Assembly (NCBI GenBank): GCA_002839825.1
Contig: PGYU01000015.1
Location: 1-60,023 of the forward strand
Direction: 5' to 3'
DNA: 60,023 nt
DNA from: Ignavibacteriae bacterium HGW-Ignavibacteriae-1
GTDB lineage: Bacteria; Bacteroidota; Ignavibacteria; Kapaibacteriales; UBA2268
Shown in pieces: positions 1 through 60,023 of the stretch. The notes under the pieces were generated by a model. The model ran no database searches and was not told the origin of the DNA. It worked only from the letters and a program-made list of their open reading frames with translations. Position 1 is the stretch's first letter; each line of letters begins with the position of its first letter. Both the position numbers and the translations under genes were made by a program.

Positions 1-920
<920 letters not shown>

Positions 921-1019
921 AAATTTTGTTTGATTTTTTTCCTGTTTCGATTTATTACTCAAGGCTTAATTGACGTTATTGTTCTACAATTCTATCTTTA
1001 TTTGACTTTTTACTTCCTG

Positions 1020-1031
1020 TTTTCAAAGAAC
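1020..1031 (-). promoter_or_regulatory. boxA-like antitermination site in the 16S leader
   Basis: On the minus strand the leader reads GTTCTTTGAAAA about 100 bases before the mature 16S start. This resembles the boxA element that recruits Nus factors in rRNA leaders. It lies between the nearest promoter and the 16S gene, where boxA is expected. The match is by eye only. Confidence 0.55.
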
Positions 1032-1062
1032 TTTTTTTCTCGTCCCCATTTCTGAGGGGATT

Positions 1063-1094
1063 CAAAAGTAACACTTTTTTTTTTACAATGCAAA
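1063..1094 (-). promoter_or_regulatory. rRNA promoter P1 (gene-proximal)
   Basis: Minus strand: the -7 element TACTTTTG lies at 1070-1063 and TTTG at 1094-1091, with exactly 20 bases between them. This fits the Bacteroidota primary-sigma consensus (TTG or TTTG near -33, TAnnTTTG near -7). It is the nearest of three tandem copies and would start transcription near 1056, upstream of boxA and 16S. Confidence 0.75.
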
Positions 1095-1152
1095 TCTTTT
1101 TTTCAATTTTCTGCATTTTCTTCGTTGACCGTTGTCACATCCGAAGGGACTG

Positions 1153-1183
1153 CAAAAGTAATACTAATTTTTGTTCTGTGCAA
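1153..1183 (-). promoter_or_regulatory. rRNA promoter P2 (middle)
   Basis: Minus strand: TACTTTTG at 1160-1153 and TTG at 1183-1181, again 20 bases apart. The -7 octamer is identical to P1 and P3. The region downstream of the -7 box starts with a pyrimidine-rich CCCT stretch, as at P1. Confidence 0.75.
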
Positions 1184-1275
1184 GAACTATTTTCACTTTT
1201 TGCAATTTTTTTTCTACTTTTTTTTCTAAGAACATCATATCTTCGTTTAGAACAAATTCACTTCAGTAGAGCTTA

Positions 1276-1307
1276 CAAAAGTAGGGACTTTTTGTTTAAT
1301 GTCCAAA
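1276..1307 (-). promoter_or_regulatory. rRNA promoter P3 (gene-distal)
   Basis: Minus strand: TACTTTTG at 1283-1276 and TTTG at 1307-1304, 20 bases apart. It is the third copy of the same module, about 120 bases upstream of P2. The surrounding 922-1442 region is T-rich on the plus strand and has no credible gene. Confidence 0.75.
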
Positions 1308-1442
1308 TATTATTTTCATATTTTTTACTTTTTTTTTCACCCCTCGGTAAATACGTACGTACACTCGCTCATTATCATTCTAACAATAAAATTCAGACTC
1401 AACTTTCTACAATTCTATTAGAAAACACAATTGGAGATACAT

Positions 1443-2189
1443 ATGAGTGCAACACCAAAAATTGCCCTTCTTGGATACGGCACAATGGGCAAAGTGATAG
1501 AATCCATCGTTGATTCGGAGCAAATCAGCATAACAGACATATTCGATTTGGGCAATCCAATCATACCAACTGTAAATTACGCTTTCGATGTTGCAATTGA
1601 TTTTTCCATCCCAAAAGCAGTCAGAGCCAATGCCGAGGCAGTTACAGTGATGGGTAAAAACTTAGTCATTGGTACTACCGGATGGGCTGATGAGCTTGAC
1701 TACATCAAGAGTTTAGCCGACAAACATGATGTCGGAATCGTATATGGCTCCAATTTTTCAATCGGTATGCAGCTCTTCTTCCGCATTGCGAGGGTGACTT
1801 CAAAGTTTGTATCAAAAATTTCCGATTACGATGTGAGCATTCATGAGTTGCATCACAACCGCAAACTCGACAGCCCAAGCGGCTCTGCACTCGAAATCGG
1901 CAGAATTTTGTTAGAAGGATTTGATTCAAAAGACCATATTCTTTCGGGTAATGCTGAAAGTAAAATCGAGCAATCGGCGCTCCAGATCTCATCTTCACGC
2001 GTTGGCGACATTCCCGGAACTCATACTATATATTATGATTCTGCTCCAGATACAATCGAACTTACGCACAGAGCCCGCAATCGTACAGGCTTTGCGAAGG
2101 GTGCTCTTCTTGCTGCGAAGCTGATTCACGGCAAAAAGGGATGTCACGATTTTTCCGACTTGCTCGATGAATACTTGTTGCAGGGGTAA
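1443..2189 (+). CDS. dapB: 4-hydroxy-tetrahydrodipicolinate reductase
   Basis: The protein (248 residues) reduces the DapA product with NAD(P)H on the way to lysine and diaminopimelate, in the cytosol. The nucleotide-binding loop GYGTMGK is at residues 11-17. The family signature E-L-H-H-N-x-K-x-D-S-P-S-G starts at residue 135 and holds the catalytic His pair and the substrate Lys. The length is normal for DapB. A TTG in the same frame at 1431 gives a longer frame, but the ATG at 1443 has a GGAG Shine-Dalgarno at 1433-1436 and is preferred. It is divergent from the rRNA operon; no dapA or lysA is nearby. Confidence 0.95.
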   Translation: MSATPKIALLGYGTMGKVIESIVDSEQISITDIFDLGNPIIPTVNYAFDVAIDFSIPKAVRANAEAVTVMGKNLVIGTTGWADELDYIKSLADKHDVGIVYGSNFSIGMQLFFRIARVTSKFVSKISDYDVSIHELHHNRKLDSPSGSALEIGRILLEGFDSKDHILSGNAESKIEQSALQISSSRVGDIPGTHTIYYDSAPDTIELTHRARNRTGFAKGALLAAKLIHGKKGCHDFSDLLDEYLLQG

Positions 2190-2234
2190 GTTGCTGGTCA
2201 TTCTGAGCCGTTGGCGAAGAATCAAGCTTTCATG

Positions 2235-2277
2235 AATCTTGAACAAGATTATCAAGATTTCGTGATGGACAGGATTT
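2235..2277. repeat. Dispersed repeat, copy 1 (GATTATCAAGATTTC family)
   Basis: The stretch containing ACAAGATTATCAAGATTTC and then GGACAGGATT recurs in reverse complement at 21584-21622 with a few mismatches. Both copies are intergenic. Short sequences of this style are often scattered through environmental Bacteroidota-like genomes; its function is unknown. Confidence 0.6.
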
Positions 2278-2377
2278 ATGTGTTGTTGAAAAGCCCGAAG
2301 TGCTTGAATATGAATAACCCCGTATGAAACGCTTGAAGAACTTCACCCCGACCCTCTCTGAAGGAGAGGGAGAAAGA

Positions 2378-2415
2378 AAAACATAGCCCACGAATAAATT
2401 CGTGGGCTATGTTTT
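2378..2415. terminator. Long hairpin between convergent dapB and wbpB, probable bidirectional terminator
   Basis: A perfect inverted repeat (arms 2378-2394 and 2399-2415, loop TAAA) lies between two convergent genes. On the minus strand the stem is followed by a T-run, as for an intrinsic terminator of the gene ending at 2461. A related, degraded sequence lies at 18628-18653, so the hairpin may also be a dispersed element. A CCCTCTC/GAGAGGG hairpin sits just before it near 2352-2370. Confidence 0.6.
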
Positions 2416-2460
2416 GGACAGAACGCTGTTGCGGACGCTGATTGGACGACTCAATTGAGT

Positions 2461-3411
2461 TCAACCACCCTTCATCATTTGGGGATGTAAATATGAGGGC
2501 GACATTGTGATGCGTGAATGTCGGACTGCCCAACACAAATCTATTGCAGGGCGTGAGTCTTCTATCCCGAAGCCTGTTCCCGCGAGTATTGAGCGATACA
2601 ATTCGGTATGGAGGTCCGTGAATCCTTCGGTGAAATCTAGCTCTTCGCCATTGACAGTAATTGAGCGGAATGTCGGTTTGCCACTTTCGGAGATGCTTAT
2701 AGGTAAATCTTCTTGGGCGATTGACAAGTACCAGCGGACATTTGCATTTTGCAATTCGGTGAATCCACAGGCTTTGTTTTCGTCGTAAATATGGACTTCA
2801 TTCCGCAGGACGGGACCGAATATCCAGATAAGCATATCAAGGAAATGAATCCCGATGTTTGTGACTACACCGCCTGAACGTTCTTCGTCGCCCTTCCACG
2901 AATAATGATACCATTTGCCGCGCGAAGTGATATAAGTCAGCACTACGTCATGCTTTTTGCCGGATTTGTCTGCAGCGATTCTTTCTTTTAGTGCAATTAT
3001 TGCGGGATGATGCCTCAATTGCAAAACGTTGTAAATTCTACGCCCGGATTCACTTTCCAATTCAGACAAGATGTCAAGATTGGAAGGCTTGAGCACTAAT
3101 GGCTTTTCACAAATCACGTCGGCATCCACTCGTAGAGCAAGTCTGATATGTGCATCGTGCAAATGATTGGGCGAGCAAACGCTCAGATAATCAACTTTTT
3201 TGTCGGTTTGGTATCTGCGAAGCTTTTCCAAATGGCGGTCGAATCGCTCGTATTCGGTAAAGAATGAGACATCGAAATCGTATTTGTCCAATATCCCAAC
3301 TGAATCGTGTGGGTCTAAAGCGGCAACCAAACGATTGCCCGTACTTTGTATAGCTTGCAAATGTCGTGGCGCCACAAAACCTGCAACGCCTGTAATTGCG
3401 AAATTCTTCAT
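2461..3411 (-). CDS. wbpB: WbpB/WlbA-type UDP-N-acetylglucosaminuronate 3-dehydrogenase (Gfo/Idh/MocA family)
   Basis: The 316-residue cytosolic oxidoreductase has an N-terminal Rossmann fold (GVAGFVAPRH at residues 8-17), the family EKP motif at 102-104 with the catalytic Lys, and GGVVTNIGIH at 180-189. The LQLRHHPAIIALK and ITVNGEE stretches and the overall length match WbpB of Pseudomonas. WbpB/WlbA oxidises C3 of UDP-GlcNAcA in synthesis of 2,3-diacetamido sugars for surface polysaccharide. The usual partners (WbpA, WbpD, WbpE, WbpI) are absent from the window, so the role is inferred from sequence only. A TATTTTTG -7-like box lies at 3446-3439, without a well-spaced TTG. Confidence 0.85.
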   Translation of the reverse strand: MKNFAITGVAGFVAPRHLQAIQSTGNRLVAALDPHDSVGILDKYDFDVSFFTEYERFDRHLEKLRRYQTDKKVDYLSVCSPNHLHDAHIRLALRVDADVICEKPLVLKPSNLDILSELESESGRRIYNVLQLRHHPAIIALKERIAADKSGKKHDVVLTYITSRGKWYHYSWKGDEERSGGVVTNIGIHFLDMLIWIFGPVLRNEVHIYDENKACGFTELQNANVRWYLSIAQEDLPISISESGKPTFRSITVNGEELDFTEGFTDLHTELYRSILAGTGFGIEDSRPAIDLCWAVRHSRITMSPSYLHPQMMKGG

Positions 3412-3492
3412 TTTCTTTGTCTTTTAAATTCCATCATACAAAAATACCATATTTTGTGACAAATTGGAGAAATCGCAAAAACGACGAAATCA

Positions 3493-4701
3493 TCAAATGC
3501 CAAGCTCGAAATTAAATCGCCCGATCCAATTGCTTTTGGAAATATCAGTTACCAAATTTTCACGAGTATTATGTGTAATTTCAAGTTGGGCTTTTGCGCG
3601 ATGGTTGCTGATATAGTAAGTCAAGCAGCCGGTCAGATGACGTTGTAATTCGGCACCTTTGTATTCTTGGATAGATTTGTCGGGAGTGACTTCTGCCATT
3701 CGGGCTGCAATTTCTAAGTGATTCTCAAAAATGTATGAGCCTTGCAATAATAGTCCTTGTCCGGCAAAAACATAAACTTGAGCCTCGTTTTTAAGACCTG
3801 TAAATGGGTCGTCACACATACGTTGAGCGAACTCTGCGTAAAAAGCAAATCCGTCATACTTAAGCAATGCATCTGCCATCAACATGCTGAATGTACGTTT
3901 TTCCAAAAGCTGAGGTCCTAATTGTCCGCGAGTACGAGTTGCATTTTCATTGATTGAATAAGTCGAGGCGATTGACAATTTAGGCTTTGGTTCGCGAATC
4001 AAATCACCTTCGAAGTAATCGCCGCCACGAGTAAATTTGCCTAAAGGTAAAATTTCGACTCTTCCGGTGTAAGAAAAATCTGCACCCTTTAATTGTGGAG
4101 CATATCTGCCGTCACCGTTAGAGAGTGCTCCTCTGAAATTAAAATGTATATTTTCTATTTTTGTAGTATAATAGGCTTGAATTCCGAAATCTCTATCAAG
4201 AGTAAAATAGCTATTCACAATTGACCTATCTGCAAACTGTTGGTCACCGGATGAAATTACGCTTTGTCTGTTGCCCGGAAGTTTTGTTTGTCCAATTCCT
4301 ATTTGAGCATTTGGAGAGAAATTCCAAAATACTGCGGCATCATGTATAATATTGGGAACGTCTGAATCAGAAAAATCTAAATCACGACGTGCAAATCCGA
4401 GTTGAATATTGAAACTCAAATATTTGTACAAAACACCGCCGAATCTTAGTCGCATCCGTCTGACAGCGAGGTCGGTTGATGCCGCACTGAAATCTTCATC
4501 AGAAATCGTATTATATGTTATCTGATTTTGCATCCTGAATCTCATCATCACTTTTAGAGCCGAATCGGCAGTCATAAATTGAATTCCACTTTCGTTAAAA
4601 TCAAAACTCGCCGGTGAATGGGTTGAGCTTTGGGCAAATGTAGTGAAACTTGCAATTGCAAAGAAGCAAAATATGAAAGCAACAAGTATTAAATTTCTCA
4701 T
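3493..4701 (-). CDS. OprO/OprP-like outer-membrane porin
   Basis: The 402-residue protein has a signal peptide (hydrophobic residues 5-21, likely cleavage after FAQ) followed by alternating polar/hydrophobic strands rich in Tyr, Phe and Arg (for example LRFGGVLYKYLSFNIQLGFA). This pattern and length fit the phosphate-selective porin O/P family, trimeric beta-barrels for anions. Substrate specificity cannot be read from the sequence. It has its own promoter at 4735-4764, so it is not simply co-transcribed with the transporter upstream. Confidence 0.75.
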   Translation of the reverse strand: MRNLILVAFIFCFFAIASFTTFAQSSTHSPASFDFNESGIQFMTADSALKVMMRFRMQNQITYNTISDEDFSAASTDLAVRRMRLRFGGVLYKYLSFNIQLGFARRDLDFSDSDVPNIIHDAAVFWNFSPNAQIGIGQTKLPGNRQSVISSGDQQFADRSIVNSYFTLDRDFGIQAYYTTKIENIHFNFRGALSNGDGRYAPQLKGADFSYTGRVEILPLGKFTRGGDYFEGDLIREPKPKLSIASTYSINENATRTRGQLGPQLLEKRTFSMLMADALLKYDGFAFYAEFAQRMCDDPFTGLKNEAQVYVFAGQGLLLQGSYIFENHLEIAARMAEVTPDKSIQEYKGAELQRHLTGCLTYYISNHRAKAQLEITHNTRENLVTDISKSNWIGRFNFELGI

Positions 4702-4734
4702 GATTAGTTAAGTTTTTGTTAATAAAAACATTTT

Positions 4735-4764
4735 CAAAAGTAATAAGAACTTATAAATAATCAA
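4735..4764 (-). promoter_or_regulatory. Promoter of the porin gene
   Basis: Minus strand: TACTTTTG at 4742-4735, identical to the rRNA promoters, and TTG at 4764-4762 with a 19-base spacer. The expected start is near 4729, giving a leader of about 28 bases. The TTG overlaps the stop codon of the upstream small gene. Confidence 0.65.
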
Positions 4765-4904
4765 TTTTTTGCTTCTTTTTGTTGTTTGCCGGTTTCATTA
4801 TTAATGGAAAAAACTTTGTACAGACAGAATGTGAGTACACCAATTACTGTGCCCCAAGCCATTATAAGGAAAATATATCCTTCGGTTGTCATCAAATTAC
4901 TCAT
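4761..4904 (-). CDS. Small single-helix partner of the NSS transporter (MetS-like)
   Basis: This 47-residue gene is easily missed. It begins MSNLMTTEGYIFLIMAWG, has one membrane helix (about residues 9-28, ending LTFCLYKV) and a short charged Lys/Gln tail. Its ATG overlaps the transporter's TGA (ATGA at 4904-4901), so translation is probably coupled. Small one-helix proteins encoded right after NSS transporters are known; MetS, needed with MetP for methionine and alanine uptake in Corynebacterium, is the model. The sequence style (EGYIFLI-AWG) fits that family. A direct role in uptake here is inferred. Confidence 0.8.
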   Translation of the reverse strand: MSNLMTTEGYIFLIMAWGTVIGVLTFCLYKVFSINNETGKQQKEAKN

Positions 4905-6481
4905 TTTTCCACCTCTTTACTATTATCAAAATGTTCGTATTTGTAATCGTTCACTTTCCAACCACGATAAACCATGAATACTAATAAGCCGAAAATCGTT
5001 ACCATCATCAATCTTGCACCCCAAAGATATGGGATATTTTCGGCTGGGACACCTTCCATCATTAATGTCGGAATGGCGCTATCCCACACCCAAAATGCCA
5101 TAATACCGATAAGATAGGTGGGAGTCACATATTTGATGATATAATAAAAGAATCTCGGTACTTTGATGTCGGAGCCTTTTGTCAACTCAGCCCAACCTTT
5201 ATCCATGCCATATATCCATGCGAAAACGACAACTTCAATCAATGCCACAACAACGAGAGCAAAAGTTCCTGCCCAATAATCCATTTCGTCTAAGAAACCG
5301 AATTTCAAGAAAAATATTACGAAGTGGATGCATACAAATAATCCTATTCCAACGAAAGTAACTGCCTTTTTCTGGGAGAATTTGAATTGCTCTTTAAGGA
5401 AAGAAATCACAGGTTGAGCCATTGCAACTGAGGAGGTGATTCCGGCAAAAAACAGCAAGAAGAACCACAAAAATCCTATTATATTTCCAAATGGTATTTG
5501 TTGGAAAATTACCGACATTGACACAAAACCCAAGTTGAACGAACCACCCATAGCAATTGCGGTTGCAGTTGTTAGCCCAAAAAATGCCACTGCAATAGGA
5601 ATTGCAATCGAACCGCCCAAGACGACTTCTACGAATTCATTAATTGATGCTGTCGAAAGACCACTCAAAGCTATATCGTCTGATTCTCGCAAATAGCTTG
5701 CATAGGCGTGTAATGTTCCCATGCCTACCGAAAGCGTGAAGAAAACTTGTCCCGAAGCGGCGAGCCAAATTTTTGAATCAGAAAGTAGGGAGAAATCAGG
5801 ATTCCATATGAAAGCAAAGCCATTCCAAACGCTACGGTCGGGGAAATTAATCGGGTCGGGAACGCCAATAGTGAACACATATATTAAGAGTACGATGCCA
5901 AAGAAAATCAAAGTAGGCATTGCAAATTTGGCGAACCATTCAATTCCCTTGCTGATACCTTTGTATAAGATGAAGAGGTTGGCAGCAATCGTAATTAAAA
6001 GAAATGTATAAGCAGTCAGAATACTACTGAAGTGACCTTCACCGGCGCCTTGGTAACTTTTGAGAAAGCTTTCCATATTAGTCAGATTATCCATACCGAA
6101 ATATTCGCCCGTAAGAGAAAAATACGCAAAACCGAGCGTCCATGATTCAATATAGGTATAATAAATCATAACTATGGTGGAAACCCACAAACCCAAAACA
6201 CCGAGATACTTTGCAACGGGTGAATTCCACATGCTGTCCAACATGCCCGGCATCGAGCCGTGCCCAAATTTACCACCGTGTCTGCCTATTGACCATTCAA
6301 CCCACATAAGTGGAATCGCCAATAATAAGAAAGCTATAAAATAAGGTATCATGAAGGCACCGCCGCCGTTTTGTGCAGCTTGCACAGGGAATCTCAAAAA
6401 GTTGCCAAGTCCGACTGCATTGCCTGCCATTGCAAGTATCAGTCCGATTCGGCTGGTCCATCTTTCGCGTTCTGTTAACAA
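4901..6481 (-). CDS. Sodium:neurotransmitter symporter family (NSS) transporter
   Basis: The 526-residue inner-membrane protein has about 12 helices in the LeuT fold. The first helix carries GNAVGLGNFLRFP (residues 20-32), the unwound sodium/substrate site of the family. Members import amino acids or similar solutes with sodium. The frame can only start at TTG (6481); a stop lies directly upstream. Its 3' end overlaps a MetS-like small gene by 4 bases, so the pair probably forms a two-part transporter. The substrate is unknown. Confidence 0.9.
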   Translation of the reverse strand: MLTERERWTSRIGLILAMAGNAVGLGNFLRFPVQAAQNGGGAFMIPYFIAFLLLAIPLMWVEWSIGRHGGKFGHGSMPGMLDSMWNSPVAKYLGVLGLWVSTIVMIYYTYIESWTLGFAYFSLTGEYFGMDNLTNMESFLKSYQGAGEGHFSSILTAYTFLLITIAANLFILYKGISKGIEWFAKFAMPTLIFFGIVLLIYVFTIGVPDPINFPDRSVWNGFAFIWNPDFSLLSDSKIWLAASGQVFFTLSVGMGTLHAYASYLRESDDIALSGLSTASINEFVEVVLGGSIAIPIAVAFFGLTTATAIAMGGSFNLGFVSMSVIFQQIPFGNIIGFLWFFLLFFAGITSSVAMAQPVISFLKEQFKFSQKKAVTFVGIGLFVCIHFVIFFLKFGFLDEMDYWAGTFALVVVALIEVVVFAWIYGMDKGWAELTKGSDIKVPRFFYYIIKYVTPTYLIGIMAFWVWDSAIPTLMMEGVPAENIPYLWGARLMMVTIFGLLVFMVYRGWKVNDYKYEHFDNSKEVEK

Positions 6482-6692
6482 ATTTCAGCCCCTAAATTAT
6501 AATTATTTAATTCTGACTAATTACATTTTTCACAACTATAAATATAAAACTATTCTTTGAAATAAACCAAAGATTATATTAAATTTGTCATCAATGGCAA
6601 TTGCGCCAAGATAAGTCGGGCAAATCGTGTCTCGGCATTTTGAAATAATTCAAATGTTATAAAGTTATAATTTCCCAATTATTTAAAGAATC

Positions 6693-6721
6693 TTGCTTAT
6701 TCAAATATTTATGTATATTTG
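6693..6721 (+). promoter_or_regulatory. Possible promoter of the hybrid kinase gene
   Basis: TATATTTG at 6714-6721 fits TAnnTTTG, with TTG at 6693-6695 (18-base spacer, slightly short). The start would be near 6728, about 34 bases before the ATG. The rest of 6482-6692 is AT-rich, with no other feature seen. Confidence 0.45.
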
Positions 6722-6761
6722 TATATAATGTATTAGGTTTGTACAATTGGGTTTTAATCAA

Positions 6762-9700
6762 ATGAATTATCAGGACAAGACCAAAGATGAGCTAATCTTT
6801 GAGTTAGAACGCTTACAAAAAGAAATTGACCGGCTGAAATTAATATCTGAAGAACAGAGCGCAACACAGGATAACGTTGCCGCTCTACCTGAAGGAATTT
6901 CGGATAAATACGAATATATGTTTGTCCATAACCCACAACCAATGTGGGTATTCGACATTGAAACACTTGGGTTTCTGGAAGTGAATGAGGCTGCAATCAA
7001 GCATTATGGTTATTCCCGTGAAGAGTTTCTTTCGATGACGTTGCAAGATATTCGCCCTGAGGAAGACATTGATTTATTGATGAAGAAAATTAAAGAAACA
7101 AGAGATACTCACAATTCTTCCGGTGGATGGCGACATTTAAAGAAGAATGGGGAAATAATTGAAGTTGAAATTTATGCTTATACAGTCTCCTTTCACGATA
7201 GAAATGCCCGCCATGTAACCATAAACGATATTACCGAACGAAACCGAGCCGAAGAAGCATTAAGACGTACAGGGAAATATTACCAAACCCTTATTGAAAA
7301 AGCTCCGGATGGGATAGTATTAGTAGGTCTTGATGGAAAAATAAATTATGCAAGCCCATCTACATTAAAAATATTCGGCTATGAAGATAATGCAGCGCTA
7401 TTCCCCGACCCAAACGAATCCACTCATCCTGATGATTTGCCACATGTACTTGCTACAATCGGCGAAATTTTCGAAAACCCTTCAAAAGTAGCAACAATTG
7501 AGTACCGTTTCAAAAAGAAGGACGGTAGTTGGAATTGGATAGAAAGCACATTTACCAACCAATTTGCCGAACCGGGCATAGAATCTATTGTCATAAATTT
7601 CAGAGATGTAACTGACCGCAAAAAAGCAGAAAATGAAATAATAATTTTAGCACATGCTTTAAAAAGTGTAAACGAATGCATTTGTATTACAGATTTGGAA
7701 GATAATACAATTTTTGTCAACGAATCTTTTTTGGAAACTTATGGATTTGATGAAAATGACTTAGTTGGAAAGAACATTTCCATCATTCGTTCATCGAAGA
7801 ATCCTATCGAGCTTGTTCAGGAAATTTTGCCTGCCACATTACGCGGAGGTTGGAAAGGAGAATTGTGGAATAGGCGAAAAGACGGAAGCGAATTTTTGAT
7901 TCATCTTTCGACGACTATTATTCATGATAAAGATAACAAACCATTCGCACTGATTGGAGTCGCGTCTGATATAACTGAACAAAAAGCAGCAGAAGAGAAA
8001 ATCAAGGAAAGTAATGATCTAATGCGTATCGCTGGCGAATATGCAAAATTAGGCGGCTGGGATGTCAATTTAGAGACTGATATTTGTTATTGGTCAGATG
8101 TTGTTGCAAAAATTCACGAAATGCCGCTTGGTTTTTCGCCTTCTACTGAGGAAGCTCTTAATTTCTATGCTCCAGAATGGAGAGAAAAAATTGCCGAATC
8201 GGTCAAGAAATGCATCGAAGAAGGAATTACATATGAAGAAGAAATGGAGATAATCACCTCTACCGGAAAACGAGTATGGGTAAAAGCAATAGGTGTGCCC
8301 GTTTATGATGACAATGGGCGAGTAATTAAAATCCATGGAGCATTTCAAGATATTTCCAATCGCAAGAAAGCAGAGGAACTGTTAATCGAAAGTGAGTTGA
8401 AACACCGATTATTAATCGAGCAAATGCAAGAGGGATTATTGGTGGTGGATAATGATGATGTTATTAAATTTGTAAATCCCATGTTCTGTAAAATATTCGG
8501 ATATGAAGAAGGGGAATTAATTGGCAAAATTGGATACGAAACACTTTTGTTAAAGTCAGATATTGAAATAATAAAACAAAAGAACTTAAATAGACTGCAA
8601 GGCAACCCTGAACAATACGAATTAGTAATGCTGAAAAAAAATGGCGAGCAAATAATAGTATTCATGAACGCAGCACCGGCTTATGATAAGATCGGAAAAG
8701 TCATCGGCTCGATGTCCACTTGTAAAGACATTACCCAAAGCAAAAAAGCAGAGCAAGAATTAATCAAAGCCAAAGAACGAGCTGAAGAAAGCGACAGACT
8801 CAAATCAGCATTTCTTGCAAACATGAGCCATGAAATCAGAACCCCAATGAATGGAATTCTGGGTTTTGCGGGATTGTTGAAAAAGCCGAATTTGACCGGA
8901 AAAGAGCAAATGGAATTTGTCGAAATAATCGAAAAAAGCGGCATCAGAATGCTCAATATTATAAATGATATCGTTGATATATCGAAAATTGAAGCCGGAC
9001 TTATGGAAATTAGATTATCAAACACCAATATCAACGAGTGCTTGAAAGAAACCTACAGATTCTTCAAACCCGAAATCGAAATCAAAGGAATGAAATGTAA
9101 CTTGAACAATTCCTTAAGTGAACAGAATGCCATTGTTAAAACAGATAAAGAAAAATTAATGGCTGTTCTTACTAATCTTGTCAAAAATTCGATTAAATAT
9201 TCACATTTCGGTTCGATTGAAATCGGTTGCCAATTAAAAGATATTCCATATAATACAGAACTTGAATTCTACGTAAAAGATACCGGAATAGGGATACCGA
9301 AAGAAAGGCACGAAGCGATTTTTGACAGATTCGTCCAAGCAGATATCGAGGATAAACATGCTTTCCAAGGAGCCGGTTTGGGATTATCAATCACAAAAGC
9401 ATATGTCGAAATGCTCGGTGGGCAATTACGTTTAGAAAGCGAGGTAGGCAAAGGTTCGACTTTTTATTTCACTCTACCGTATAAGCCCGTCAATGAAAGT
9501 AAAAAGCCTATGGTTAAAACGATTGTCGAAATGCCAAAAAAGAACGAAATTGCAAATTTGAATGTATTAATCGTTGACGATGATGAAACTTCCTTCTATT
9601 TGATTTCCAGAATGATGAAGAAGCACTCTCAGAAAATACTCTCGGCTGACAATGCGCATGATGCAGTTGAAATCTGTCGTCAAAATCCTGATTTAGACAT

Positions 9701-9935
9701 CATACTGATGGATATTAAAATGTCGGGACTAAACGGTCTCGAAGCTACCCGACTAATACGGGAATTCAACAAAAATGTGGTCATAATTGCCCAAACAGCA
9801 TATGCACTTGCCGGCGACAGAGAAAAAACATTAGAAGCCGGATGCAATGATTATATCGCAAAACCAATTTTGAAAAATACTTTGATGAGTATTATTCAAA
9901 AGCATTTAACAAATAAAAAAATGAACCGGAGTTAA
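6762..9935 (+). CDS. Soluble five-PAS hybrid sensor histidine kinase
   Basis: The protein (1057 residues from the ATG at 6762; a TTG at 6747 would add five) has no membrane segment. Order: short coiled coil (1-45), five PAS domains (about 45-165, 170-290, 295-415, 420-540, 545-665) each followed by an ITE/ITDRKKAE-type linker, HisKA with phospho-acceptor His690 in MSHEIRTPMNG, HATPase_c (N-box NLVKNSIKYSH, G1 DTGIGIP, G2 GAGLGL), and a C-terminal receiver with Asp984 in ILMDIKMSGLNG and the late Lys in YIAKP. It is probably a cytosolic phosphorelay kinase. No response regulator or HPt gene is adjacent, so its output is unknown. Confidence 0.93.
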   Translation: MNYQDKTKDELIFELERLQKEIDRLKLISEEQSATQDNVAALPEGISDKYEYMFVHNPQPMWVFDIETLGFLEVNEAAIKHYGYSREEFLSMTLQDIRPEEDIDLLMKKIKETRDTHNSSGGWRHLKKNGEIIEVEIYAYTVSFHDRNARHVTINDITERNRAEEALRRTGKYYQTLIEKAPDGIVLVGLDGKINYASPSTLKIFGYEDNAALFPDPNESTHPDDLPHVLATIGEIFENPSKVATIEYRFKKKDGSWNWIESTFTNQFAEPGIESIVINFRDVTDRKKAENEIIILAHALKSVNECICITDLEDNTIFVNESFLETYGFDENDLVGKNISIIRSSKNPIELVQEILPATLRGGWKGELWNRRKDGSEFLIHLSTTIIHDKDNKPFALIGVASDITEQKAAEEKIKESNDLMRIAGEYAKLGGWDVNLETDICYWSDVVAKIHEMPLGFSPSTEEALNFYAPEWREKIAESVKKCIEEGITYEEEMEIITSTGKRVWVKAIGVPVYDDNGRVIKIHGAFQDISNRKKAEELLIESELKHRLLIEQMQEGLLVVDNDDVIKFVNPMFCKIFGYEEGELIGKIGYETLLLKSDIEIIKQKNLNRLQGNPEQYELVMLKKNGEQIIVFMNAAPAYDKIGKVIGSMSTCKDITQSKKAEQELIKAKERAEESDRLKSAFLANMSHEIRTPMNGILGFAGLLKKPNLTGKEQMEFVEIIEKSGIRMLNIINDIVDISKIEAGLMEIRLSNTNINECLKETYRFFKPEIEIKGMKCNLNNSLSEQNAIVKTDKEKLMAVLTNLVKNSIKYSHFGSIEIGCQLKDIPYNTELEFYVKDTGIGIPKERHEAIFDRFVQADIEDKHAFQGAGLGLSITKAYVEMLGGQLRLESEVGKGSTFYFTLPYKPVNESKKPMVKTIVEMPKKNEIANLNVLIVDDDETSFYLISRMMKKHSQKILSADNAHDAVEICRQNPDLDIILMDIKMSGLNGLEATRLIREFNKNVVIIAQTAYALAGDREKTLEAGCNDYIAKPILKNTLMSIIQKHLTNKKMNRS

Positions 9936-9949
9936 GTAGAATTTCCCGT

Positions 9950-10012
9950 TCCGTCAGTTGTAACAACTGACGGGACAAAACAACTGACGGGACAAAACAC
10001 CTGACGGGACAA
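9950..10012. repeat. 17-base tandem repeat (three units) with an inverted partial copy
   Basis: The unit CAACTGACGGGACAAAA occurs at 9964-9980 and 9981-9997, with a slightly changed third unit at 9998-10012. A reverse-oriented CCGTCAGTTGT lies just before, giving a hairpin with the first unit. A related sequence (TTTTGTCCTGTCAGTTGTT) lies at 20184-20202, upstream of a nuclease gene. This copy lies just upstream of the ATP-cone nuclease gene. Confidence 0.75.
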
Positions 10013-10028
10013 CAATTTAGTAGGAAAC

Positions 10029-10898
10029 ATGGAAAAAATTCAAGACACACAAGACACAGAAGTGCTTATAAAAAAAGCAAATGGTGAGATTGAGGCGTTT
10101 TCTGTCGAAAAATTACGCCGTTCGCTAAAAAATGCAGGTGCAAATCTCGAAACACAAGATGAAATAGTTGACGATATCCAAAATTGGATTTACGATGGTG
10201 TCACGACAAAGCAAATTTATGATTGGGCATTTTCGATTTTAGGCAGAAAACAACAGCTTTCCTCAATTCGATATAAGCTAAAACAAGCCATGCTCGAGCT
10301 TGGACCAACCGGATTCCCTTTTGAGCAAATTATCGGTATTATTTTCGCCGGGCAAGGTTACAATGTCAAAGTCGGGCAAATCGTTGAAGGGCATTGTGTC
10401 TCTCACGAAATGGACGTTGTGGCTACAAGCAAAAATCACCAATGCCTCGTAGAATGTAAATATGCAACCGACCAAGGCAAACGAGTCAGCATTCAAACGA
10501 CGCTATATGTCAGGTCGAGAGTTGATGATATAATAAAATTGCGAAAAAAAATGCCCGAATACAAAGATTTTGCCTTTTCCGGTTGGGTTATCACCAATAC
10601 TCGTTTTTCGGACGATTCAATCAAATATGCACGATGTAGCGGCTTAAAACTGCTTGGTTGGGATTATCCCGAAGGCAATGGATTGAAAGAGCTTTTGGAA
10701 AGAGAGAATATTTTCCCGGTGACATTATTGACCAATTTGACAATCCTCCAAAAACAGCATCTCTTTGAGCATGGAATTGTCGTATGCAGACAGTTGCTCA
10801 ACAAAATGGAAGTATTAGATTCATTCAACTTAGACAAGCAAAAGATGAATTTATTAATAAATGAACTCAACGTAATTGAAAGCTTGAGTAGGGTCTGA
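10029..10898 (+). CDS. ATP-cone domain fused to an Mrr-like PD-(D/E)XK nuclease
   Basis: The 289-residue protein has an ATP-cone (about residues 12-97: IKKANGEIEAFSVEKLRRSL start, the nucleotide-sensing module of ribonucleotide reductases and NrdR) followed by a restriction-endonuclease-like domain with Asp129 (EMDVV) and Glu142-x-Lys144 (LVECKY), the expected PD-(D/E)XK core. A C-terminal helical part (about 215-289) is unassigned. It may be a nuclease gated by ATP or dATP levels, for defence or DNA quality control; that is inference. There is no methyltransferase beside it. The stop codon TGA (10896-10898) falls inside the end of a MITE-like repeat, so the original C-terminus may have been altered. 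Confidence 0.8.
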   Translation: MEKIQDTQDTEVLIKKANGEIEAFSVEKLRRSLKNAGANLETQDEIVDDIQNWIYDGVTTKQIYDWAFSILGRKQQLSSIRYKLKQAMLELGPTGFPFEQIIGIIFAGQGYNVKVGQIVEGHCVSHEMDVVATSKNHQCLVECKYATDQGKRVSIQTTLYVRSRVDDIIKLRKKMPEYKDFAFSGWVITNTRFSDDSIKYARCSGLKLLGWDYPEGNGLKELLERENIFPVTLLTNLTILQKQHLFEHGIVVCRQLLNKMEVLDSFNLDKQKMNLLINELNVIESLSRV

Positions 10899-10994
10899 AC
10901 TATGATTTATATGATTTTGGTGATTAGAGTGATTAAGAAGAAAACAAAACAGAAATCATAAAAATCATTCAAATCAAAAAAATCATAGTTCAGA
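10893..10994. repeat. MITE-like element 1 (about 102 bp, terminal inverted repeats)
   Basis: The ends are inverted copies of GTCTGAACTATGATTT: left end 10893-10908, right end ending ATCATAGTTCAGA at 10994. The interior is made of degenerate GATT/AATC runs. Its left end supplies the stop codon of the preceding gene. No coding capacity is seen. Confidence 0.75.
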
Positions 10995-11027
10995 ATTTGA
11001 ATTTATTATGAGAAGGAACAAACTGTT

Positions 11028-11708
11028 ATGAAAATTAAAATCTTGCTTATTTCACTATTGCTATTTTTCGTCCTGCTAATAGGTCTCTTTTTCCTGTTGT
11101 TTGGTGTGAATATCCCTTATAAATTAAGATTTGATAAGGATAATCCGGATTACAAGTTGGAAAAAATCAAGATTGCCGAGCATCGTTTCCAAAACAATGA
11201 GGCAATTTACTCAATCACCACGCCTGAGCTAAAAGATTTGATTAACAGTTCCGATTCTACTTATCAGCTTGTATTTCTATTCAACTTGACATGTCCATCT
11301 GTCACACATATCACAAGCATTTTGAAAGATAGCATTTTCGCATTAGAAGGTACGGAAGTTTTTCCGATATCAGTAGCGGACAGAACGCTTTGCCCTTTGT
11401 TAAAAAGTTCATTGAATAACATTCCAACAAAAAGATATGTGATTGATTCTGAAATATACTACAGCTATTTTTTCGATATGTACGAGCATAATAACAATGC
11501 CAAAATTAACTTTTTGCAGGTGATAAAAAAAGACAAGTTTGACCTTGAGACTTCAGTCATCGTATTCAAAGGTTGGGATGACATCGTGTTTTACAATGAT
11601 GACAAATATTATTTGAAGTCTTGGAAAGAAGGGATGTCGTACAAAGAAAGCACTGATAAATTTGTAAAAACACTGACTGCCGATATAAAGCGAATTACGC
11701 AGGAATAG
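11028..11708 (+). CDS. Membrane-anchored protein, possible thioredoxin-like fold
   Basis: The 226-residue protein has one N-terminal hydrophobic segment (about residues 5-27) as an anchor or uncleaved signal, then a mixed alpha/beta domain outside the membrane. The stretch QLVFLFNLTCPSVTH, followed by helix and strands with FPISVAD, resembles a thioredoxin-like core in which only one Cys remains; a redox role is therefore doubtful. An AGAAGG Shine-Dalgarno lies about 10 bases before the ATG. It sits between two MITE-like elements. No family was recognised with confidence. Confidence 0.6.
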   Translation: MKIKILLISLLLFFVLLIGLFFLLFGVNIPYKLRFDKDNPDYKLEKIKIAEHRFQNNEAIYSITTPELKDLINSSDSTYQLVFLFNLTCPSVTHITSILKDSIFALEGTEVFPISVADRTLCPLLKSSLNNIPTKRYVIDSEIYYSYFFDMYEHNNNAKINFLQVIKKDKFDLETSVIVFKGWDDIVFYNDDKYYLKSWKEGMSYKESTDKFVKTLTADIKRITQE

Positions 11709-11724
11709 TTGATGAGCAAGCCTT

Positions 11725-11949
11725 GTCTGAACTATGATTTTTGTGATTAGTGTGATTAGGAAGCTCTCAAATTCGCCATTCATCCGATGACTTGAAGTAT
11801 TCAGATTAATTGAATTGATAAAAGCTGTGGCACAACTAAGTGGGAGTCATCGGATGAATTATGGTGTCTCGTCATATTTTACAAAGAATAGACGAGTTAA
11901 GAATGCAATTCATAAAAATCATTCAAATCATAAAAATCATAGTTCAGAC
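11725..11949. repeat. MITE-like element 2 with a nested inverted repeat (225 bp)
   Basis: The outer ends are GTCTGAACTATGATTTTTGT (11725-11744) and its inverted form ending ATCATAGTTCAGAC (11949). Inside lies a second, unrelated inverted pair: ATTCATCCGATGACT (11778-11792) and AGTCATCGGATGAAT (11845-11859). This looks like one palindromic element inserted in another. No open frame of note. Confidence 0.75.
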
Positions 11950-11951
11950 AC

Positions 11952-13844
11952 TCACACTTTCACAAACATTTGCGTCCGACTGCCGATACGGACATAATAC
12001 ACTCCGCGTGGGAGATTCGAAACATCAATGCGTTTTAGATGTCCAACATCTCCAAGATGTTGGACATCTGCTAATTCAATCACACATTCACCAAGTGTAT
12101 TGATAATTTGAACACCGGAAACTTCGGAAGTTTCCAAAACTTCCGAAGTTTGGATTGTAATATATTCGCTTGCGGGATTGGGGTGGATGAATGAAACAGA
12201 AATTGGCTCGCTTACGCTTGCTTTGTTCATCGTTGTGAAATGCCGAGTGGGAGACCATTGACCGAATCCGGCAAAACAATAGCCACGAACTCGCCAATAG
12301 ATTAAACTTTTGTCAGGCAAATCTACTATTCTATGTTCTGTGCTTCTCAAAGTATCTTGAGAGAAGATTAAGTTATTATATTGGCTGTCTAATGATAGTT
12401 GCAGATGATAGCGTTCGGCATTGTTGAGCGGATGCCAACTGAGTGTCGTATCCGATGTTATTTCTATCGTATTGTCTTCGGGAGTTATTTGTTCGCCTTG
12501 CTCTAATCGGGTTCGGAAAGTATATGTCGGAGACCATTTTATTGTCTGTTCTTTCAAGGATGCGGCTCTCCAGTAATAGTCCGTGCAGTTTTCCAAACCG
12601 GAGACGTCCCATCTGAGCGAAGTTTGCATTTCGCTTACTTCGAGCGTGTTGTCGTGTATAATTTGCGTAAACTTGTCATCTTTAGCAAGTTGGAATACAT
12701 ATTTAGTAATATCATTTACCTTAGTCCAGCGAAAGGTGACATCTACTAACAAGCCTTTACTCAAGTCAGTCGGAGAAATCAATTCCGGTGCTCCAATATT
12801 CATATATACTGAATCTATTAAAGTAAATATGTCTCCGCTTGTCATCTCATTACCACGAATAGCTATTATTGGTCTGTTTCCTGAATAAGCAATTGAAGAA
12901 TAAGATACTATGCTAGTTCTTGGTAAAAAAACTCTTTTGAATGTTTTCCAACCGTCATCTGTCATAGCAATGACGCCATGACCACCTACCAATGTACCCA
13001 CATTTTCATCAAGCATATGGATTTGATACGCTCCGGGAGTCATTTCGGGAGCTATTATAGTATCGAGAATTATATCCCAAGACTTGCCATTGTCAATAGT
13101 TTTGAAAATTAATGTATTTCTAACGGGGCCTACCTGGTAGTTGAATCTATGAGCAATAATATAGCCAATATCATTATTGAGAAAATAAATATCCCAAACA
13201 TTAACGCCACTATCAATAGGAATTATTTCAAAAGTTTCACCACCATCTATAGTAAAATAATAATTTCTGTTACGATGGTAAAAACTAAAATTATTTTCAT
13301 CTTTTATGTGAATTGATGTTATGACAACAGAGGTGTCCGATATATCGGGTGTTATTATTTTATAAGTTTTCCAACCGTCTTTTGTCAAATAGACCCTGTT
13401 TCCAATATTAGCTAATCCAACAAGTGTATCACTCATCATAATTTCTCTGTCACGATGCTGAGTCCAAGAGTGAGTATATGAAGCATCTAAATTGAATGAA
13501 TCAAGAGCTTTACCAGCATTATTATACTTTATGACAAGATTTTCGTTTCTGGCAAGCAAAAATATAGAATTGAAATGGGGATAAGCAATATTTTCTGGAT
13601 TAAACCTCCAATCGCCTGAACCATTATTATCAAATATTAGATTCCAATTAAATCCCCCATTTGAAGAATAATAAATTTTGCCATAATTTCCTGATCTTCC
13701 GAAAAAAACACAATTCATGGAATCAGTACAAATGATTTTAACGGGAAGCAATTGAGCGTTTTCAAGTACATTAATCCATTTATCTTCCGATTTTAAAATT
13801 GAAAAATTAATTAAGAAAACTGCAAGGAATAGGAGAATCTTCAT
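11952..13844 (-). CDS. Secreted T9SS cargo with YCF48/BNR-like repeats and fibronectin-like domains
   Basis: The 630-residue protein has a signal peptide (about residues 1-19), then repeated beta-propeller motifs of the YCF48/sialidase-BNR kind (SSNGGFNW, TKDGWKTY, TIDGGETF, TIDNGKSW, TDDGWKTF) to about residue 340. Two fibronectin-III-like domains follow (about 355-450 and 455-545), then a type IX sorting domain of about 78 residues (HPNPASEYI ... RGVYYVRIGSRTQMFVKV). The protein should be exported by Sec, carried across the outer membrane by T9SS and attached to the surface or released. Its substrate is unknown. The sorting domain contains two DNA palindromes inside the coding sequence. Its stop lies just beside MITE-like element 2. 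Confidence 0.85.
   Translation of the reverse strand: MKILLFLAVFLINFSILKSEDKWINVLENAQLLPVKIICTDSMNCVFFGRSGNYGKIYYSSNGGFNWNLIFDNNGSGDWRFNPENIAYPHFNSIFLLARNENLVIKYNNAGKALDSFNLDASYTHSWTQHRDREIMMSDTLVGLANIGNRVYLTKDGWKTYKIITPDISDTSVVITSIHIKDENNFSFYHRNRNYYFTIDGGETFEIIPIDSGVNVWDIYFLNNDIGYIIAHRFNYQVGPVRNTLIFKTIDNGKSWDIILDTIIAPEMTPGAYQIHMLDENVGTLVGGHGVIAMTDDGWKTFKRVFLPRTSIVSYSSIAYSGNRPIIAIRGNEMTSGDIFTLIDSVYMNIGAPELISPTDLSKGLLVDVTFRWTKVNDITKYVFQLAKDDKFTQIIHDNTLEVSEMQTSLRWDVSGLENCTDYYWRAASLKEQTIKWSPTYTFRTRLEQGEQITPEDNTIEITSDTTLSWHPLNNAERYHLQLSLDSQYNNLIFSQDTLRSTEHRIVDLPDKSLIYWRVRGYCFAGFGQWSPTRHFTTMNKASVSEPISVSFIHPNPASEYITIQTSEVLETSEVSGVQIINTLGECVIELADVQHLGDVGHLKRIDVSNLPRGVYYVRIGSRTQMFVKV
12038..12068. 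repeat. Coding palindrome in the T9SS sorting domain (second loop, gene 1)
   Basis: GATGTCCAACATC (12038-12050) and GATGTTGGACATC (12056-12068) form a perfect 13-bp inverted repeat with a 5-base loop. It encodes DVQHLGDVGHL in the sorting domain. The identical palindrome sits at the same protein position in the neighbouring cargo gene (14171-14201). Confidence 0.9.
12119..12151. repeat. Coding palindrome in the T9SS sorting domain (first loop, gene 1)
   Basis: AAACTTCGGAAGTTT (12119-12133) and AAACTTCCGAAGTTT (12137-12151) form a 15-bp perfect inverted repeat with a 3-base loop; each arm is itself nearly palindromic. It encodes the repetitive stretch TSEVLETSEVSG. The related AGACTTCGGAAGTCT pair lies outside genes at 13999-14077. 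Confidence 0.9.
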
Positions 13845-13929
13845 ATAAACCTAATATTATAAAAATCTATTTTCAAACAAACACCTTACATTATGTATAA
13901 ACAAGTGAAAAGTGATTTTGTCACACCCC

Positions 13930-13953
13930 TTTCATAAAAATCACAGTTCAGAT
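13930..13953. repeat. Single MITE-like terminus
   Basis: On the minus strand this reads TCTGAACTGTGATTTTTATG, one end of the same element family as 10893-10994 and 11725-11949, without a recognisable partner end. Its TTCA (TGA on minus) gives the stop codon for the sorting-domain remnant next to it. Confidence 0.6.
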
Positions 13954-13998
13954 CTTCACAAACATCTTCGTCCTGCTACCGATACGGACGTAATTATT
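13948..13998 (-). pseudogene. Remnant of a third T9SS sorting domain
   Basis: Translated on the minus strand, this short stretch gives NNYVRIGSRTKMFVKI and then TGA, nearly identical to the last residues of both flanking T9SS cargo proteins. Upstream the similarity stops at a palindromic AGACTTCGGAAGTCT repeat. It is best explained as the surviving 3' end of a lost or rearranged third cargo gene. Confidence 0.75.
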
Positions 13999-14077
13999 AG
14001 ACTTCGGAAGTCTTTATAATTAACTTCAAGAAGCTTATTATAATCATATACTTTAGAAAATTAGACTTCCGAAGTCT
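13999..14077. repeat. Inverted repeat pair AGACTTCGGAAGTCT
   Basis: The left copy (13999-14013) and the inverted right copy (14063-14077) enclose 49 AT-rich bases. The motif is related to the coding palindrome at 12119-12151. It lies between the sorting-domain remnant and the end of the next cargo gene, so it may mark a recombination or insertion site. Confidence 0.75.
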
Positions 14078-14084
14078 TCATCTG

Positions 14085-15686
14085 TCACACTTTCACAAAC
14101 ATCTGCGTCCGGCTGCCAATACGCAGGTAATAAACGCCGCGAGGGAGATGCGAAATATCAATGCGTTTTAGATGTCCAACATCTCCAAGATGTTGGACAT
14201 CTGCTAATTCAATCACACATTCACCAAGTGTGTTGTAGATTTTGACTTCCTCATTATTACCAAGGGGTTGCAACCCCTTGTTTTCAATATATATTTGAAT
14301 ATATTCTGTTGCAGGATTGGGGCTAATTGTAGTGCTTATATGCACTGCTTCGGTGACGCTTGTTGGATTTGGGCAGATGCTGCTTGTCCTGTGAATGTTG
14401 TTCTGGAACATTGTCCAGTCGGGTCCTTGCCCGATACCTGCGGAAATTGCGTATGCTCTGCCGTAATTGTTTTGATAATCAGGATATTCGACAAAGCCTC
14501 CAACTATGAATACATCAAGTATTCCGTCGCCGTCAAAATCTGCAACTACGGGTGCATGGTCTATCGAAAACTCTTTCCCGATGTGGTCTGCGAGCTCAAG
14601 AGTCCAAATGACTGAAGCGTCAATGCCTCTAAGTGCGATTACTTGTCCGCCGGTAGTGCCAAAAATCACATCGGGCATTCCGTCATTGTCAATATCTGAT
14701 AGCGCTGCCCCACGAAATGATTGTTCGATATTGGGAATATCGTATTCCCACATTACCGAGCCGTCGCCTTTTAGGGCGTAGTAGCGGTAAAAGCTCGAAA
14801 AGACTAATTCGCAATATCCATCGCCGTCCAAATCGCCCACCACAACGGGCGAACCAATATATGAAATCGCCTTGAAACGCCATTTCATTGTGCCGTCTGC
14901 GGAATTGAGCGCAAAGAGATTGCCTTCGTAATCTCCTATGACCAAATCATCAATTCCGTCGCTGTCAAGGTCAACAACTGCCGTTCCATGATAGACGACA
15001 TCTTCCAAATCGAATATCCACATTAATTGCTGGTCGTAGCCGCGATATGCATAAACTTTGCTTTGATTATTTTCCTTGTCAAATTCCCACGAGGCAACTA
15101 CAAAGTCTAATTTTCCGTCGCCATCAAGGTCAACAATTGTCGGAGCAGTCTGAATCCATGAGTTCGTGTCCACTTTTAAGTCCCATTTTTTGATGCCATC
15201 GCTTGCGTTTATACATATCACATATCCACCGAATTGTCCGTGCAAAATTTCCAATTTTCCATCGCCATCAATATCTGCAATTGTAGGCGGCGAATCGCTT
15301 CCGCGTGTGAGGGTTTTCCATTTTACTTCGCCTGTGGAACCATCGAAACAATAGGTGTAGGGATTGCACGAACTTGCGACTATAACGTCAAGCAAGCCGT
15401 CGCCGTCAACGTCGTAAATGAGTGGCGCTGTGTCGTTGCATCCTTCCTGCCAATCGCTTGTATTGTACTTCCAGAGAAGTGTGCCATCATCTAAATTGAG
15501 AGCATAAACCATGCTATCGTTGCGATAACACCCGAATACTACTTCCAATTTGCCGTCATGGTCAAAGTCTGCGAGTGCGGATTGCCCGTATGAATTGTCG
15601 TTCAGGTCATACCACCACTTAATCTCCGGCACTTGTGCAATAGATTGGATTGCAACTAACGTAAAAATTAGAATCAAAGTTTTCAT
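14085..15686 (-). CDS. Secreted FG-GAP/VCBS repeat protein with T9SS sorting domain
   Basis: The 533-residue protein starts best at 15686 (MKTLILIFTLVAIQSIAQ, a standard signal peptide); a longer frame adds 33 residues that do not look like a signal. At least eight FG-GAP repeats with Ca-binding D-x-D-x-D-G loops follow (DFDHDGKLE, DVDGDGLLD, DIDGDGKLE, DLDGDGKLD, DLDSDGIDD, DLDGDGYCE, DIDNDGMPD, DFDGDGILD), predicting a seven- to eight-bladed propeller. The last 80 residues or so are a T9SS sorting domain ending SRTQMFVKV. It is a paralogue of its neighbour only in that domain. Two palindromes lie in the sorting-domain coding sequence. Confidence 0.88.
   Translation of the reverse strand: MKTLILIFTLVAIQSIAQVPEIKWWYDLNDNSYGQSALADFDHDGKLEVVFGCYRNDSMVYALNLDDGTLLWKYNTSDWQEGCNDTAPLIYDVDGDGLLDVIVASSCNPYTYCFDGSTGEVKWKTLTRGSDSPPTIADIDGDGKLEILHGQFGGYVICINASDGIKKWDLKVDTNSWIQTAPTIVDLDGDGKLDFVVASWEFDKENNQSKVYAYRGYDQQLMWIFDLEDVVYHGTAVVDLDSDGIDDLVIGDYEGNLFALNSADGTMKWRFKAISYIGSPVVVGDLDGDGYCELVFSSFYRYYALKGDGSVMWEYDIPNIEQSFRGAALSDIDNDGMPDVIFGTTGGQVIALRGIDASVIWTLELADHIGKEFSIDHAPVVADFDGDGILDVFIVGGFVEYPDYQNNYGRAYAISAGIGQGPDWTMFQNNIHRTSSICPNPTSVTEAVHISTTISPNPATEYIQIYIENKGLQPLGNNEEVKIYNTLGECVIELADVQHLGDVGHLKRIDISHLPRGVYYLRIGSRTQMFVKV
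14171..14201. repeat. Coding palindrome in the T9SS sorting domain (second loop, gene 2)
   Basis: Same 13-bp arms and 5-base loop as at 12038-12068, again encoding DVQHLGDVGHL. The DNA is identical in the two genes over the palindrome. Confidence 0.9.
14261..14280. repeat. Coding palindrome in the T9SS sorting domain (first loop, gene 2)
   Basis: A perfect 20-bp palindrome, CAAGGGGTTG joined to CAACCCCTTG. It encodes KGLQPLG. It occupies the same loop of the sorting domain as the different palindrome at 12119-12151 in the neighbouring gene. Confidence 0.88.
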
Positions 15687-15711
15687 TTTTTCACCCATGA
15701 TAATGATTTTA

Positions 15712-15747
15712 CAAACATAATAAAAACACTGTGAATAAGTTGCCAAA
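15712..15747 (-). promoter_or_regulatory. Possible promoter of the FG-GAP protein gene
   Basis: Minus strand: TATGTTTG at 15719-15712 fits TAnnTTTG; TTTG lies at 15747-15744 but the 24-base spacer is long. The start would be near 15705, about 20 bases before the preferred ATG, which supports that start codon. Confidence 0.4.
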
Positions 15748-15965
15748 AGGGGTGAATATTTTAGAATGAATTTTGAATATCCCATTGCTTATAAACAATT
15801 CAAATTCACACCAAACGTGATTAATCAATATTAAAAACCAATGAATTAATTGGATTTCTTTAAAGTTTGTAGATTTTTTTCAAATGAAAGCTTGATAAAA
15901 ATTAGCTTTGACTAAAAATTAATTTTCAATTGTTAAAATCTAAGTGAAATTATTTATATTCGCAT

Positions 15966-17732
15966 ATGGAACAAATTATAGTTTTTGCAACACTTTTTAT
16001 AGTTTTGGTGCTATTTGCATGGGGACGAATCCGTCATGATTTCGTCGCCTTGATTGCTTTGTTTATACTTGTCATAGCAGGTATCGTTGCTCCCGCAGAT
16101 GCCTTCCTCGGATTTGGTCACCCTGCTGTCATCACAGTTGCTGCAGTGCTTATTATCGGAAAAGGAATCGAATTCTCGGGTTTGATGGATTTGCTCGGTA
16201 AATGGATGATGAAACTCGGAAATAACGTAACAATCCAATTGTTAGGTTTGACAACTATGACGGGAATCGCATCTGCGTTCATGAATAACGTCGGTGCTTT
16301 GGCGATTATGATGCCGATTGCAATTCATTTAGCACGTAAAAGTGGCAACCCTGCATCATATTTTTTGATGCCGATTGCTTTTGCCTCCTTGCTTGGTGGT
16401 ATGACTACTTTGATTGGCACTCCGCCAAACATTATTGCCTCGTCTTTTAGGATGAAAGAGTTTGGAACACCATTCCAATTATTCGACTTCTCCCCGGTTG
16501 GAGGTATCGTTCTTGTTGTTGGGATTTTATTCATCAGTTTGATTGGATGGAGATTGCTCCCTAAACGTTCTGCTGAAAAGACTGATAAAGACTTGTTCGA
16601 TATTGATGATTATATCACAGAAGTCAAAGTCACAGCACGCTCTAAAATGAAAAATTCACTGATTGAAGATTTGAAAAAAAGAACGAAAACCGATATACAA
16701 ATACTTGGCTTAATAAGGCATAACGAAAGAATTCATGCTCCCGACCCCAAAGAAGAGTTACAAGTTGACGATATTATTATCTTAGAAACTGATGCCGACG
16801 AATTGAGTAATTTTCTCGAGTCAACTGATTTCGAACTAGTCGGAGGCAAAACACTCTACAAAGAAGCTGGTGGCTCGGAATACATTACAACGACCGAAGC
16901 CATTGTCATGGCCGATTCACCGCTTGTAGGGCAAACCGCTACAAGTTCGCAAATGCGTACTCGATTTGAAGTTAATCTGCTTGCGGTTGCTCGCCGAGAA
17001 ACGAAAATTCATCGCCGCTTAGACCAAATTATTTTCCGTACAGGAGATGTGCTATTGCTTCAAGGCAAAGCAAACACAGTTGACGAGGTAATTAAAACTA
17101 TTGGATGCTTGCCTCTGGCTCGTCGTGGCTTGAGATTGGGTTATCAGAAAAAAATATTGTTGACTTTGAGCATTTTCTTTATTTCAATTTTACTAGTTGT
17201 TTTTGATTTACTCGAAGTGCAAGTAGCATTTTCCTTAGCAGCAGTTACAATGATTTTGAGCGGAATATTGCCTCTCAAAGACGTTTACACAAGTATAGAT
17301 TGGCCCGTAATAGTCTTGCTTGGTGCAATGATTCCGGTAGGTATGGCGCTCGAAACTTCCGGTGGAGCCGCAGCCATTGGTTCGCATATTCTGAATATCG
17401 GTGATTCATTCCCGACATGGGCAATGATAGCGATTGTATTAATCATCACAATGACTTTATCGGATGTAATAAATAATGCCGCAACCGTTGTGTTGATGGC
17501 ACCGATAGCCTTGAACGTAGCGCATGGTCTGGGTGTTGATTCGGACGCATTTATTATGGCTGTGGCTATTGGTGGTTCTTGTGCATTCTTAACTCCAATC
17601 GGTCACCAATCAAACACGCTCGTCATGGGTCCCGGCGGTTATCGCTTTACCGATTATTGGCGAATGGGCTTGCCTCTTGAAATTATAATTCTAATTATAA
17701 GCGTCCCATTGATAATGTATTTCTGGTTATAA
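15966..17732 (+). CDS. SLC13/DASS-family anion permease with RCK_C domains
   Basis: The 588-residue inner-membrane protein has two membrane halves (about residues 1-195 and 395-588), each with a re-entrant signature: MNNVGALAIMMP with LIGTPPNIIASS in the first, and DVINNAATVVLMAP with the final GPGGY in the second. Between them lie two TrkA-C/RCK_C domains (about 215-300 and 305-390), typical of bacterial sulfate or dicarboxylate carriers of the CitT/DASS kind. The substrate is probably a divalent anion, coupled to sodium. The gene stands alone between divergent and convergent neighbours. The 279 bases before it (15687-15965) are AT-rich without other features. Confidence 0.88.
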   Translation: MEQIIVFATLFIVLVLFAWGRIRHDFVALIALFILVIAGIVAPADAFLGFGHPAVITVAAVLIIGKGIEFSGLMDLLGKWMMKLGNNVTIQLLGLTTMTGIASAFMNNVGALAIMMPIAIHLARKSGNPASYFLMPIAFASLLGGMTTLIGTPPNIIASSFRMKEFGTPFQLFDFSPVGGIVLVVGILFISLIGWRLLPKRSAEKTDKDLFDIDDYITEVKVTARSKMKNSLIEDLKKRTKTDIQILGLIRHNERIHAPDPKEELQVDDIIILETDADELSNFLESTDFELVGGKTLYKEAGGSEYITTTEAIVMADSPLVGQTATSSQMRTRFEVNLLAVARRETKIHRRLDQIIFRTGDVLLLQGKANTVDEVIKTIGCLPLARRGLRLGYQKKILLTLSIFFISILLVVFDLLEVQVAFSLAAVTMILSGILPLKDVYTSIDWPVIVLLGAMIPVGMALETSGGAAAIGSHILNIGDSFPTWAMIAIVLIITMTLSDVINNAATVVLMAPIALNVAHGLGVDSDAFIMAVAIGGSCAFLTPIGHQSNTLVMGPGGYRFTDYWRMGLPLEIIILIISVPLIMYFWL

Positions 17733-17816
17733 ATACACATGTCTTGAAAAAATATGTGAGATAGTTATTCTCTAATTCATATATTGATTGCCCCTTGGCA
17801 TAAATCTATTGTCCAA

Positions 17817-18227
17817 CTATTCGCTTGGCATTTTGCTCAAATCCGTAAACATTACTTCCCACTGATGCCCGTCCGGGTCGGCAAAGCTGTCGTAATACAT
17901 CCAATCATGGTCGGCAGATTCACGATAACGAGTGCCACCATTTTCAAGAGCCAAACTGGTTATCTCATCTACTTTTTCGCGACTTTCGACTTCGATGGCA
18001 ATCAATACCTGCGAAGTGCTTCCATCCGCAATCGGGCGATTGCAAAAAGTTTGGAAAAATTCGTGCGAAATCATCATCGAGTACATTGTCGGGTCGCTCA
18101 AAATCAGACACAAAGCCTTATCATCGCTAAATTGCTCGTTGAACGAAAAGCCCAATTTTGTCCAAAACTCTCTTGTTTTGGCAAGGTCTCTCACCGGAAG
18201 ATTTATATATATAGATTTTACATTCAT
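17817..18227 (-). CDS. VOC-family (glyoxalase/dioxygenase superfamily) protein
   Basis: The 136-residue protein has two beta-alpha-beta-beta-beta units: the first begins SIYINLPVRDLAKTREFWTKLGFSFN and the second carries DPDGHQWEVMF, the classical VOC ending. Metal ligands cannot be assigned with certainty. The preferred start is ATG at 18227; the frame can be extended two codons to a TTG. It could be a resistance, lyase or uncharacterised VOC protein. Single gene, no operon partner. Confidence 0.85.
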   Translation of the reverse strand: MNVKSIYINLPVRDLAKTREFWTKLGFSFNEQFSDDKALCLILSDPTMYSMMISHEFFQTFCNRPIADGSTSQVLIAIEVESREKVDEITSLALENGGTRYRESADHDWMYYDSFADPDGHQWEVMFTDLSKMPSE

Positions 18228-18263
18228 AATCAAACCCTAAAAGTAAATTAAAAAACGTTTATT

Positions 18264-18566
18264 TCAAAAAATCAACAAACTTATTACAATCACAAATCCG
18301 GTCGGAATGCCGGTAATAAGCGACAAAGCCATGCTTTTGGATAGTGAAAACTTTTTGGTAAAAAGCAACATCAACGATAGGCATAAAATCAAAGTTGGGA
18401 TATAGTATATTCCCAGAACGACGAGATTGCCCGTTGTAAAAAGGTCAGCAACCGAACGAGTTTCGTAGTCAAGATAAAACAGACCAAAACAGGCTAACAG
18501 CACAACTATTGCAATAGTCATTACTTGCAGCCCTTCAACGAGATATGTACTTTTGCTTTTTTCCAT
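18264..18566 (-). CDS. Small three-helix membrane protein of unknown function
   Basis: The 100-residue protein has three hydrophobic segments (about residues 12-32, 44-67, 78-99) and a short charged N-terminus. No conserved motif was recognised. It lies 37 bases upstream of the VOC gene on the same strand and may be co-transcribed with it. A degraded copy of the 2378-2415 hairpin lies just upstream at 18628-18653. Confidence 0.55.
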   Translation of the reverse strand: MEKSKSTYLVEGLQVMTIAIVVLLACFGLFYLDYETRSVADLFTTGNLVVLGIYYIPTLILCLSLMLLFTKKFSLSKSMALSLITGIPTGFVIVISLLIF

Positions 18567-18627
18567 AAATGATAAACGGACAACAGTTTTTTTTAGTTAG
18601 TTGGGTCTTATCTTAAAATATTTTGAC

Positions 18628-18653
18628 AAACATAGCCCATGAATTTATTCGTG
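18628..18653. repeat. Degraded copy of the AACATAGCCCACGAAT hairpin sequence
   Basis: ACATAGCCCATGAATTTATT resembles the left arm and loop of the hairpin at 2378-2415, but the right arm is lost. This indicates that the hairpin belongs to a dispersed family and is not unique to the dapB/wbpB boundary. Confidence 0.5.
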
Positions 18654-18681
18654 TTGTGATTTTGTTTTAGTGCTTGTTGTT

Positions 18682-20157
18682 TCATTGAAAGTCGTTTAAA
18701 TATATTCTATTAAATTCGTAAAAATATAAACTTTCCATATCATCAGGCACTCGTGATAGTTGTGTTTCAATTGAAATTTTAAGTTGATATTGATCTATTG
18801 TTAATCGATAGTAATCTTTCACTAATTCATGAGTTTTATAAGTAATTTGAATATAAGTCTCTTCCATCTGCGATTTATTAGTTTCTACAAGGATGATATC
18901 TCTAGGATTAAGGAACTCATATGTATCACTATCGCAGCAAATGGTATCAATTTTTAAATCTTGAAATAATCTCAGACTTAATTCATTAAAGATTATCCTC
19001 TTATCCCTATAGACGTTCTCATTTTTATACTTTGTGAATTTCTCAGGGAAAATAGGAACTCTTTTATATTCATCAGTCAATAATATTTCTTTAAAACCCA
19101 GCTTAAAACACTTAAATTGCTTGAAAAAAGGAATAGAATTATTAACATAATTGACATAAATGTGAGGTGAGTCATATAAAATATCGCCTTTATCATCTAC
19201 TAATTCAATATCTGAGTATTTTAGTAATCCGTAGATTGACATCTTACATTTGAATTTTCTAGGAAGGAAATCATAAAACTCTTTTATCAATTTTTGTTTT
19301 TCATAGTATAACTCACTTAGCTCATCATTATCATTCTCTCTTTGGTGATAAATTAAATCTAATTCATCCGTATAATCCCATGACTTATTTTCAAAATCAA
19401 CGTATGCAAAATATTCTTGAATATGTATAATAAGACCAAGTGGATGATGGCTAATAACTTCATAATCATACCATGAATTATTTTGGTATAATCTGTTAAT
19501 TTCATTTATCTTCGGGTAAGAATCGTCGTTTAAATCCCTAATTAATATTGTTCCGCTTTTTTCAATTGCTCTGGTTAGTTTATTTTTAATATTTATGGCC
19601 GCTCTAATCTCAGTAGTTTTTACTCTTTTCATACTAATTAATGAAATACCGAAAAAAGTAAATAATATTCTATCATTTTTAGGAAGATGTAACATATCTT
19701 CAAGCTCAGCCTTTCCCCAAAGATAAAATTCCATAACACCTTTCTCATAAAGAATACCCCTGAAAGTGTCGAATGACTTCTTTGAAAAATTTGCAGAAGC
19801 AGCTAAAATGTATCCATAAGGTGGATTATTTGAATCAATATCCTTCAATATTTTTTTAATCTTTTCAGGACTGATTTCTTTCTCTCTTTTTCCTTGTATC
19901 ATCCACAAATTGCCCTCCATTGGATGGAATTCAATTATTTCTTCATTATTATCGTTTTCTGTACTTATGACCTTATTATTTTTCTCATATGCTCGGATAT
20001 CAAAGCCTGCATCACTTCCACTGCGACCAGTTGCTTCAATACTTTGCCACTCCTTGTAATCATAAATTAACTCGCGAATTAAATCCTCAAATCTATGAGG
20101 ATCTAAATCTTCGAAATGGATTGGACCAAATGTTCTAGTTATTTTTATTTTGCTCAT
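18682..20157 (-). CDS. Restriction-endonuclease-like (Mrr-type) protein with large C-terminal extension
   Basis: The 491-residue protein starts with an Mrr-like PD-(D/E)XK domain (about residues 12-165). Visible core residues are Asp53 in GSDAGFDIRA and Gln88-x-Lys90 in WMIQGKREK, where Gln replaces the usual Glu as in several Mrr-type nucleases. The remaining 320 residues are beta-rich and aromatic, with no recognised motif, and may recognise the target. No methyltransferase or helicase is adjacent. The codons are strongly A/T-ending and Ile/Asn/Lys/Tyr-rich compared with neighbouring sdh genes, which suggests transfer. A defence role is plausible but inferred. Confidence 0.7.
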   Translation of the reverse strand: MSKIKITRTFGPIHFEDLDPHRFEDLIRELIYDYKEWQSIEATGRSGSDAGFDIRAYEKNNKVISTENDNNEEIIEFHPMEGNLWMIQGKREKEISPEKIKKILKDIDSNNPPYGYILAASANFSKKSFDTFRGILYEKGVMEFYLWGKAELEDMLHLPKNDRILFTFFGISLISMKRVKTTEIRAAINIKNKLTRAIEKSGTILIRDLNDDSYPKINEINRLYQNNSWYDYEVISHHPLGLIIHIQEYFAYVDFENKSWDYTDELDLIYHQRENDNDELSELYYEKQKLIKEFYDFLPRKFKCKMSIYGLLKYSDIELVDDKGDILYDSPHIYVNYVNNSIPFFKQFKCFKLGFKEILLTDEYKRVPIFPEKFTKYKNENVYRDKRIIFNELSLRLFQDLKIDTICCDSDTYEFLNPRDIILVETNKSQMEETYIQITYKTHELVKDYYRLTIDQYQLKISIETQLSRVPDDMESLYFYEFNRIYLNDFQ

Positions 20158-20259
20158 ATACTCGAATTTATTATATCACAATTTTGTCCTGTCAGTTGTT
20201 AGAACGGGCAGAACAAAACAAAAATTTCAATATTGATAAACACTATTATACGTTCGATA

Positions 20260-21378
20260 TTATCCCATGAGAGAAGATTCGTTATCAATTTTAATAGTTT
20301 CTTTTAATTTGGAATTATTATCATAAAAATCAACAGCATTTAATAAGTTATCAGCGAATTTGAATATATCGTCAATGGAGGCTATATCGAGTTTATATTC
20401 TTTCTTTTGCTCATCGAAAAAGGCTATAAACTTTTTGTTGTTATTCAGATATAAACGGCAGATTGGTTTTCGAACACTATCATCAAGATTAATCGCAAAA
20501 TATGATTGTGAGTCTTTATACGATATACGTTCAATATTTATTTTCTGACGTAAAATCGTTTTAACAATCATAAATCCTTCTAATTCTTCTTCGGTTGTGA
20601 CAATTTTAATTTCTTCAGCTCTTGCTTTTTCAGCTTGTAATGCTTGTTGTTCTTTTGTAGCTTCGTTTTCTTTGTTTAACGCTGTATTAAGACGTTCAGT
20701 TATCATATCGCTAATATACTGTTGTATTGACCGTTTTGTCAACGTAGTGAACTGTTCTAAAACTCGTACTGTAATTGGTTTTGGATAAACCTGCCGAGTA
20801 AAATATTTGACAAATTCTGTAGATGGATTTGTTAATTCCTCTTTAAAAACAAGTTTAATCTCGTTGATATATTTCAATTCACTTGCAGTATTGACGATAC
20901 TTTCTGCATCAAATACTGATTTATGAAATTTTTTCAATTCATCAATTTGTTGGTCTTTTATCTCAGAAATGTTGAACTCTAGAAAAGGTTTCTCGTCCAT
21001 TTTGTTTGGTTCAACTAAATCAGAATAAAAGCGATAAATAATTCCATTTGTCAACAATCCGAACTTAGCTTTAGAGACATGGAAATACCTCAAGATTTGC
21101 CCCTCATGCAGAGCTAAACTTTGTGTCCAGTGTTTACACTCAATCAAAATTGTCGGTTCGCCGTCTTTGAAAATAGCATAATCAATTTTCTCACCTTTCT
21201 TTATGCCAATGTCAGTTGTAAATTCCGGGACAACTTCTATTGGATTAAAAACGTCGTATCCCAAGGCTTGTATGAATGGCATTACAAAAGCGTTTTTAGT
21301 AGCTTCTTCTGTCTGGATTTGATCTTTGAGTTTAGATACTCTGCCACCAATCTGTTTAATCAAGTCTTTGAAGTCCAT
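20260..21378 (-). CDS. HsdR-N-like stand-alone PD-(D/E)XK nuclease
   Basis: The 372-residue protein begins with the N-terminal nuclease domain of type I restriction R subunits: TEEATKNAFVMPFIQALGYD (23-42), Asp66 in KIDYAIF and Glu80-x-Lys82 in ILIECKH. A coiled, Glu/Ala/Lys-rich linker follows (about 230-260), then a C-terminal domain with FAINLDDSVRKPICRLYLNN, typical of the second domain in these short proteins. Motor and modification subunits are absent, so it is not a normal type I system. It lies 102 bases upstream of the Mrr-type gene on the same strand; the two may form one accessory unit. Confidence 0.82.
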   Translation of the reverse strand: MDFKDLIKQIGGRVSKLKDQIQTEEATKNAFVMPFIQALGYDVFNPIEVVPEFTTDIGIKKGEKIDYAIFKDGEPTILIECKHWTQSLALHEGQILRYFHVSKAKFGLLTNGIIYRFYSDLVEPNKMDEKPFLEFNISEIKDQQIDELKKFHKSVFDAESIVNTASELKYINEIKLVFKEELTNPSTEFVKYFTRQVYPKPITVRVLEQFTTLTKRSIQQYISDMITERLNTALNKENEATKEQQALQAEKARAEEIKIVTTEEELEGFMIVKTILRQKINIERISYKDSQSYFAINLDDSVRKPICRLYLNNNKKFIAFFDEQKKEYKLDIASIDDIFKFADNLLNAVDFYDNNSKLKETIKIDNESSLMG

Positions 21379-21491
21379 AATTTTTCTTATAAATATTCAT
21401 AGAACCTACCACTATTTGGCACATACTAATATAAGCAATAATCAACATATATTCAAATTTAATTGAATTTCTTCCTATCTCTGTTTTAGTA

Positions 21492-21526
21492 GTTGCGATG
21501 AGACCTCTTCGAGGTCGTGCCGCAAC
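21492..21526. repeat. Double-stem palindromic repeat (GTTGCG...CGCAAC)
   Basis: Outer arms GTTGCG and CGCAAC enclose an inner hairpin GACCTC-TTC-GAGGTC. The 21379-21681 intergenic region also holds a dispersed repeat (21584-21622) and the sdh terminator; nothing else was seen in it. Confidence 0.6.
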
Positions 21527-21583
21527 GGGGATGAACAATTTCTATAAACATTTAATCCTTTACGGGATTTTTCACAATATAAG

Positions 21584-21622
21584 AATCCTGCCCATCTTGA
21601 AATCTTGATAATCCTGTTCAAG
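21584..21622. repeat. Dispersed repeat, copy 2 (inverse of 2235-2277)
   Basis: The minus strand reads CTTGAACAGGATTATCAAGA and then TTTCAAGATGGGCAGGATT, matching copy 1 at 2235-2277 with a few differences. Intergenic, just beyond the sdh terminator. Confidence 0.6.
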
Positions 21623-21626
21623 ACAC

Positions 21627-21662
21627 AAAAAAAAATCCCCGCTTCCGAAGGAGCAGGGATTT
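21627..21662 (-). terminator. Intrinsic terminator of the sdhCAB operon
   Basis: On the minus strand, about 20 bases after the sdhB stop, AATCCCTGCTCCTTC pairs with GAAGCGGGGATT (one or two mismatched positions), followed by nine T residues. It is a textbook stem plus U-tract. Confidence 0.85.
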
Positions 21663-21681
21663 AATTAATTAATTCTGTGAT

Positions 21682-22425
21682 TTATCTGGTGAATGAGGCT
21701 TTCATAAAGTCGCGGTTCATCATTGCTATGAATTCGACGGAAATGCCTTTGGGGCAAGCTGCTTCACATTCGTAGTGGTTTGTGCAAGCGCCAAATCCTT
21801 CGGAATCCATTTGCTTTACCATTGCTATTACGCGTTCTTTGCGTTCGGGCTGTCCTTGCGGTAGCAAAGCAAATTGCCCAATTTTAGCTGAAGTGAAGAG
21901 CATCGCTGCACCGTTGGGGCAAGCCGCTACACATGCTCCGCAACCAATACATGCCGCAGCATCGAATGCTTTGTCGGCTGCAACTTTTGCGATAGGCACT
22001 GCGTTGGAATCGGGCGAACTGCCTGTGTTGACGGAAACGAAGCCACCGGCTTGTTGAATTCGGTCAAAGGCTGTGCGGTCAACTATCAAATCTCGGATTA
22101 CCGGGAAAGGTTTCGCTCTGAAAGGCTCTATCGTAATCGTTTCGCCGTCGTTGAATTTTCGCATATGAAGCTGGCACGTGGTTGTTTGCTTTTCGGGACC
22201 GTGCGGGCGACCGTTAATTGTCATCGAACATGCTCCGCAAATTCCTTCGCGGCAATCGTGGTCGAATGCTACGGGTTCATCGCCCTTGTGGAGCAAATCC
22301 TCGTTCAGCACGTCGAGCATTTCCAAAAATGACATATCGGGCGACACTTCGTTCAAATTATAGTTTTCAAACTGCCCTTTGGAGTTCTTGTCCTTTTGTC
22401 TCCATATATTAAGTGTTAGTTTCAT
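21682..22425 (-). CDS. sdhB: Succinate dehydrogenase/fumarate reductase iron-sulfur subunit
   Basis: The 247-residue protein carries electrons from FAD to quinone. The [2Fe-2S] ligands are Cys58, Cys63, Cys66 and Cys84; the [4Fe-4S] motif is [12 protein letters not shown]; the [3Fe-4S] part is [14 protein letters not shown]. The order and spacing are complete. It is the last gene of sdhC-sdhA-sdhB: its ATG shares one base with the sdhA stop. The sequence type is that of the Bacteroidota/Chlorobi type-B enzyme. Confidence 0.97.
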
Positions 22426-24341
22426 TATTTATAACTCCTGACAGATAAGGGTACATTTTCGAAAGTTAATTCTTCTTGGTGTCTGGTTGGCTTGTTGCCT
22501 ACTCCGGTGTATTCCCAAGCTGCGACGTGAGCAAAATTTTCATCATCACGCACTGCTTCGCCATCGGGAGTTTGGTGTTCTTCGCGGAAATGACCGCCAC
22601 AGGATTCGTCTCGTTCGAGTGCGTCCCATGCCATGACTTCGGCAAATTCGAGGAAATCGGCAACACGCAATGCTTTTTCGAGTGCCATATTGAGCGAGTC
22701 GGGTTCGCCCGTGACGTTCAAATTCGCCCAAAATTCTTCTCTAATTTGGGGAATTCTTGCGATAGCTTCTTTCAAACCGGCTTCATTTCTCGCCATTCCA
22801 ACTTTATCCCAAATCAAGTTACCCAATTCTTTGTGGAATGATGTAGGAGTTCGTTTGCCATTAATCGAAAGCAATAAGTTGATTTTGTCTTTAGCTTCTT
22901 GCTCTGCTTTTTGGAATTCGGGATGCGAAGTTGTGACACTTTTATCCACCGGATTATTTGCAAAAAAATGTCCGATTGTGTATGGAATTACAAAATAGCC
23001 GTCTGCCAAACCTTGCATCAATGCACTTGCTCCGAGACGATTTGCACCATGGTCGGAGAAATTTGCTTCGCCGATAACGTGCAATCCGGGAATGTTACTC
23101 ATCAAATTGTAATCAACCCATAAGCCACCCATTGTATAATGCGAGGCAGGATAAATCCGCATCGGCGTTGTATAAGGGTCTTCGCCGGTAATGCGTTCGT
23201 ACATTTCGAAAAGATTTCCGTAGCGTTCTTCGATGGCATGTTTGCCTAAGCGTCCGATTGCATCTGCGAAATCGAGATAAACACCATAGCCCGTGCTGCC
23301 AACGCCACGACCTTCGTCGCAAACTTGTTTTGCTGCACGTGATGAAATATCACGAGGTGAAAGATTGCCAAAGCTCGGATATTTACGCTCTAAGTAGTAA
23401 TCGCGCTCTTGTTCAGGTATATCCTGAGGTGCACGATTGTCGCCTTTATTTTTTGGTACCCAAATTCTGCCATCGTTTCTGAGCGATTCCGACATTAGTG
23501 TTAGCTTGGATTGGTGATCGCCACTAACGGGAATACAAGTCGGGTGAATTTGTGTAAAGCAGGGATTTGCAAATAAAGCACCCTTTTTGTAAGCACGATA
23601 AGTTGCAGTAACGTTGCATGCTTGGGCATTTGTCGAGAGGAAAAATACATTGCCGTAACCGCCTGTAGCGAGAACGACTGCATCGCCAACGTGCGATTCG
23701 ATTTTGCCCGTAACGAGGTCGCGAGTTACAATTCCTCTGGCATAGCCATCAACTAAGACTACATCCAACATCTCTTTACGAGTGTGCGATTTTACTTTTC
23801 CGGCTGCAATTTGGCGATTTAGTGCCGAATATGCCCCAAGTAGAAGTTGTTGTCCTGTTTGACCGCGAGCATAAAATGTTCGCGATACCTGCGCCCCACC
23901 AAATGAGCGGTTAGCTAAGGTTCCGCCATATTCGCGCGCAAAGGGAACGCCCTGAGCAACGCATTGGTCAATAATATTGGCACTAACTTGTGCCAAGCGA
24001 TAAACATTAGCTTCGCGAGCACGGAAATCGCCACCTTTTACAGTGTCGTAAAATAATCTCCAAATGGAATCACCGTCATTTTGATAATTTTTAGCAGCAT
24101 TGATGCCACCTTGTGCAGCAATGCTATGAGCGCGTCTCGGGCTGTCATTATATGTAAAAGTTTCAACATTGTAGCCAAGTTCACCGAAAGTGGCAGCGGC
24201 TGCCCCACCTGCAAGTCCGGTACCTACGACTAATATCTTAAATTTACGCTTATTAGCCGGATTAATCAGCTTCATATCAAAGCGATATTTGTCCCATGAT
24301 TGTGCAATTGGTCCGGATGGTGTTTTTGAATCTAATTTCAT
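22425..24341 (-). CDS. sdhA: Succinate dehydrogenase/fumarate reductase flavoprotein subunit
   Basis: The 638-residue catalytic subunit oxidises succinate or reduces fumarate at the inner membrane. The FAD-binding loop is [13 protein letters not shown] (about residue 37 on), the covalent-FAD His lies in [15 protein letters not shown], and active-site stretches such as HPTCIP and [14 protein letters not shown] are present. The length fits the Bacteroidota form. One-base overlaps with sdhC and sdhB indicate a tight operon. Confidence 0.97.
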
Positions 24342-25108
24342 TATCCTATTACTCCTTTACCTAATCCGAAAATTAACACTGAAACGGGAATTGAAGCAAA
24401 TCCAATGAATAATCCCCACCCGATTAGCTTGCTAACGAGCATTAATCGGGGAGTCGTTTTCGGACCGCTCCATCCCAATGTCTGGAACATTGATTGAATA
24501 GCATGTGATAAATGCAATGCCAAAAACAGCACCGCTAAAATATAAACAATAGCTACAATTGGCTTGTTGAATCCTGCAATTACCATTTTGTAAGCATCAT
24601 GTCTGTCAAAAATTCCTTCACCCTCGGTAACCTGAATAATATTGCCGCTGTGGTCAATCACACCTGATGATTGCAGCACGGGACCATAGTTTTCGCGATA
24701 GTCGGCATATTCGGGATTGGTTACTAAAGCTGTGAAATGCAATAAGTGATATACTACAAATAGAAAAATCGTAATTCCCGAGTAAATCATTGTACGGGAA
24801 TAAAGTGTGGATTTGACATAGCTTGTGACGCTATATCCTTCCGGTCGGGCTTTCATGTTCAAAAACTTCAGTTTAATCGAAGTATAAACATGAAGCACCA
24901 GGCTAAGAAGCAATACTAAACGCATAAGCCAAAGCAATTCGCCTGTGCTTTTCAGAAAATGTGCGTAAGTATTGAATACATCTGCGCCCAAGAAAACCTG
25001 CAAATTTCCGACCATATGACCAATTACGAAAAGAACAAGTATCACACCTGTCCCAGCCATAATGACCTTATTAAAAATGGTAGAGTTGAACGGGTTGTAA
25101 CTGCTCAT
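24341..25108 (-). CDS. sdhC: Succinate dehydrogenase cytochrome b subunit, type B
   Basis: The 255-residue membrane anchor has five helices, with His residues in [22 protein letters not shown] and LHLSHAI, consistent with two b hemes in the type-B (single anchor, diheme) architecture. It binds quinone and attaches SdhAB to the membrane. First gene of the operon. No well-spaced promoter was found in the 266-base upstream region, which contains only AT-rich sequence and the downstream TonB-gene terminator. Confidence 0.93.
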
Positions 25109-25305
25109 GGCATCTTTATGTATTAATTAATAAAAAATTGTTAGTTGTCAATTTTAACATATTTATTTCATGATTTCCAAAAATTCGTCAAATACAAAGT
25201 CCAAAATACAAAATGTGAGCGTATTTTCAAAGTTTATGTAGTATTTTTTTGAATGAAATTTGGATTTGTGTAGGTATTGAGAAATCAGGAACATAATATG
25301 AATAA

Positions 25306-25345
25306 AAATGGCATGAGTAATGACTTTTTACACATTACTCATGCC
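25306..25345 (-). terminator. Terminator of the TonB receptor gene
   Basis: Minus strand: GGCATGAGTAATG (25345-25333) pairs perfectly with CATTACTCATGCC (25322-25310), loop of 10, followed by ATTTTTATT. It lies about 30 bases after the receptor stop. Confidence 0.8.
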
Positions 25346-25374
25346 AATATTAAAATCAGTAATTTTTTTTTTCT

Positions 25375-27762
25375 TTACATCCCAAACACAAAGTTTATCC
25401 AATAATTTCGTTCGGCGGCAGGGAAAAATTCCGGTCCGATGGCGCCCGATGCATAGTACAAATTCGTCAGATTGTTCACTACGGCATGAATTTTCATTTC
25501 TTCAAAAAATGGTAATTGCTTGAATGTGTAAATCAGGCTTGCATCCAGCACTGTATATGCGTCAAAGTTATTATCGGCGTAATATCCACCTCCGAGATGA
25601 CTTCTGATTCGCTCGTCACTTGTCAGCATATCGCCGAAATTATCCGTTTTGTAGGTGCCGACATGCTTTAGTGCTACTCCAAAGTACAAATCTTTGGTGC
25701 TTAAGCCTACGCGTAAATTTGCCATAAAATCGGGGAATCCGGCTATATTATTATCCGCAAGTGATACGATTTGACCGTGCCGAGTCGGGAAATTATATTC
25801 GATAATTTTATTTTGGCTATAGGTTGCGTTGCCGCGTATTGTCAAATCGAATGAATTTGAGAGATTGAAGATTTTTGTAGCCTGAAGCTCAATCCCGTAA
25901 TGGCGGGTTTTTGGGGCATTGCCGTCAATTGGCGAGCCGAATAAATCGGTTTGCCCGCTTTTGACAAGCTCATCAGCGTATTCCATCCAATAAAAGCCCG
26001 CATTTACGCTGAAATCTGTAGTCAAGTATCCCCAACCAAGCTCGAGATTGAGCATCTTTTCGGGTTTCACGACAGCTTTGCTGAAGTCGTAAAGCCGAGT
26101 GCCCTCTGCAGTAGTATCAAATGCAAATAGCGGCGTAGCACCCCAAAAGGCATCACTTGCAGCATAGAGATTCTTCATTCGTGGCTCACGAGAAGTGTGA
26201 GCAAGTGAAATGTATGTGTTCATTTCATCTGTGACGTTGTAGTTAACGCCGATTCGCGGATTGAAAAATACGTAATTCACATCAAAAAGTCTTTCGCCAT
26301 TGCCAACTGTAGTGCCATCAGTAGTTGAATACTGAGTGAAAACATTTCCTGCTTTTTCGTTTTCGATTCCATATGATTGATAAACAATTTGCGCATCCAA
26401 ATTCAGTGCTATTCTTTCATTCAAGAAATATTTTTCATTGGCAAACACGGAAAAGATCTCACGTATACCGTTATAGCTATAAAATTTGAAATCGGGGTCG
26501 AAATTTTCGGGTAAATTTTCGGCATAATTGATTTTTCCCCAATGATTGGAGCGGTGCATTCTGATTTCCATTCCGCTTGTGAAAATGCCATTTCCGTGAT
26601 TCCAGACCAGACGCGGAATCCAACCGCCGTATTTATTGCCTACAAAAGCGCGAATTATCGGATTTGTCGGGTCATTAGCATCAGGATAGCCATTTTGCTC
26701 GTTCAGACGGAATGAGGAGGCATCTGTCCAGCCTGTGCCGTCATAATCAAAATAGCCTTGCCCTGTTTTGAAAAAAAGCGCCGATTTCAGCTCAAGATTC
26801 TCGGAAATGTGCCAATCATTCAATAGTTCAATCTGCGGTTGCGAAAATTGCTCAACTTCCTGATTGCGTCGGACTGTCACCCAATCCACTTCCGTTCCGT
26901 TTTCGCGGTCATATGACCAATAATTGTAATTAGCTCTGCGTTTGTCGGCATCTTTTACATATGCTTTGGGCAAACCCGTGTAAGCCAAGCCGTCATATTG
27001 CGAACCTGCAATAAAATTTATTTGCGTTGTGAGATTTTCATCAAATCGTGCAAAGCCGAATTGGTAGCTATTCAAAGTTGCCCAAGATTGGTCGCGGTAA
27101 CCGAATGAATTGATACGATTCACACGAGTATAAAAAGCATATTTGTCGTCAATTATTCCGCTCGAAGCCGATAGCCCGAATTTTGAGCCGTATTGTCCGG
27201 CATCATATAGCGATGAGCCGCTTTCCTGAAAGCCAATTCCCGTGCTGAATTCGATAGACCTTTCACGAGCGAAATTTTTGGTGGTCATGATAATCGAGCC
27301 ACCAATCGCTGCGGGACCATAACTGCCAAGTCCGGCACCGCGTTGGACTTGGATGCTTTCCAGACCCGAAGCCAAATCAGTCATGTTAATCCAATAGAAA
27401 TTGTGGTCTTCGGGGTCATTTTGAGGTATTCCATTGATGACAATCGAAATCCGCCTTTGGTCGAATCCGCGAAGTGTAAGATTGGTATAACCGATAAAAT
27501 TTCCATTTTCAGAGTATGCCAGAATTGACGGCGTCTCGCTCAGAATTTTCGGTAAATCGTTTACTGTGTGGCGCTGGGCAATTTCCGAAACAGTGATTTC
27601 GGAGAAAGGTACGGGTGATTCTCGCTCTTGGGCGCGAGATGTAGTAACGGTGAGACTCGGTATCTTATATACACGAGTGGAATCTGCGTTCAGTTCTTCG
27701 GAATGAACGGTGAAAGCACCGACAAAAATCAGTGCAAATGCGATTAAGAAAATATTTCTCAT
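25375..27762 (-). CDS. TonB-dependent outer-membrane receptor under TPP riboswitch control
   Basis: The 795-residue protein starts at ATG 27762 with a signal peptide (IFLIAFALIFVGAFTVHS). A plug domain follows (about residues 45-150; LTLRGFDQRRISIVINGIP, GSYGPAAIGGSIIM), then a 22-strand barrel ending in an aromatic strand, WINFVFGM. Such receptors import scarce compounds with TonB energy. A TPP riboswitch sits directly upstream in the leader, so the likely cargo is thiamine or a thiamine precursor; this link is inferred from regulation. No inner-membrane thiamine transporter gene lies next to it. Confidence 0.93.
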   Translation of the reverse strand: MRNIFLIAFALIFVGAFTVHSEELNADSTRVYKIPSLTVTTSRAQERESPVPFSEITVSEIAQRHTVNDLPKILSETPSILAYSENGNFIGYTNLTLRGFDQRRISIVINGIPQNDPEDHNFYWINMTDLASGLESIQVQRGAGLGSYGPAAIGGSIIMTTKNFARERSIEFSTGIGFQESGSSLYDAGQYGSKFGLSASSGIIDDKYAFYTRVNRINSFGYRDQSWATLNSYQFGFARFDENLTTQINFIAGSQYDGLAYTGLPKAYVKDADKRRANYNYWSYDRENGTEVDWVTVRRNQEVEQFSQPQIELLNDWHISENLELKSALFFKTGQGYFDYDGTGWTDASSFRLNEQNGYPDANDPTNPIIRAFVGNKYGGWIPRLVWNHGNGIFTSGMEIRMHRSNHWGKINYAENLPENFDPDFKFYSYNGIREIFSVFANEKYFLNERIALNLDAQIVYQSYGIENEKAGNVFTQYSTTDGTTVGNGERLFDVNYVFFNPRIGVNYNVTDEMNTYISLAHTSREPRMKNLYAASDAFWGATPLFAFDTTAEGTRLYDFSKAVVKPEKMLNLELGWGYLTTDFSVNAGFYWMEYADELVKSGQTDLFGSPIDGNAPKTRHYGIELQATKIFNLSNSFDLTIRGNATYSQNKIIEYNFPTRHGQIVSLADNNIAGFPDFMANLRVGLSTKDLYFGVALKHVGTYKTDNFGDMLTSDERIRSHLGGGYYADNNFDAYTVLDASLIYTFKQLPFFEEMKIHAVVNNLTNLYYASGAIGPEFFPAAERNYWINFVFGM

Positions 27763-27840
27763 GGAAAACTCCAATGTTAATAATGAGTTCCCCGTTGAGA
27801 TTATGAGAGACTTGAATAATAGGGCTGTCCTTGCGGCACG

Positions 27841-27922
27841 CGTTTCCCTCCGCCGGTATTACCCGGATCAGGTTCAAGGAGACTCTCTCAGCCATACCTA
27901 TTTTGGTATAGCACCTCCAACG
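27841..27922 (-). promoter_or_regulatory. TPP (THI-box) riboswitch
   Basis: Minus strand, 5' to 3': CGTT, GGAGGTGC, a variable hairpin (CTATACC...GGTATGG), CTGAGAG, CTTGAACCTGATCCGGGTAA, TACCGGCGGAGGGAAACG. These are the conserved parts of the thiamine pyrophosphate aptamer in order; CGTT and AACG close stem P1. It lies about 80 bases before the TonB receptor ATG. When TPP is bound, expression should fall. The expression platform was not resolved. Confidence 0.95.
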
Positions 27923-28039
27923 GTCTTTAATTCTTTTGCCCAAACGATGCAAAAATGAATTTATTGTTAGTATCTAATTCTAACTCATACTACGCAAAAG
28001 CCGTATTGTACGTTAATAATAATTTACAAATAGCGAAAA

Positions 28040-28732
28040 ATGAAAAATTTAATTCAGTTAGAAAATTTAAGCAAAAGTTACGACGAAGGTTCGGGCAAAC
28101 ATCAAGTGTTTCTGGGCTTGAATTACAAATTCAAAGTTGGTGAAATCACCGTCATGTTCGGCAGAAGCGGCAGCGGAAAATCAACACTGCTCAATCTCAT
28201 CAGTGGTATTGATGTGCCCGATAGCGGAAGTATTATTATCAACAATGAAAATATTTCCGAGTTGAACGAGCACAAACGCACCATATTTCGCAGAAATCAT
28301 ATTGGCTTCATTTTCCAATTTTTCAATCTTATACCGACTTTGACATTGCTCGAAAATCTCCTTTTGCCAATGGAATTGAAGGGCAAGTTAACGAGCGAGG
28401 ACATCGAAAAAGCAAAAACGATGCTCGTAGAGGTTGGATTGGGCGGCAAAGATGCCAAATATCCCGATATGCTGTCAGGTGGCGAGCAACAACGCGTTGC
28501 AATTGCAAGGGCTTTGATTCACAATCCCGATATTATTTTGGCAGACGAGCCCACCGGAAATTTGGATAAACATACCGGTGCAAGTATAATCGAGCTTTTG
28601 GACAGACTTGTCAAGCAAAAGAACAAGACGATGATAATGGCTACACACAGCAAAGAGCTAATCGGATTGGCAGATAATATTTTATCAGTCGAGGGCGGCG
28701 GTCTTGTCAGCATAAGCAAAGAGGACATCTGA
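28040..28732 (+). CDS. ABC transporter ATPase, AttE/LolD-like
   Basis: The 230-residue ATPase has Walker A GRSGSGKST (41-49), the signature LSGGEQ (145-150), Walker B with ILADEPTG (166-173) and the H-loop ATHS. The sequence type is that of MacB/LolD ATPases that work with FtsX-like permeases. Its TGA overlaps the permease ATG (TGATG), and the third gene encodes an AttH-like protein, so the operon matches the AttEFGH arrangement. It is divergent from the riboswitch gene. Confidence 0.92.
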   Translation: MKNLIQLENLSKSYDEGSGKHQVFLGLNYKFKVGEITVMFGRSGSGKSTLLNLISGIDVPDSGSIIINNENISELNEHKRTIFRRNHIGFIFQFFNLIPTLTLLENLLLPMELKGKLTSEDIEKAKTMLVEVGLGGKDAKYPDMLSGGEQQRVAIARALIHNPDIILADEPTGNLDKHTGASIIELLDRLVKQKNKTMIMATHSKELIGLADNILSVEGGGLVSISKEDI

Positions 28733-31281
28733 TGGGATTCACGATAAATCTATCATCTTTACGCTATTATCTCAAAAACCCGATGCAACTGATTTTGTCA
28801 ATAGTTGGCGTGGCGCTTGGAGTAGGTGTTGTCGTTTCGATAGATTTGGCGAACGAAAGCGCTTACGAAGCCTTCAAACTTTCGATGCGTAGCGTGTCAG
28901 GAAATGCCACTCATTATATTTCCGGCGGTCCGAACGGATTCAGCGATTCGGTTTATCGGAAAATCAAAGTGGATAAAGCGTTTCGGAAGTCTGCTCCCGT
29001 TGTCGAAAAGTTTATCCGAATCCAAGATGAAAAGTTTGGTGTTGTTACCTTAATGGGAATTGACCCTTTTGCAGAGCAAGGTTTCAGGAATTATGTTAAT
29101 GCCGATGATTTCAATTTCGGTGGAGCATTGGGCGATTTTATTGTGTCCGAAAATGCTGTAATTATCCCAAAGGATTTGGCAAATGATTTGAATAAATCAA
29201 TCGGCGACACAATTACTGCCGAATCCGACGGTAAGATTTTTAAAATGTCAATAGCCGGAATTATCGAGCCTGATGAGAATTCGATTGATTTGAAAAATTT
29301 CGTATTTACCGATATTTCCACAGCCCAGCATCTATTGGGAATGGGCGATATGATTTCGCGAATTGATTTGATTTTGCCCGAAGAAAATGAAAAGCAAATC
29401 TTAGCGGAATTAAAGCAAAATTTACCCGAATATACAAATATTAATCCTTCTGCGGCGCGCTCTAAAGCCGGGTCGGGAATGACGGAATCCTTCAGAATCA
29501 ATCTCGCTGCAATGAGTTTGCTTGCATTAATTGTCGGGATATTTTTAATTTATAATACTATGACATTTGCCGTTGTTCGCCGTCGCCAATATATCGGATT
29601 GTTGCGTTCTTTGGGCGTCACGGGGAAAGAGATTTATTTTTTGGTGCTGAGAGAGGCTTTCATAATCGGCTTGATTGGCACATTTCTGGGTATTGCGATT
29701 GGAATTCAATTGGGCTATTTCATGACCAATTTGGTTACAAAAGTAATTAATGATATGTATTTCGTACTTCAAGTGCAAACCGTTGAGGTGTCTTCATTTA
29801 GTTTACTCAAAGGAATGTTGCTCGGTTTGGCAGCAACTGTGATTGCGGCTCTCAAACCTGCCCACGAAGCCGGAAAAGTTCCTGCCGGAATGGCGCTCGC
29901 TCGTTCGTCGCAAGAGAAAAAGCTCAAATCGCAAATTTCAAAATTCAATATTTGGGGCATCATCATATTTTTATCGGCGATTCCTATTTTATTTATCGAA
30001 ACTGATAGTATTTATCTTACTTATCTCGGCGTTGTTCCGGTGATTCTGGGATTCAGTTTGCTCATACCGCAATTCATTATAACAATAGTCGCAATAATTA
30101 AACCTGTGGTTTCTAAAATATTCGGAACGATTGGTTCGATGGCTGCACGCAGTATTGTTACTCAACTTAGCCGGACGACTATTGCTGTTGCGGCTCTATG
30201 TGTAGCAGTTTCAGCGGCAATCGGAATCGGGACTATGGTCAAAAGTTTTCGCAATACGGTTGATGATTGGTTGCATTTCAGGCTCAAGGCGGATATTTAT
30301 GCTTCGGTGCCGACAAATGTTTCGCGATTCAACGATGGAACATTTTCGCGTGACATTGCCGATAGAATCTTGGAATTGGATGAAGTTAGAGCAATGAATT
30401 TATACCGCGAATATCAACTCAATGACGGCGGAAGGATTTACCACCTGCTTGCCGCTCAGGTTCAGTCTTTCGAGCATGAACAATTCAAGACGGAAGGCGG
30501 AATTTCGATGGACGAACTTTGGGACAAATTCCAAAATGAAAATTCAATCATCATGAGCGAATCTTTCGCGTTCAAAAATAAAGTCGAAATTGGCGATACT
30601 TTGTCCTTAGTCACAGATAGAGGGCGAGTAACGTTCAACATTGACGGTTTATATTATGATTACAGTTCGGACATTGGGCTGTTGATGCTTGCGATGGACA
30701 CATATCGAAAGCATTTTGATGATGAGATGTTATCGGGAATTGCTGTATTTGCCAAAGAAGGAGTAAATATTGATTCATTGGAACGAAAAATTAAAATTGC
30801 AGCAGGCGACGATATCGAATTTCTTGTTCGCTCGAATAAAAGGCTAATTGATGGCTCGATTGAAATTTTCGACCGAACATTTATCATCACTAATGTTTTG
30901 CAATTACTTGCAATTTCGGTCGCTTTTATAGGGATTTTATCGGCATTGATGGCATTGCAACTTGAGCGAGCCCGCGAATTCGGCGTTTTGCGTTCAATCG
31001 GGATGACGCCCGCCCAACTCCGAAAACTTGTAATATTGCAAACTGGAATTATGGGATTCATTGCAGCAATTGCAGCGCTGCCACTCGGGAATATTTTGGC
31101 ATATATTCTCGTTACGGTGGTGAACAAACGCTCTTTCGGATGGACAGTCAATTTTGAATTTATCCCGGAATATATGCTCCAAGGATTTGTAGTTTCGATA
31201 TTAGCTTCAGTTCTGGCAGGAATTTATCCGGCAATTAAGTTATCTCAGTCTTCTCCGGCTAATTCGTTGAGGGAGGAATAA
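28732..31281 (+). CDS. Fused FtsX-type permease (AttF-AttG like)
   Basis: The 849-residue inner-membrane protein has the layout of two joined FtsX permeases: N-terminal helix, a periplasmic MacB-type domain (about 40-240), three helices with an FtsX signature (FAVVRRRQYIGLLRSLGVTG, about 280-300), two to four further helices, a second periplasmic domain (about 520-710), and a C-terminal FtsX unit (REFGVLRSIGMTPAQLRKL). In other bacteria AttF and AttG are separate genes or fused as here. It probably moves a lipid or hydrophobic cargo to the outer face by mechanotransmission; the cargo is not known. Confidence 0.88.
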   Translation: MGFTINLSSLRYYLKNPMQLILSIVGVALGVGVVVSIDLANESAYEAFKLSMRSVSGNATHYISGGPNGFSDSVYRKIKVDKAFRKSAPVVEKFIRIQDEKFGVVTLMGIDPFAEQGFRNYVNADDFNFGGALGDFIVSENAVIIPKDLANDLNKSIGDTITAESDGKIFKMSIAGIIEPDENSIDLKNFVFTDISTAQHLLGMGDMISRIDLILPEENEKQILAELKQNLPEYTNINPSAARSKAGSGMTESFRINLAAMSLLALIVGIFLIYNTMTFAVVRRRQYIGLLRSLGVTGKEIYFLVLREAFIIGLIGTFLGIAIGIQLGYFMTNLVTKVINDMYFVLQVQTVEVSSFSLLKGMLLGLAATVIAALKPAHEAGKVPAGMALARSSQEKKLKSQISKFNIWGIIIFLSAIPILFIETDSIYLTYLGVVPVILGFSLLIPQFIITIVAIIKPVVSKIFGTIGSMAARSIVTQLSRTTIAVAALCVAVSAAIGIGTMVKSFRNTVDDWLHFRLKADIYASVPTNVSRFNDGTFSRDIADRILELDEVRAMNLYREYQLNDGGRIYHLLAAQVQSFEHEQFKTEGGISMDELWDKFQNENSIIMSESFAFKNKVEIGDTLSLVTDRGRVTFNIDGLYYDYSSDIGLLMLAMDTYRKHFDDEMLSGIAVFAKEGVNIDSLERKIKIAAGDDIEFLVRSNKRLIDGSIEIFDRTFIITNVLQLLAISVAFIGILSALMALQLERAREFGVLRSIGMTPAQLRKLVILQTGIMGFIAAIAALPLGNILAYILVTVVNKRSFGWTVNFEFIPEYMLQGFVVSILASVLAGIYPAIKLSQSSPANSLREE

Positions 31282-32447
31282 TGAAGCGATATTTGATGTC
31301 CACAGGTGCGCTTGTCCTATTTGTTGCAATGGTTATTTTGTTCTTAATCTATGGTATAAAACGAGATAGCAAATTGCCTCAAAGCTTTAATTCTATATCC
31401 GTTAGCGATGCTATGAGTGCAGATGAAGGAAACTATACCAAAGCTTTAGAGCCGCGAGAGTTCATATTCCCCGAAGACCACGGGTCGCATGACGGTTTCA
31501 AAATTGAATGGTGGTATTTTACGGGAAATTTATCGGATGAAAATGGCAATCGTTTTGGCTACCAATTTACAATTTTTCGCAATGCATTGTCCTCCGATTC
31601 AGTTTCCAAGCAATCGTCAATGTCAACAAATCAGCTTTATCTTGCACATTTCGCTCTGACTGATGTATCAAACGGCAAATTTTATTATGCCGACAAATAT
31701 TCTCGTGGCGCTGCAAATCTGGCAGGAGCATCGTATTTACCACTGAAAATTCATGTCGAAGATTGGACGATTTCCGCAAACGAAGAATATAATGGCGACT
31801 ATCTCATGCCCGAATTTAAAATCAAAGCCGATGCAGGTGATTTCGCTATCGAATTTGATGTAGTTCCACTTAAAAGCATTGTAAAACATGGAGTTAATGG
31901 CCTTAGTGCCAAAAGCAACACCCCCGGAAATGCCTCTTATTATTATTCATATACCAGAATGGATACTCGCGGTCAAATCAAAGTCGGTGAAAAAAAATAT
32001 TCGGTTAGCGGGAATTCGTGGATGGATAGAGAATGGAGCACAAGCGCCTTGGATTCAGCTCAGGTCGGGTGGGATTGGTTTTCGCTGCAATTGGATAATG
32101 AGCACGAAATCATGTTTTTCATGCTCAGAAATCGAGACGGAACTTTTAACTTTGGCAAAGGAACGATGATTTATCCCGATGGAAAACACGAATATATCAG
32201 CCCAAACGATATTAATATTAGGGCATCTAAGCATTGGACAAATGAGGAAGGACATAAATATCCGTCCGGCTGGACAATGAAAAGTGACAAATATAATTTT
32301 GATTTGCAAATCGCAACCCAAGTCGCAGACCAAGAGCTGAAGCTAATCATTAGGTATTATGAAGGCTCGGTAAGCATTGACGGAACGCATAAAGGGCAAA
32401 AAGTCAAGGGTTATGGCTATGCAGAATTGACGGGATATACGAATTAA
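31281..32447 (+). CDS. attH: AttH/CrtC-like lipocalin-type protein
   Basis: The 388-residue protein has an N-terminal membrane anchor (about residues 8-26) and then two beta-barrel lipocalin-like domains. The family signature is DHGSHDGFKIEWWYFTGNL (about 68-86), with a later SGNSWMDREWSTSAL. AttH/CrtC relatives bind, or in CrtC hydrate, hydrophobic substrates such as carotenoids. The start shares one base with the permease stop, so the protein is probably the periplasmic substrate-handling partner of that ABC transporter. Confidence 0.85.
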   Translation: MKRYLMSTGALVLFVAMVILFLIYGIKRDSKLPQSFNSISVSDAMSADEGNYTKALEPREFIFPEDHGSHDGFKIEWWYFTGNLSDENGNRFGYQFTIFRNALSSDSVSKQSSMSTNQLYLAHFALTDVSNGKFYYADKYSRGAANLAGASYLPLKIHVEDWTISANEEYNGDYLMPEFKIKADAGDFAIEFDVVPLKSIVKHGVNGLSAKSNTPGNASYYYSYTRMDTRGQIKVGEKKYSVSGNSWMDREWSTSALDSAQVGWDWFSLQLDNEHEIMFFMLRNRDGTFNFGKGTMIYPDGKHEYISPNDINIRASKHWTNEEGHKYPSGWTMKSDKYNFDLQIATQVADQELKLIIRYYEGSVSIDGTHKGQKVKGYGYAELTGYTN

Positions 32448-32513
32448 TTTGTTTATTAACGGTAAGTTTGTTAAATTTCATTTCTGTATCTTACAAATTA
32501 TTTGGAGTATATT

Positions 32514-33326
32514 ATGGATTTCGAATTATTCCCTATCGTTTTAGTTTTAGTAGCAATAATATTAGCTTCTGCAGTTAAAGTTGTTCGCGAATACGACAGA
32601 GCCGTCGTTTTCAGACTTGGTCGTTTGATTGGATTCAAAGGTCCCGGACTTATCATACTCATCCCATTCATTGACCGTATGATAAGAGTCTCACTCAGAA
32701 CTATTACAATGGATATCGAGCCTCAAGATGTTATCACTAAGGACAACGTCTCAATCAAAGTAAACGCAGTGCTTTATTTCCGTGTAGTTTACCCGGACAA
32801 AGCAATTGTTGATGTCGAAAACTATTTGTATGCCACAAACCAAATCGCTCAAACTACTCTCAGAAGTATTCTTGGGCAATCAGATTTGGACGAAATCCTT
32901 TCGGAACGAGAACAAATCAACGTGCGTCTTCAGCAAATCATTGACGAGCATACCGAACCTTGGGGTATTAAAGTAGCTTCAGTAGAAGTAAAACAAATTG
33001 ACTTACCTTTGGAAATGCAACGCGCCATGGCTAAGCAAGCCCAAGCAGAACGTGAACGCCGTGCCAAAGTAATCAACGCCGACGGTGAATTCCAAGCCTC
33101 GAAAAAACTTGCCGAAGCAGCCGAACAAATTTCGAAGCATCCTATTGCATTGCAATTACGCTTTTTGCAAACATTAGCCGATGTTGCTACCGAAAAGAAT
33201 TCTACTATTATTTTCCCTGTGCCGATTGACTTGTTGACTCCATTTATGGAACAATCTCGCAACATGACAAGTGAAAATTTGGATGAATTCAAAAAATTAA
33301 TAGAAAATTTCTCTAAGAAAGATTAG
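32514..33326 (+). CDS. Slipin/stomatin-like SPFH-domain membrane protein
   Basis: The 270-residue protein has one N-terminal membrane helix (about 4-22) and an SPFH/band-7 domain starting [22 protein letters not shown], a hallmark of bacterial slipins. It probably forms membrane-domain scaffolds. ATG 32514 is chosen over TTG 32502 because GGAG (32504-32507) is well placed. The usual NfeD partner gene is absent; the gene follows attH by 66 bases and precedes the peptidase by 16, so it may be in the same transcript. Confidence 0.92.
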
Positions 33327-33342
33327 GACAATAAGATAAAAT

Positions 33343-35481
33343 ATGAAAAATTTTCTTAATTTCACTTGCACATTGAGTATTATATTCATTGCTTTTTTGG
33401 GGGTATCTGCTGACACAAAAGGGCAGATACCCGATTATTTAACACCGTTTGACGAAAATAAGCATATTTGCACAGAAGCTTGTGGTAAATATTATAATCA
33501 TCTGCGGCTCCAATCCGAAGATGAACTGACTACTTTGAATTATGATGTCTTGAGATATGATTTGTTTTTAGATTGGCGAGATTTACTACTCTTCGGCAAA
33601 AATGACAGCATTTTTTATAAAGCTGTCCAGACAATTCAATTGCAAATCGCCGAAGACGGCACCAAAATAATCGAATTAGATGCTGCCAATATGATTATTA
33701 ATTCTGTTTATATTGATGGAGTATTGCTCACTGACGATGAGTTATATACAGACACAAAACTCGAAATCGTATTTCCTGAATCAAAAAATAAGAATGAAAT
33801 CGTTGAAATTGTTATAAATTATGAGATTAATCGCAGTTTCAGATATGGTATATCTTTTTTCAAGAAAGGGGAAGTTCGATATAATGGACGTAATTATTTA
33901 GTCGAAGAAAACCTAGCATATACATTCGGTGAACCCGAAATTTCCAGATATTGGATGCCTTGTAATGACATTCCAAGCGATAAAGCCTTAACTTCGGTTG
34001 CTATAAAAGTGCCCGAAGGCTATACAGGATTGGCTCACGGTTATCTTGATTCGCTCTATACAAATCCCGATCTTGATAATGTTAATGGCGGATATTCTAT
34101 TTATTACTACAGAAGCAACGAGCCTATTTCAACTTACTTAATGGTCGCCGTAGCATCAAAATACAAACATTTCAGCGACGAATACATCCGAGTAAGCAAC
34201 CCTGCCGATACAGTTCCTATAGATTATTACGTTTGGCAAGTTGATTACGATGGTGATTTTACAAAGGGAGATGCTCGCGATGCCAAAAAGGTACTATCGC
34301 CAAATCCTGAAATGCTGGAATTGTATTCCAAACTTTTTGTAGAATTTCCTTACGATAATTACGGAATAGTGGCAATCGAACCGGTCTGGTACGGAGGTAT
34401 GGAACAACCAAACATGGTGACAATAAACCGCAATTGGCTGACGGGAACAGGAGAAATTGGATTAGCTCACGAAGCAGCACACCAATGGATTGGCAATTTG
34501 ATTACTTGTGCCACTTGGCAAGACATTTGGATAAACGAGGGCGGAGCATCCTGGTGCGAGGCATTTTGGTTAGAACATCGAAATGATGACCCATATGCAT
34601 ACAGGTTTATGATTAGCAATCATGCTCGTCACTATCTGAACAACAAAGTTGCTCATCATGTCACGCCATACGGAATTTCTACAGATTCGGTCTTTATTCA
34701 CGGAGTTGTTACGTATTCCAAAGCCGGATTTATTTTTAATATGCTACATTATTATTTTGGACGCGAAAAATTCTTAGAATTCCTTAGAGTTGTGATGAAC
34801 GATTATAGATTTGAACCTATATCAACCGAGGAATTAAAGAATGCAATGGTGAAATTTTCGCCCGACGATGAGTCATTTATAGTCGAATTTTTCGAACATT
34901 GGCTATATTCTCCCGGACATCCGGTTTTCAAGATTGATTACGAAGTCAGCGAAATTGGCGAAAGCGATTATGCAATAGACCTGTCTATATCGCAGGTGCA
35001 AAATCCTACAATCTTCAGAGAGTATTATATCTCCAAAGTTCCACTTTTATTTTTCAAAGATGGTATTGCACAAAAACGATACGAGTACATTCACAACCAG
35101 CGGCAAATGTTCATCGGTGTAAGCACAGATTTTATTCCTGATTCGGTTTCTCTTGATTGGTCGGAATTGCTTTTCAGCATAGAAGGAGGAGCGAGCTCAA
35201 TTCGTACTGTCGGATTAAGCAACGAACAAATTTCTGTGTCTCCAAATCCCCTTGCAAGCGGCGGCATATTCAACCTGACATTCGATTTGCCAAACGCCGC
35301 CCAATCCCGAATCTACCTTGTTGATGCTCTCGGACGAGAAGTCTCGGAAATCAAATCGGGTATGCTCGAAAGCGGAAATTACCAATTCAATATCCCGACT
35401 ATAAATCTTTTGCCGGGTGCATATACTTTGGTATTCGATTTCGATAGTAAGATTGTGGTGAAGAGGGTCGTGGTTTTGTAG
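33343..35481 (+). CDS. Secreted M1-family metallopeptidase with T9SS sorting domain
   Basis: The 712-residue protein has a signal peptide (about 1-28), an M1 aminopeptidase N-like domain (about 50-300) and the catalytic region: GGMEQPN and then the zinc site HEAAH (376-380) with Glu399, spaced exactly HExxH-18-E. The last 85 residues or so are a T9SS sorting domain (SVSPNPLASGG ... VVVKR-type end), different in sequence from those at 12-14 kb. It should act outside the cell or on the surface as an aminopeptidase. Promoter not seen; probably co-transcribed with the slipin. Confidence 0.93.
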   Translation: MKNFLNFTCTLSIIFIAFLGVSADTKGQIPDYLTPFDENKHICTEACGKYYNHLRLQSEDELTTLNYDVLRYDLFLDWRDLLLFGKNDSIFYKAVQTIQLQIAEDGTKIIELDAANMIINSVYIDGVLLTDDELYTDTKLEIVFPESKNKNEIVEIVINYEINRSFRYGISFFKKGEVRYNGRNYLVEENLAYTFGEPEISRYWMPCNDIPSDKALTSVAIKVPEGYTGLAHGYLDSLYTNPDLDNVNGGYSIYYYRSNEPISTYLMVAVASKYKHFSDEYIRVSNPADTVPIDYYVWQVDYDGDFTKGDARDAKKVLSPNPEMLELYSKLFVEFPYDNYGIVAIEPVWYGGMEQPNMVTINRNWLTGTGEIGLAHEAAHQWIGNLITCATWQDIWINEGGASWCEAFWLEHRNDDPYAYRFMISNHARHYLNNKVAHHVTPYGISTDSVFIHGVVTYSKAGFIFNMLHYYFGREKFLEFLRVVMNDYRFEPISTEELKNAMVKFSPDDESFIVEFFEHWLYSPGHPVFKIDYEVSEIGESDYAIDLSISQVQNPTIFREYYISKVPLLFFKDGIAQKRYEYIHNQRQMFIGVSTDFIPDSVSLDWSELLFSIEGGASSIRTVGLSNEQISVSPNPLASGGIFNLTFDLPNAAQSRIYLVDALGREVSEIKSGMLESGNYQFNIPTINLLPGAYTLVFDFDSKIVVKRVVVL

Positions 35482-35503
35482 GGTTTAAGAGATTTTTAAG
35501 CAA

Positions 35504-35540
35504 AAAAAAATAGCTACCCGATTGGAGTAGCTATTTTTTT
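35504..35540. terminator. Bidirectional terminator between the M1 peptidase and rpsD
   Basis: AAAAAAATAGCTAC and GTAGCTATTTTTTT are inverted arms around CCGATTGGA. Each strand shows a stem followed by seven or more T residues, so it can end both convergent transcripts. Confidence 0.9.
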
Positions 35541-35554
35541 TATTTTCATTAGTT

Positions 35555-36157
35555 TTATCTTGAGTAGTACTCGACAACAAGCGAGATTTCGCATTGAATC
35601 GGAATTTCTTCTCTTGTAGGAATGTATGCCAATTTTGACGAAAATTCGGCTTTCGAAACTTCGAGATACGCAGGCGAGCCTGAGTTTCTGATTGCTTCTT
35701 GGAAACAATCAAGACTTCTGCTTTTTTCTTTAATCGAAACCACATCGCCTACTCTAACTTGGTAGGACGGTACATTTACTCTGTGACCATTTACCAAAAC
35801 GTGCCCATGGACTACGTATTGCCTTGCAGCATACATTGAACGTGAGAAACCGGAGCGGTAAACTAATGCATCGAGTCTTGTTTCGAGTAACTGAACCAAC
35901 AAGTCTGCTGTGTTACCGGTCAATTTTGTCGCCTTTGCATAATAAGCTGACATTTGGCTTTCGGAAACGTTATATTGCAGACGAATACGTTGCTTTTCGA
36001 GTAACTGCTTACCGTAATCGGATTGTTTAGCACGACGCTTTGTATTGCCATGCTGTCCGGGTGGATAAGGCTTTTTGCCGGCAATTTTGCCTGCTTTGGG
36101 TGTCAGATTTATACCCAATTTACGGGAAATCTTTACTTTCGGTCCATTATAATTCAT
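35555..36157 (-). CDS. rpsD: 30S ribosomal protein S4
   Basis: The 200-residue primary 16S-binding protein of the small subunit. Typical stretches: GKKPYPPGQHG, an S4 RNA-binding domain at about 93-155 (ETRLDALVYRSGFSRSMYAARQ, HVLVNGHRVN), and the end EISLVVEYYSR. The zinc-binding Cys motif is absent, as in many Bacteroidota-type S4. It stands alone here, whereas in most bacteria it lies in the alpha operon with rpoA; its own promoter is at 36212-36241. Confidence 0.97.
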   Translation of the reverse strand: MNYNGPKVKISRKLGINLTPKAGKIAGKKPYPPGQHGNTKRRAKQSDYGKQLLEKQRIRLQYNVSESQMSAYYAKATKLTGNTADLLVQLLETRLDALVYRSGFSRSMYAARQYVVHGHVLVNGHRVNVPSYQVRVGDVVSIKEKSRSLDCFQEAIRNSGSPAYLEVSKAEFSSKLAYIPTREEIPIQCEISLVVEYYSR

Positions 36158-36211
36158 TATTGCTCGCTATAAATTTTATTACTTTCTTATAACATTATAA
36201 AATTAGAACTA

Positions 36212-36241
36212 CAAATATAGCAGATATTTTTCATACAGCAA
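36212..36241 (-). promoter_or_regulatory. Promoter of rpsD
   Basis: Minus strand: TATATTTG at 36219-36212 and TTG at 36241-36239 (preceded by a T-run), 19-base spacer. The start would be near 36205, giving a leader of about 48 bases. Confidence 0.7.
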
Positions 36242-36370
36242 AAATATTTTTTCGTAACCTTCAAATTTTTCAAACGTGTAGTTATTATAAGTTGTAGTAT
36301 TAAGCTATATGCAATTTTTATCGTTTCAATGTGTTATTATGGTATGTTCAACATTTTTTTAGGATTATTC

Positions 36371-37441
36371 ATGAAGTATATTAAGATTCTGCTTTTGATG
36401 AGTGCCGTGATTTGGATTAGTTCTTGTACTGAAGAAAATGACCCGACCAATCCTAACAGTCAGGTTAGTATTACATCTGTAAGTCCGGGCCAAGGCAATA
36501 TTGGTGACCTGATTACTATTACAGGCAATAACTTCTCGAATATCATATCTGCAAATCAAGTGTTTTTTGCGGGTATTATCGCCTATCCTGATGAGGTTGT
36601 TTTAGGAAATCCAATGAAATTGAAAGTGCGAGTTCCCCAAGGTGCAATGTCCGGCTTTATTACTGTCAGAACCGGCGGGAAAGAAGCGCAAAGTCCTTCA
36701 CAATTCACCGTACTGAATGAAATGATTGGCAACCTGTATCCGTTTTCGGGCGGTACATATTGGGTTTACAACTATTTCATGCTTGATTCAACTGATAAGA
36801 GAGTCCAAGGGAGCAATCTCAAGGACTCTCTTTTTATTTCCGGCACCACTAATTTTTTTGGCAAAGAAAGCTTCATAATCCAAAAATATAGCACTAACCC
36901 CGAGACTTCACAATACGAAAGGAAGAACGACCAATATTTCTACACGGAAGACAATAAGCTTTATACTCACCCAAACTTTTTCGTTGACTTGTTGAATTTG
37001 AGTGGGTCACCTATACAGCTTCCGTTTACTATAGATGAAAAATGGTATAAAATCAGCGACCGAACCCAATACGAATGGGATATATTGGCAAAATTATTCA
37101 GCAACGAGCCTATGAAATTCGGGCCTACTGATGGCACTGTATCCGGCAATCTAACGATAAAAGGCTCTAATGACGGGATTGAAAATATCTCAGTTCCGGC
37201 AAAATCCGGCAATTCTTTCAAATTTAAAATGAAAATCAAATTTGAGGGCACAGTTAGCGTACCTTCGTTTGGAATGAATAATTCAGACCTCAAGCTTGAC
37301 AGAGAAGTAGAATTTTATTATATGGCTGAAATTGGCAGAGTAAAGATGAAAATGAAAGCGATGAAATTGTTTATACCAAATGCTGTTGATTCGAGCATTC
37401 CCGGTTTTGAAACTGAATTATTGACATATTTGATAAAATAA
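36371..37441 (+). CDS. Lipoprotein with an IPT/TIG domain
   Basis: The 356-residue protein starts at ATG 36371: a lipoprotein signal peptide with lipobox ISSC (Cys about residue 18). An IPT/TIG immunoglobulin-like domain follows (about 28-105: SITSVSPGQGNIGDLITITG). The rest (about 110-356) is beta-rich, with a WVYNYF-type start often seen in Bacteroidota surface lipoproteins, and has no recognised catalytic motif. It is likely anchored in the outer membrane. A longer frame from 36329 lacks a signal and is not preferred. Confidence 0.8.
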   Translation: MKYIKILLLMSAVIWISSCTEENDPTNPNSQVSITSVSPGQGNIGDLITITGNNFSNIISANQVFFAGIIAYPDEVVLGNPMKLKVRVPQGAMSGFITVRTGGKEAQSPSQFTVLNEMIGNLYPFSGGTYWVYNYFMLDSTDKRVQGSNLKDSLFISGTTNFFGKESFIIQKYSTNPETSQYERKNDQYFYTEDNKLYTHPNFFVDLLNLSGSPIQLPFTIDEKWYKISDRTQYEWDILAKLFSNEPMKFGPTDGTVSGNLTIKGSNDGIENISVPAKSGNSFKFKMKIKFEGTVSVPSFGMNNSDLKLDREVEFYYMAEIGRVKMKMKAMKLFIPNAVDSSIPGFETELLTYLIK

Positions 37442-37511
37442 GTGAAAACTTTGTAACTTTTCATACGTTTATGGTATATATACTATAGATAATAGCATAA
37501 AAAGGAAAAAT

Positions 37512-38447
37512 ATGTTCGGTAAAGGAAAATATATAACAATAGCCATGGTAGCACTTTTATTAGTACTATCATCGTCTAAAATTATGTTTTCGACTAATTT
37601 TGCCGGCAGCGAATTATCCAAATCTGATTTATTCAAACCCCTTGTCGAAATTCTAATCGAACGCGGAATTGATACAAATTTCCTAAATGAAATGATTTAT
37701 GACACACGCACTCAGTTTGATGAGAAGTATGTCAAAATCAATGTCACAGGATTTTTGACCAAAGCTGATTATAGCTCTCATTATAACAATCGTTCGGTTG
37801 GCAATACTGTCAAATTTCTCGGTGAGAATATGGCAACTCTGCAACTTGCTGAAATGCAATTTGGCGTACCCAAAGAAGTGATAGCGTCCATTTTGTGGAT
37901 AGAAACACGTCATGGCTCATATCTTGGCAACCACCATATCACAAGTGTGTATCTGAGCACTGCAATGTGCAATCAACCTGAATATATTGAATTGAATATC
38001 GAAAACCTTCAAAGCAACTTCGAAGGTAGCGATGAAGATTTTGAAAAATTAAAAACCAAAATTCTCGAACGTTCCGATAAGAAAGCAAATTGGGCTATTG
38101 ACCAATTGCTGGCTATGGAAAAAGTCAACACGCTGCTTCCAAATCCGATTTTGGATATCAGAGGTTCGTGGGCTGGAGCATTCGGCATCTCGCAGTTTTT
38201 GCCGAGCAGCTTTGTATCATGGGCAATTGACGGCAATGGCGATGGTGTGATTGATTTGTTCAACACTGAAGATGCAATCTTTTCAGTAGCTAACTATCTC
38301 GTCTCTAACGGTTGGGGAATTGAGCAAGAACAACGACGTGCAGCAGTTTTCCATTACAATAACTCGAGCGCATATGTTGATGCAGTTCTGAAACTTGCCG
38401 ATTTGGCAGCTTCCAAATTCGATGATTCAGATTACTCCGGCGAATAA
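37512..38447 (+). CDS. mltB: Lytic murein transglycosylase, MltB-like (GH103)
   Basis: The 311-residue exported protein has an N-terminal hydrophobic segment (about 8-24), the catalytic Glu131 in LWIETRHG, and the MltB signature GAFGISQFLPSSF followed by DGNGDGVIDLFNTEDAIFSV. It cuts peptidoglycan between MurNAc and GlcNAc to form anhydroMurNAc. It has no lipobox, so it is more likely signal-anchored or soluble in the periplasm. Its 3' end overlaps the convergent oxidase gene by 16 bases. Confidence 0.9.
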   Translation: MFGKGKYITIAMVALLLVLSSSKIMFSTNFAGSELSKSDLFKPLVEILIERGIDTNFLNEMIYDTRTQFDEKYVKINVTGFLTKADYSSHYNNRSVGNTVKFLGENMATLQLAEMQFGVPKEVIASILWIETRHGSYLGNHHITSVYLSTAMCNQPEYIELNIENLQSNFEGSDEDFEKLKTKILERSDKKANWAIDQLLAMEKVNTLLPNPILDIRGSWAGAFGISQFLPSSFVSWAIDGNGDGVIDLFNTEDAIFSVANYLVSNGWGIEQEQRRAAVFHYNNSSAYVDAVLKLADLAASKFDDSDYSGE

Positions 38448-39565
38448 GGCTGTAGCAGTTTCTCAACGTATTTTCCAATAGCCAAACAGGCAGTCAATCC
38501 AGGCGATTCAATTCCAATCAAATTTACAAATCCGGGCAAATTTTTGTCCTTTTCGTCGCAAATCACAAAATCCCTGAAATCTCCACCACTTGCTTGAAGT
38601 TTTGGGCGAATTCCTGATTGATCCGGCGACAAATCATTAATTTCCAATAACGGCAAATATCTTGCGACGCTTTTGTAAAATTTTTCGATTATTTCATCAG
38701 TAACCTTATAATCACAAGTTCTTCCGTCGAGATAGTGAATATCGGGACCAAATTTGACCGCTCCATCAAGGTCAATCGTGGCATGAATGCCAACTCCTTC
38801 GTGCTTTTCAGGCGGAACGGGATAAATCAAGTGCTTAATCAATCCCGATTTTGAATGATTGAGCCTGAAATAATGCCCTTTGCAATAGTGCAGCGAATAA
38901 TCTGACTTTTGAATATCAATTCCGGCTCGCGATGCAATTGTATCAGCCTCGAGCCCTGCGGCATTAACAACAAATTTTGTGCTTACTTCAAAACTGTCCC
39001 CCTCACAATTCGCAACTACTGCATATCCTTCGGCGAGCTTTTGGATTTGCATCACTTCGTGATGAAACGCAAAATCGCATCCATTTTTGATTGCTTCATC
39101 GTAAAGGCTTTTCATCAATCCATGAGAATCAACAATTCCCGTGGAAGGCGACCATAATGCAGCCACAGCAAAAACATTTGCTTCGATTTCCTTGAATTGC
39201 TCGGCATTCATCATCACCAAGTCATTTACACCATTTTTCTGAGCATTTTGAGCCAATACTTCCAATTTTTGAATTTCATTTTCATCATGAGCTACGATAA
39301 ATTTCCCGAGTCGTTTGAAATTTACATTGTGATTTTGGCACCAATCGTAGAGCATCTCTTTTCCGGCAACGCAAAGTTTAGCTTTGAGCGAACCCGCTTG
39401 GTAGTAAATCCCCGCATGAATGACTTCGCTATTCCGCGAGCTGGTTTCCTGCCCGAAACTGCTGTGGCGCTCGAGCACCAAAACGCTGTATCGCTCAGAT
39501 AATTTCGCTGCACAAGCCAATCCTACGACGCCTGCACCAATTATTATGACATCATAATCAAGCAT
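38432..39565 (-). CDS. lhgO: FAD-dependent L-2-hydroxyglutarate dehydrogenase/oxidase-like protein
   Basis: The 377-residue DAO-family flavoprotein has the dinucleotide loop IIGAGVVGLA (residues 7-16), the family stretch SEVIHAGIYYQAGSLKA and a C-terminal GIESPGLTACLAIG that contacts FAD. These match L2HGDH/LhgO proteins, which oxidise L-2-hydroxyglutarate to 2-oxoglutarate and pass electrons to the quinone pool. Related DAO proteins with other hydroxy-acid substrates cannot be excluded. Monocistronic. Confidence 0.85.
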   Translation of the reverse strand: MLDYDVIIIGAGVVGLACAAKLSERYSVLVLERHSSFGQETSSRNSEVIHAGIYYQAGSLKAKLCVAGKEMLYDWCQNHNVNFKRLGKFIVAHDENEIQKLEVLAQNAQKNGVNDLVMMNAEQFKEIEANVFAVAALWSPSTGIVDSHGLMKSLYDEAIKNGCDFAFHHEVMQIQKLAEGYAVVANCEGDSFEVSTKFVVNAAGLEADTIASRAGIDIQKSDYSLHYCKGHYFRLNHSKSGLIKHLIYPVPPEKHEGVGIHATIDLDGAVKFGPDIHYLDGRTCDYKVTDEIIEKFYKSVARYLPLLEINDLSPDQSGIRPKLQASGGDFRDFVICDEKDKNLPGFVNLIGIESPGLTACLAIGKYVEKLLQPYSPE

Positions 39566-39635
39566 AAAGAAGATTTTTCACAAATTATTCTTACCTTTGT
39601 TACAAATATTAGTAATTTTTCGATATAAAAGCAAT

Positions 39636-40748
39636 TTGAACAAAAATAAATACGATACGGCGATTGTTTGCGGTTCACACGGTCGGGGCGGTTTGGAGAT
39701 TAATACTGTCAAATTGGCTGCTGAGCTAATCAAACGGGGGAATTCAATTGTTGTGTTCGCCAAAGCAGATTCATTTATAGCTCAACGATGCCAAGATTTG
39801 TCAATTCCGCTGATGATTTTGCCTAATTACGTGAAATATTTCGATTTTTATAATGCTTGGAAATTGGCTTTTAGACTGAAGATGATTGCATGTAAAAATA
39901 TCATTACAAGTTTTCATCCCGATTTGAGCTTGCTCGCAAACACGAAGCTCATCAATCAGCAACTGAATCTGATTTACCAACAACAAATGCACATCGGGCG
40001 ACGAAAAAAGGATATTTTCCACAGGATTCGTTATTCGCAACTTGATTACTGGGTTTCACCTTTGCAATTGCTTGCCGATGACGTGTTGCGGCTAAGCACA
40101 GTCCGTGAAGACCAAATCCGGATAATTCCGCTCGGTGTTGATACAGAAAAAATCAAACCGCAAATTTCACGCGAAGAATATCGCAAAAAGTTTTCTTACG
40201 AGGGAAATGATATAGTTTTTTGCATCATCGGCAGGATTGACAGACAAAAGGGACAATTGACTATTTTGAAGGCATTTGATAAAATCAAGCAAGAAAAAAG
40301 CATAAAGTTGTTAATCGTCGGTGAAAAATCTACCGGTGACAGCGAAGTGTATTATCATCAATTAGTGCAATTTATTGATGAGCAAAATTTGCGCGACAGA
40401 GTGACAATTACCGATTTTGAAAAAAATGTCGGGAATGTGATGAATGCTGTTGATTGCTTTATTTTGGCATCAAGCTCGGAAGCATACGGAATGGTGACAG
40501 TTGAAGCATTTTTGTCGAAATTGCCCTTAATCGCAAGTGCGAATGGCGGCACTCTCGAACTTACTCAACACGGGCAATACGGCAGATTGTTCAAACCGCA
40601 CGATGTCGATGATTTGGCAGCGGCTATGCAGAAGTTCGTGCAAGACAGAGCCACCTTCATTGCTCGAGCAGATGCAGCATACGATTATGCAAAATCGAGA
40701 TTCACTTTAGAGCACGAATGCAAAGGGATTGAGAGCCTACTCAGATAA
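39636..40748 (+). CDS. Glycosyltransferase family 4
   Basis: The protein (370 residues if started at TTG 39636; the frame runs from TTG 39597 and has no early ATG) is a GT-B glycosyltransferase. The N-terminal half has GSHGRGGLEINTVKLAAEL. The C-terminal half has GRIDRQKGQLTILKAF and the E-x7-E motif in SSSEAYGMVTVEAF, with the sugar-nucleotide site that follows. It probably builds lipopolysaccharide or exopolysaccharide. A TACCTTTG box at 39592-39599 could be the -7 element and favours the later start. Donor and acceptor are unknown. Confidence 0.88.
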   Translation: MNKNKYDTAIVCGSHGRGGLEINTVKLAAELIKRGNSIVVFAKADSFIAQRCQDLSIPLMILPNYVKYFDFYNAWKLAFRLKMIACKNIITSFHPDLSLLANTKLINQQLNLIYQQQMHIGRRKKDIFHRIRYSQLDYWVSPLQLLADDVLRLSTVREDQIRIIPLGVDTEKIKPQISREEYRKKFSYEGNDIVFCIIGRIDRQKGQLTILKAFDKIKQEKSIKLLIVGEKSTGDSEVYYHQLVQFIDEQNLRDRVTITDFEKNVGNVMNAVDCFILASSSEAYGMVTVEAFLSKLPLIASANGGTLELTQHGQYGRLFKPHDVDDLAAAMQKFVQDRATFIARADAAYDYAKSRFTLEHECKGIESLLR

Positions 40749-40834
40749 AAATTATCTCCGCAAGAAATTCATTTCAAATGAATTATGCAAAATATTCGTT
40801 TACATATAATTACAAAATGTTTAACGGATATTTC

Positions 40835-41278
40835 ATGAAAGAGTTATATACAGAAAAAAGTATGCACATCGGCTTACTCGTCGTAAGAGTGGGTATGGGT
40901 TTGGCTATGATTTTTCACGGTTATCCGAAACTCATGGGCGGCGCTGAAAAATGGGAAGCTATCGGCAGTTCTTTGAATTACTTGGGAATCACTTGGGGGC
41001 ATAGCACTTTCGGGTTCTTAGCAGGTTTAATCGAAACGCTCGGCGGTTTGCTCCTTATACTCGGGCTTTTTCATTTGCCGGTTGTGTTCTTTTTATGGTC
41101 CACAATTCTCGTTGCCTTAATTTATAAAATCAATGTATCGGACGGATTTTTGGGCTTTGCTCATCCGCTCGAAGTTTCAATTATTTTCCTTGGATTGCTT
41201 ATTACCGGTCCGGGAAATTATAGTATAGATAAAATTTGGAATAATAATGATTCAAGAAATACAAATCTTAAACAATAA
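40835..41278 (+). CDS. DoxX-family membrane protein
   Basis: The 147-residue protein has four membrane helices, with the family pattern VVRVGMGLAMIFHGYPKLMGG at its start and a later GLIETLGGLLLILGLF. DoxX proteins are linked to respiratory or oxidative-stress functions, but no reaction is established for this type. ATG 40835 is preferred; an ATG at 40817 and one at 40778 extend the frame with sequence unlike the family. Its end overlaps miaB by 32 bases. Confidence 0.82.
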   Translation: MKELYTEKSMHIGLLVVRVGMGLAMIFHGYPKLMGGAEKWEAIGSSLNYLGITWGHSTFGFLAGLIETLGGLLLILGLFHLPVVFFLWSTILVALIYKINVSDGFLGFAHPLEVSIIFLGLLITGPGNYSIDKIWNNNDSRNTNLKQ

Positions 41279-42638
41279 ATCGGCTGCTCAAAAGCCAAAA
41301 TCAGTTGAAATCGCAGACAGTAACAATGGTTTCAACGTTTATATCGAAACCTACGGTTGCCAAATGAACGTGAACGATTCGGAAATCGTCGCCGGAATTC
41401 TTGCCCAATCAGGATTCGGAATCACCGATAAAATTGATAATAGCAACGTTATTTTGCTCAATACTTGCTCGGTGCGTGATAATGCCGAAGCCAAAATCTT
41501 CAAAAGGCTCGAGCAACTCCGATTCTATCGCAAGCAGAACTCGAAATTATTGGTCGGAATTCTTGGTTGCATGGCTGAACGTTTGCGTGGCAAGCTCGTC
41601 GGTCACCAAGATTTGGTCTCAATCGTGGTCGGTCCGGACGAATATCGCAAAGTACCGGAAATGATTGAGCAATCAATGAACGGCGAAGTTGGGATTGCAG
41701 TAAAATTAAGCCGCGTCGAAACTTACGACGACATCATTCCGCTGCGGACGCAGGGAATTAGTGCTTGGCTTTCGATTATTCGCGGATGCGACAAATTCTG
41801 CACTTATTGCGTTGTGCCCTATACTCGTGGCAGAGAGCGCTCGAAGCCATTCCACGTAGTCACCAAAGAGCTGATTGATTTGTACGAACTTGGCTACAAA
41901 GAGGTCACACTGCTCGGACAAAACGTGAACAGCTATATTGATATGGAAAATAAGGTGGACTTTGCAAAATTGCTCGTCGAATGTGCCAATGCGGTTCCGT
42001 CAATGAGAATTCGTTACACCACATCGCACCCGTACGATATGACTGATGAATTAATCGAAGCAATGGCAAGTCACCATAATATTTGCAATTACATCCATTT
42101 GCCGGTGCAATCAGGCTCGGACAGGATTTTGCAGATGATGAACCGCCACTATACAGTTGAGCATTATTTGGAGAGAATGAGGAAAATCAAGGAGCTCATT
42201 CCAAATTGCTCGCTTTCTACAGATATTATTACCGGATTCCCGACCGAAACCGAAGACGACCACAAGGCTACAATGGATTTGATGGCAGAAGTACGCTACG
42301 ACGGAGCCTATATGTTCAACTATTCGCCACGCTCGAAAACTAAAGCCTATATGATGGAAGACGACGTCACGCCGGATGTCAAAGGGCGACGATTGACGGA
42401 AATCATCGAGCAACAAAACAAAATATCTCGCGAATTGAACGAAGCCGAACATGGCTTGATTCACGAAGTCCTAATCGAAGGTACGAGCAAAAAAAATAAA
42501 AACGAATGGCAAGGCAGAACCGACACCAACAAAGTTGTGATTTTCGACAACTACGAACAAAACTACAAAGTCGGGCAAACAATCACTTGCAAAATCACAA
42601 GGTCAACCTCCGGCACCCTGTTTGGGGATGTGGTGTAG
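41247..42638 (+). CDS. miaB: tRNA-2-methylthio-N6-dimethylallyladenosine synthase
   Basis: The 463-residue radical-SAM enzyme adds a methylthio group to i6A37 of tRNAs. The N-terminal UPF0004 domain holds Cys38, Cys73 and Cys107 (YGCQMN, NTCSVR, LGCMAER). The radical-SAM cluster is CDKFCTYC (180, 184, 187), and a C-terminal TRAM domain starts near residue 400. The set of residues is complete. A palindromic repeat starts two bases after its TAG stop. Confidence 0.96.
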   Translation: MIQEIQILNNKSAAQKPKSVEIADSNNGFNVYIETYGCQMNVNDSEIVAGILAQSGFGITDKIDNSNVILLNTCSVRDNAEAKIFKRLEQLRFYRKQNSKLLVGILGCMAERLRGKLVGHQDLVSIVVGPDEYRKVPEMIEQSMNGEVGIAVKLSRVETYDDIIPLRTQGISAWLSIIRGCDKFCTYCVVPYTRGRERSKPFHVVTKELIDLYELGYKEVTLLGQNVNSYIDMENKVDFAKLLVECANAVPSMRIRYTTSHPYDMTDELIEAMASHHNICNYIHLPVQSGSDRILQMMNRHYTVEHYLERMRKIKELIPNCSLSTDIITGFPTETEDDHKATMDLMAEVRYDGAYMFNYSPRSKTKAYMMEDDVTPDVKGRRLTEIIEQQNKISRELNEAEHGLIHEVLIEGTSKKNKNEWQGRTDTNKVVIFDNYEQNYKVGQTITCKITRSTSGTLFGDVV

Positions 42639-42640
42639 GG

Positions 42641-42780
42641 TTTCGACAAGCTCAACGACCGATTATCTCCGTTTCCTGAGGCTGTCGAAGGGAACATGCC
42701 ACAACTCGACCTTTATATTTCTTTCGTTTCGACAAGCTCAACGACCGACTATTTCCGTTCCCTGAGCTTGTCGAAGGGAA
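42641..42780. repeat. Palindromic repeat pair A-B (TTTCGACAAGCTCAACG ... CTTGTCGAAGGG)
   Basis: Two copies (42641-42693 and 42726-42780) each have TTCGACAAGCTCAACGACCG on the left and CCCTGAGCTTGTCGAAGGGA (one copy slightly changed) on the right, able to fold into a long hairpin. They are joined by a linker with ACATGCC-ACAACTCGACCTTT. The whole pair recurs in the same orientation at 44089-44230. Confidence 0.85.
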
Positions 42781-42806
42781 TTTAAGCACTTGTTAAAGTT
42801 TGATGT

Positions 42807-43685
42807 TCAATAGTCAATTTTGAAATCATATATTAGTTTGTAATACTCTTTTGTTCCCGACCACAATTTGAAGTTATGTTTTTCCTTATTTAAACTGAGT
42901 CCCCATGACTGAAATTCCTTCGATAACAGGACTTCAAATCAATAATCTGATGGTGATAGTTTATTGGAAAATCCAAATGATCCTACTAAAGCAAATTTTG
43001 TTGAGTCGGGATACAATGGAGGAGAACGAACAAAATTTAAATCTAGAATACCCGATTCTGTTGCAACTATAGAATCATTTCGTAGATATGATAATGAACC
43101 CCAAAAATAGCCCGGCAAATGTTCACCATATAAAGTATCGTTTGAATTATTTTTAATTTTAAATACCGGACCTTTGAAAGCATCACCTTTATAAGTCGTG
43201 TCAAGTTCAATTTCAATTGTAACTGGTGGAGTATAAATCTTATTTACTCGTATATAGCAATACAAGATTTTATCGGAATTTGAAAAATTGTTACCTCTTT
43301 TAGGACGTTCAATCATATAATCAAATGAAACTGAAATTTTTGTACTCATTTCATTCCCGTATAACTCGAAGTCGTAGTCAATAGAGTCTTTGACATTATT
43401 TTCATCTACATACCAAATTGAAAGAGAATATTTCCCTTTTGATAAGAAATAATTGTCTCCTGAATAATTATACTCTTTAACCGTGTCGGTAAATAAATTA
43501 AAAACTTCTTTATCGGGAGATTTCAATAAGATTATTACATTTGTGGTCCATTTAATATCCTCACTACTTCGATATGAAAAAAACAAATCATTCTGACCAT
43601 AAAGATTCATTCCCAATAATAATAAGAGGGAGGATAGAAAACTTAAGTATATTTTATTGATGTTTGTCATATGTCGTTTTTTCAT
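42807..43685 (-). pseudogene. Exported protein gene interrupted by one in-frame TGA
   Basis: The main frame (42939-43685, 248 residues) starts at MKKRHMTNINK, has a signal peptide ending near LYGQN, and continues as a beta-rich domain without a known motif. After its TGA (42939-42941) the same frame stays open for another 43 codons to a second TGA at 42807, giving a plausible continuation (FEVLLSKEFQSWGLSLNK ...). A single nonsense change, or a sequencing error, is the simplest reading. Genuine termination at the first TGA is possible. It lies inside the repeat island. Confidence 0.6.
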
Positions 43686-43740
43686 GCACAACGTTCGCAT
43701 TTGAATTAATAGATGTCTTCAATTTTCATATCAGTCAACT

Positions 43741-43773
43741 TGATTACTCCGTTCCCTGAGCTTGACGAAGGGA
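43741..43773. repeat. Palindromic repeat, half copy C (inside a coding end)
   Basis: CCGTTCCCTGAGCTTGACGA followed by AGGGA corresponds to the right half of the repeat family. Read on the minus strand it encodes SLRQAQGTE, the C-terminus of the GIY-YIG nuclease. Confidence 0.85.
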
Positions 43774-44061
43774 TACTTTAGCATAATTCATTGATAATTC
43801 CGGCAATTTATCATGTTGTCCATTTATCAATGCTTCTTTTTTCTTTCTACTCCAACCTTGCACTTGCTTTTCACGATAAAAAGCATCATCAATTCTTTCA
43901 AATTCCTCATAATAAACTAATTTCACCGGTAAAAGTTTTCTTGTGAAATTTGCCCCTTGTCCGTTTTGGTGCTGTTGAATTCTGAGTTCTAAATCTTTAG
44001 TGCTACCTGTATAATATGCTCCATTGGCACATTCCAATATGTACATATATCCACCGCTCAT
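43744..44061 (-). CDS. GIY-YIG (URI-type) nuclease-domain protein
   Basis: The 105-residue protein is a single GIY-YIG domain: YMYILECANGAYYTGST provides the two motif strands, then DLELRIQQHQNG with the catalytic Arg, and FYREKQVQGWSRKKKEALI with the conserved Glu. Such small proteins occur in many genomes; some members cut single-stranded DNA, but the biological role is unsettled. The last nine residues or so (SLRQAQGTE) are encoded by a copy of the surrounding palindromic repeat, so the gene is physically tied to that repeat. Confidence 0.9.
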   Translation of the reverse strand: MSGGYMYILECANGAYYTGSTKDLELRIQQHQNGQGANFTRKLLPVKLVYYEEFERIDDAFYREKQVQGWSRKKKEALINGQHDKLPELSMNYAKVSLRQAQGTE

Positions 44062-44088
44062 TTTTTTACCCTTTAATTATTGATGTTC

Positions 44089-44230
44089 GTTTCGACAAGC
44101 TCAACGACCGACTATTTCGTTCCCTGAGCTTGTCGAAGGGAACATGCCCCAACGTGACCTTTATATTTTTCTTTCGTTTCGACAAGCTCAACGACCGATT
44201 ATTCCGTTCCCTGAGCTTGTCGAAGGGAAC
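44089..44230. repeat. Palindromic repeat pair D-E, direct duplicate of 42641-42780
   Basis: Copies D (44089-44143) and E (44176-44230) repeat the TTTCGACAAGCTCAACGACC and CCCTGAGCTTGTCGAAGGG arms, with the same kind of linker (ACATGCCCCAACGTGACCTT). Copy E ends about two bases from the stop codon of the convergent-side GNAT gene. The two pairs flank the nuclease and the broken gene. Confidence 0.85.
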
Positions 44231-44231
44231 C

Positions 44232-45068
44232 CTACCCCAACTCGAAGGATGTTACGCCGAAGATTTTTGGTAAGTCTATGAGCGGTTCTTCGCCGGTGTA
44301 CATTCGGGCGGTCTCGAAGACTTTTTTCATTTCGTATTTGTGGGCTAAGTCAACGGCAAAGAGGTTTGCTTCGGGTGTATCGAAATAAATTAGCTCGTCG
44401 GCGGCTTTGTTTGCCAATGCTTTGTAAATTTGCTCGGCAATATGGATATCATCGGCAAAAAGAGGACCGATTTTGTATCCTTTGCGGCAGGAACGAATCA
44501 CGCCATAGCCTTTGACTCGGTTTTCTTCGTAAAAAACGTAGGAGTGCGAATTTATCATTTCGAGCCAACCCTTCAGGAACTTTTCGCGTCTGACCGGAAA
44601 ACACCTCGCGTCGTAATCGGCGATTTCCTGAAAATCAATAATCTTTGCATGTACGACTTCCGGTTCAAGAATGTATTTATCGCCGACGCCTTCGAAACGA
44701 ATATTCTTGTACGCTTCTCTGAACCCCAAGCGTTTGTAGTTCTCAACTCTTGCGACCACTCCGTCTATGCCGATATTCAGGTCTTTGAGGTAGTTAAGTG
44801 CTGCCATCCCTAATTGAGTGCCGACAACGGTTCCGCGATAATCACTATCCACAATGTAAAAGCCGATAAATCCGAATCCGTCGCCATAATTGACTGCTGA
44901 AATTGTCCCAACTACTCTGCCTTTGTATTCCGCCAATAAAAACCCCTGCGGGTCGGTATTGTAAAAAGCAATTCCGTCGTTCAATCCGGGATTCCAGCCT
45001 TCTTTATATGCAAGGTGCATGGCTATTTCGATTTCGGGCAATTCCATTTTGCGAACAATGCAATTCAT
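44232..45068 (-). CDS. Two-domain GNAT acetyltransferase
   Basis: The 278-residue cytosolic protein has an N-terminal GNAT domain (about 1-135; YIVDSDYRGTVVGTQLGMAAL is the acetyl-CoA loop, ending GFREAYKN) and a C-terminal second GNAT-like domain (about 140-278; CRKGYKIGPLFADD), an architecture seen in YitH-like acetyltransferases. The substrate is unknown. It lies 10 bases downstream of fetB and may be co-transcribed with fetAB. Confidence 0.85.
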   Translation of the reverse strand: MNCIVRKMELPEIEIAMHLAYKEGWNPGLNDGIAFYNTDPQGFLLAEYKGRVVGTISAVNYGDGFGFIGFYIVDSDYRGTVVGTQLGMAALNYLKDLNIGIDGVVARVENYKRLGFREAYKNIRFEGVGDKYILEPEVVHAKIIDFQEIADYDARCFPVRREKFLKGWLEMINSHSYVFYEENRVKGYGVIRSCRKGYKIGPLFADDIHIAEQIYKALANKAADELIYFDTPEANLFAVDLAHKYEMKKVFETARMYTGEEPLIDLPKIFGVTSFELG

Positions 45069-45078
45069 ATTGATACCT

Positions 45079-45870
45079 CTACTTTTTGTTAAAAATTTCA
45101 GTTTTCAGGTTGTCATACTCATCAAAAGCAAACTTTTTCGATAAAGCTAAAGTTGTAAATATCGTGATTACCGACCCTGCAAAGATAGTAATAATTATTA
45201 TAACTTGGTACTTAATTGCAGTCATAGGGTTGCTTCCGCTCAAAATTTGCCCCGTCATCATGCCCGGCAACCAAATCAAACCAATCACAGCCGTCGAAGC
45301 AATTACGGGGTTGAATGCCTCGCGATAGGCTCCGGTATTGAATTTCATCAGCGCTTCGTGGAGCGATGCACCGCAAAGCAAATCATATTTAAGTTTTTCA
45401 TATTCGGAATTGATTTGATTGAAATATGTTCTGATGCCGATTATTGCTGCATTCAAGGTATTGCCGATTATCATGCCCATAATTGGTATTAAATATCGGG
45501 CTTCAAAAATATGCTCTGTGCCGATAACAGCAAATCCATAAACACAGCCGTTTATTACAACATTGGTCGCAATGCCGGCTAATATCGGGACGAAAATAAA
45601 TTTCAGTTTTAAGTCACTTCGTTTGCTGACGGTAAGCGATGCAGCCACAATCATCACAAGTACCCAAGTCAAATTGATTAGTGGCGAATCAATTTCGAAT
45701 ATCACTTCTAAATATAGTCCAACAAGCATAAGCTGTATTATCATTCTACCAAAGGCAATCAGAGTATCTTTTACGAGCCCGGTTTTGAAGTAGTAAAAAA
45801 CATAAATTGGCACGAGTAAAATGAGCGAGCCGATAAAGAGCGATGTCCAGGAAATATCATAGCCGTTCAT
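45079..45870 (-). CDS. fetB: FetB-type ABC permease (UPF0014)
   Basis: The 263-residue inner-membrane protein has about seven helices and the family signature MGMIIGNTLNAAIIG followed by WLPGMMTGQILSGSNPMTAIKYQ. Its ATG overlaps the fetA stop (ATGA), which fixes this start over an upstream ATG inside fetA. FetAB (YbbLM) is proposed in E. coli to export iron and protect against oxidative stress. Confidence 0.92.
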   Translation of the reverse strand: MNGYDISWTSLFIGSLILLVPIYVFYYFKTGLVKDTLIAFGRMIIQLMLVGLYLEVIFEIDSPLINLTWVLVMIVAASLTVSKRSDLKLKFIFVPILAGIATNVVINGCVYGFAVIGTEHIFEARYLIPIMGMIIGNTLNAAIIGIRTYFNQINSEYEKLKYDLLCGASLHEALMKFNTGAYREAFNPVIASTAVIGLIWLPGMMTGQILSGSNPMTAIKYQVIIIITIFAGSVITIFTTLALSKKFAFDEYDNLKTEIFNKK

Positions 45871-46502
45871 TTTTGCTCCAAATCGGTTATACTTGTGCAA
45901 ATTTCTTTCAAGACAATGTCGTGAGTTGAGATGATAATTATTTTGTCTCGGAGATTGCTTATATACGCGGCTACGATTGCTTTCGAGCGGTCGTCCAACC
46001 CCGAACTTGGCTCATCGAATATCATGATTTGTTTGTCGAGCAAAGTTGCGATTACGATAGCGATTCTTTGCTTTTCGCCACCTGATGTGCTTTTGAATTC
46101 GGATTCGAGGATACTTTCATCAAGTCCGAGATTTTTTATCACCATGAGAATTTGTTCATTATTAGGACGCTTAGCTTTGTTTGTTTTGAATTCAAAGCTG
46201 CTTTGGATTGTCTCTCGGACTTTGCCCGAACCGATTATATTTACATTTTGCGGTACATATGCAGTACAAGTACGAAGCATTTTGAAATCTTGTGCTTCGG
46301 CAATTTTCCCGTCTATGAGGACTTTGCCGCTATCAGGGAAATCGAAGCCACAAATCATATTGACAATGGTAGATTTGCCACTTCCAGATTTACCAATCAG
46401 CCCGTGAATATCGCCAACTTTGAAATTAATATCAAGACCGGCGAAAAGTTCTCGCTCGGTAAAATTTTTATAAACTTGTTGCAATTCGATTGATTTAAAC
46501 AT
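45867..46502 (-). CDS. fetA: FetA-type ABC transporter ATPase
   Basis: The 211-residue ATPase has Walker A GKSGSGKST, a signature with TSGGEKQRIAI (the usual L of LSGG is T here) and Walker B MIFDEPSSGLD, then H-loop STHD. The ATG at 46502 is used; the longer frame begins with two TTG codons. It partners the adjacent UPF0014 permease. Confidence 0.9.
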   Translation of the reverse strand: MFKSIELQQVYKNFTERELFAGLDINFKVGDIHGLIGKSGSGKSTIVNMICGFDFPDSGKVLIDGKIAEAQDFKMLRTCTAYVPQNVNIIGSGKVRETIQSSFEFKTNKAKRPNNEQILMVIKNLGLDESILESEFKSTSGGEKQRIAIVIATLLDKQIMIFDEPSSGLDDRSKAIVAAYISNLRDKIIIISTHDIVLKEICTSITDLEQK

Positions 46503-46623
46503 CAACAAATTTAACGATAAATTCGCTGAGTATTAATTACGTAATAATATAAATTTTGCTTATATTTAAAGTCATTCTATTTGCAAATTTTTGAATTATA
46601 TGAATAAGAGCCTGGAGGAAAAA

Positions 46624-47673
46624 ATGAAAAAGATTGGAATCGTTTTTGGAAATGAATTATCGTTCCCTATGGAATTAGTGGAGCGAATCAATTCCAAAAC
46701 AGACAAGTTCAAAGCAGAGTCGCTATCTATTGATGCGATTAAAAATACTGAGACGACTGACTACAGCGTAATTTTCGACAGAATATCATACAGAGTGCCA
46801 TTCTATAATTCATTTTTGAAATTAGCTTTGCTAAACGGTACAAGGATTGTAAATAATCCTTTTTGGAATTGTGCAGATAATAATATTTTCCAATCTGCAT
46901 TGGCTGCAAAAATCGGAATACCAACTCCTAAAACAGTATTGTTGCCAAGCAAAGAATTGCCCGACGATACAAATGCTGACACTTTTCATAATTTGAAATA
47001 TCCTCTGAATTGGGACGAGGTGTTTTCATTCGTCAAATTCCCTGCATATTTGAAACCGAATTTTGGTCATACATCGGCAAATGCCTACAAAGTTTACAAT
47101 CGCAAGGAATTTTTCTCAGCATATGAGTTGACAGGAAAAACACCTATGGTTGTCCAAGAATCAATTAATTTTGATGCATATTACAGATGCTTTGTGATTG
47201 CAAGCAAACGAATTATGATAGTAAAATACGAACCCACAAAGCCATTGCATATGCGTTATGAAAAAAGTAGCGAAAATATTGAGGAATCGGTTGTAAAACT
47301 GTTGACAAAAATTTGCAACGATGTTTCGAATCTTTTGGGATTCGAATTTAATTCGATTGATATTGGTTTATTGAACGGCACTGCTTATGCAATTGATTTA
47401 GTGAACCCAACGCCTCATGCCGACAAGGAATATCTGGGTGAAAGTCATTTCGAGTGGTTGATTGAAAACACTGCCGATTATTTGATTGAAATAGCATCCT
47501 CGCATAAGGAAGCGAAAAAAGATTTTACATTCAAAGAGCTGATTTTCGGTGAATCAGATAATTCAATTGCGGCAAAGCCTGCAAAAAAAGCTCGCGCAAC
47601 TAAAGAAGTCGCTCCAAAAACAGAAACGGGCGATGCTCCCAAAAAGAGAGGACGCCCGCGTAAGGAATCGTAA
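46624..47673 (+). CDS. ATP-grasp protein with an AT-hook-like basic tail
   Basis: The 349-residue protein has a pre-ATP-grasp Rossmann-like part (KKIGIVFGNELSFP ... about 1-90) and an ATP-grasp domain (about 95-300; FPAYLKPNFGHTSANAYKV as the nucleotide loop, a late DLVNPTPHADKEY). It resembles RimK/glutathione-synthetase-type ligases. The last 40 residues or so are unusual: Ala/Lys/Pro-rich and ending KKRGRPRKES, which contains the AT-hook core RGRP. ATG 46624 is preceded by GGAGG at a good distance. Substrate unknown; perhaps a peptide or protein ligase held near DNA, but this is speculation. Confidence 0.75.
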   Translation: MKKIGIVFGNELSFPMELVERINSKTDKFKAESLSIDAIKNTETTDYSVIFDRISYRVPFYNSFLKLALLNGTRIVNNPFWNCADNNIFQSALAAKIGIPTPKTVLLPSKELPDDTNADTFHNLKYPLNWDEVFSFVKFPAYLKPNFGHTSANAYKVYNRKEFFSAYELTGKTPMVVQESINFDAYYRCFVIASKRIMIVKYEPTKPLHMRYEKSSENIEESVVKLLTKICNDVSNLLGFEFNSIDIGLLNGTAYAIDLVNPTPHADKEYLGESHFEWLIENTADYLIEIASSHKEAKKDFTFKELIFGESDNSIAAKPAKKARATKEVAPKTETGDAPKKRGRPRKES

Positions 47674-47680
47674 TTGATTT

Positions 47681-48670
47681 TTAATTTACTTTTTCGATCA
47701 TACGTCTAACAATTTCATTTGCTGAAACGCTTTCGGATTCGGCATTGAAATTTGTTACTATTCTATGACGCAAAACGGGCAATGCCACAGCTTTTACGTC
47801 ATCAATATCGGGAGTAAATTTGCCCAAGATTGCAGCACGTGATTTGGCGCCTAATATTAAATATTGTGACGCTCGCGGACCCGCTCCGTAGCTGATATAA
47901 TCCTTGATGAAATCGAGCTCGGTCTCTTCGGGACGAGTTGCAGTAACAAGTTTGACTGCATATTTGATTACATTATCGGCAACGGGAATTTTTCTGACTA
48001 AATCTTGGAATTCGAGAATTTGCTCACCATTCAAAATTTGATTGACAACAGGTTTGTGCTCGGTTGTAGTAGCACGAACGATTTCAATTTCCTCTTCGAA
48101 ACTCGGATAATCAAGCCAAATATTAAACATAAAACGGTCTAATTGTGCTTCGGGCAAGGGGTAAGTTCCTTCTTGCTCGATAGGATTTTGTGTAGCCAAA
48201 ACGAAAAAGGGTTCATCTAATTTATAAGTAGTACCGGCAGTAGTTACAGCGTGCTCTTCCATAGCTTCGAGCAAAGCAGCTTGAGTTTTGGGCGGAGTTC
48301 TGTTGATTTCATCAGCCAATACGATATTGGCAAAAATGGGACCTTTAACGAAACGAAAATGTTTGTGTCCGGTGCTCAAATCATCTTCGATAATTTCCGT
48401 GCCGCTTATATCACCGGGCATCAAGTCAGGTGTGAATTGCACGCGACTGAAATTCAAATCCATCGCACGTGATAAAGTACGGATAAGTAAAGTTTTTGCA
48501 AGACCCGGCACGCCGATTAAAAGCACGTGCCCCCGTGCAAACATAGCGATAATTAGTTGCTCTACAATTGCATTTTGACCAATGATAACTTTGCCGATTT
48601 CACCCTTTACATCTATTATCGTTTTCGAAAGTCTTTCGAGCAATTCTTTGTCTGAAATATTAGAAGCCAT
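47681..48670 (-). CDS. MoxR-family AAA ATPase
   Basis: The 329-residue AAA+ protein has Walker A GVPGLAKT, Walker B VLADEINRTPPKTQAALLEA, sensor 1 ATQNPIEQEGTYPLPEAQLD and a C-terminal lid. MoxR ATPases act as chaperones that mature metal or secretion complexes, usually with a DUF58/VWA-domain partner gene. No such partner follows here; the next gene is convergent. A TATTTTTG box lies about 25 bases before the ATG. Confidence 0.93.
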   Translation of the reverse strand: MASNISDKELLERLSKTIIDVKGEIGKVIIGQNAIVEQLIIAMFARGHVLLIGVPGLAKTLLIRTLSRAMDLNFSRVQFTPDLMPGDISGTEIIEDDLSTGHKHFRFVKGPIFANIVLADEINRTPPKTQAALLEAMEEHAVTTAGTTYKLDEPFFVLATQNPIEQEGTYPLPEAQLDRFMFNIWLDYPSFEEEIEIVRATTTEHKPVVNQILNGEQILEFQDLVRKIPVADNVIKYAVKLVTATRPEETELDFIKDYISYGAGPRASQYLILGAKSRAAILGKFTPDIDDVKAVALPVLRHRIVTNFNAESESVSANEIVRRMIEKVN

Positions 48671-48776
48671 GTTTCCCTTAGTTGATAATATGCAAAAATA
48701 CTATGACGAACGAACTTTATGTTAATTTACAACAATAAGATATTAAAGTTTCACCTTATTTTATTTCTAAAAGTGT

Positions 48777-48784
48777 TAATTTTG
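48777..48784 (+). promoter_or_regulatory. Possible -7 element of the bi-domain oxidoreductase operon
   Basis: TAATTTTG fits TAnnTTTG exactly, about 30 bases before the ATG at 48815. No clear TTG is found at 19-21 bases upstream, so the assignment is weak. Confidence 0.35.
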
Positions 48785-48814
48785 TTGTTTAATATAAAAG
48801 CAAAAAAGAAAATC

Positions 48815-50980
48815 ATGCTTCAGGTTATTCAGTATCAGAAAAGTGGAAAGATTTCAGTCGAGCAAGTTCCGGCTCCGGAATGCCCTCCAAACGGCATCTT
48901 GGTGCGTAATCACTATTCGTTGATTAGTGCCGGAACTGAGAAAACGACTGTTACCAAGGCAAAGAGTTCGCTCTTTCAGCGTGCTCGCCGCCAACCCGAA
49001 GATTTAAAATTGGTGCTTGATTTCATAAAAAAAGAGGGAATTCTCTCTACATTCAAACGAATTAAAAACACTCTCGATTCTTACAAGCCCTTGGGATATA
49101 GCTCCGCAGGGGAAGTTATCGTGAGTAAATCCGAAAAGTTCCAACCCGGAGATTTAGTTGCTTGTGCCGGCGCCGGAATCGCTAATCATGCTGAAATAAT
49201 TGCAGTTCCGGAAAATCTTGCTGTGAAAATTCCCGACGGAGTTAGTGCAAAGCAAGCCTCATTCGCCACTTTGGGTGCTATTGCCATGCAAGGTGTCCGC
49301 CAAGCTCAACCTCGTATCGGCGAATCAGTAGCCGTAATCGGACTGGGGCTTATCGGCAATATTACAGTTCAGCTACTTAAAGCGTCGGGTTGCAGAGTCG
49401 CAGGCTTGGATATTGATTCATCATTATTTGAAAATGCTAAACAATGCGGATGCGACGAAACATTTTTATCCGATTTTTCAGCGATTCCAAAATTAAACGA
49501 ATTCACTCGTGGTGCAGGTTTTGATTCCGTCATACTTGCTGCCGGAACATCGTCAAATGTGCCAGTTGAATTGGCTATGGAAATAGTTCGCAAAAAAGGG
49601 ACCGTTGTTGTAGTGGGCGCTGTCGGGATGAATATTCCGCGTACACATTTTTATCTTAAGGAAGTTGATTTCAAAATTTCTTCAAGTTATGGTCCCGGGC
49701 GATACGACCCGGATTACGAATCCAAAGGGATTGATTATCCGATTGCCTACGTTCGATGGACTGAAAATCGAAATATGCAATCAATTTTGGATTTGATTGC
49801 GATGGGCAAACTCAATACCGAAAAAGTGACTTCCCATACTTTCGATTTGAATGATGCCCACAAGGCATATTCGATGATAACAGGCGAAGTAGATGAAAAA
49901 TATACCGGAATTATTCTCAAGTACGACAATACGAAAAAAGAAATTTTAAAATCAGTCACAATTGCTAAAGTTGAAAAAAATCCCAATCCCGGAATCGGCT
50001 TTATCGGGCTTGGTACTTTTGCGCAAAATTATCTGATTCCGCCGCTAAAATCTGCTAATGCAAATTTAGTTGCAGTAGCATCCAATACGCCAATCAATGC
50101 GAAAACAGCTGCGGAACGCAACGGATTTGCAGTTTGTACGACTGACGGTTTAGAAGTTATCAATAATGCTGAAGTGAGCGTAGTATTTTGCGCCACTCGC
50201 CATGACAGCCACGCACAATTTGTAACCGCATCGCTCAAAGCAGGGAAGCCAATCTTTGTCGAAAAGCCTCTTGCTATCAATTACAATGAGCTTGACCAAA
50301 TTATCGAAGCCTACGAGCAAACTAAAACACCGTTTATGGTTGGCTTTAATCGTAGATTTTCGCGAGCATTCACTGAAATCAAGAAGCAAATTGAAGGCAG
50401 AACATATCCAATCGTCATGACTTATCGGGTAAATGCCGGTTTTATTCCCAAAACTCATTGGGTGCAATCGCCTGAACAAGGCGGCAGAATAATTGGCGAA
50501 GTATGCCATTTCATAGATTGCATGGTGTATCTGACGGGTTCGCTGCCAAAAACTGTTTTTGCAAATAGTGTTTCGGGCGATAATATTGCAGATACAGACA
50601 GCGATAATATATCAATTGCACTTACTTTTGCTGATGGAAGTATTGGGAATATTATCTATACAGCAAAAGGTGGTGCGATGATGCCAAAAGAATATTGCGA
50701 AGTCTTTGCGTCTAATGTAAGTTATATTATGGATAATTTCAATAAAATGACTATATTCGATAAAAGCAATTCGAAGATTATCGAAACAGGTGCTTTGAAA
50801 GGAATAAATGAAGAAGTCGGAAAATTTATGAATGCAATTACTACCGGAACATCAATGCCGATAACTCCGCAGGAGATTTTTGCCGTTACTGAAGCAACTT
50901 TTGTTGCTGTCGAATCACTCAAGACCGGATTGCCGGGCGCTCTAAAATATATATGGAATAAAACTACTGAGGTATCATGA
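48815..50980 (+). CDS. Bi-domain oxidoreductase: zinc-type MDR dehydrogenase fused to Gfo/Idh
   Basis: The 721-residue protein joins an alcohol-dehydrogenase-like MDR half (about 1-370; GYSSAGEVIV, IGLGLIGNITVQLL as NAD loop) to a Gfo/Idh/MocA half (about 385-721; GIGFIGLGTFAQNYLIPPL, EKPLAINYNEL). Such fusions are known in bacterial surface-polysaccharide loci, often near heparinase-like or glycosyltransferase genes. The exact reaction is not established. ATG 48815 is used: the 32 extra residues from 48719 are a Leu/Ile/Lys-rich stretch unlike the family. Its stop overlaps the next gene by ATGA. Confidence 0.88.
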   Translation: MLQVIQYQKSGKISVEQVPAPECPPNGILVRNHYSLISAGTEKTTVTKAKSSLFQRARRQPEDLKLVLDFIKKEGILSTFKRIKNTLDSYKPLGYSSAGEVIVSKSEKFQPGDLVACAGAGIANHAEIIAVPENLAVKIPDGVSAKQASFATLGAIAMQGVRQAQPRIGESVAVIGLGLIGNITVQLLKASGCRVAGLDIDSSLFENAKQCGCDETFLSDFSAIPKLNEFTRGAGFDSVILAAGTSSNVPVELAMEIVRKKGTVVVVGAVGMNIPRTHFYLKEVDFKISSSYGPGRYDPDYESKGIDYPIAYVRWTENRNMQSILDLIAMGKLNTEKVTSHTFDLNDAHKAYSMITGEVDEKYTGIILKYDNTKKEILKSVTIAKVEKNPNPGIGFIGLGTFAQNYLIPPLKSANANLVAVASNTPINAKTAAERNGFAVCTTDGLEVINNAEVSVVFCATRHDSHAQFVTASLKAGKPIFVEKPLAINYNELDQIIEAYEQTKTPFMVGFNRRFSRAFTEIKKQIEGRTYPIVMTYRVNAGFIPKTHWVQSPEQGGRIIGEVCHFIDCMVYLTGSLPKTVFANSVSGDNIADTDSDNISIALTFADGSIGNIIYTAKGGAMMPKEYCEVFASNVSYIMDNFNKMTIFDKSNSKIIETGALKGINEEVGKFMNAITTGTSMPITPQEIFAVTEATFVAVESLKTGLPGALKYIWNKTTEVS

Positions 50981-53577
50981 AAAGAATAACACTTGTAATT
51001 TTGACATTTTTAATTTTAACAGTCGTTCAAATTTTCGGATATACTCCGTTAAGCCAATCTAATATCGAAGAAATTGTTCCTTCTACAACAAGGTTAGTGA
51101 CCGATTTGTCGGGCAATTGGGAGCATTCTTACAACGAAGTTGATTGGAGTCCGGTCAAATTGCCATATTCCGAAGAATCTAACCGACAAAGCGTTTACAG
51201 ACGAGCAGTTGTGCTCCCTGAAAAGCTTTCAGAATCTTATTCGTGGCAATTATACTTCCTTGGGATTGACCACCAAATCGAAGTCTATTGGAATGAGCAA
51301 TTCATAGGGCGGTACTTTGGAGGATTGGTTCCATTTGAAGTCAAAATCCCCGATAGAGTAATCAAAGGCGGAACAAATTCAGTCAAACTTGTGATTTCGT
51401 CTGCCAAAAGCAGTACCAAGATGATTAGGACACAACATCTTTTGGCAAGAAAAATTTATACGGGTGTAATTCGCGAGATACTTCTCTGCGGAACGCCTCA
51501 TGTGTGGATTTCGGATATCGGTGTCAAGACCACTTTCAACGAAAATATGAGCATAGCGAATATCGCTACAAAAGTCAATGTAAGTGCAGGAAACTTGAAA
51601 TATCTCGCAGTTAAAAAGCCCGTGTTTGATTCGACCGGAACAGTAGTACTACCGACAAATAAAGAAGAATATACTATAGATGTAAAAGTCAATTCTGCCG
51701 ATGGAACTTTGCTGTTGAATTCTGAGCGAAAAGCTTTCACGATTGAAAGCGAAAGAACAGCAATTGTTCCCGTTTCCTTTTCAATTCCGAATCCTAACCT
51801 TTGGAGTCCTGATAATCCCTATCTTTACGTTGCTGAAATAACAGTTTATAAGGGTGGAATCAAAATTGATGATTATACTCTCAATTTTGGTGTCAAAGAG
51901 CTGACTATCATAAAAGATGAGAATAAGCCCCAAATCATGTTGAACCGACAACCATTCAAAATAAAAGGCGTGGGCTACATCGAGGACATCGCCAATGGTG
52001 GACAAACGCTCTTTTATAAGAGCATGGTGGATGACATCGAGATGATTAAAATTTTGGGAGCGAATTTTATCCGAACAAAATACTCGCCTCCGCATCCGCT
52101 TTTTGTGAATTTATGCGACCGAAACGGTATTTTGCTTGGGATAGATTTGCCTATTTACGATACTCCAATTCCACTTTTGAATATGGACGAAATCCAAATT
52201 TATACCCTGAATATCGCCAAGCAATTCATTAGCGTTTATGACAATCATGCGAGCGTCTTTTCTTGGATTATTTCTGATGGTGTCCCCGAATCTAATAATG
52301 ACAACAGAACTTTCTACGATAAAATTATCGAAGTCTTCCGTAAAAATTCTAATAAATTGATAGCGAAAATTATCCCATTCGGATTTGACAAAGTTCATAC
52401 GGAAGGATTTGATTTGCTTGGTTTGCGGGACGTCAAGATGAACAATAATTTGTTCGATGCGGATGAAGAATTTGCAAAGCTCAGAAAATCTGTTGGCGGA
52501 TTGCCTGTATTCATGAGTTACGGTTCCTTGATTCAGCCGTTCAATCATAACGGTTACAGCGACCCACTTTCAATTGAATCACAGTCGTATAAAATTCTGA
52601 ATACATTCAAAATCGTAAATAACAATAATGGTTCAGGTAGTTTAATTTCAAATTTCAACGACTACCTTCAGCATAATCCAATTTTAACTATAAATGGTGA
52701 TGACTCCTATCTTAATACTGCCGGTTTGGTTGATAGGGACAGAAACCAAAGACTGACCTATTCTACGGTTCAAGCAATTTTCAATGATGAAAAAGACCCA
52801 TTGTTGAATGCCGGAAGCCACCGAGAATCAACGCCGATTTCATTCATAGCTGTAGGGCTTGTGCTCGGCATCTTGTTGATTCTGCTCGTCAATCGCTTCC
52901 GTCGCTTCCGCGAATATTTGCTCCGTTCCTTACTTCGCCCGTACAATTTTTATTCGGATATACGCGACCAACGCATCATTTCATCATTGCAAACTATTTT
53001 GCTTGGGGTTTTGATATCGCTGACAGTTGGTATATATCTGGCTTCGATATTCTATTTTTACAAAGATAGTTTCGTTTTCCAATATGTTTTAATGCTAATT
53101 ATCCCAAGCAAAGCACTGCAAATAGCCTTCTACAAACTTATTTGGATGCCGGAACTTACATTCCTGATAATATCGGTCATCAGTTTAGGTTTAGCATTTT
53201 TGACAGCGCTTATTATCAAAGGATTTTCGCTAATATTTCGTGCCAGAGTTTATTTCAACGATTGTACTGTATTGTCGTTTTGGGCGGCATTGCCCGCAAT
53301 TTTATTGTTGCCGATTTCGATTATTTTGATTAGAATTCTTGCGATGGCACCATCCACAATTTGGATTTTCATTTTGTTATATCTCTTCACAAGTGCATGG
53401 ACAATAGCGAGACTTTTACGCTCGACCTCAGTTTTATTTGATGTTCCAAGTCATCGGGTCTATTTTGTAGGCTTGATGTTTTTCTTATTGTCAATAGGTG
53501 TGCCGCTTGTGTTTTATCAAATCAATAATTCGATATTGGCTTATGCTCAATATTTTATCCAAATATTCTTAAGTTAA
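50977..53577 (+). CDS. GH2-like protein without catalytic acids, fused to a multi-helix membrane domain
   Basis: The 866-residue protein has a signal peptide (about 1-21), a GH2 sugar-binding jelly-roll (about 40-190; SYSWQLYFLGIDHQIEVYWNE), an immunoglobulin-like domain (about 195-310), a GH2-type TIM barrel (about 315-600) and a C-terminal membrane region with about six helices (618-866). The acid/base motif of GH2 (W-x-x-x-NE) reads W430-IIS-D434-G435, and the nucleophile region (M-S-E-F/Y-G) reads M513-S-Y-G with the Glu absent. It is therefore probably a binding or scaffold protein. ATGA overlap couples it to the bi-domain oxidoreductase. Confidence 0.75.
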   Translation: MKRITLVILTFLILTVVQIFGYTPLSQSNIEEIVPSTTRLVTDLSGNWEHSYNEVDWSPVKLPYSEESNRQSVYRRAVVLPEKLSESYSWQLYFLGIDHQIEVYWNEQFIGRYFGGLVPFEVKIPDRVIKGGTNSVKLVISSAKSSTKMIRTQHLLARKIYTGVIREILLCGTPHVWISDIGVKTTFNENMSIANIATKVNVSAGNLKYLAVKKPVFDSTGTVVLPTNKEEYTIDVKVNSADGTLLLNSERKAFTIESERTAIVPVSFSIPNPNLWSPDNPYLYVAEITVYKGGIKIDDYTLNFGVKELTIIKDENKPQIMLNRQPFKIKGVGYIEDIANGGQTLFYKSMVDDIEMIKILGANFIRTKYSPPHPLFVNLCDRNGILLGIDLPIYDTPIPLLNMDEIQIYTLNIAKQFISVYDNHASVFSWIISDGVPESNNDNRTFYDKIIEVFRKNSNKLIAKIIPFGFDKVHTEGFDLLGLRDVKMNNNLFDADEEFAKLRKSVGGLPVFMSYGSLIQPFNHNGYSDPLSIESQSYKILNTFKIVNNNNGSGSLISNFNDYLQHNPILTINGDDSYLNTAGLVDRDRNQRLTYSTVQAIFNDEKDPLLNAGSHRESTPISFIAVGLVLGILLILLVNRFRRFREYLLRSLLRPYNFYSDIRDQRIISSLQTILLGVLISLTVGIYLASIFYFYKDSFVFQYVLMLIIPSKALQIAFYKLIWMPELTFLIISVISLGLAFLTALIIKGFSLIFRARVYFNDCTVLSFWAALPAILLLPISIILIRILAMAPSTIWIFILLYLFTSAWTIARLLRSTSVLFDVPSHRVYFVGLMFFLLSIGVPLVFYQINNSILAYAQYFIQIFLS

Positions 53578-53581
53578 TTAT

Positions 53582-54478
53582 ATGAAAGCATTATACGAAA
53601 CTGATTTGCAGGGATTTGACCTTGTTCGCAGAGGCAAAGTTCGCGATGTTTATGACCTTGGTGAAAATCTACTGTTTATAGCAACGGATAGAATTTCGGC
53701 TTTTGATGTGATTATGCGTCAAGCAATTCCACAAAAAGGTGCAATATTGAATCGTATTTCAGCCTTTTGGTTTGCTCAAACGCAGCATCTAATCAAGAAC
53801 CATTTCCTTACTATGGATGTTGCTGATTACCCTGAAAAATTGGCAGTCTATCGGAAAATCCTCAAAGATCGCTCGATGGTAGTCACGAAAGCTACTCCAT
53901 TCGCAATTGAATGTGTAGTTCGCGGATATTTAGCCGGTTCCGGATGGAAGGAATACCAATCAAATCGTACGGTTTGTGGAATTGATTTGCCCGAGGGATT
54001 GGAACAATACGGAAAATTGCCCGAACCGATTTTCACTCCTGCTACAAAAGCCGAAACTGGGCACGACGAAAATATTTCTTTTGAGCAAGCAGTTGAAATC
54101 GTAGGCGAAAAAGATGCCTCTTTTTTAAGAGACATCTCTCTGAAAATCTATAAATTTGCACATGAATTTATGTTGCAGCGCGGTATTATTCTTGCCGACA
54201 CAAAATTTGAATTCGGCAAAAACGCCGAGGGAGAAATAATTTTGATTGATGAAGTACTGACTCCCGATTCATCTCGTTTTTGGCTCAAAGAATATTATGC
54301 GCCCGGAGTGGAACAATACAATTTCGACAAACAAATTCTACGAGATTATTTAGAAACGATAGATTGGAATAAACAAGCTCCTGCACCCGAACTTCCCGAT
54401 GAAATTTTATATTTCACACTGGAAAAATACAAGAAAGCATTCGAACTCATCACCGGCGATACTTGGATATCGGAATAA
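53582..54478 (+). CDS. purC: Phosphoribosylaminoimidazole-succinocarboxamide synthase
   Basis: The 298-residue SAICAR synthase is of the longer type also found in eukaryote-like and Bacteroidota enzymes. Signatures: GKVRDVYDLG (residues 18-27), ATDRISAFDV, VVRGYLAGSGWKEY, LADTKFEFG and LIDEVLTPDSSRFW. It joins aspartate to CAIR in purine synthesis. It starts four bases after the GH2-like gene, so it is probably read from the same transcript. Confidence 0.96.
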   Translation: MKALYETDLQGFDLVRRGKVRDVYDLGENLLFIATDRISAFDVIMRQAIPQKGAILNRISAFWFAQTQHLIKNHFLTMDVADYPEKLAVYRKILKDRSMVVTKATPFAIECVVRGYLAGSGWKEYQSNRTVCGIDLPEGLEQYGKLPEPIFTPATKAETGHDENISFEQAVEIVGEKDASFLRDISLKIYKFAHEFMLQRGIILADTKFEFGKNAEGEIILIDEVLTPDSSRFWLKEYYAPGVEQYNFDKQILRDYLETIDWNKQAPAPELPDEILYFTLEKYKKAFELITGDTWISE

Positions 54479-54482
54479 TTTT

Positions 54483-55727
54483 ATGAAGCAAAAGCCTTTG
54501 TTCATAGATGACCCAAAAGTTGTAGCATTCGATTGGGTGCTCTTTATCCCTGTTTTACTTTTAATTGCCGTTGGCTTGGTTTCAATTTATAGCTCAACCG
54601 CCGATGCCAATGCCTCGTCCTATTTTTACAGGCAATTATCGGCAGTTGGTTTGGGGCTTGTCGTAATGACGATAATAGTCTTTCTCCCGAAAAATTTTGT
54701 CAGTAATGCAACTCCATATATTTATGGTATCAGCGTGTTACTTCTTGTGATTGTACTATTATTCGGCACTGTGATTTACGGAACGAAAGGTTGGTTGCGA
54801 ATAGGAAGTTTTTCATTGCAACCTGCAGAATTAGCAAAGTTTGGATTGCTTCTTGGTTTGGCTAAATATATCTCCTCCAAGGGTGTTGATGTCCGAAATA
54901 TCAGAGGTAGCGGGATTTCTATACTATTAAGCATCATTCCGGCGCTTTTGATTTATTTGCAGCCTGACCATGGAACCGTCACTGTAATTATTGCCATACT
55001 CGGTGGTGTATTATATTGGGCAGGATTCAACCCATTTATCCTCTTTTTCATCGTGGTGATACCTGTTTTGATTTTACTCGCACTCAAGGGATTTGTTTTT
55101 TATGTTGTGGGTGCTGTAGTTTTTTCAGGATTGGCTATACTATTCAAACGAAAAATAGTGCTGACATTGATTGCAATAGGTATCTTCGTATCAATTGGCT
55201 TCATTGCCCCGATAGTGTATGGTAATTTGCAAGACCATCAAAAATCGAGAATCGAGACATTCCTCAATCCGGGCAATGACCCTCGCGGCACAGGTTATAA
55301 TGTGATTCAATCGAAAATGGCAGTAGGCAGCGGTGGCTTGACAGGCAAAGGATTCATGCAAGGCACTCAAACTCAGCTCAGATATATCCCAATGCAACGA
55401 ACGGATTTCATATATTCCGTGCCGACCGAAGAATTTGGCTTTTTGGGTGGAGCATTTGTATTGCTGTTGTTTAGTGTTTTATTAGTCCGATTAGTGTCGC
55501 TGGCTTCGATGTTTGATAAATTTTCGAGCGTGATTGCCGCAGGAACTGCGATGATGTTTTTGTATCATTGTATAATAAACATTGGGATGGTAATAGGTTT
55601 GATACCTGTTATGGGGATTCCATTGCCATTTATGAGTTACGGCGGCAGTTCGATGTTGATAAATTTAGCTGTTATCGGGATTATACTTAACAGCTACCGA
55701 AATCACAAAATCAAGCGAAATGTCTAA
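54483..55727 (+). CDS. rodA: Rod-shape SEDS glycosyltransferase RodA
   Basis: The 414-residue inner-membrane protein has about ten helices and the SEDS features KGWLRIGSFSLQPAELAK, LIYLQPDHGT and IPVMGIPLPFMSYGGSSM. SEDS proteins polymerise lipid II glycan strands together with a class B PBP; RodA serves elongation. FtsW is the alternative, but the sequence and isolated position favour RodA. The real start is ATG 54483, four bases after the purC stop; the frame also extends 28 codons back inside purC. Confidence 0.9.
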   Translation: MKQKPLFIDDPKVVAFDWVLFIPVLLLIAVGLVSIYSSTADANASSYFYRQLSAVGLGLVVMTIIVFLPKNFVSNATPYIYGISVLLLVIVLLFGTVIYGTKGWLRIGSFSLQPAELAKFGLLLGLAKYISSKGVDVRNIRGSGISILLSIIPALLIYLQPDHGTVTVIIAILGGVLYWAGFNPFILFFIVVIPVLILLALKGFVFYVVGAVVFSGLAILFKRKIVLTLIAIGIFVSIGFIAPIVYGNLQDHQKSRIETFLNPGNDPRGTGYNVIQSKMAVGSGGLTGKGFMQGTQTQLRYIPMQRTDFIYSVPTEEFGFLGGAFVLLLFSVLLVRLVSLASMFDKFSSVIAAGTAMMFLYHCIINIGMVIGLIPVMGIPLPFMSYGGSSMLINLAVIGIILNSYRNHKIKRNV

Positions 55728-55801
55728 TATTATTATCATAAATTAATTGATTATACGTGTTATCTCAAAGATTTTAAATTACTCTTATTATAGGAAACTT
55801 T

Positions 55802-56143
55802 ATGGGAAAAATCAATGTCGAATTTTTTGATAAATTCGCAATTATAAGTCCAAGTGGTCATTTTACGGGTGGAGAAGAAACTGATGAATTGGTTGAAGTA
55901 ATTGATAAGAACGGTATAGCCGCTAATTCCAATTTGATAATCAATCTCAAAGATGTCCAATACCTAAGTTCGATTGTGATTGGTATTATTGTCAGAATGC
56001 ACGTTAAGTTCAGCGAATCTTCATACAAAATTGTATTCTGCAATCTGAACAAAACCCTCATGGACGTATTGAATATGACAAAGGTATCTTCTTACTTGTT
56101 GATTACCGAAGATATTGAAACTGCTAAAAGCAAGTTCAATTAA
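55802..56143 (+). CDS. STAS-domain protein (anti-sigma factor antagonist-like)
   Basis: The 113-residue protein is a single STAS domain: FAIISPSGHFTGGEETDELVE at the start, then LIINLKDVQYLSSIVIGIIV, where the Ser pair corresponds to the phosphorylated Ser of SpoIIAA-type proteins. It probably binds a switch kinase or phosphatase elsewhere in the genome. No partner gene is adjacent. Confidence 0.85.
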   Translation: MGKINVEFFDKFAIISPSGHFTGGEETDELVEVIDKNGIAANSNLIINLKDVQYLSSIVIGIIVRMHVKFSESSYKIVFCNLNKTLMDVLNMTKVSSYLLITEDIETAKSKFN

Positions 56144-56176
56144 GCTTAGTTCCTTTACTAATGAAAAAAAATCACC

Positions 56177-56203
56177 AACCGATAAAATAAATTATCGGTT
56201 TTT
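56177..56203 (+). terminator. Intrinsic terminator after the STAS gene
   Basis: AACCGATAA (56177-56185) and TTATCGGTT (56192-56200) form a 9-bp stem with loop AATAAA, followed by TTT. Confidence 0.75.
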
Positions 56204-56281
56204 GTATTTATTATTTTAGTATTTGACAACTTTTTTATACATTACTTAAAGTAATTATACATTTCTTAATCAGGAGTTTAT

Positions 56282-56914
56282 ATGTCAGCATTAGAATTGA
56301 ATATCCATCGCAAGAACCCCGAAGCAAACAAGATTCTTAAAGTCGTTGATGCACTTAGAGACGGAGCGGTCATACTTTATCCGACTGATACACAGTTTAC
56401 TCTCGGATGTGCATTATCCAACAAAGAAGCTATATCAAGGCTACGGGCTATCCGTAAGCTCCCCGAATCGCAATCTCTAACTTTTTTGTGCGATTCGCTG
56501 TCCAACGTTTCCGAATTTGCTAAAGTATCTGACGACGCATATAAATTAATCAAAAGACTTGTGCCGGGACCATTTACATTTATTTTGCCGGCTTCGAAAT
56601 TAGTTCCAAAATTTGCACAAAATCCCAAAAGATTAACCGCCGGGATTAGAGTGCCGGAAAATGTACTATCGCAAGCATTGCTCAAATCGCTCGAATCACC
56701 CATCATCTCAATCTCTGCTAAATTGCCGGACAAAGGTGCTATGACAGAACCTTACGAAATATTAGAAGCATTTTCCAAACTCGTTGACATTGCAGTGAGT
56801 TCGGATGAATACGAATTCGCGGGCGAATCTACTATTGTTGATTTGACCGGAGACACTTACGAAATAATCCGCGAAGGCGCCGGAATGCAGAAACTCAAAG
56901 ATTTCTTACTGTAA
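56282..56914 (+). CDS. YrdC/Sua5-family protein, YciO-like
   Basis: The 210-residue protein has the nucleotide/threonyl pocket pattern VILYPTDTQFTLGC (residues 29-42), KLPESQSLTFLCDSL and a GAGIRVPE-like TAGIRVPEN. Sua5/TsaC proteins make threonylcarbamoyl-AMP for t6A37 in tRNA. The TFLCDSLSNVSEFAKV stretch and the lack of the Sua5 C-terminal domain point to the YciO subgroup, in which that activity is low or uncertain. AGGAG (56272-56276) gives a good ribosome site. Confidence 0.85.
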   Translation: MSALELNIHRKNPEANKILKVVDALRDGAVILYPTDTQFTLGCALSNKEAISRLRAIRKLPESQSLTFLCDSLSNVSEFAKVSDDAYKLIKRLVPGPFTFILPASKLVPKFAQNPKRLTAGIRVPENVLSQALLKSLESPIISISAKLPDKGAMTEPYEILEAFSKLVDIAVSSDEYEFAGESTIVDLTGDTYEIIREGAGMQKLKDFLL

Positions 56915-56946
56915 TTTATCTATATGTTGAACAATTAGAGATAAAG

Positions 56947-57426
56947 TTGAGCAAAGATAAAATCCCTGTCACACCTGCTATCAGGTTGTTGAGAAACTTC
57001 AATGTTGATTTCGAACCTTTCGAGTACGAATACGAGGAAAAAGGCGGTACAAAGCAAACTGCCGATGAATTAAATGTTGAAGAACACACGGTAATCAAAA
57101 CATTAATACTTGACGCTGACGGCGAAATTATCTGCATGTTGATGCATGGCGATAAGGAAGTCTCGCTAAAAGAGCTGGCAAGGCTAATGGGCGTCAAAAA
57201 GGTCGAACCATGCGACTCCAAAATCGCAATGAATGCCACCGGTTATATGTTTGGCGGTACGAGCCCTTTTGGCACAAAAAAGCATTTACCTGTCTATGCA
57301 CAAGTAACCATTTTTGATTTGAAACGTATTTATATTAATGGCGGAAAACGGGGCTTAATTTTGCAATTAAGCCCCGATATTATTAAGACTATATTGAGCC
57401 CTGAACTTGTTGATGTTGCAATTTAA
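56947..57426 (+). CDS. ybaK: YbaK-type Cys-tRNA(Pro)/aminoacyl-tRNA deacylase
   Basis: The 159-residue protein is a YbaK/EbsC editing domain, which hydrolyses mischarged Cys-tRNAPro. Conserved parts: KTLILDADGEIICMLMHGD with the catalytic Lys (VIKTLIL), GYMFGGTSPFGTKK, and INGGKRGLILQLSP. The start must be TTG (56947); no ATG fits. It lies 32 bases after the YrdC/YciO gene and may share its transcript. The 3' part contains a perfect 12-bp inverted repeat (57349-57376). Confidence 0.9.
   Translation: MSKDKIPVTPAIRLLRNFNVDFEPFEYEYEEKGGTKQTADELNVEEHTVIKTLILDADGEIICMLMHGDKEVSLKELARLMGVKKVEPCDSKIAMNATGYMFGGTSPFGTKKHLPVYAQVTIFDLKRIYINGGKRGLILQLSPDIIKTILSPELVDVAI
57349..57376. repeat. Perfect inverted repeat inside the ybaK coding region
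   Basis: CGGGGCTTAATT and AATTAAGCCCCG form a 12-bp stem with loop TTGC. It encodes KRGLILQLSP, which fits the family at that position, so no insertion is needed to explain it. Confidence 0.7.
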
Positions 57427-57439
57427 TTATCGGAAAAAT

Positions 57440-58513
57440 ATGAAATACCTCTTTTTGTTACTTATACTGAACTTTTGTATCTCCAATTCGGCTGAAGCCG
57501 AGCAAACTCCCTTAGCCGCATTTCGTGTAGATAGCTTGTGGTACGTGATTGACCATGATGGCAATCAACTATTTTCACCTTTGAATGTGAATTATATCAA
57601 TGATTATTCGGAAGGATTTTACACGATATTTCTCAAATACGAAGGAAAAGCTCGGTGGGCATTTATGACTGATGAAGGAAATATTGCTATGCCGGATTGC
57701 AACGTTATACGCAATTTTTCCGATGGCAGAGCTATGTTGATTCATATACTCGATACTTCAAATCAGCTGAGTATGTACGGGTTTATTGATAAAAACGGAA
57801 AAGAAGTTATTCCATCAATTTATCTTGACGCACTGAATTTCAGCGAAGGCAAAGCATGGGTAATGAATCGAAATGTTCGCGGATTCATTGATACAAACGG
57901 AACATTTTTGATAAAATTCGACGGCGAAACTTTCGGATATACTTTCAGTGAGGGTTATGCTGCAGTTGTAAACGAAAATTCATTATTCGGATACGTTGAT
58001 ACAACAGGTAAAGTCGTAATTGATTATCAATTTGATGATGCAGCGGAATTCAAAGAAGGCTTAGCTCGGGTCAATGTGCTCGGTATGTGGGGTTTTGTTG
58101 ACAAACAGGGTGTAATGCGGATTCCTACTCGTTACGATTTTGCACATGATTTCAATTATGGACATGCCTTTATCGGAAGAGCCGTTGACAGTTATGAACA
58201 AGCTGTTTGGGGTGTAGTCAACGCATCAAACATTATGACAGTTGACTTCCAATACGAAGATGTGCGTAATTTCTCCGAAGGCATGGGAGCCGTCAGTTTA
58301 AACGGCAAATGGAGATTCGTTAATTATATTGGTCAAAAGGTAATTGAGCGTGAATTTGATTCAGCCGAAAGATTCAAAAATGGTTTAGCATGGGCAGTTG
58401 ATAGCGAAACCAATGAACAAGGCTGGATTACTCCCGAAGGGAAATATTTAATTCATATCCCCGAAGAAGCAGATACAGTAATTGATTTACGATTCAACAA
58501 AAAAGTTAAATAG
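57440..58513 (+). CDS. Exported WG-repeat protein
   Basis: The 357-residue protein starts at ATG 57440 with a signal peptide (LFLLLILNFCISNSAEA). At least eight WG/KWG-type repeats follow (WYVIDHDGNQLF, YGFIDKNGKEVIP, FGYVDTTGKVVI, WGFVDKQGVMRIP, WRFVNYIGQKVI and others), each with the SEGLA-like linker (FSEGKAW, FKEGLARV). Such proteins are probably periplasmic or outer-surface scaffolds of unknown ligand. The frame from 57407 overlaps ybaK and is not preferred. It converges on yidC with the two stop codons back to back. Confidence 0.85.
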   Translation: MKYLFLLLILNFCISNSAEAEQTPLAAFRVDSLWYVIDHDGNQLFSPLNVNYINDYSEGFYTIFLKYEGKARWAFMTDEGNIAMPDCNVIRNFSDGRAMLIHILDTSNQLSMYGFIDKNGKEVIPSIYLDALNFSEGKAWVMNRNVRGFIDTNGTFLIKFDGETFGYTFSEGYAAVVNENSLFGYVDTTGKVVIDYQFDDAAEFKEGLARVNVLGMWGFVDKQGVMRIPTRYDFAHDFNYGHAFIGRAVDSYEQAVWGVVNASNIMTVDFQYEDVRNFSEGMGAVSLNGKWRFVNYIGQKVIEREFDSAERFKNGLAWAVDSETNEQGWITPEGKYLIHIPEEADTVIDLRFNKKVK

Positions 58514-60023
58514 TTATTTGCGTTTCTTTCCGCCTTGCGTGGGGCGTTTTTTCTGATTAACATTTTGGTCACGGCTTTGTGTCTTTGCGCCGGGCACTGT
58601 TCTGCCTTGTGATTCTGCCAATTCTTGAGCTTCACGCATCTTCTTTTGCAACCACGAATCTTTCTTGGGTGCTTTTTTCAGCATTTCAAGAGTTGGGCGA
58701 TTCTTAGAGAATTTGTTCAGGTAAACTTGTTGACCAATACTCAATAAATTGAACATGAAATAGTACAAGTTCAGACCTGCAGGGAAGTACGAGAACATGA
58801 ATGTAAACATCACCGGCATAATATAAATCATGCTCTTTTGGCGTGGGTCAGTAACTGTAAGCTTTTGTTGGAAATACATAGTTATACCCATCAACAAAGC
58901 CAATCCCGAAATATGCGATAAACCGAGTATCGGATAGCCCCAGTCAATTATTTTATCATATACCGACAAATCTGTTATCCACAAAGCAAAATGCGCCTGA
59001 CGCAAATCTAAGGAGGAACGTAACAGTTGCCATAATGCGAACAAAATCGGCATTTGGAGCAACATCGGCAAACATCCGCCTACGGGATTGACCCCATATT
59101 CGGAGTATAGCTTCATTATCTCCTGCTGCTGCTTTGTGTTGTCATCCTTGTATTTTTCACGGATTCTTGTCATTTCCGGAGCCAACAATTGCATCTTTTG
59201 TGCTGACTTCATCTGTGTGATGGACAAAGGATGCAATAGCAATTTCATAATGAAAGCAAATATGATAATTGCTATACCGTAATTTGGTACAAATCTATGT
59301 ATGAATTTGAAAATCGGCAACATGAAATACTCGCTTATTTGGCGGATACCATATTTCCAACCCAAATTTACCATTGCTTGGAGATTATTCTCTCTCAGAG
59401 CATCGTAATCAAGTGGACCAATAAAATATTTGAAGCTTGTGCTTGAATTTTTGCCATCGAAAGGAACCCTGAGCGAGATTGTATAACGCTCAACCATACC
59501 TTCGTCTTTAATCTTTTTCATTCTGCCACTCAAATCAGCAGTACCATCGAAACTTTGCCAAGGTTCGGGGACAATTGCAACACCAAAATACTTCGTTTTC
59601 AAAGCTATAAAGTCTATTATTCCGGTCTCTTTTGATTCCGCCACTTCATTTTCAGTATCTGCATTGACTTCGGCAACGTCACCATTCATTTGAGCCAAAG
59701 CGTGCGCTTCGGTTGATTCATCCACAGAGCTATACTCTTGATATCTGATGCCCTCTTCCCATACAAGGTTATAACCTCTGTTGGGTGGAATTATATCGTC
59801 CATACCGAGCATTTCAATGTCTTGCTCGATTATATATTTATCGCCGTAAAATTTATAGGTTCTGATGATTTTTTTAGAACTCGAAATAGCTAATTCAAAA
59901 CTAAATTCAACCGAATCAGTACCTGTAACTTTCAGATATTGATTTCCGGCATTATTAGCGGCAAAATACAAATCACGTGTGTCAATTCTAATTCCCTCAA
60001 AAGTCACGAACGTCATAAACAGT
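58514..60023 (-). CDS. yidC: Membrane protein insertase YidC, C-terminal part (start outside the window)
   Basis: At least 500 residues of the Bacteroidota-type YidC/Oxa1 insertase are present; the frame is open past the right edge, so the N-terminal helix and part of the periplasmic domain are missing (the ATG at 60016 is internal). Visible: periplasmic beta-sandwich (to about residue 225 here), then the five-helix core beginning FVPNYGIAIIIFAFIMKLLL, with an Arg-containing cytosolic hairpin (LAPEMTRIREKYKDDN) and GGCLPMLLQMPILFALW, ending in a basic tail (GGKKRK) that can contact ribosomes. It inserts proteins into the inner membrane. Confidence 0.96.
   Translation of the reverse strand, partial: LFMTFVTFEGIRIDTRDLYFAANNAGNQYLKVTGTDSVEFSFELAISSSKKIIRTYKFYGDKYIIEQDIEMLGMDDIIPPNRGYNLVWEEGIRYQEYSSVDESTEAHALAQMNGDVAEVNADTENEVAESKETGIIDFIALKTKYFGVAIVPEPWQSFDGTADLSGRMKKIKDEGMVERYTISLRVPFDGKNSSTSFKYFIGPLDYDALRENNLQAMVNLGWKYGIRQISEYFMLPIFKFIHRFVPNYGIAIIIFAFIMKLLLHPLSITQMKSAQKMQLLAPEMTRIREKYKDDNTKQQQEIMKLYSEYGVNPVGGCLPMLLQMPILFALWQLLRSSLDLRQAHFALWITDLSVYDKIIDWGYPILGLSHISGLALLMGITMYFQQKLTVTDPRQKSMIYIMPVMFTFMFSYFPAGLNLYYFMFNLLSIGQQVYLNKFSKNRPTLEMLKKAPKKDSWLQKKMREAQELAESQGRTVPGAKTQSRDQNVNQKKRPTQGGKKRK

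Follow-up and report, generated by a model that had tools for sequence, protein, structure and literature searches.

The window analysed here, a stretch of 60,023 nucleotides from Ignavibacteriae bacterium HGW-Ignavibacteriae-1, contains two genes whose products end in a T9SS sorting domain (Table 1). The domain of gene 1 reaches 31.6 bits against TIGR04183 (cut-off 23) and 46.1 bits, above the cut-off, against PF18962; that of gene 2 reaches 30.7 and 41.2 bits, both above the cut-offs. The body of gene 1 gives weak Sortilin/BNR-like and Fn3-like matches. An earlier note on this DNA had claimed two strong in-frame inverted repeats within the sorting domain of gene 1, and both are present (palindromes A and B), with the correction that the arms of the first are a perfect 15 bp instead of 13 bp. 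The arms of A lie at 12037-12051 (AGATGTCCAACATCT) and 12055-12069 (AGATGTTGGACATCT), those of B at 12119-12133 (AAACTTCGGAAGTTT) and 12137-12151 (AAACTTCCGAAGTTT); in each case perfect 15-bp arms enclose a 3-nt loop, and the 33 bp amount to 11 codons. The note had missed an identical copy of A and a further palindrome, G, both in the sorting domain of gene 2.

Table 1. Features of the two sorting-domain genes and their surroundings (window coordinates).
Feature	Coordinates	Strand	Description
Palindrome D, long form	11778..11859		Arms 11778-11792 and 11845-11859 separated by 52 nt; in the intergenic stretch that follows gene 1
Gene 1	11952..13844	-	Probable secreted protein ending in a T9SS type A sorting domain (11958-12188)
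Palindrome A	12037..12069		15-3-15; loop II of gene 1 sorting domain; encodes DVQHLGDVGHL
Palindrome B	12119..12151		15-3-15; loop I of gene 1 sorting domain; encodes QTSEVLETSEV
R element	13999..14077		REPIN-like element of 79 bp; two inverted near-palindromes of 15 nt separated by 49 nt; intergenic, adjoining the stop codon of gene 2 on its 3' side
Gene 2	14085..15785	-	FG-GAP / PQQ-like propeller protein; T9SS sorting domain at 14094-14327
Palindrome A, second copy	14170..14202		Loop II of gene 2 sorting domain; identical to gene 1 copy
Palindrome G (CAAGGGGTTGCAACCCCTTG)	14261..14280		Loop I of gene 2 sorting domain

Four inverted repeats with 15-bp arms and a loop of at most 8 nt occur in the window and none in 100 dinucleotide-preserving shuffles of it, and chance was set aside as their origin. 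A single arm of A clearly folds by itself into a hairpin with a 6-bp stem and a 3-nt loop. A single arm of B forms the same hairpin weakly, with 24 of 200 shuffles folding equally well. Since each arm can fold alone, A clearly and B weakly, both elements look like inverted doublets of small hairpins. The AlphaFold2 model of the gene 1 domain consists entirely of strands (mean pLDDT 79.7), and pLDDT falls below 50 only at residues 17-22 and 44-49, both in inter-strand segments encoded by the palindromes. Its top Foldseek match is the C-terminal domain of mirolase (8qb1), a T9SS domain, with a TM score of 0.66 and a weak E of 0.024. Elsewhere in the window, a perfect palindrome with 18-bp arms and the core CCCACGAATAAATTCGTGGG is found at 2378-2415, and the palindrome CCGTCAGTTGTAACAACTGACGG, which contains CGTC, at 9951-9973 and at other sites, solely intergenic among the stretches retrieved.

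Two loops of the sorting domain

Of 216 TIGR04183 candidates in the genome 150 were scored, and 149 of these were readable (C9:5190 was left unread). We counted inverted repeats with arms of at least 10 and at most one mismatch, excluding those outside the named families. By this measure 28 of the 149 readable domains hold a palindrome and 121, among the domains listed, lack an intact one, which agrees with the suggestion that palindromes sit in variable loops and that other domains do without them. Two loops are concerned. Loop I, between EYI[TE]I and the KI[FY]NTLGECV strand, is occupied by B (once), C (nine times), E (15) or G (twice), with one domain lacking an intact palindrome there; loop II, before RI[DN][VI]SHLPRGVYY, is occupied by A (seven), D (three) or F (ten) and is without a palindrome in eight domains. 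Eight combinations of the two loops occur among the 28. Loop I measures 8, 9 and 13 residues in the three measurable palindrome-free members, the 13-residue one being a decayed B, against 13-18 residues in 24 palindrome-bearing domains. Palindromes have also decayed in place at C43:148006, C5:33684 and L225. At least four more domain-like sites lie beyond the scored list (C40:553452, C12:124597, C7:3937 and C38:46879).

The passengers of the 28 palindrome-bearing domains, compared over at most their last 400 residues, fall into 19 groups, possibly an overcount since some upstream stretches are short. Mean likeness between copies was higher in the palindrome than in the 48-nt flanks for all five families compared (A 1.00 against 0.87, C 0.92 against 0.63, D 0.91 against 0.68, E 0.95 against 0.64, F 0.86 against 0.77), a comparison restricted to copies with at most eight mismatches from the consensus and thereby biased towards conserved palindromes. 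The loops of C42:2000, L220, L222, L234, L299, L302 and others hold recurring segments with no clear palindrome (PSTGSGSGN, TPSLRDTPPWKG, SPLEKRGLGG), which are probably other translated repeats.

Copies outside the domain and the transposases beside them

The core of motif 2, ACTTCSGAAGT, occurs at 37 places in the genome against three for the reversed control. The four of these 37 that fall in unrelated ORFs are at about background level. The short form, B, was found at three places, namely in gene 1 and, between genes, at C7:5735 and at C28:46027, the last of these with 14-bp arms. The 79-bp R form consists of the arms AGACTTCGGAAGTCT and AGACTTCCGAAGTCT 49-50 nt apart and was found as nine pairs; the relatives of motif 2 that the earlier note had placed outside genes at 13999-14077 are indeed such a pair, intergenic and 49 nt apart. 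Six of the nine pairs, including this one, directly follow the stop codon of a sorting domain, two flank the genome's Y1 transposase and one lies 359 nt past a domain stop; in six of nine the R core starts 12 nt from the first stop-codon base of a domain of the palindrome-bearing type. A similar relation appears behind gene 1, where the arms of long-form D are nested inside a 34-nt inverted repeat (88%) at 11724-11950: long D is to D as R is to B, and the 33-bp form of D is found in sorting domains.

Palindrome C has 29 places in the genome, 11 in loop I sequence of sorting domains (one a fragment) and 18 outside ORFs of at least 90 residues; no other ORF of that length contains one. The ten coding copies in a counted frame are all in one phase. 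Of the 18 intergenic copies, 13 have the 3' end of an ORF no more than 150 nt away. The 12 nt flanking the intergenic copies of C are non-random, with A at -6 in 29 of 36 flanks and C at -3 in 20 of 36, perhaps a sign that the element is wider or that it prefers certain targets. When up to three mismatches were allowed, 12 of 24 family genomes contained C, and 16 genomes from other families of the order had no copy.

The distribution of A is different. The expectation of copies outside genes held for motif 2 and its relatives and failed for motif 1 (A), as all nine copies in this genome lie in sorting-domain sequence, eight in open genes and one at C7:3937. The latter probably sits in a domain remnant, since the ORF scan gave no gene there and yet the frame reads as a domain end. 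A lone 13-nt A arm at C42:7746 proved to be an ordinary coding match and no element. Across 54 genomes of the family, at a tolerance of two mismatches, the copies of A number 89 in G017, nine in the window's genome, eight in G001, at most four in seven others and none in 44. It is in G017 that intergenic copies of A are found. Twenty of the 89 were inspected, taken from the top of the list rather than at random and excluding sites at the RAYT: 18 are intergenic, and the remaining two fall within other genes, where A is read in the frame that it also has in the window's genome. None of the 20 is in a sorting domain. With this copy number, these intergenic sites and a RAYT gene flanked by A in the same genome, A looks like an ordinary REP in G017, in the company of its RAYT, and like one that remains only inside the secretion tag in the genome studied here. 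The GTAG/CGTC foot is absent from A in G017 (0 of 46 flanks) and from C in the window's genome (0 of 36 flanks), so we call A and C REP-like and not classical tagged REPs. F starts with GTAG and ends with CTAC, the stem of E contains GTAG, and I contains CGTC.

The window's genome has one Y1 transposase above the Pfam cut-off (PF01797, 26.6 bits, cut-off 23), which has four R arms on one flank and two on the opposite flank. Its sole NCBIfam match is REP_Tyr_transpos (NF047646) at 64.5 bits, below the equivalog cut-off of 80. The motifs THFHFL and YIH.NP are invariant in four aligned proteins (this one and three relatives). With this alignment, the RAYT subclass was found, at E of at most 1e-25, in nine of the 54 family genomes with 11 gene loci (13 matches). 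Palindromes flank both sides of all 11 loci; one locus has a single arm as its right flank, another lies at a contig end that truncates the left copy, and in one pair the end sequences differ. The flanking type is R, which is B-like, in the window's genome, A at G017:C93, C in G012 (the locus with one arm on the right), D in G021 and at G017:C6, H in G015 and F-like in G005 (the locus at a contig end), with four other types in G009, G011, G017:C106 and G054. In four of the 11 loci (L269, L271, L272, L274) the palindrome or its remnants also lie inside the RAYT gene, immediately behind the HUH strand. The gene keeps an open frame in three of the four; at G017:C93, which has a repeated DVQHHQEK there, the frame looks broken. 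The core CCCACGAATAAATTCGTGGG of the 18-bp palindrome described above also occurs twice beside the G021 RAYT (L269, at 2120 and 2244) and possibly belongs to another repeat family.

In a scan that detects short-loop palindromes only, none of 25 other Y1 loci in relatives has one palindrome on both sides, and the two subclass members of G029, a genome outside the family, showed no flanking palindrome. The pairing of gene and repeat is also incomplete. No RAYT flanked by E, the commonest occupant of loop I, or by G was found; A-flanked RAYT genes were found only in G017 among the 54 genomes; in the window's genome we found no RAYT for A, C or D; and no member of the subclass was found in G001 or G002, both of which carry palindromes (these MAGs are 98-99% complete). 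Across the phylum, 26 RAYT loci (two without a readable frame) showed, in the scan used, about the same palindrome on both sides in five cases, and at least ten 12-mers common to the two flanks in 16, so that flanks are less uniform outside the family than inside. Among 24 genomes C occurs in seven of eight with the subclass and five of 16 without (Fisher p 0.027), a modest association uncorrected for kinship; for at least three copies of C the numbers are six of eight and two of 16 (p 0.005, likewise uncorrected).

Loop occupants in counterpart genes and other genomes

In two genomes of the same genus (G001 and G002), 25 of the best-scored 30 of 66 sorting-domain matches have a palindrome in the domain, every family keeping its own loop. 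Twelve of these loci have a best passenger match of 74-95% in the window's genome, taken one way only. Two of its genes are each matched by two loci, near copies or paralogues, and not all twelve counterparts are therefore orthologues. Ten of the twelve differ in the palindrome of at least one loop. Gene 2 carries G and A and its G001 counterpart C and A (passenger 86%), C40:468103 carries E and A against C and D in G001 (86%), C5:35055 carries C and D against E and F in G001 (85%) and C42:2000 carries C against E in G002 (90%). The occupants agree in type at the other two, L208 and L228, and also for C28:48376 at 69%. No insertion was caught as an exact pair of empty and filled alleles with a clean junction.

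The passenger of C12:6265 (G000:C12 5146-6490) is 94.7% alike to that of L207 in G002 over 1351 aligned nt, including 300 identical nt. The domain is 80-93% alike outside the loops, loop II differs and the downstream DNA is unrelated, a comparison which points to exchange of the domain end. The likeness of this passenger between two species is perhaps a case of transfer with a changed sorting-domain end.

Among the best 80 of 253 loci in a scan of named genomes of other species, 13 came from JAGXRP01 and 67 from elsewhere, by title mostly Kapabacteria, Ignavibacteria and other Bacteroidota MAGs; 17 of these 67 carry loop palindromes, the short hairpin of L327 being left uncounted. Several types are new, among them AACTTTCCGAAAGTT in L309, as at the G009 RAYT, AGATGTACTCCACCT in L300, similar to the type beside the G054 RAYT, and AGACATCCGATGTCT in L305, similar to the type beside the G011 RAYT. 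F-like palindromes lie in loop I in L304, L320, L331 and L337, as opposed to loop II in the window's genome, which makes repeated capture by the loops probable. In 17 distinct F-like sequences, all admitted with at most two mismatches, paired positions had changed on both sides 47 times and on one side 11 times. JAGXRP01 (isolate CROMO_A_116; L278 and others) is labelled Desulfobulbaceae, a label that looks wrong given its identity to G001, of the same genus as the window, in all five loci compared and its many T9SS sorting domains.

Origin of the palindromes

The nearest known kind of element is the REP/REPIN with its RAYT. The Rickettsia palindromic elements to which the earlier note pointed are, by description, likewise palindromic repeats accepted in proteins (as cited in PMC3733652). 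According to PMC3116915, PMC3733652 and PMC8266576, REPs and REPINs are short multicopy palindromic repeats that form inverted doublets, lie in many cases at gene ends and enclose the RAYT gene between copies, with one repeat type per RAYT, and the palindromes described here share the multicopy, doublet, gene-end, RAYT-flanked and RAYT-matched features so outlined. They differ in that A and C have no GTAG/CGTC foot, in that 15-nt arms with a 3-nt spacer (33 bp) exist alongside a 79-bp long form, and in that the coding copies gather in two loops of one domain family. Of the transposase groups treated in PMC6006769, TnpA-REP 2.6 is mostly from Bacteroidetes, has the motif YIH[QN]NP and has genes flanked by atypical secondary structures that are present elsewhere in the genome, and TnpA-REP 2.4 has REP insertions within the transposase gene, as do the four RAYT loci here that hold palindromes in the gene. 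In a comparison by motifs, the HUH motif here is THFH, as against NH[LIV]H (2.6) and NH[IFV]H (2.4), and YIHQNP stands against the YIxNNP of 2.4. REPs within genes encode extra residues in several bacteria, in varied genes of which many serve DNA repair, and RPE-4 and RPE-6 of Rickettsia conorii are counted as CGTC repeats (PMC3733652); in contrast, every coding copy of A or C counted in the window's genome belongs to one domain family. In mitochondria of Nematomorpha, perfect palindromes in coding DNA have arms that both encode conserved protein (PMC6649704), whereas here the loops are variable and the repeats are dispersed families. Intragenic REPs, REPs within the RAYT gene and Bacteroidetes RAYTs with atypical flanks are already known (PMC3733652, PMC6006769). 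In searches of the open literature we found no description of palindromes in T9SS sorting domains, nor of two loops of that domain filled by many REP-like families.

We consider it likely that REP-like elements were caught in permissive loops of the T9SS sorting domain and that recombination among domains then spread them. The palindromes would be small REP/REPIN-like repeats, immobile alone, each family matched to a RAYT (HUH/Y1) of one subclass. These RAYTs would most likely have copied them as single-stranded hairpins, as proposed for REPs (PMC3116915, PMC8266576); that a RAYT moved the palindromes is the most likely reading of the gene-repeat pairing and of the copy numbers. The elements would settle mainly between genes, and a few would have inserted in frame, into two surface loops of a single sorting-domain subfamily, where the extra 10-11 mostly polar residues may be tolerated with sorting presumably unharmed. 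Filled loops could then have reached paralogues through recombination or gene conversion, which would mix the types of loop I and loop II and swap palindromes; to a large extent, the passage from one sorting domain to another resembles recombination of loops or of domain ends rather than a new insertion each time. The earlier idea of a mobile-type repeat accepted as protein is strengthened by the matching RAYTs and by the differing loop occupants of counterpart genes, and weakened for E and G, since no matching RAYT was found for them. Low-complexity codon bias was set aside as an origin in view of the perfect DNA palindromes, the intergenic copies and the matching RAYTs.

Food for a bolder reading is the sorting domain itself, which might be a mobile protein tag moved onto unrelated genes through the REP-like elements in its loops and behind its stop, by RAYT activity or by palindrome-provoked recombination. 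The 19 passenger groups, the six of nine R pairs at a domain stop and the comparison of C12:6265 with G002 are consistent with this idea, which we nonetheless hold to be unlikely; if true, a jumping tag would make new proteins T9SS cargo.

Somewhat less probable still is that selection acts on the DNA or RNA itself, with hairpins near the 3' end of the message stabilising or terminating it and the residues as a by-product. The hairpins of gene 1 are strong (z -8.2 and -6.8 as DNA), and the positions of R behind sorting-domain stops and of intergenic C near ORF ends would fit such a role. However, 121 of the 149 sorting domains manage with no intact palindrome, in some domains palindromes have decayed in place (C43:148006, C5:33684 and L225), and the gene 1 hairpins lie within translated sequence, their ends some 80 and 165 nt short of the stop. 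A function as terminators was set aside, since the coding copies precede the stop. Plain duplication of sorting-domain genes, in which palindromes were present once and were inherited with no mobile element involved, would agree with the single phase and similar flanks of the coding copies within each family of this genome, and with the 83-93% likeness between the gene 1 domain and its best DNA matches that include A. It leaves unexplained the seven families in two loops, the intergenic copies, the RAYT flanks, the differing occupants in counterparts and the change of loop of the F-like palindromes; as a full account it is contradicted, and we think it very improbable, but duplication remains part of the spread. 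Least probable of all is that the loops are a diversifying device, with palindromes swapped for the benefit that loop variety brings to secreted tags. The eight combinations and the differences between counterpart genes might suggest it; against it, identical residues come back many times over in one frame, and on the usual view of T9SS the tag is removed or buried once the protein has been secreted.

Under the reading we favour, capture of REP-like elements followed by recombination, a peptide such as DVQHLGDVGHL or PSEGFEPSEG, where an annotated surface protein contains one, is a translated repeat rather than a conserved motif. Selfish-looking palindromes would here become protein at a predictable place, through repeated captures in two loops of one fold and beside an identified subclass of transposase. 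Palindrome A is plentiful only in the genome in which its RAYT was found; in the window's genome it survives only in the secretion tag. The system may therefore serve as a natural experiment on the acceptance of mobile DNA in proteins and on whether RAYTs spread REPs.
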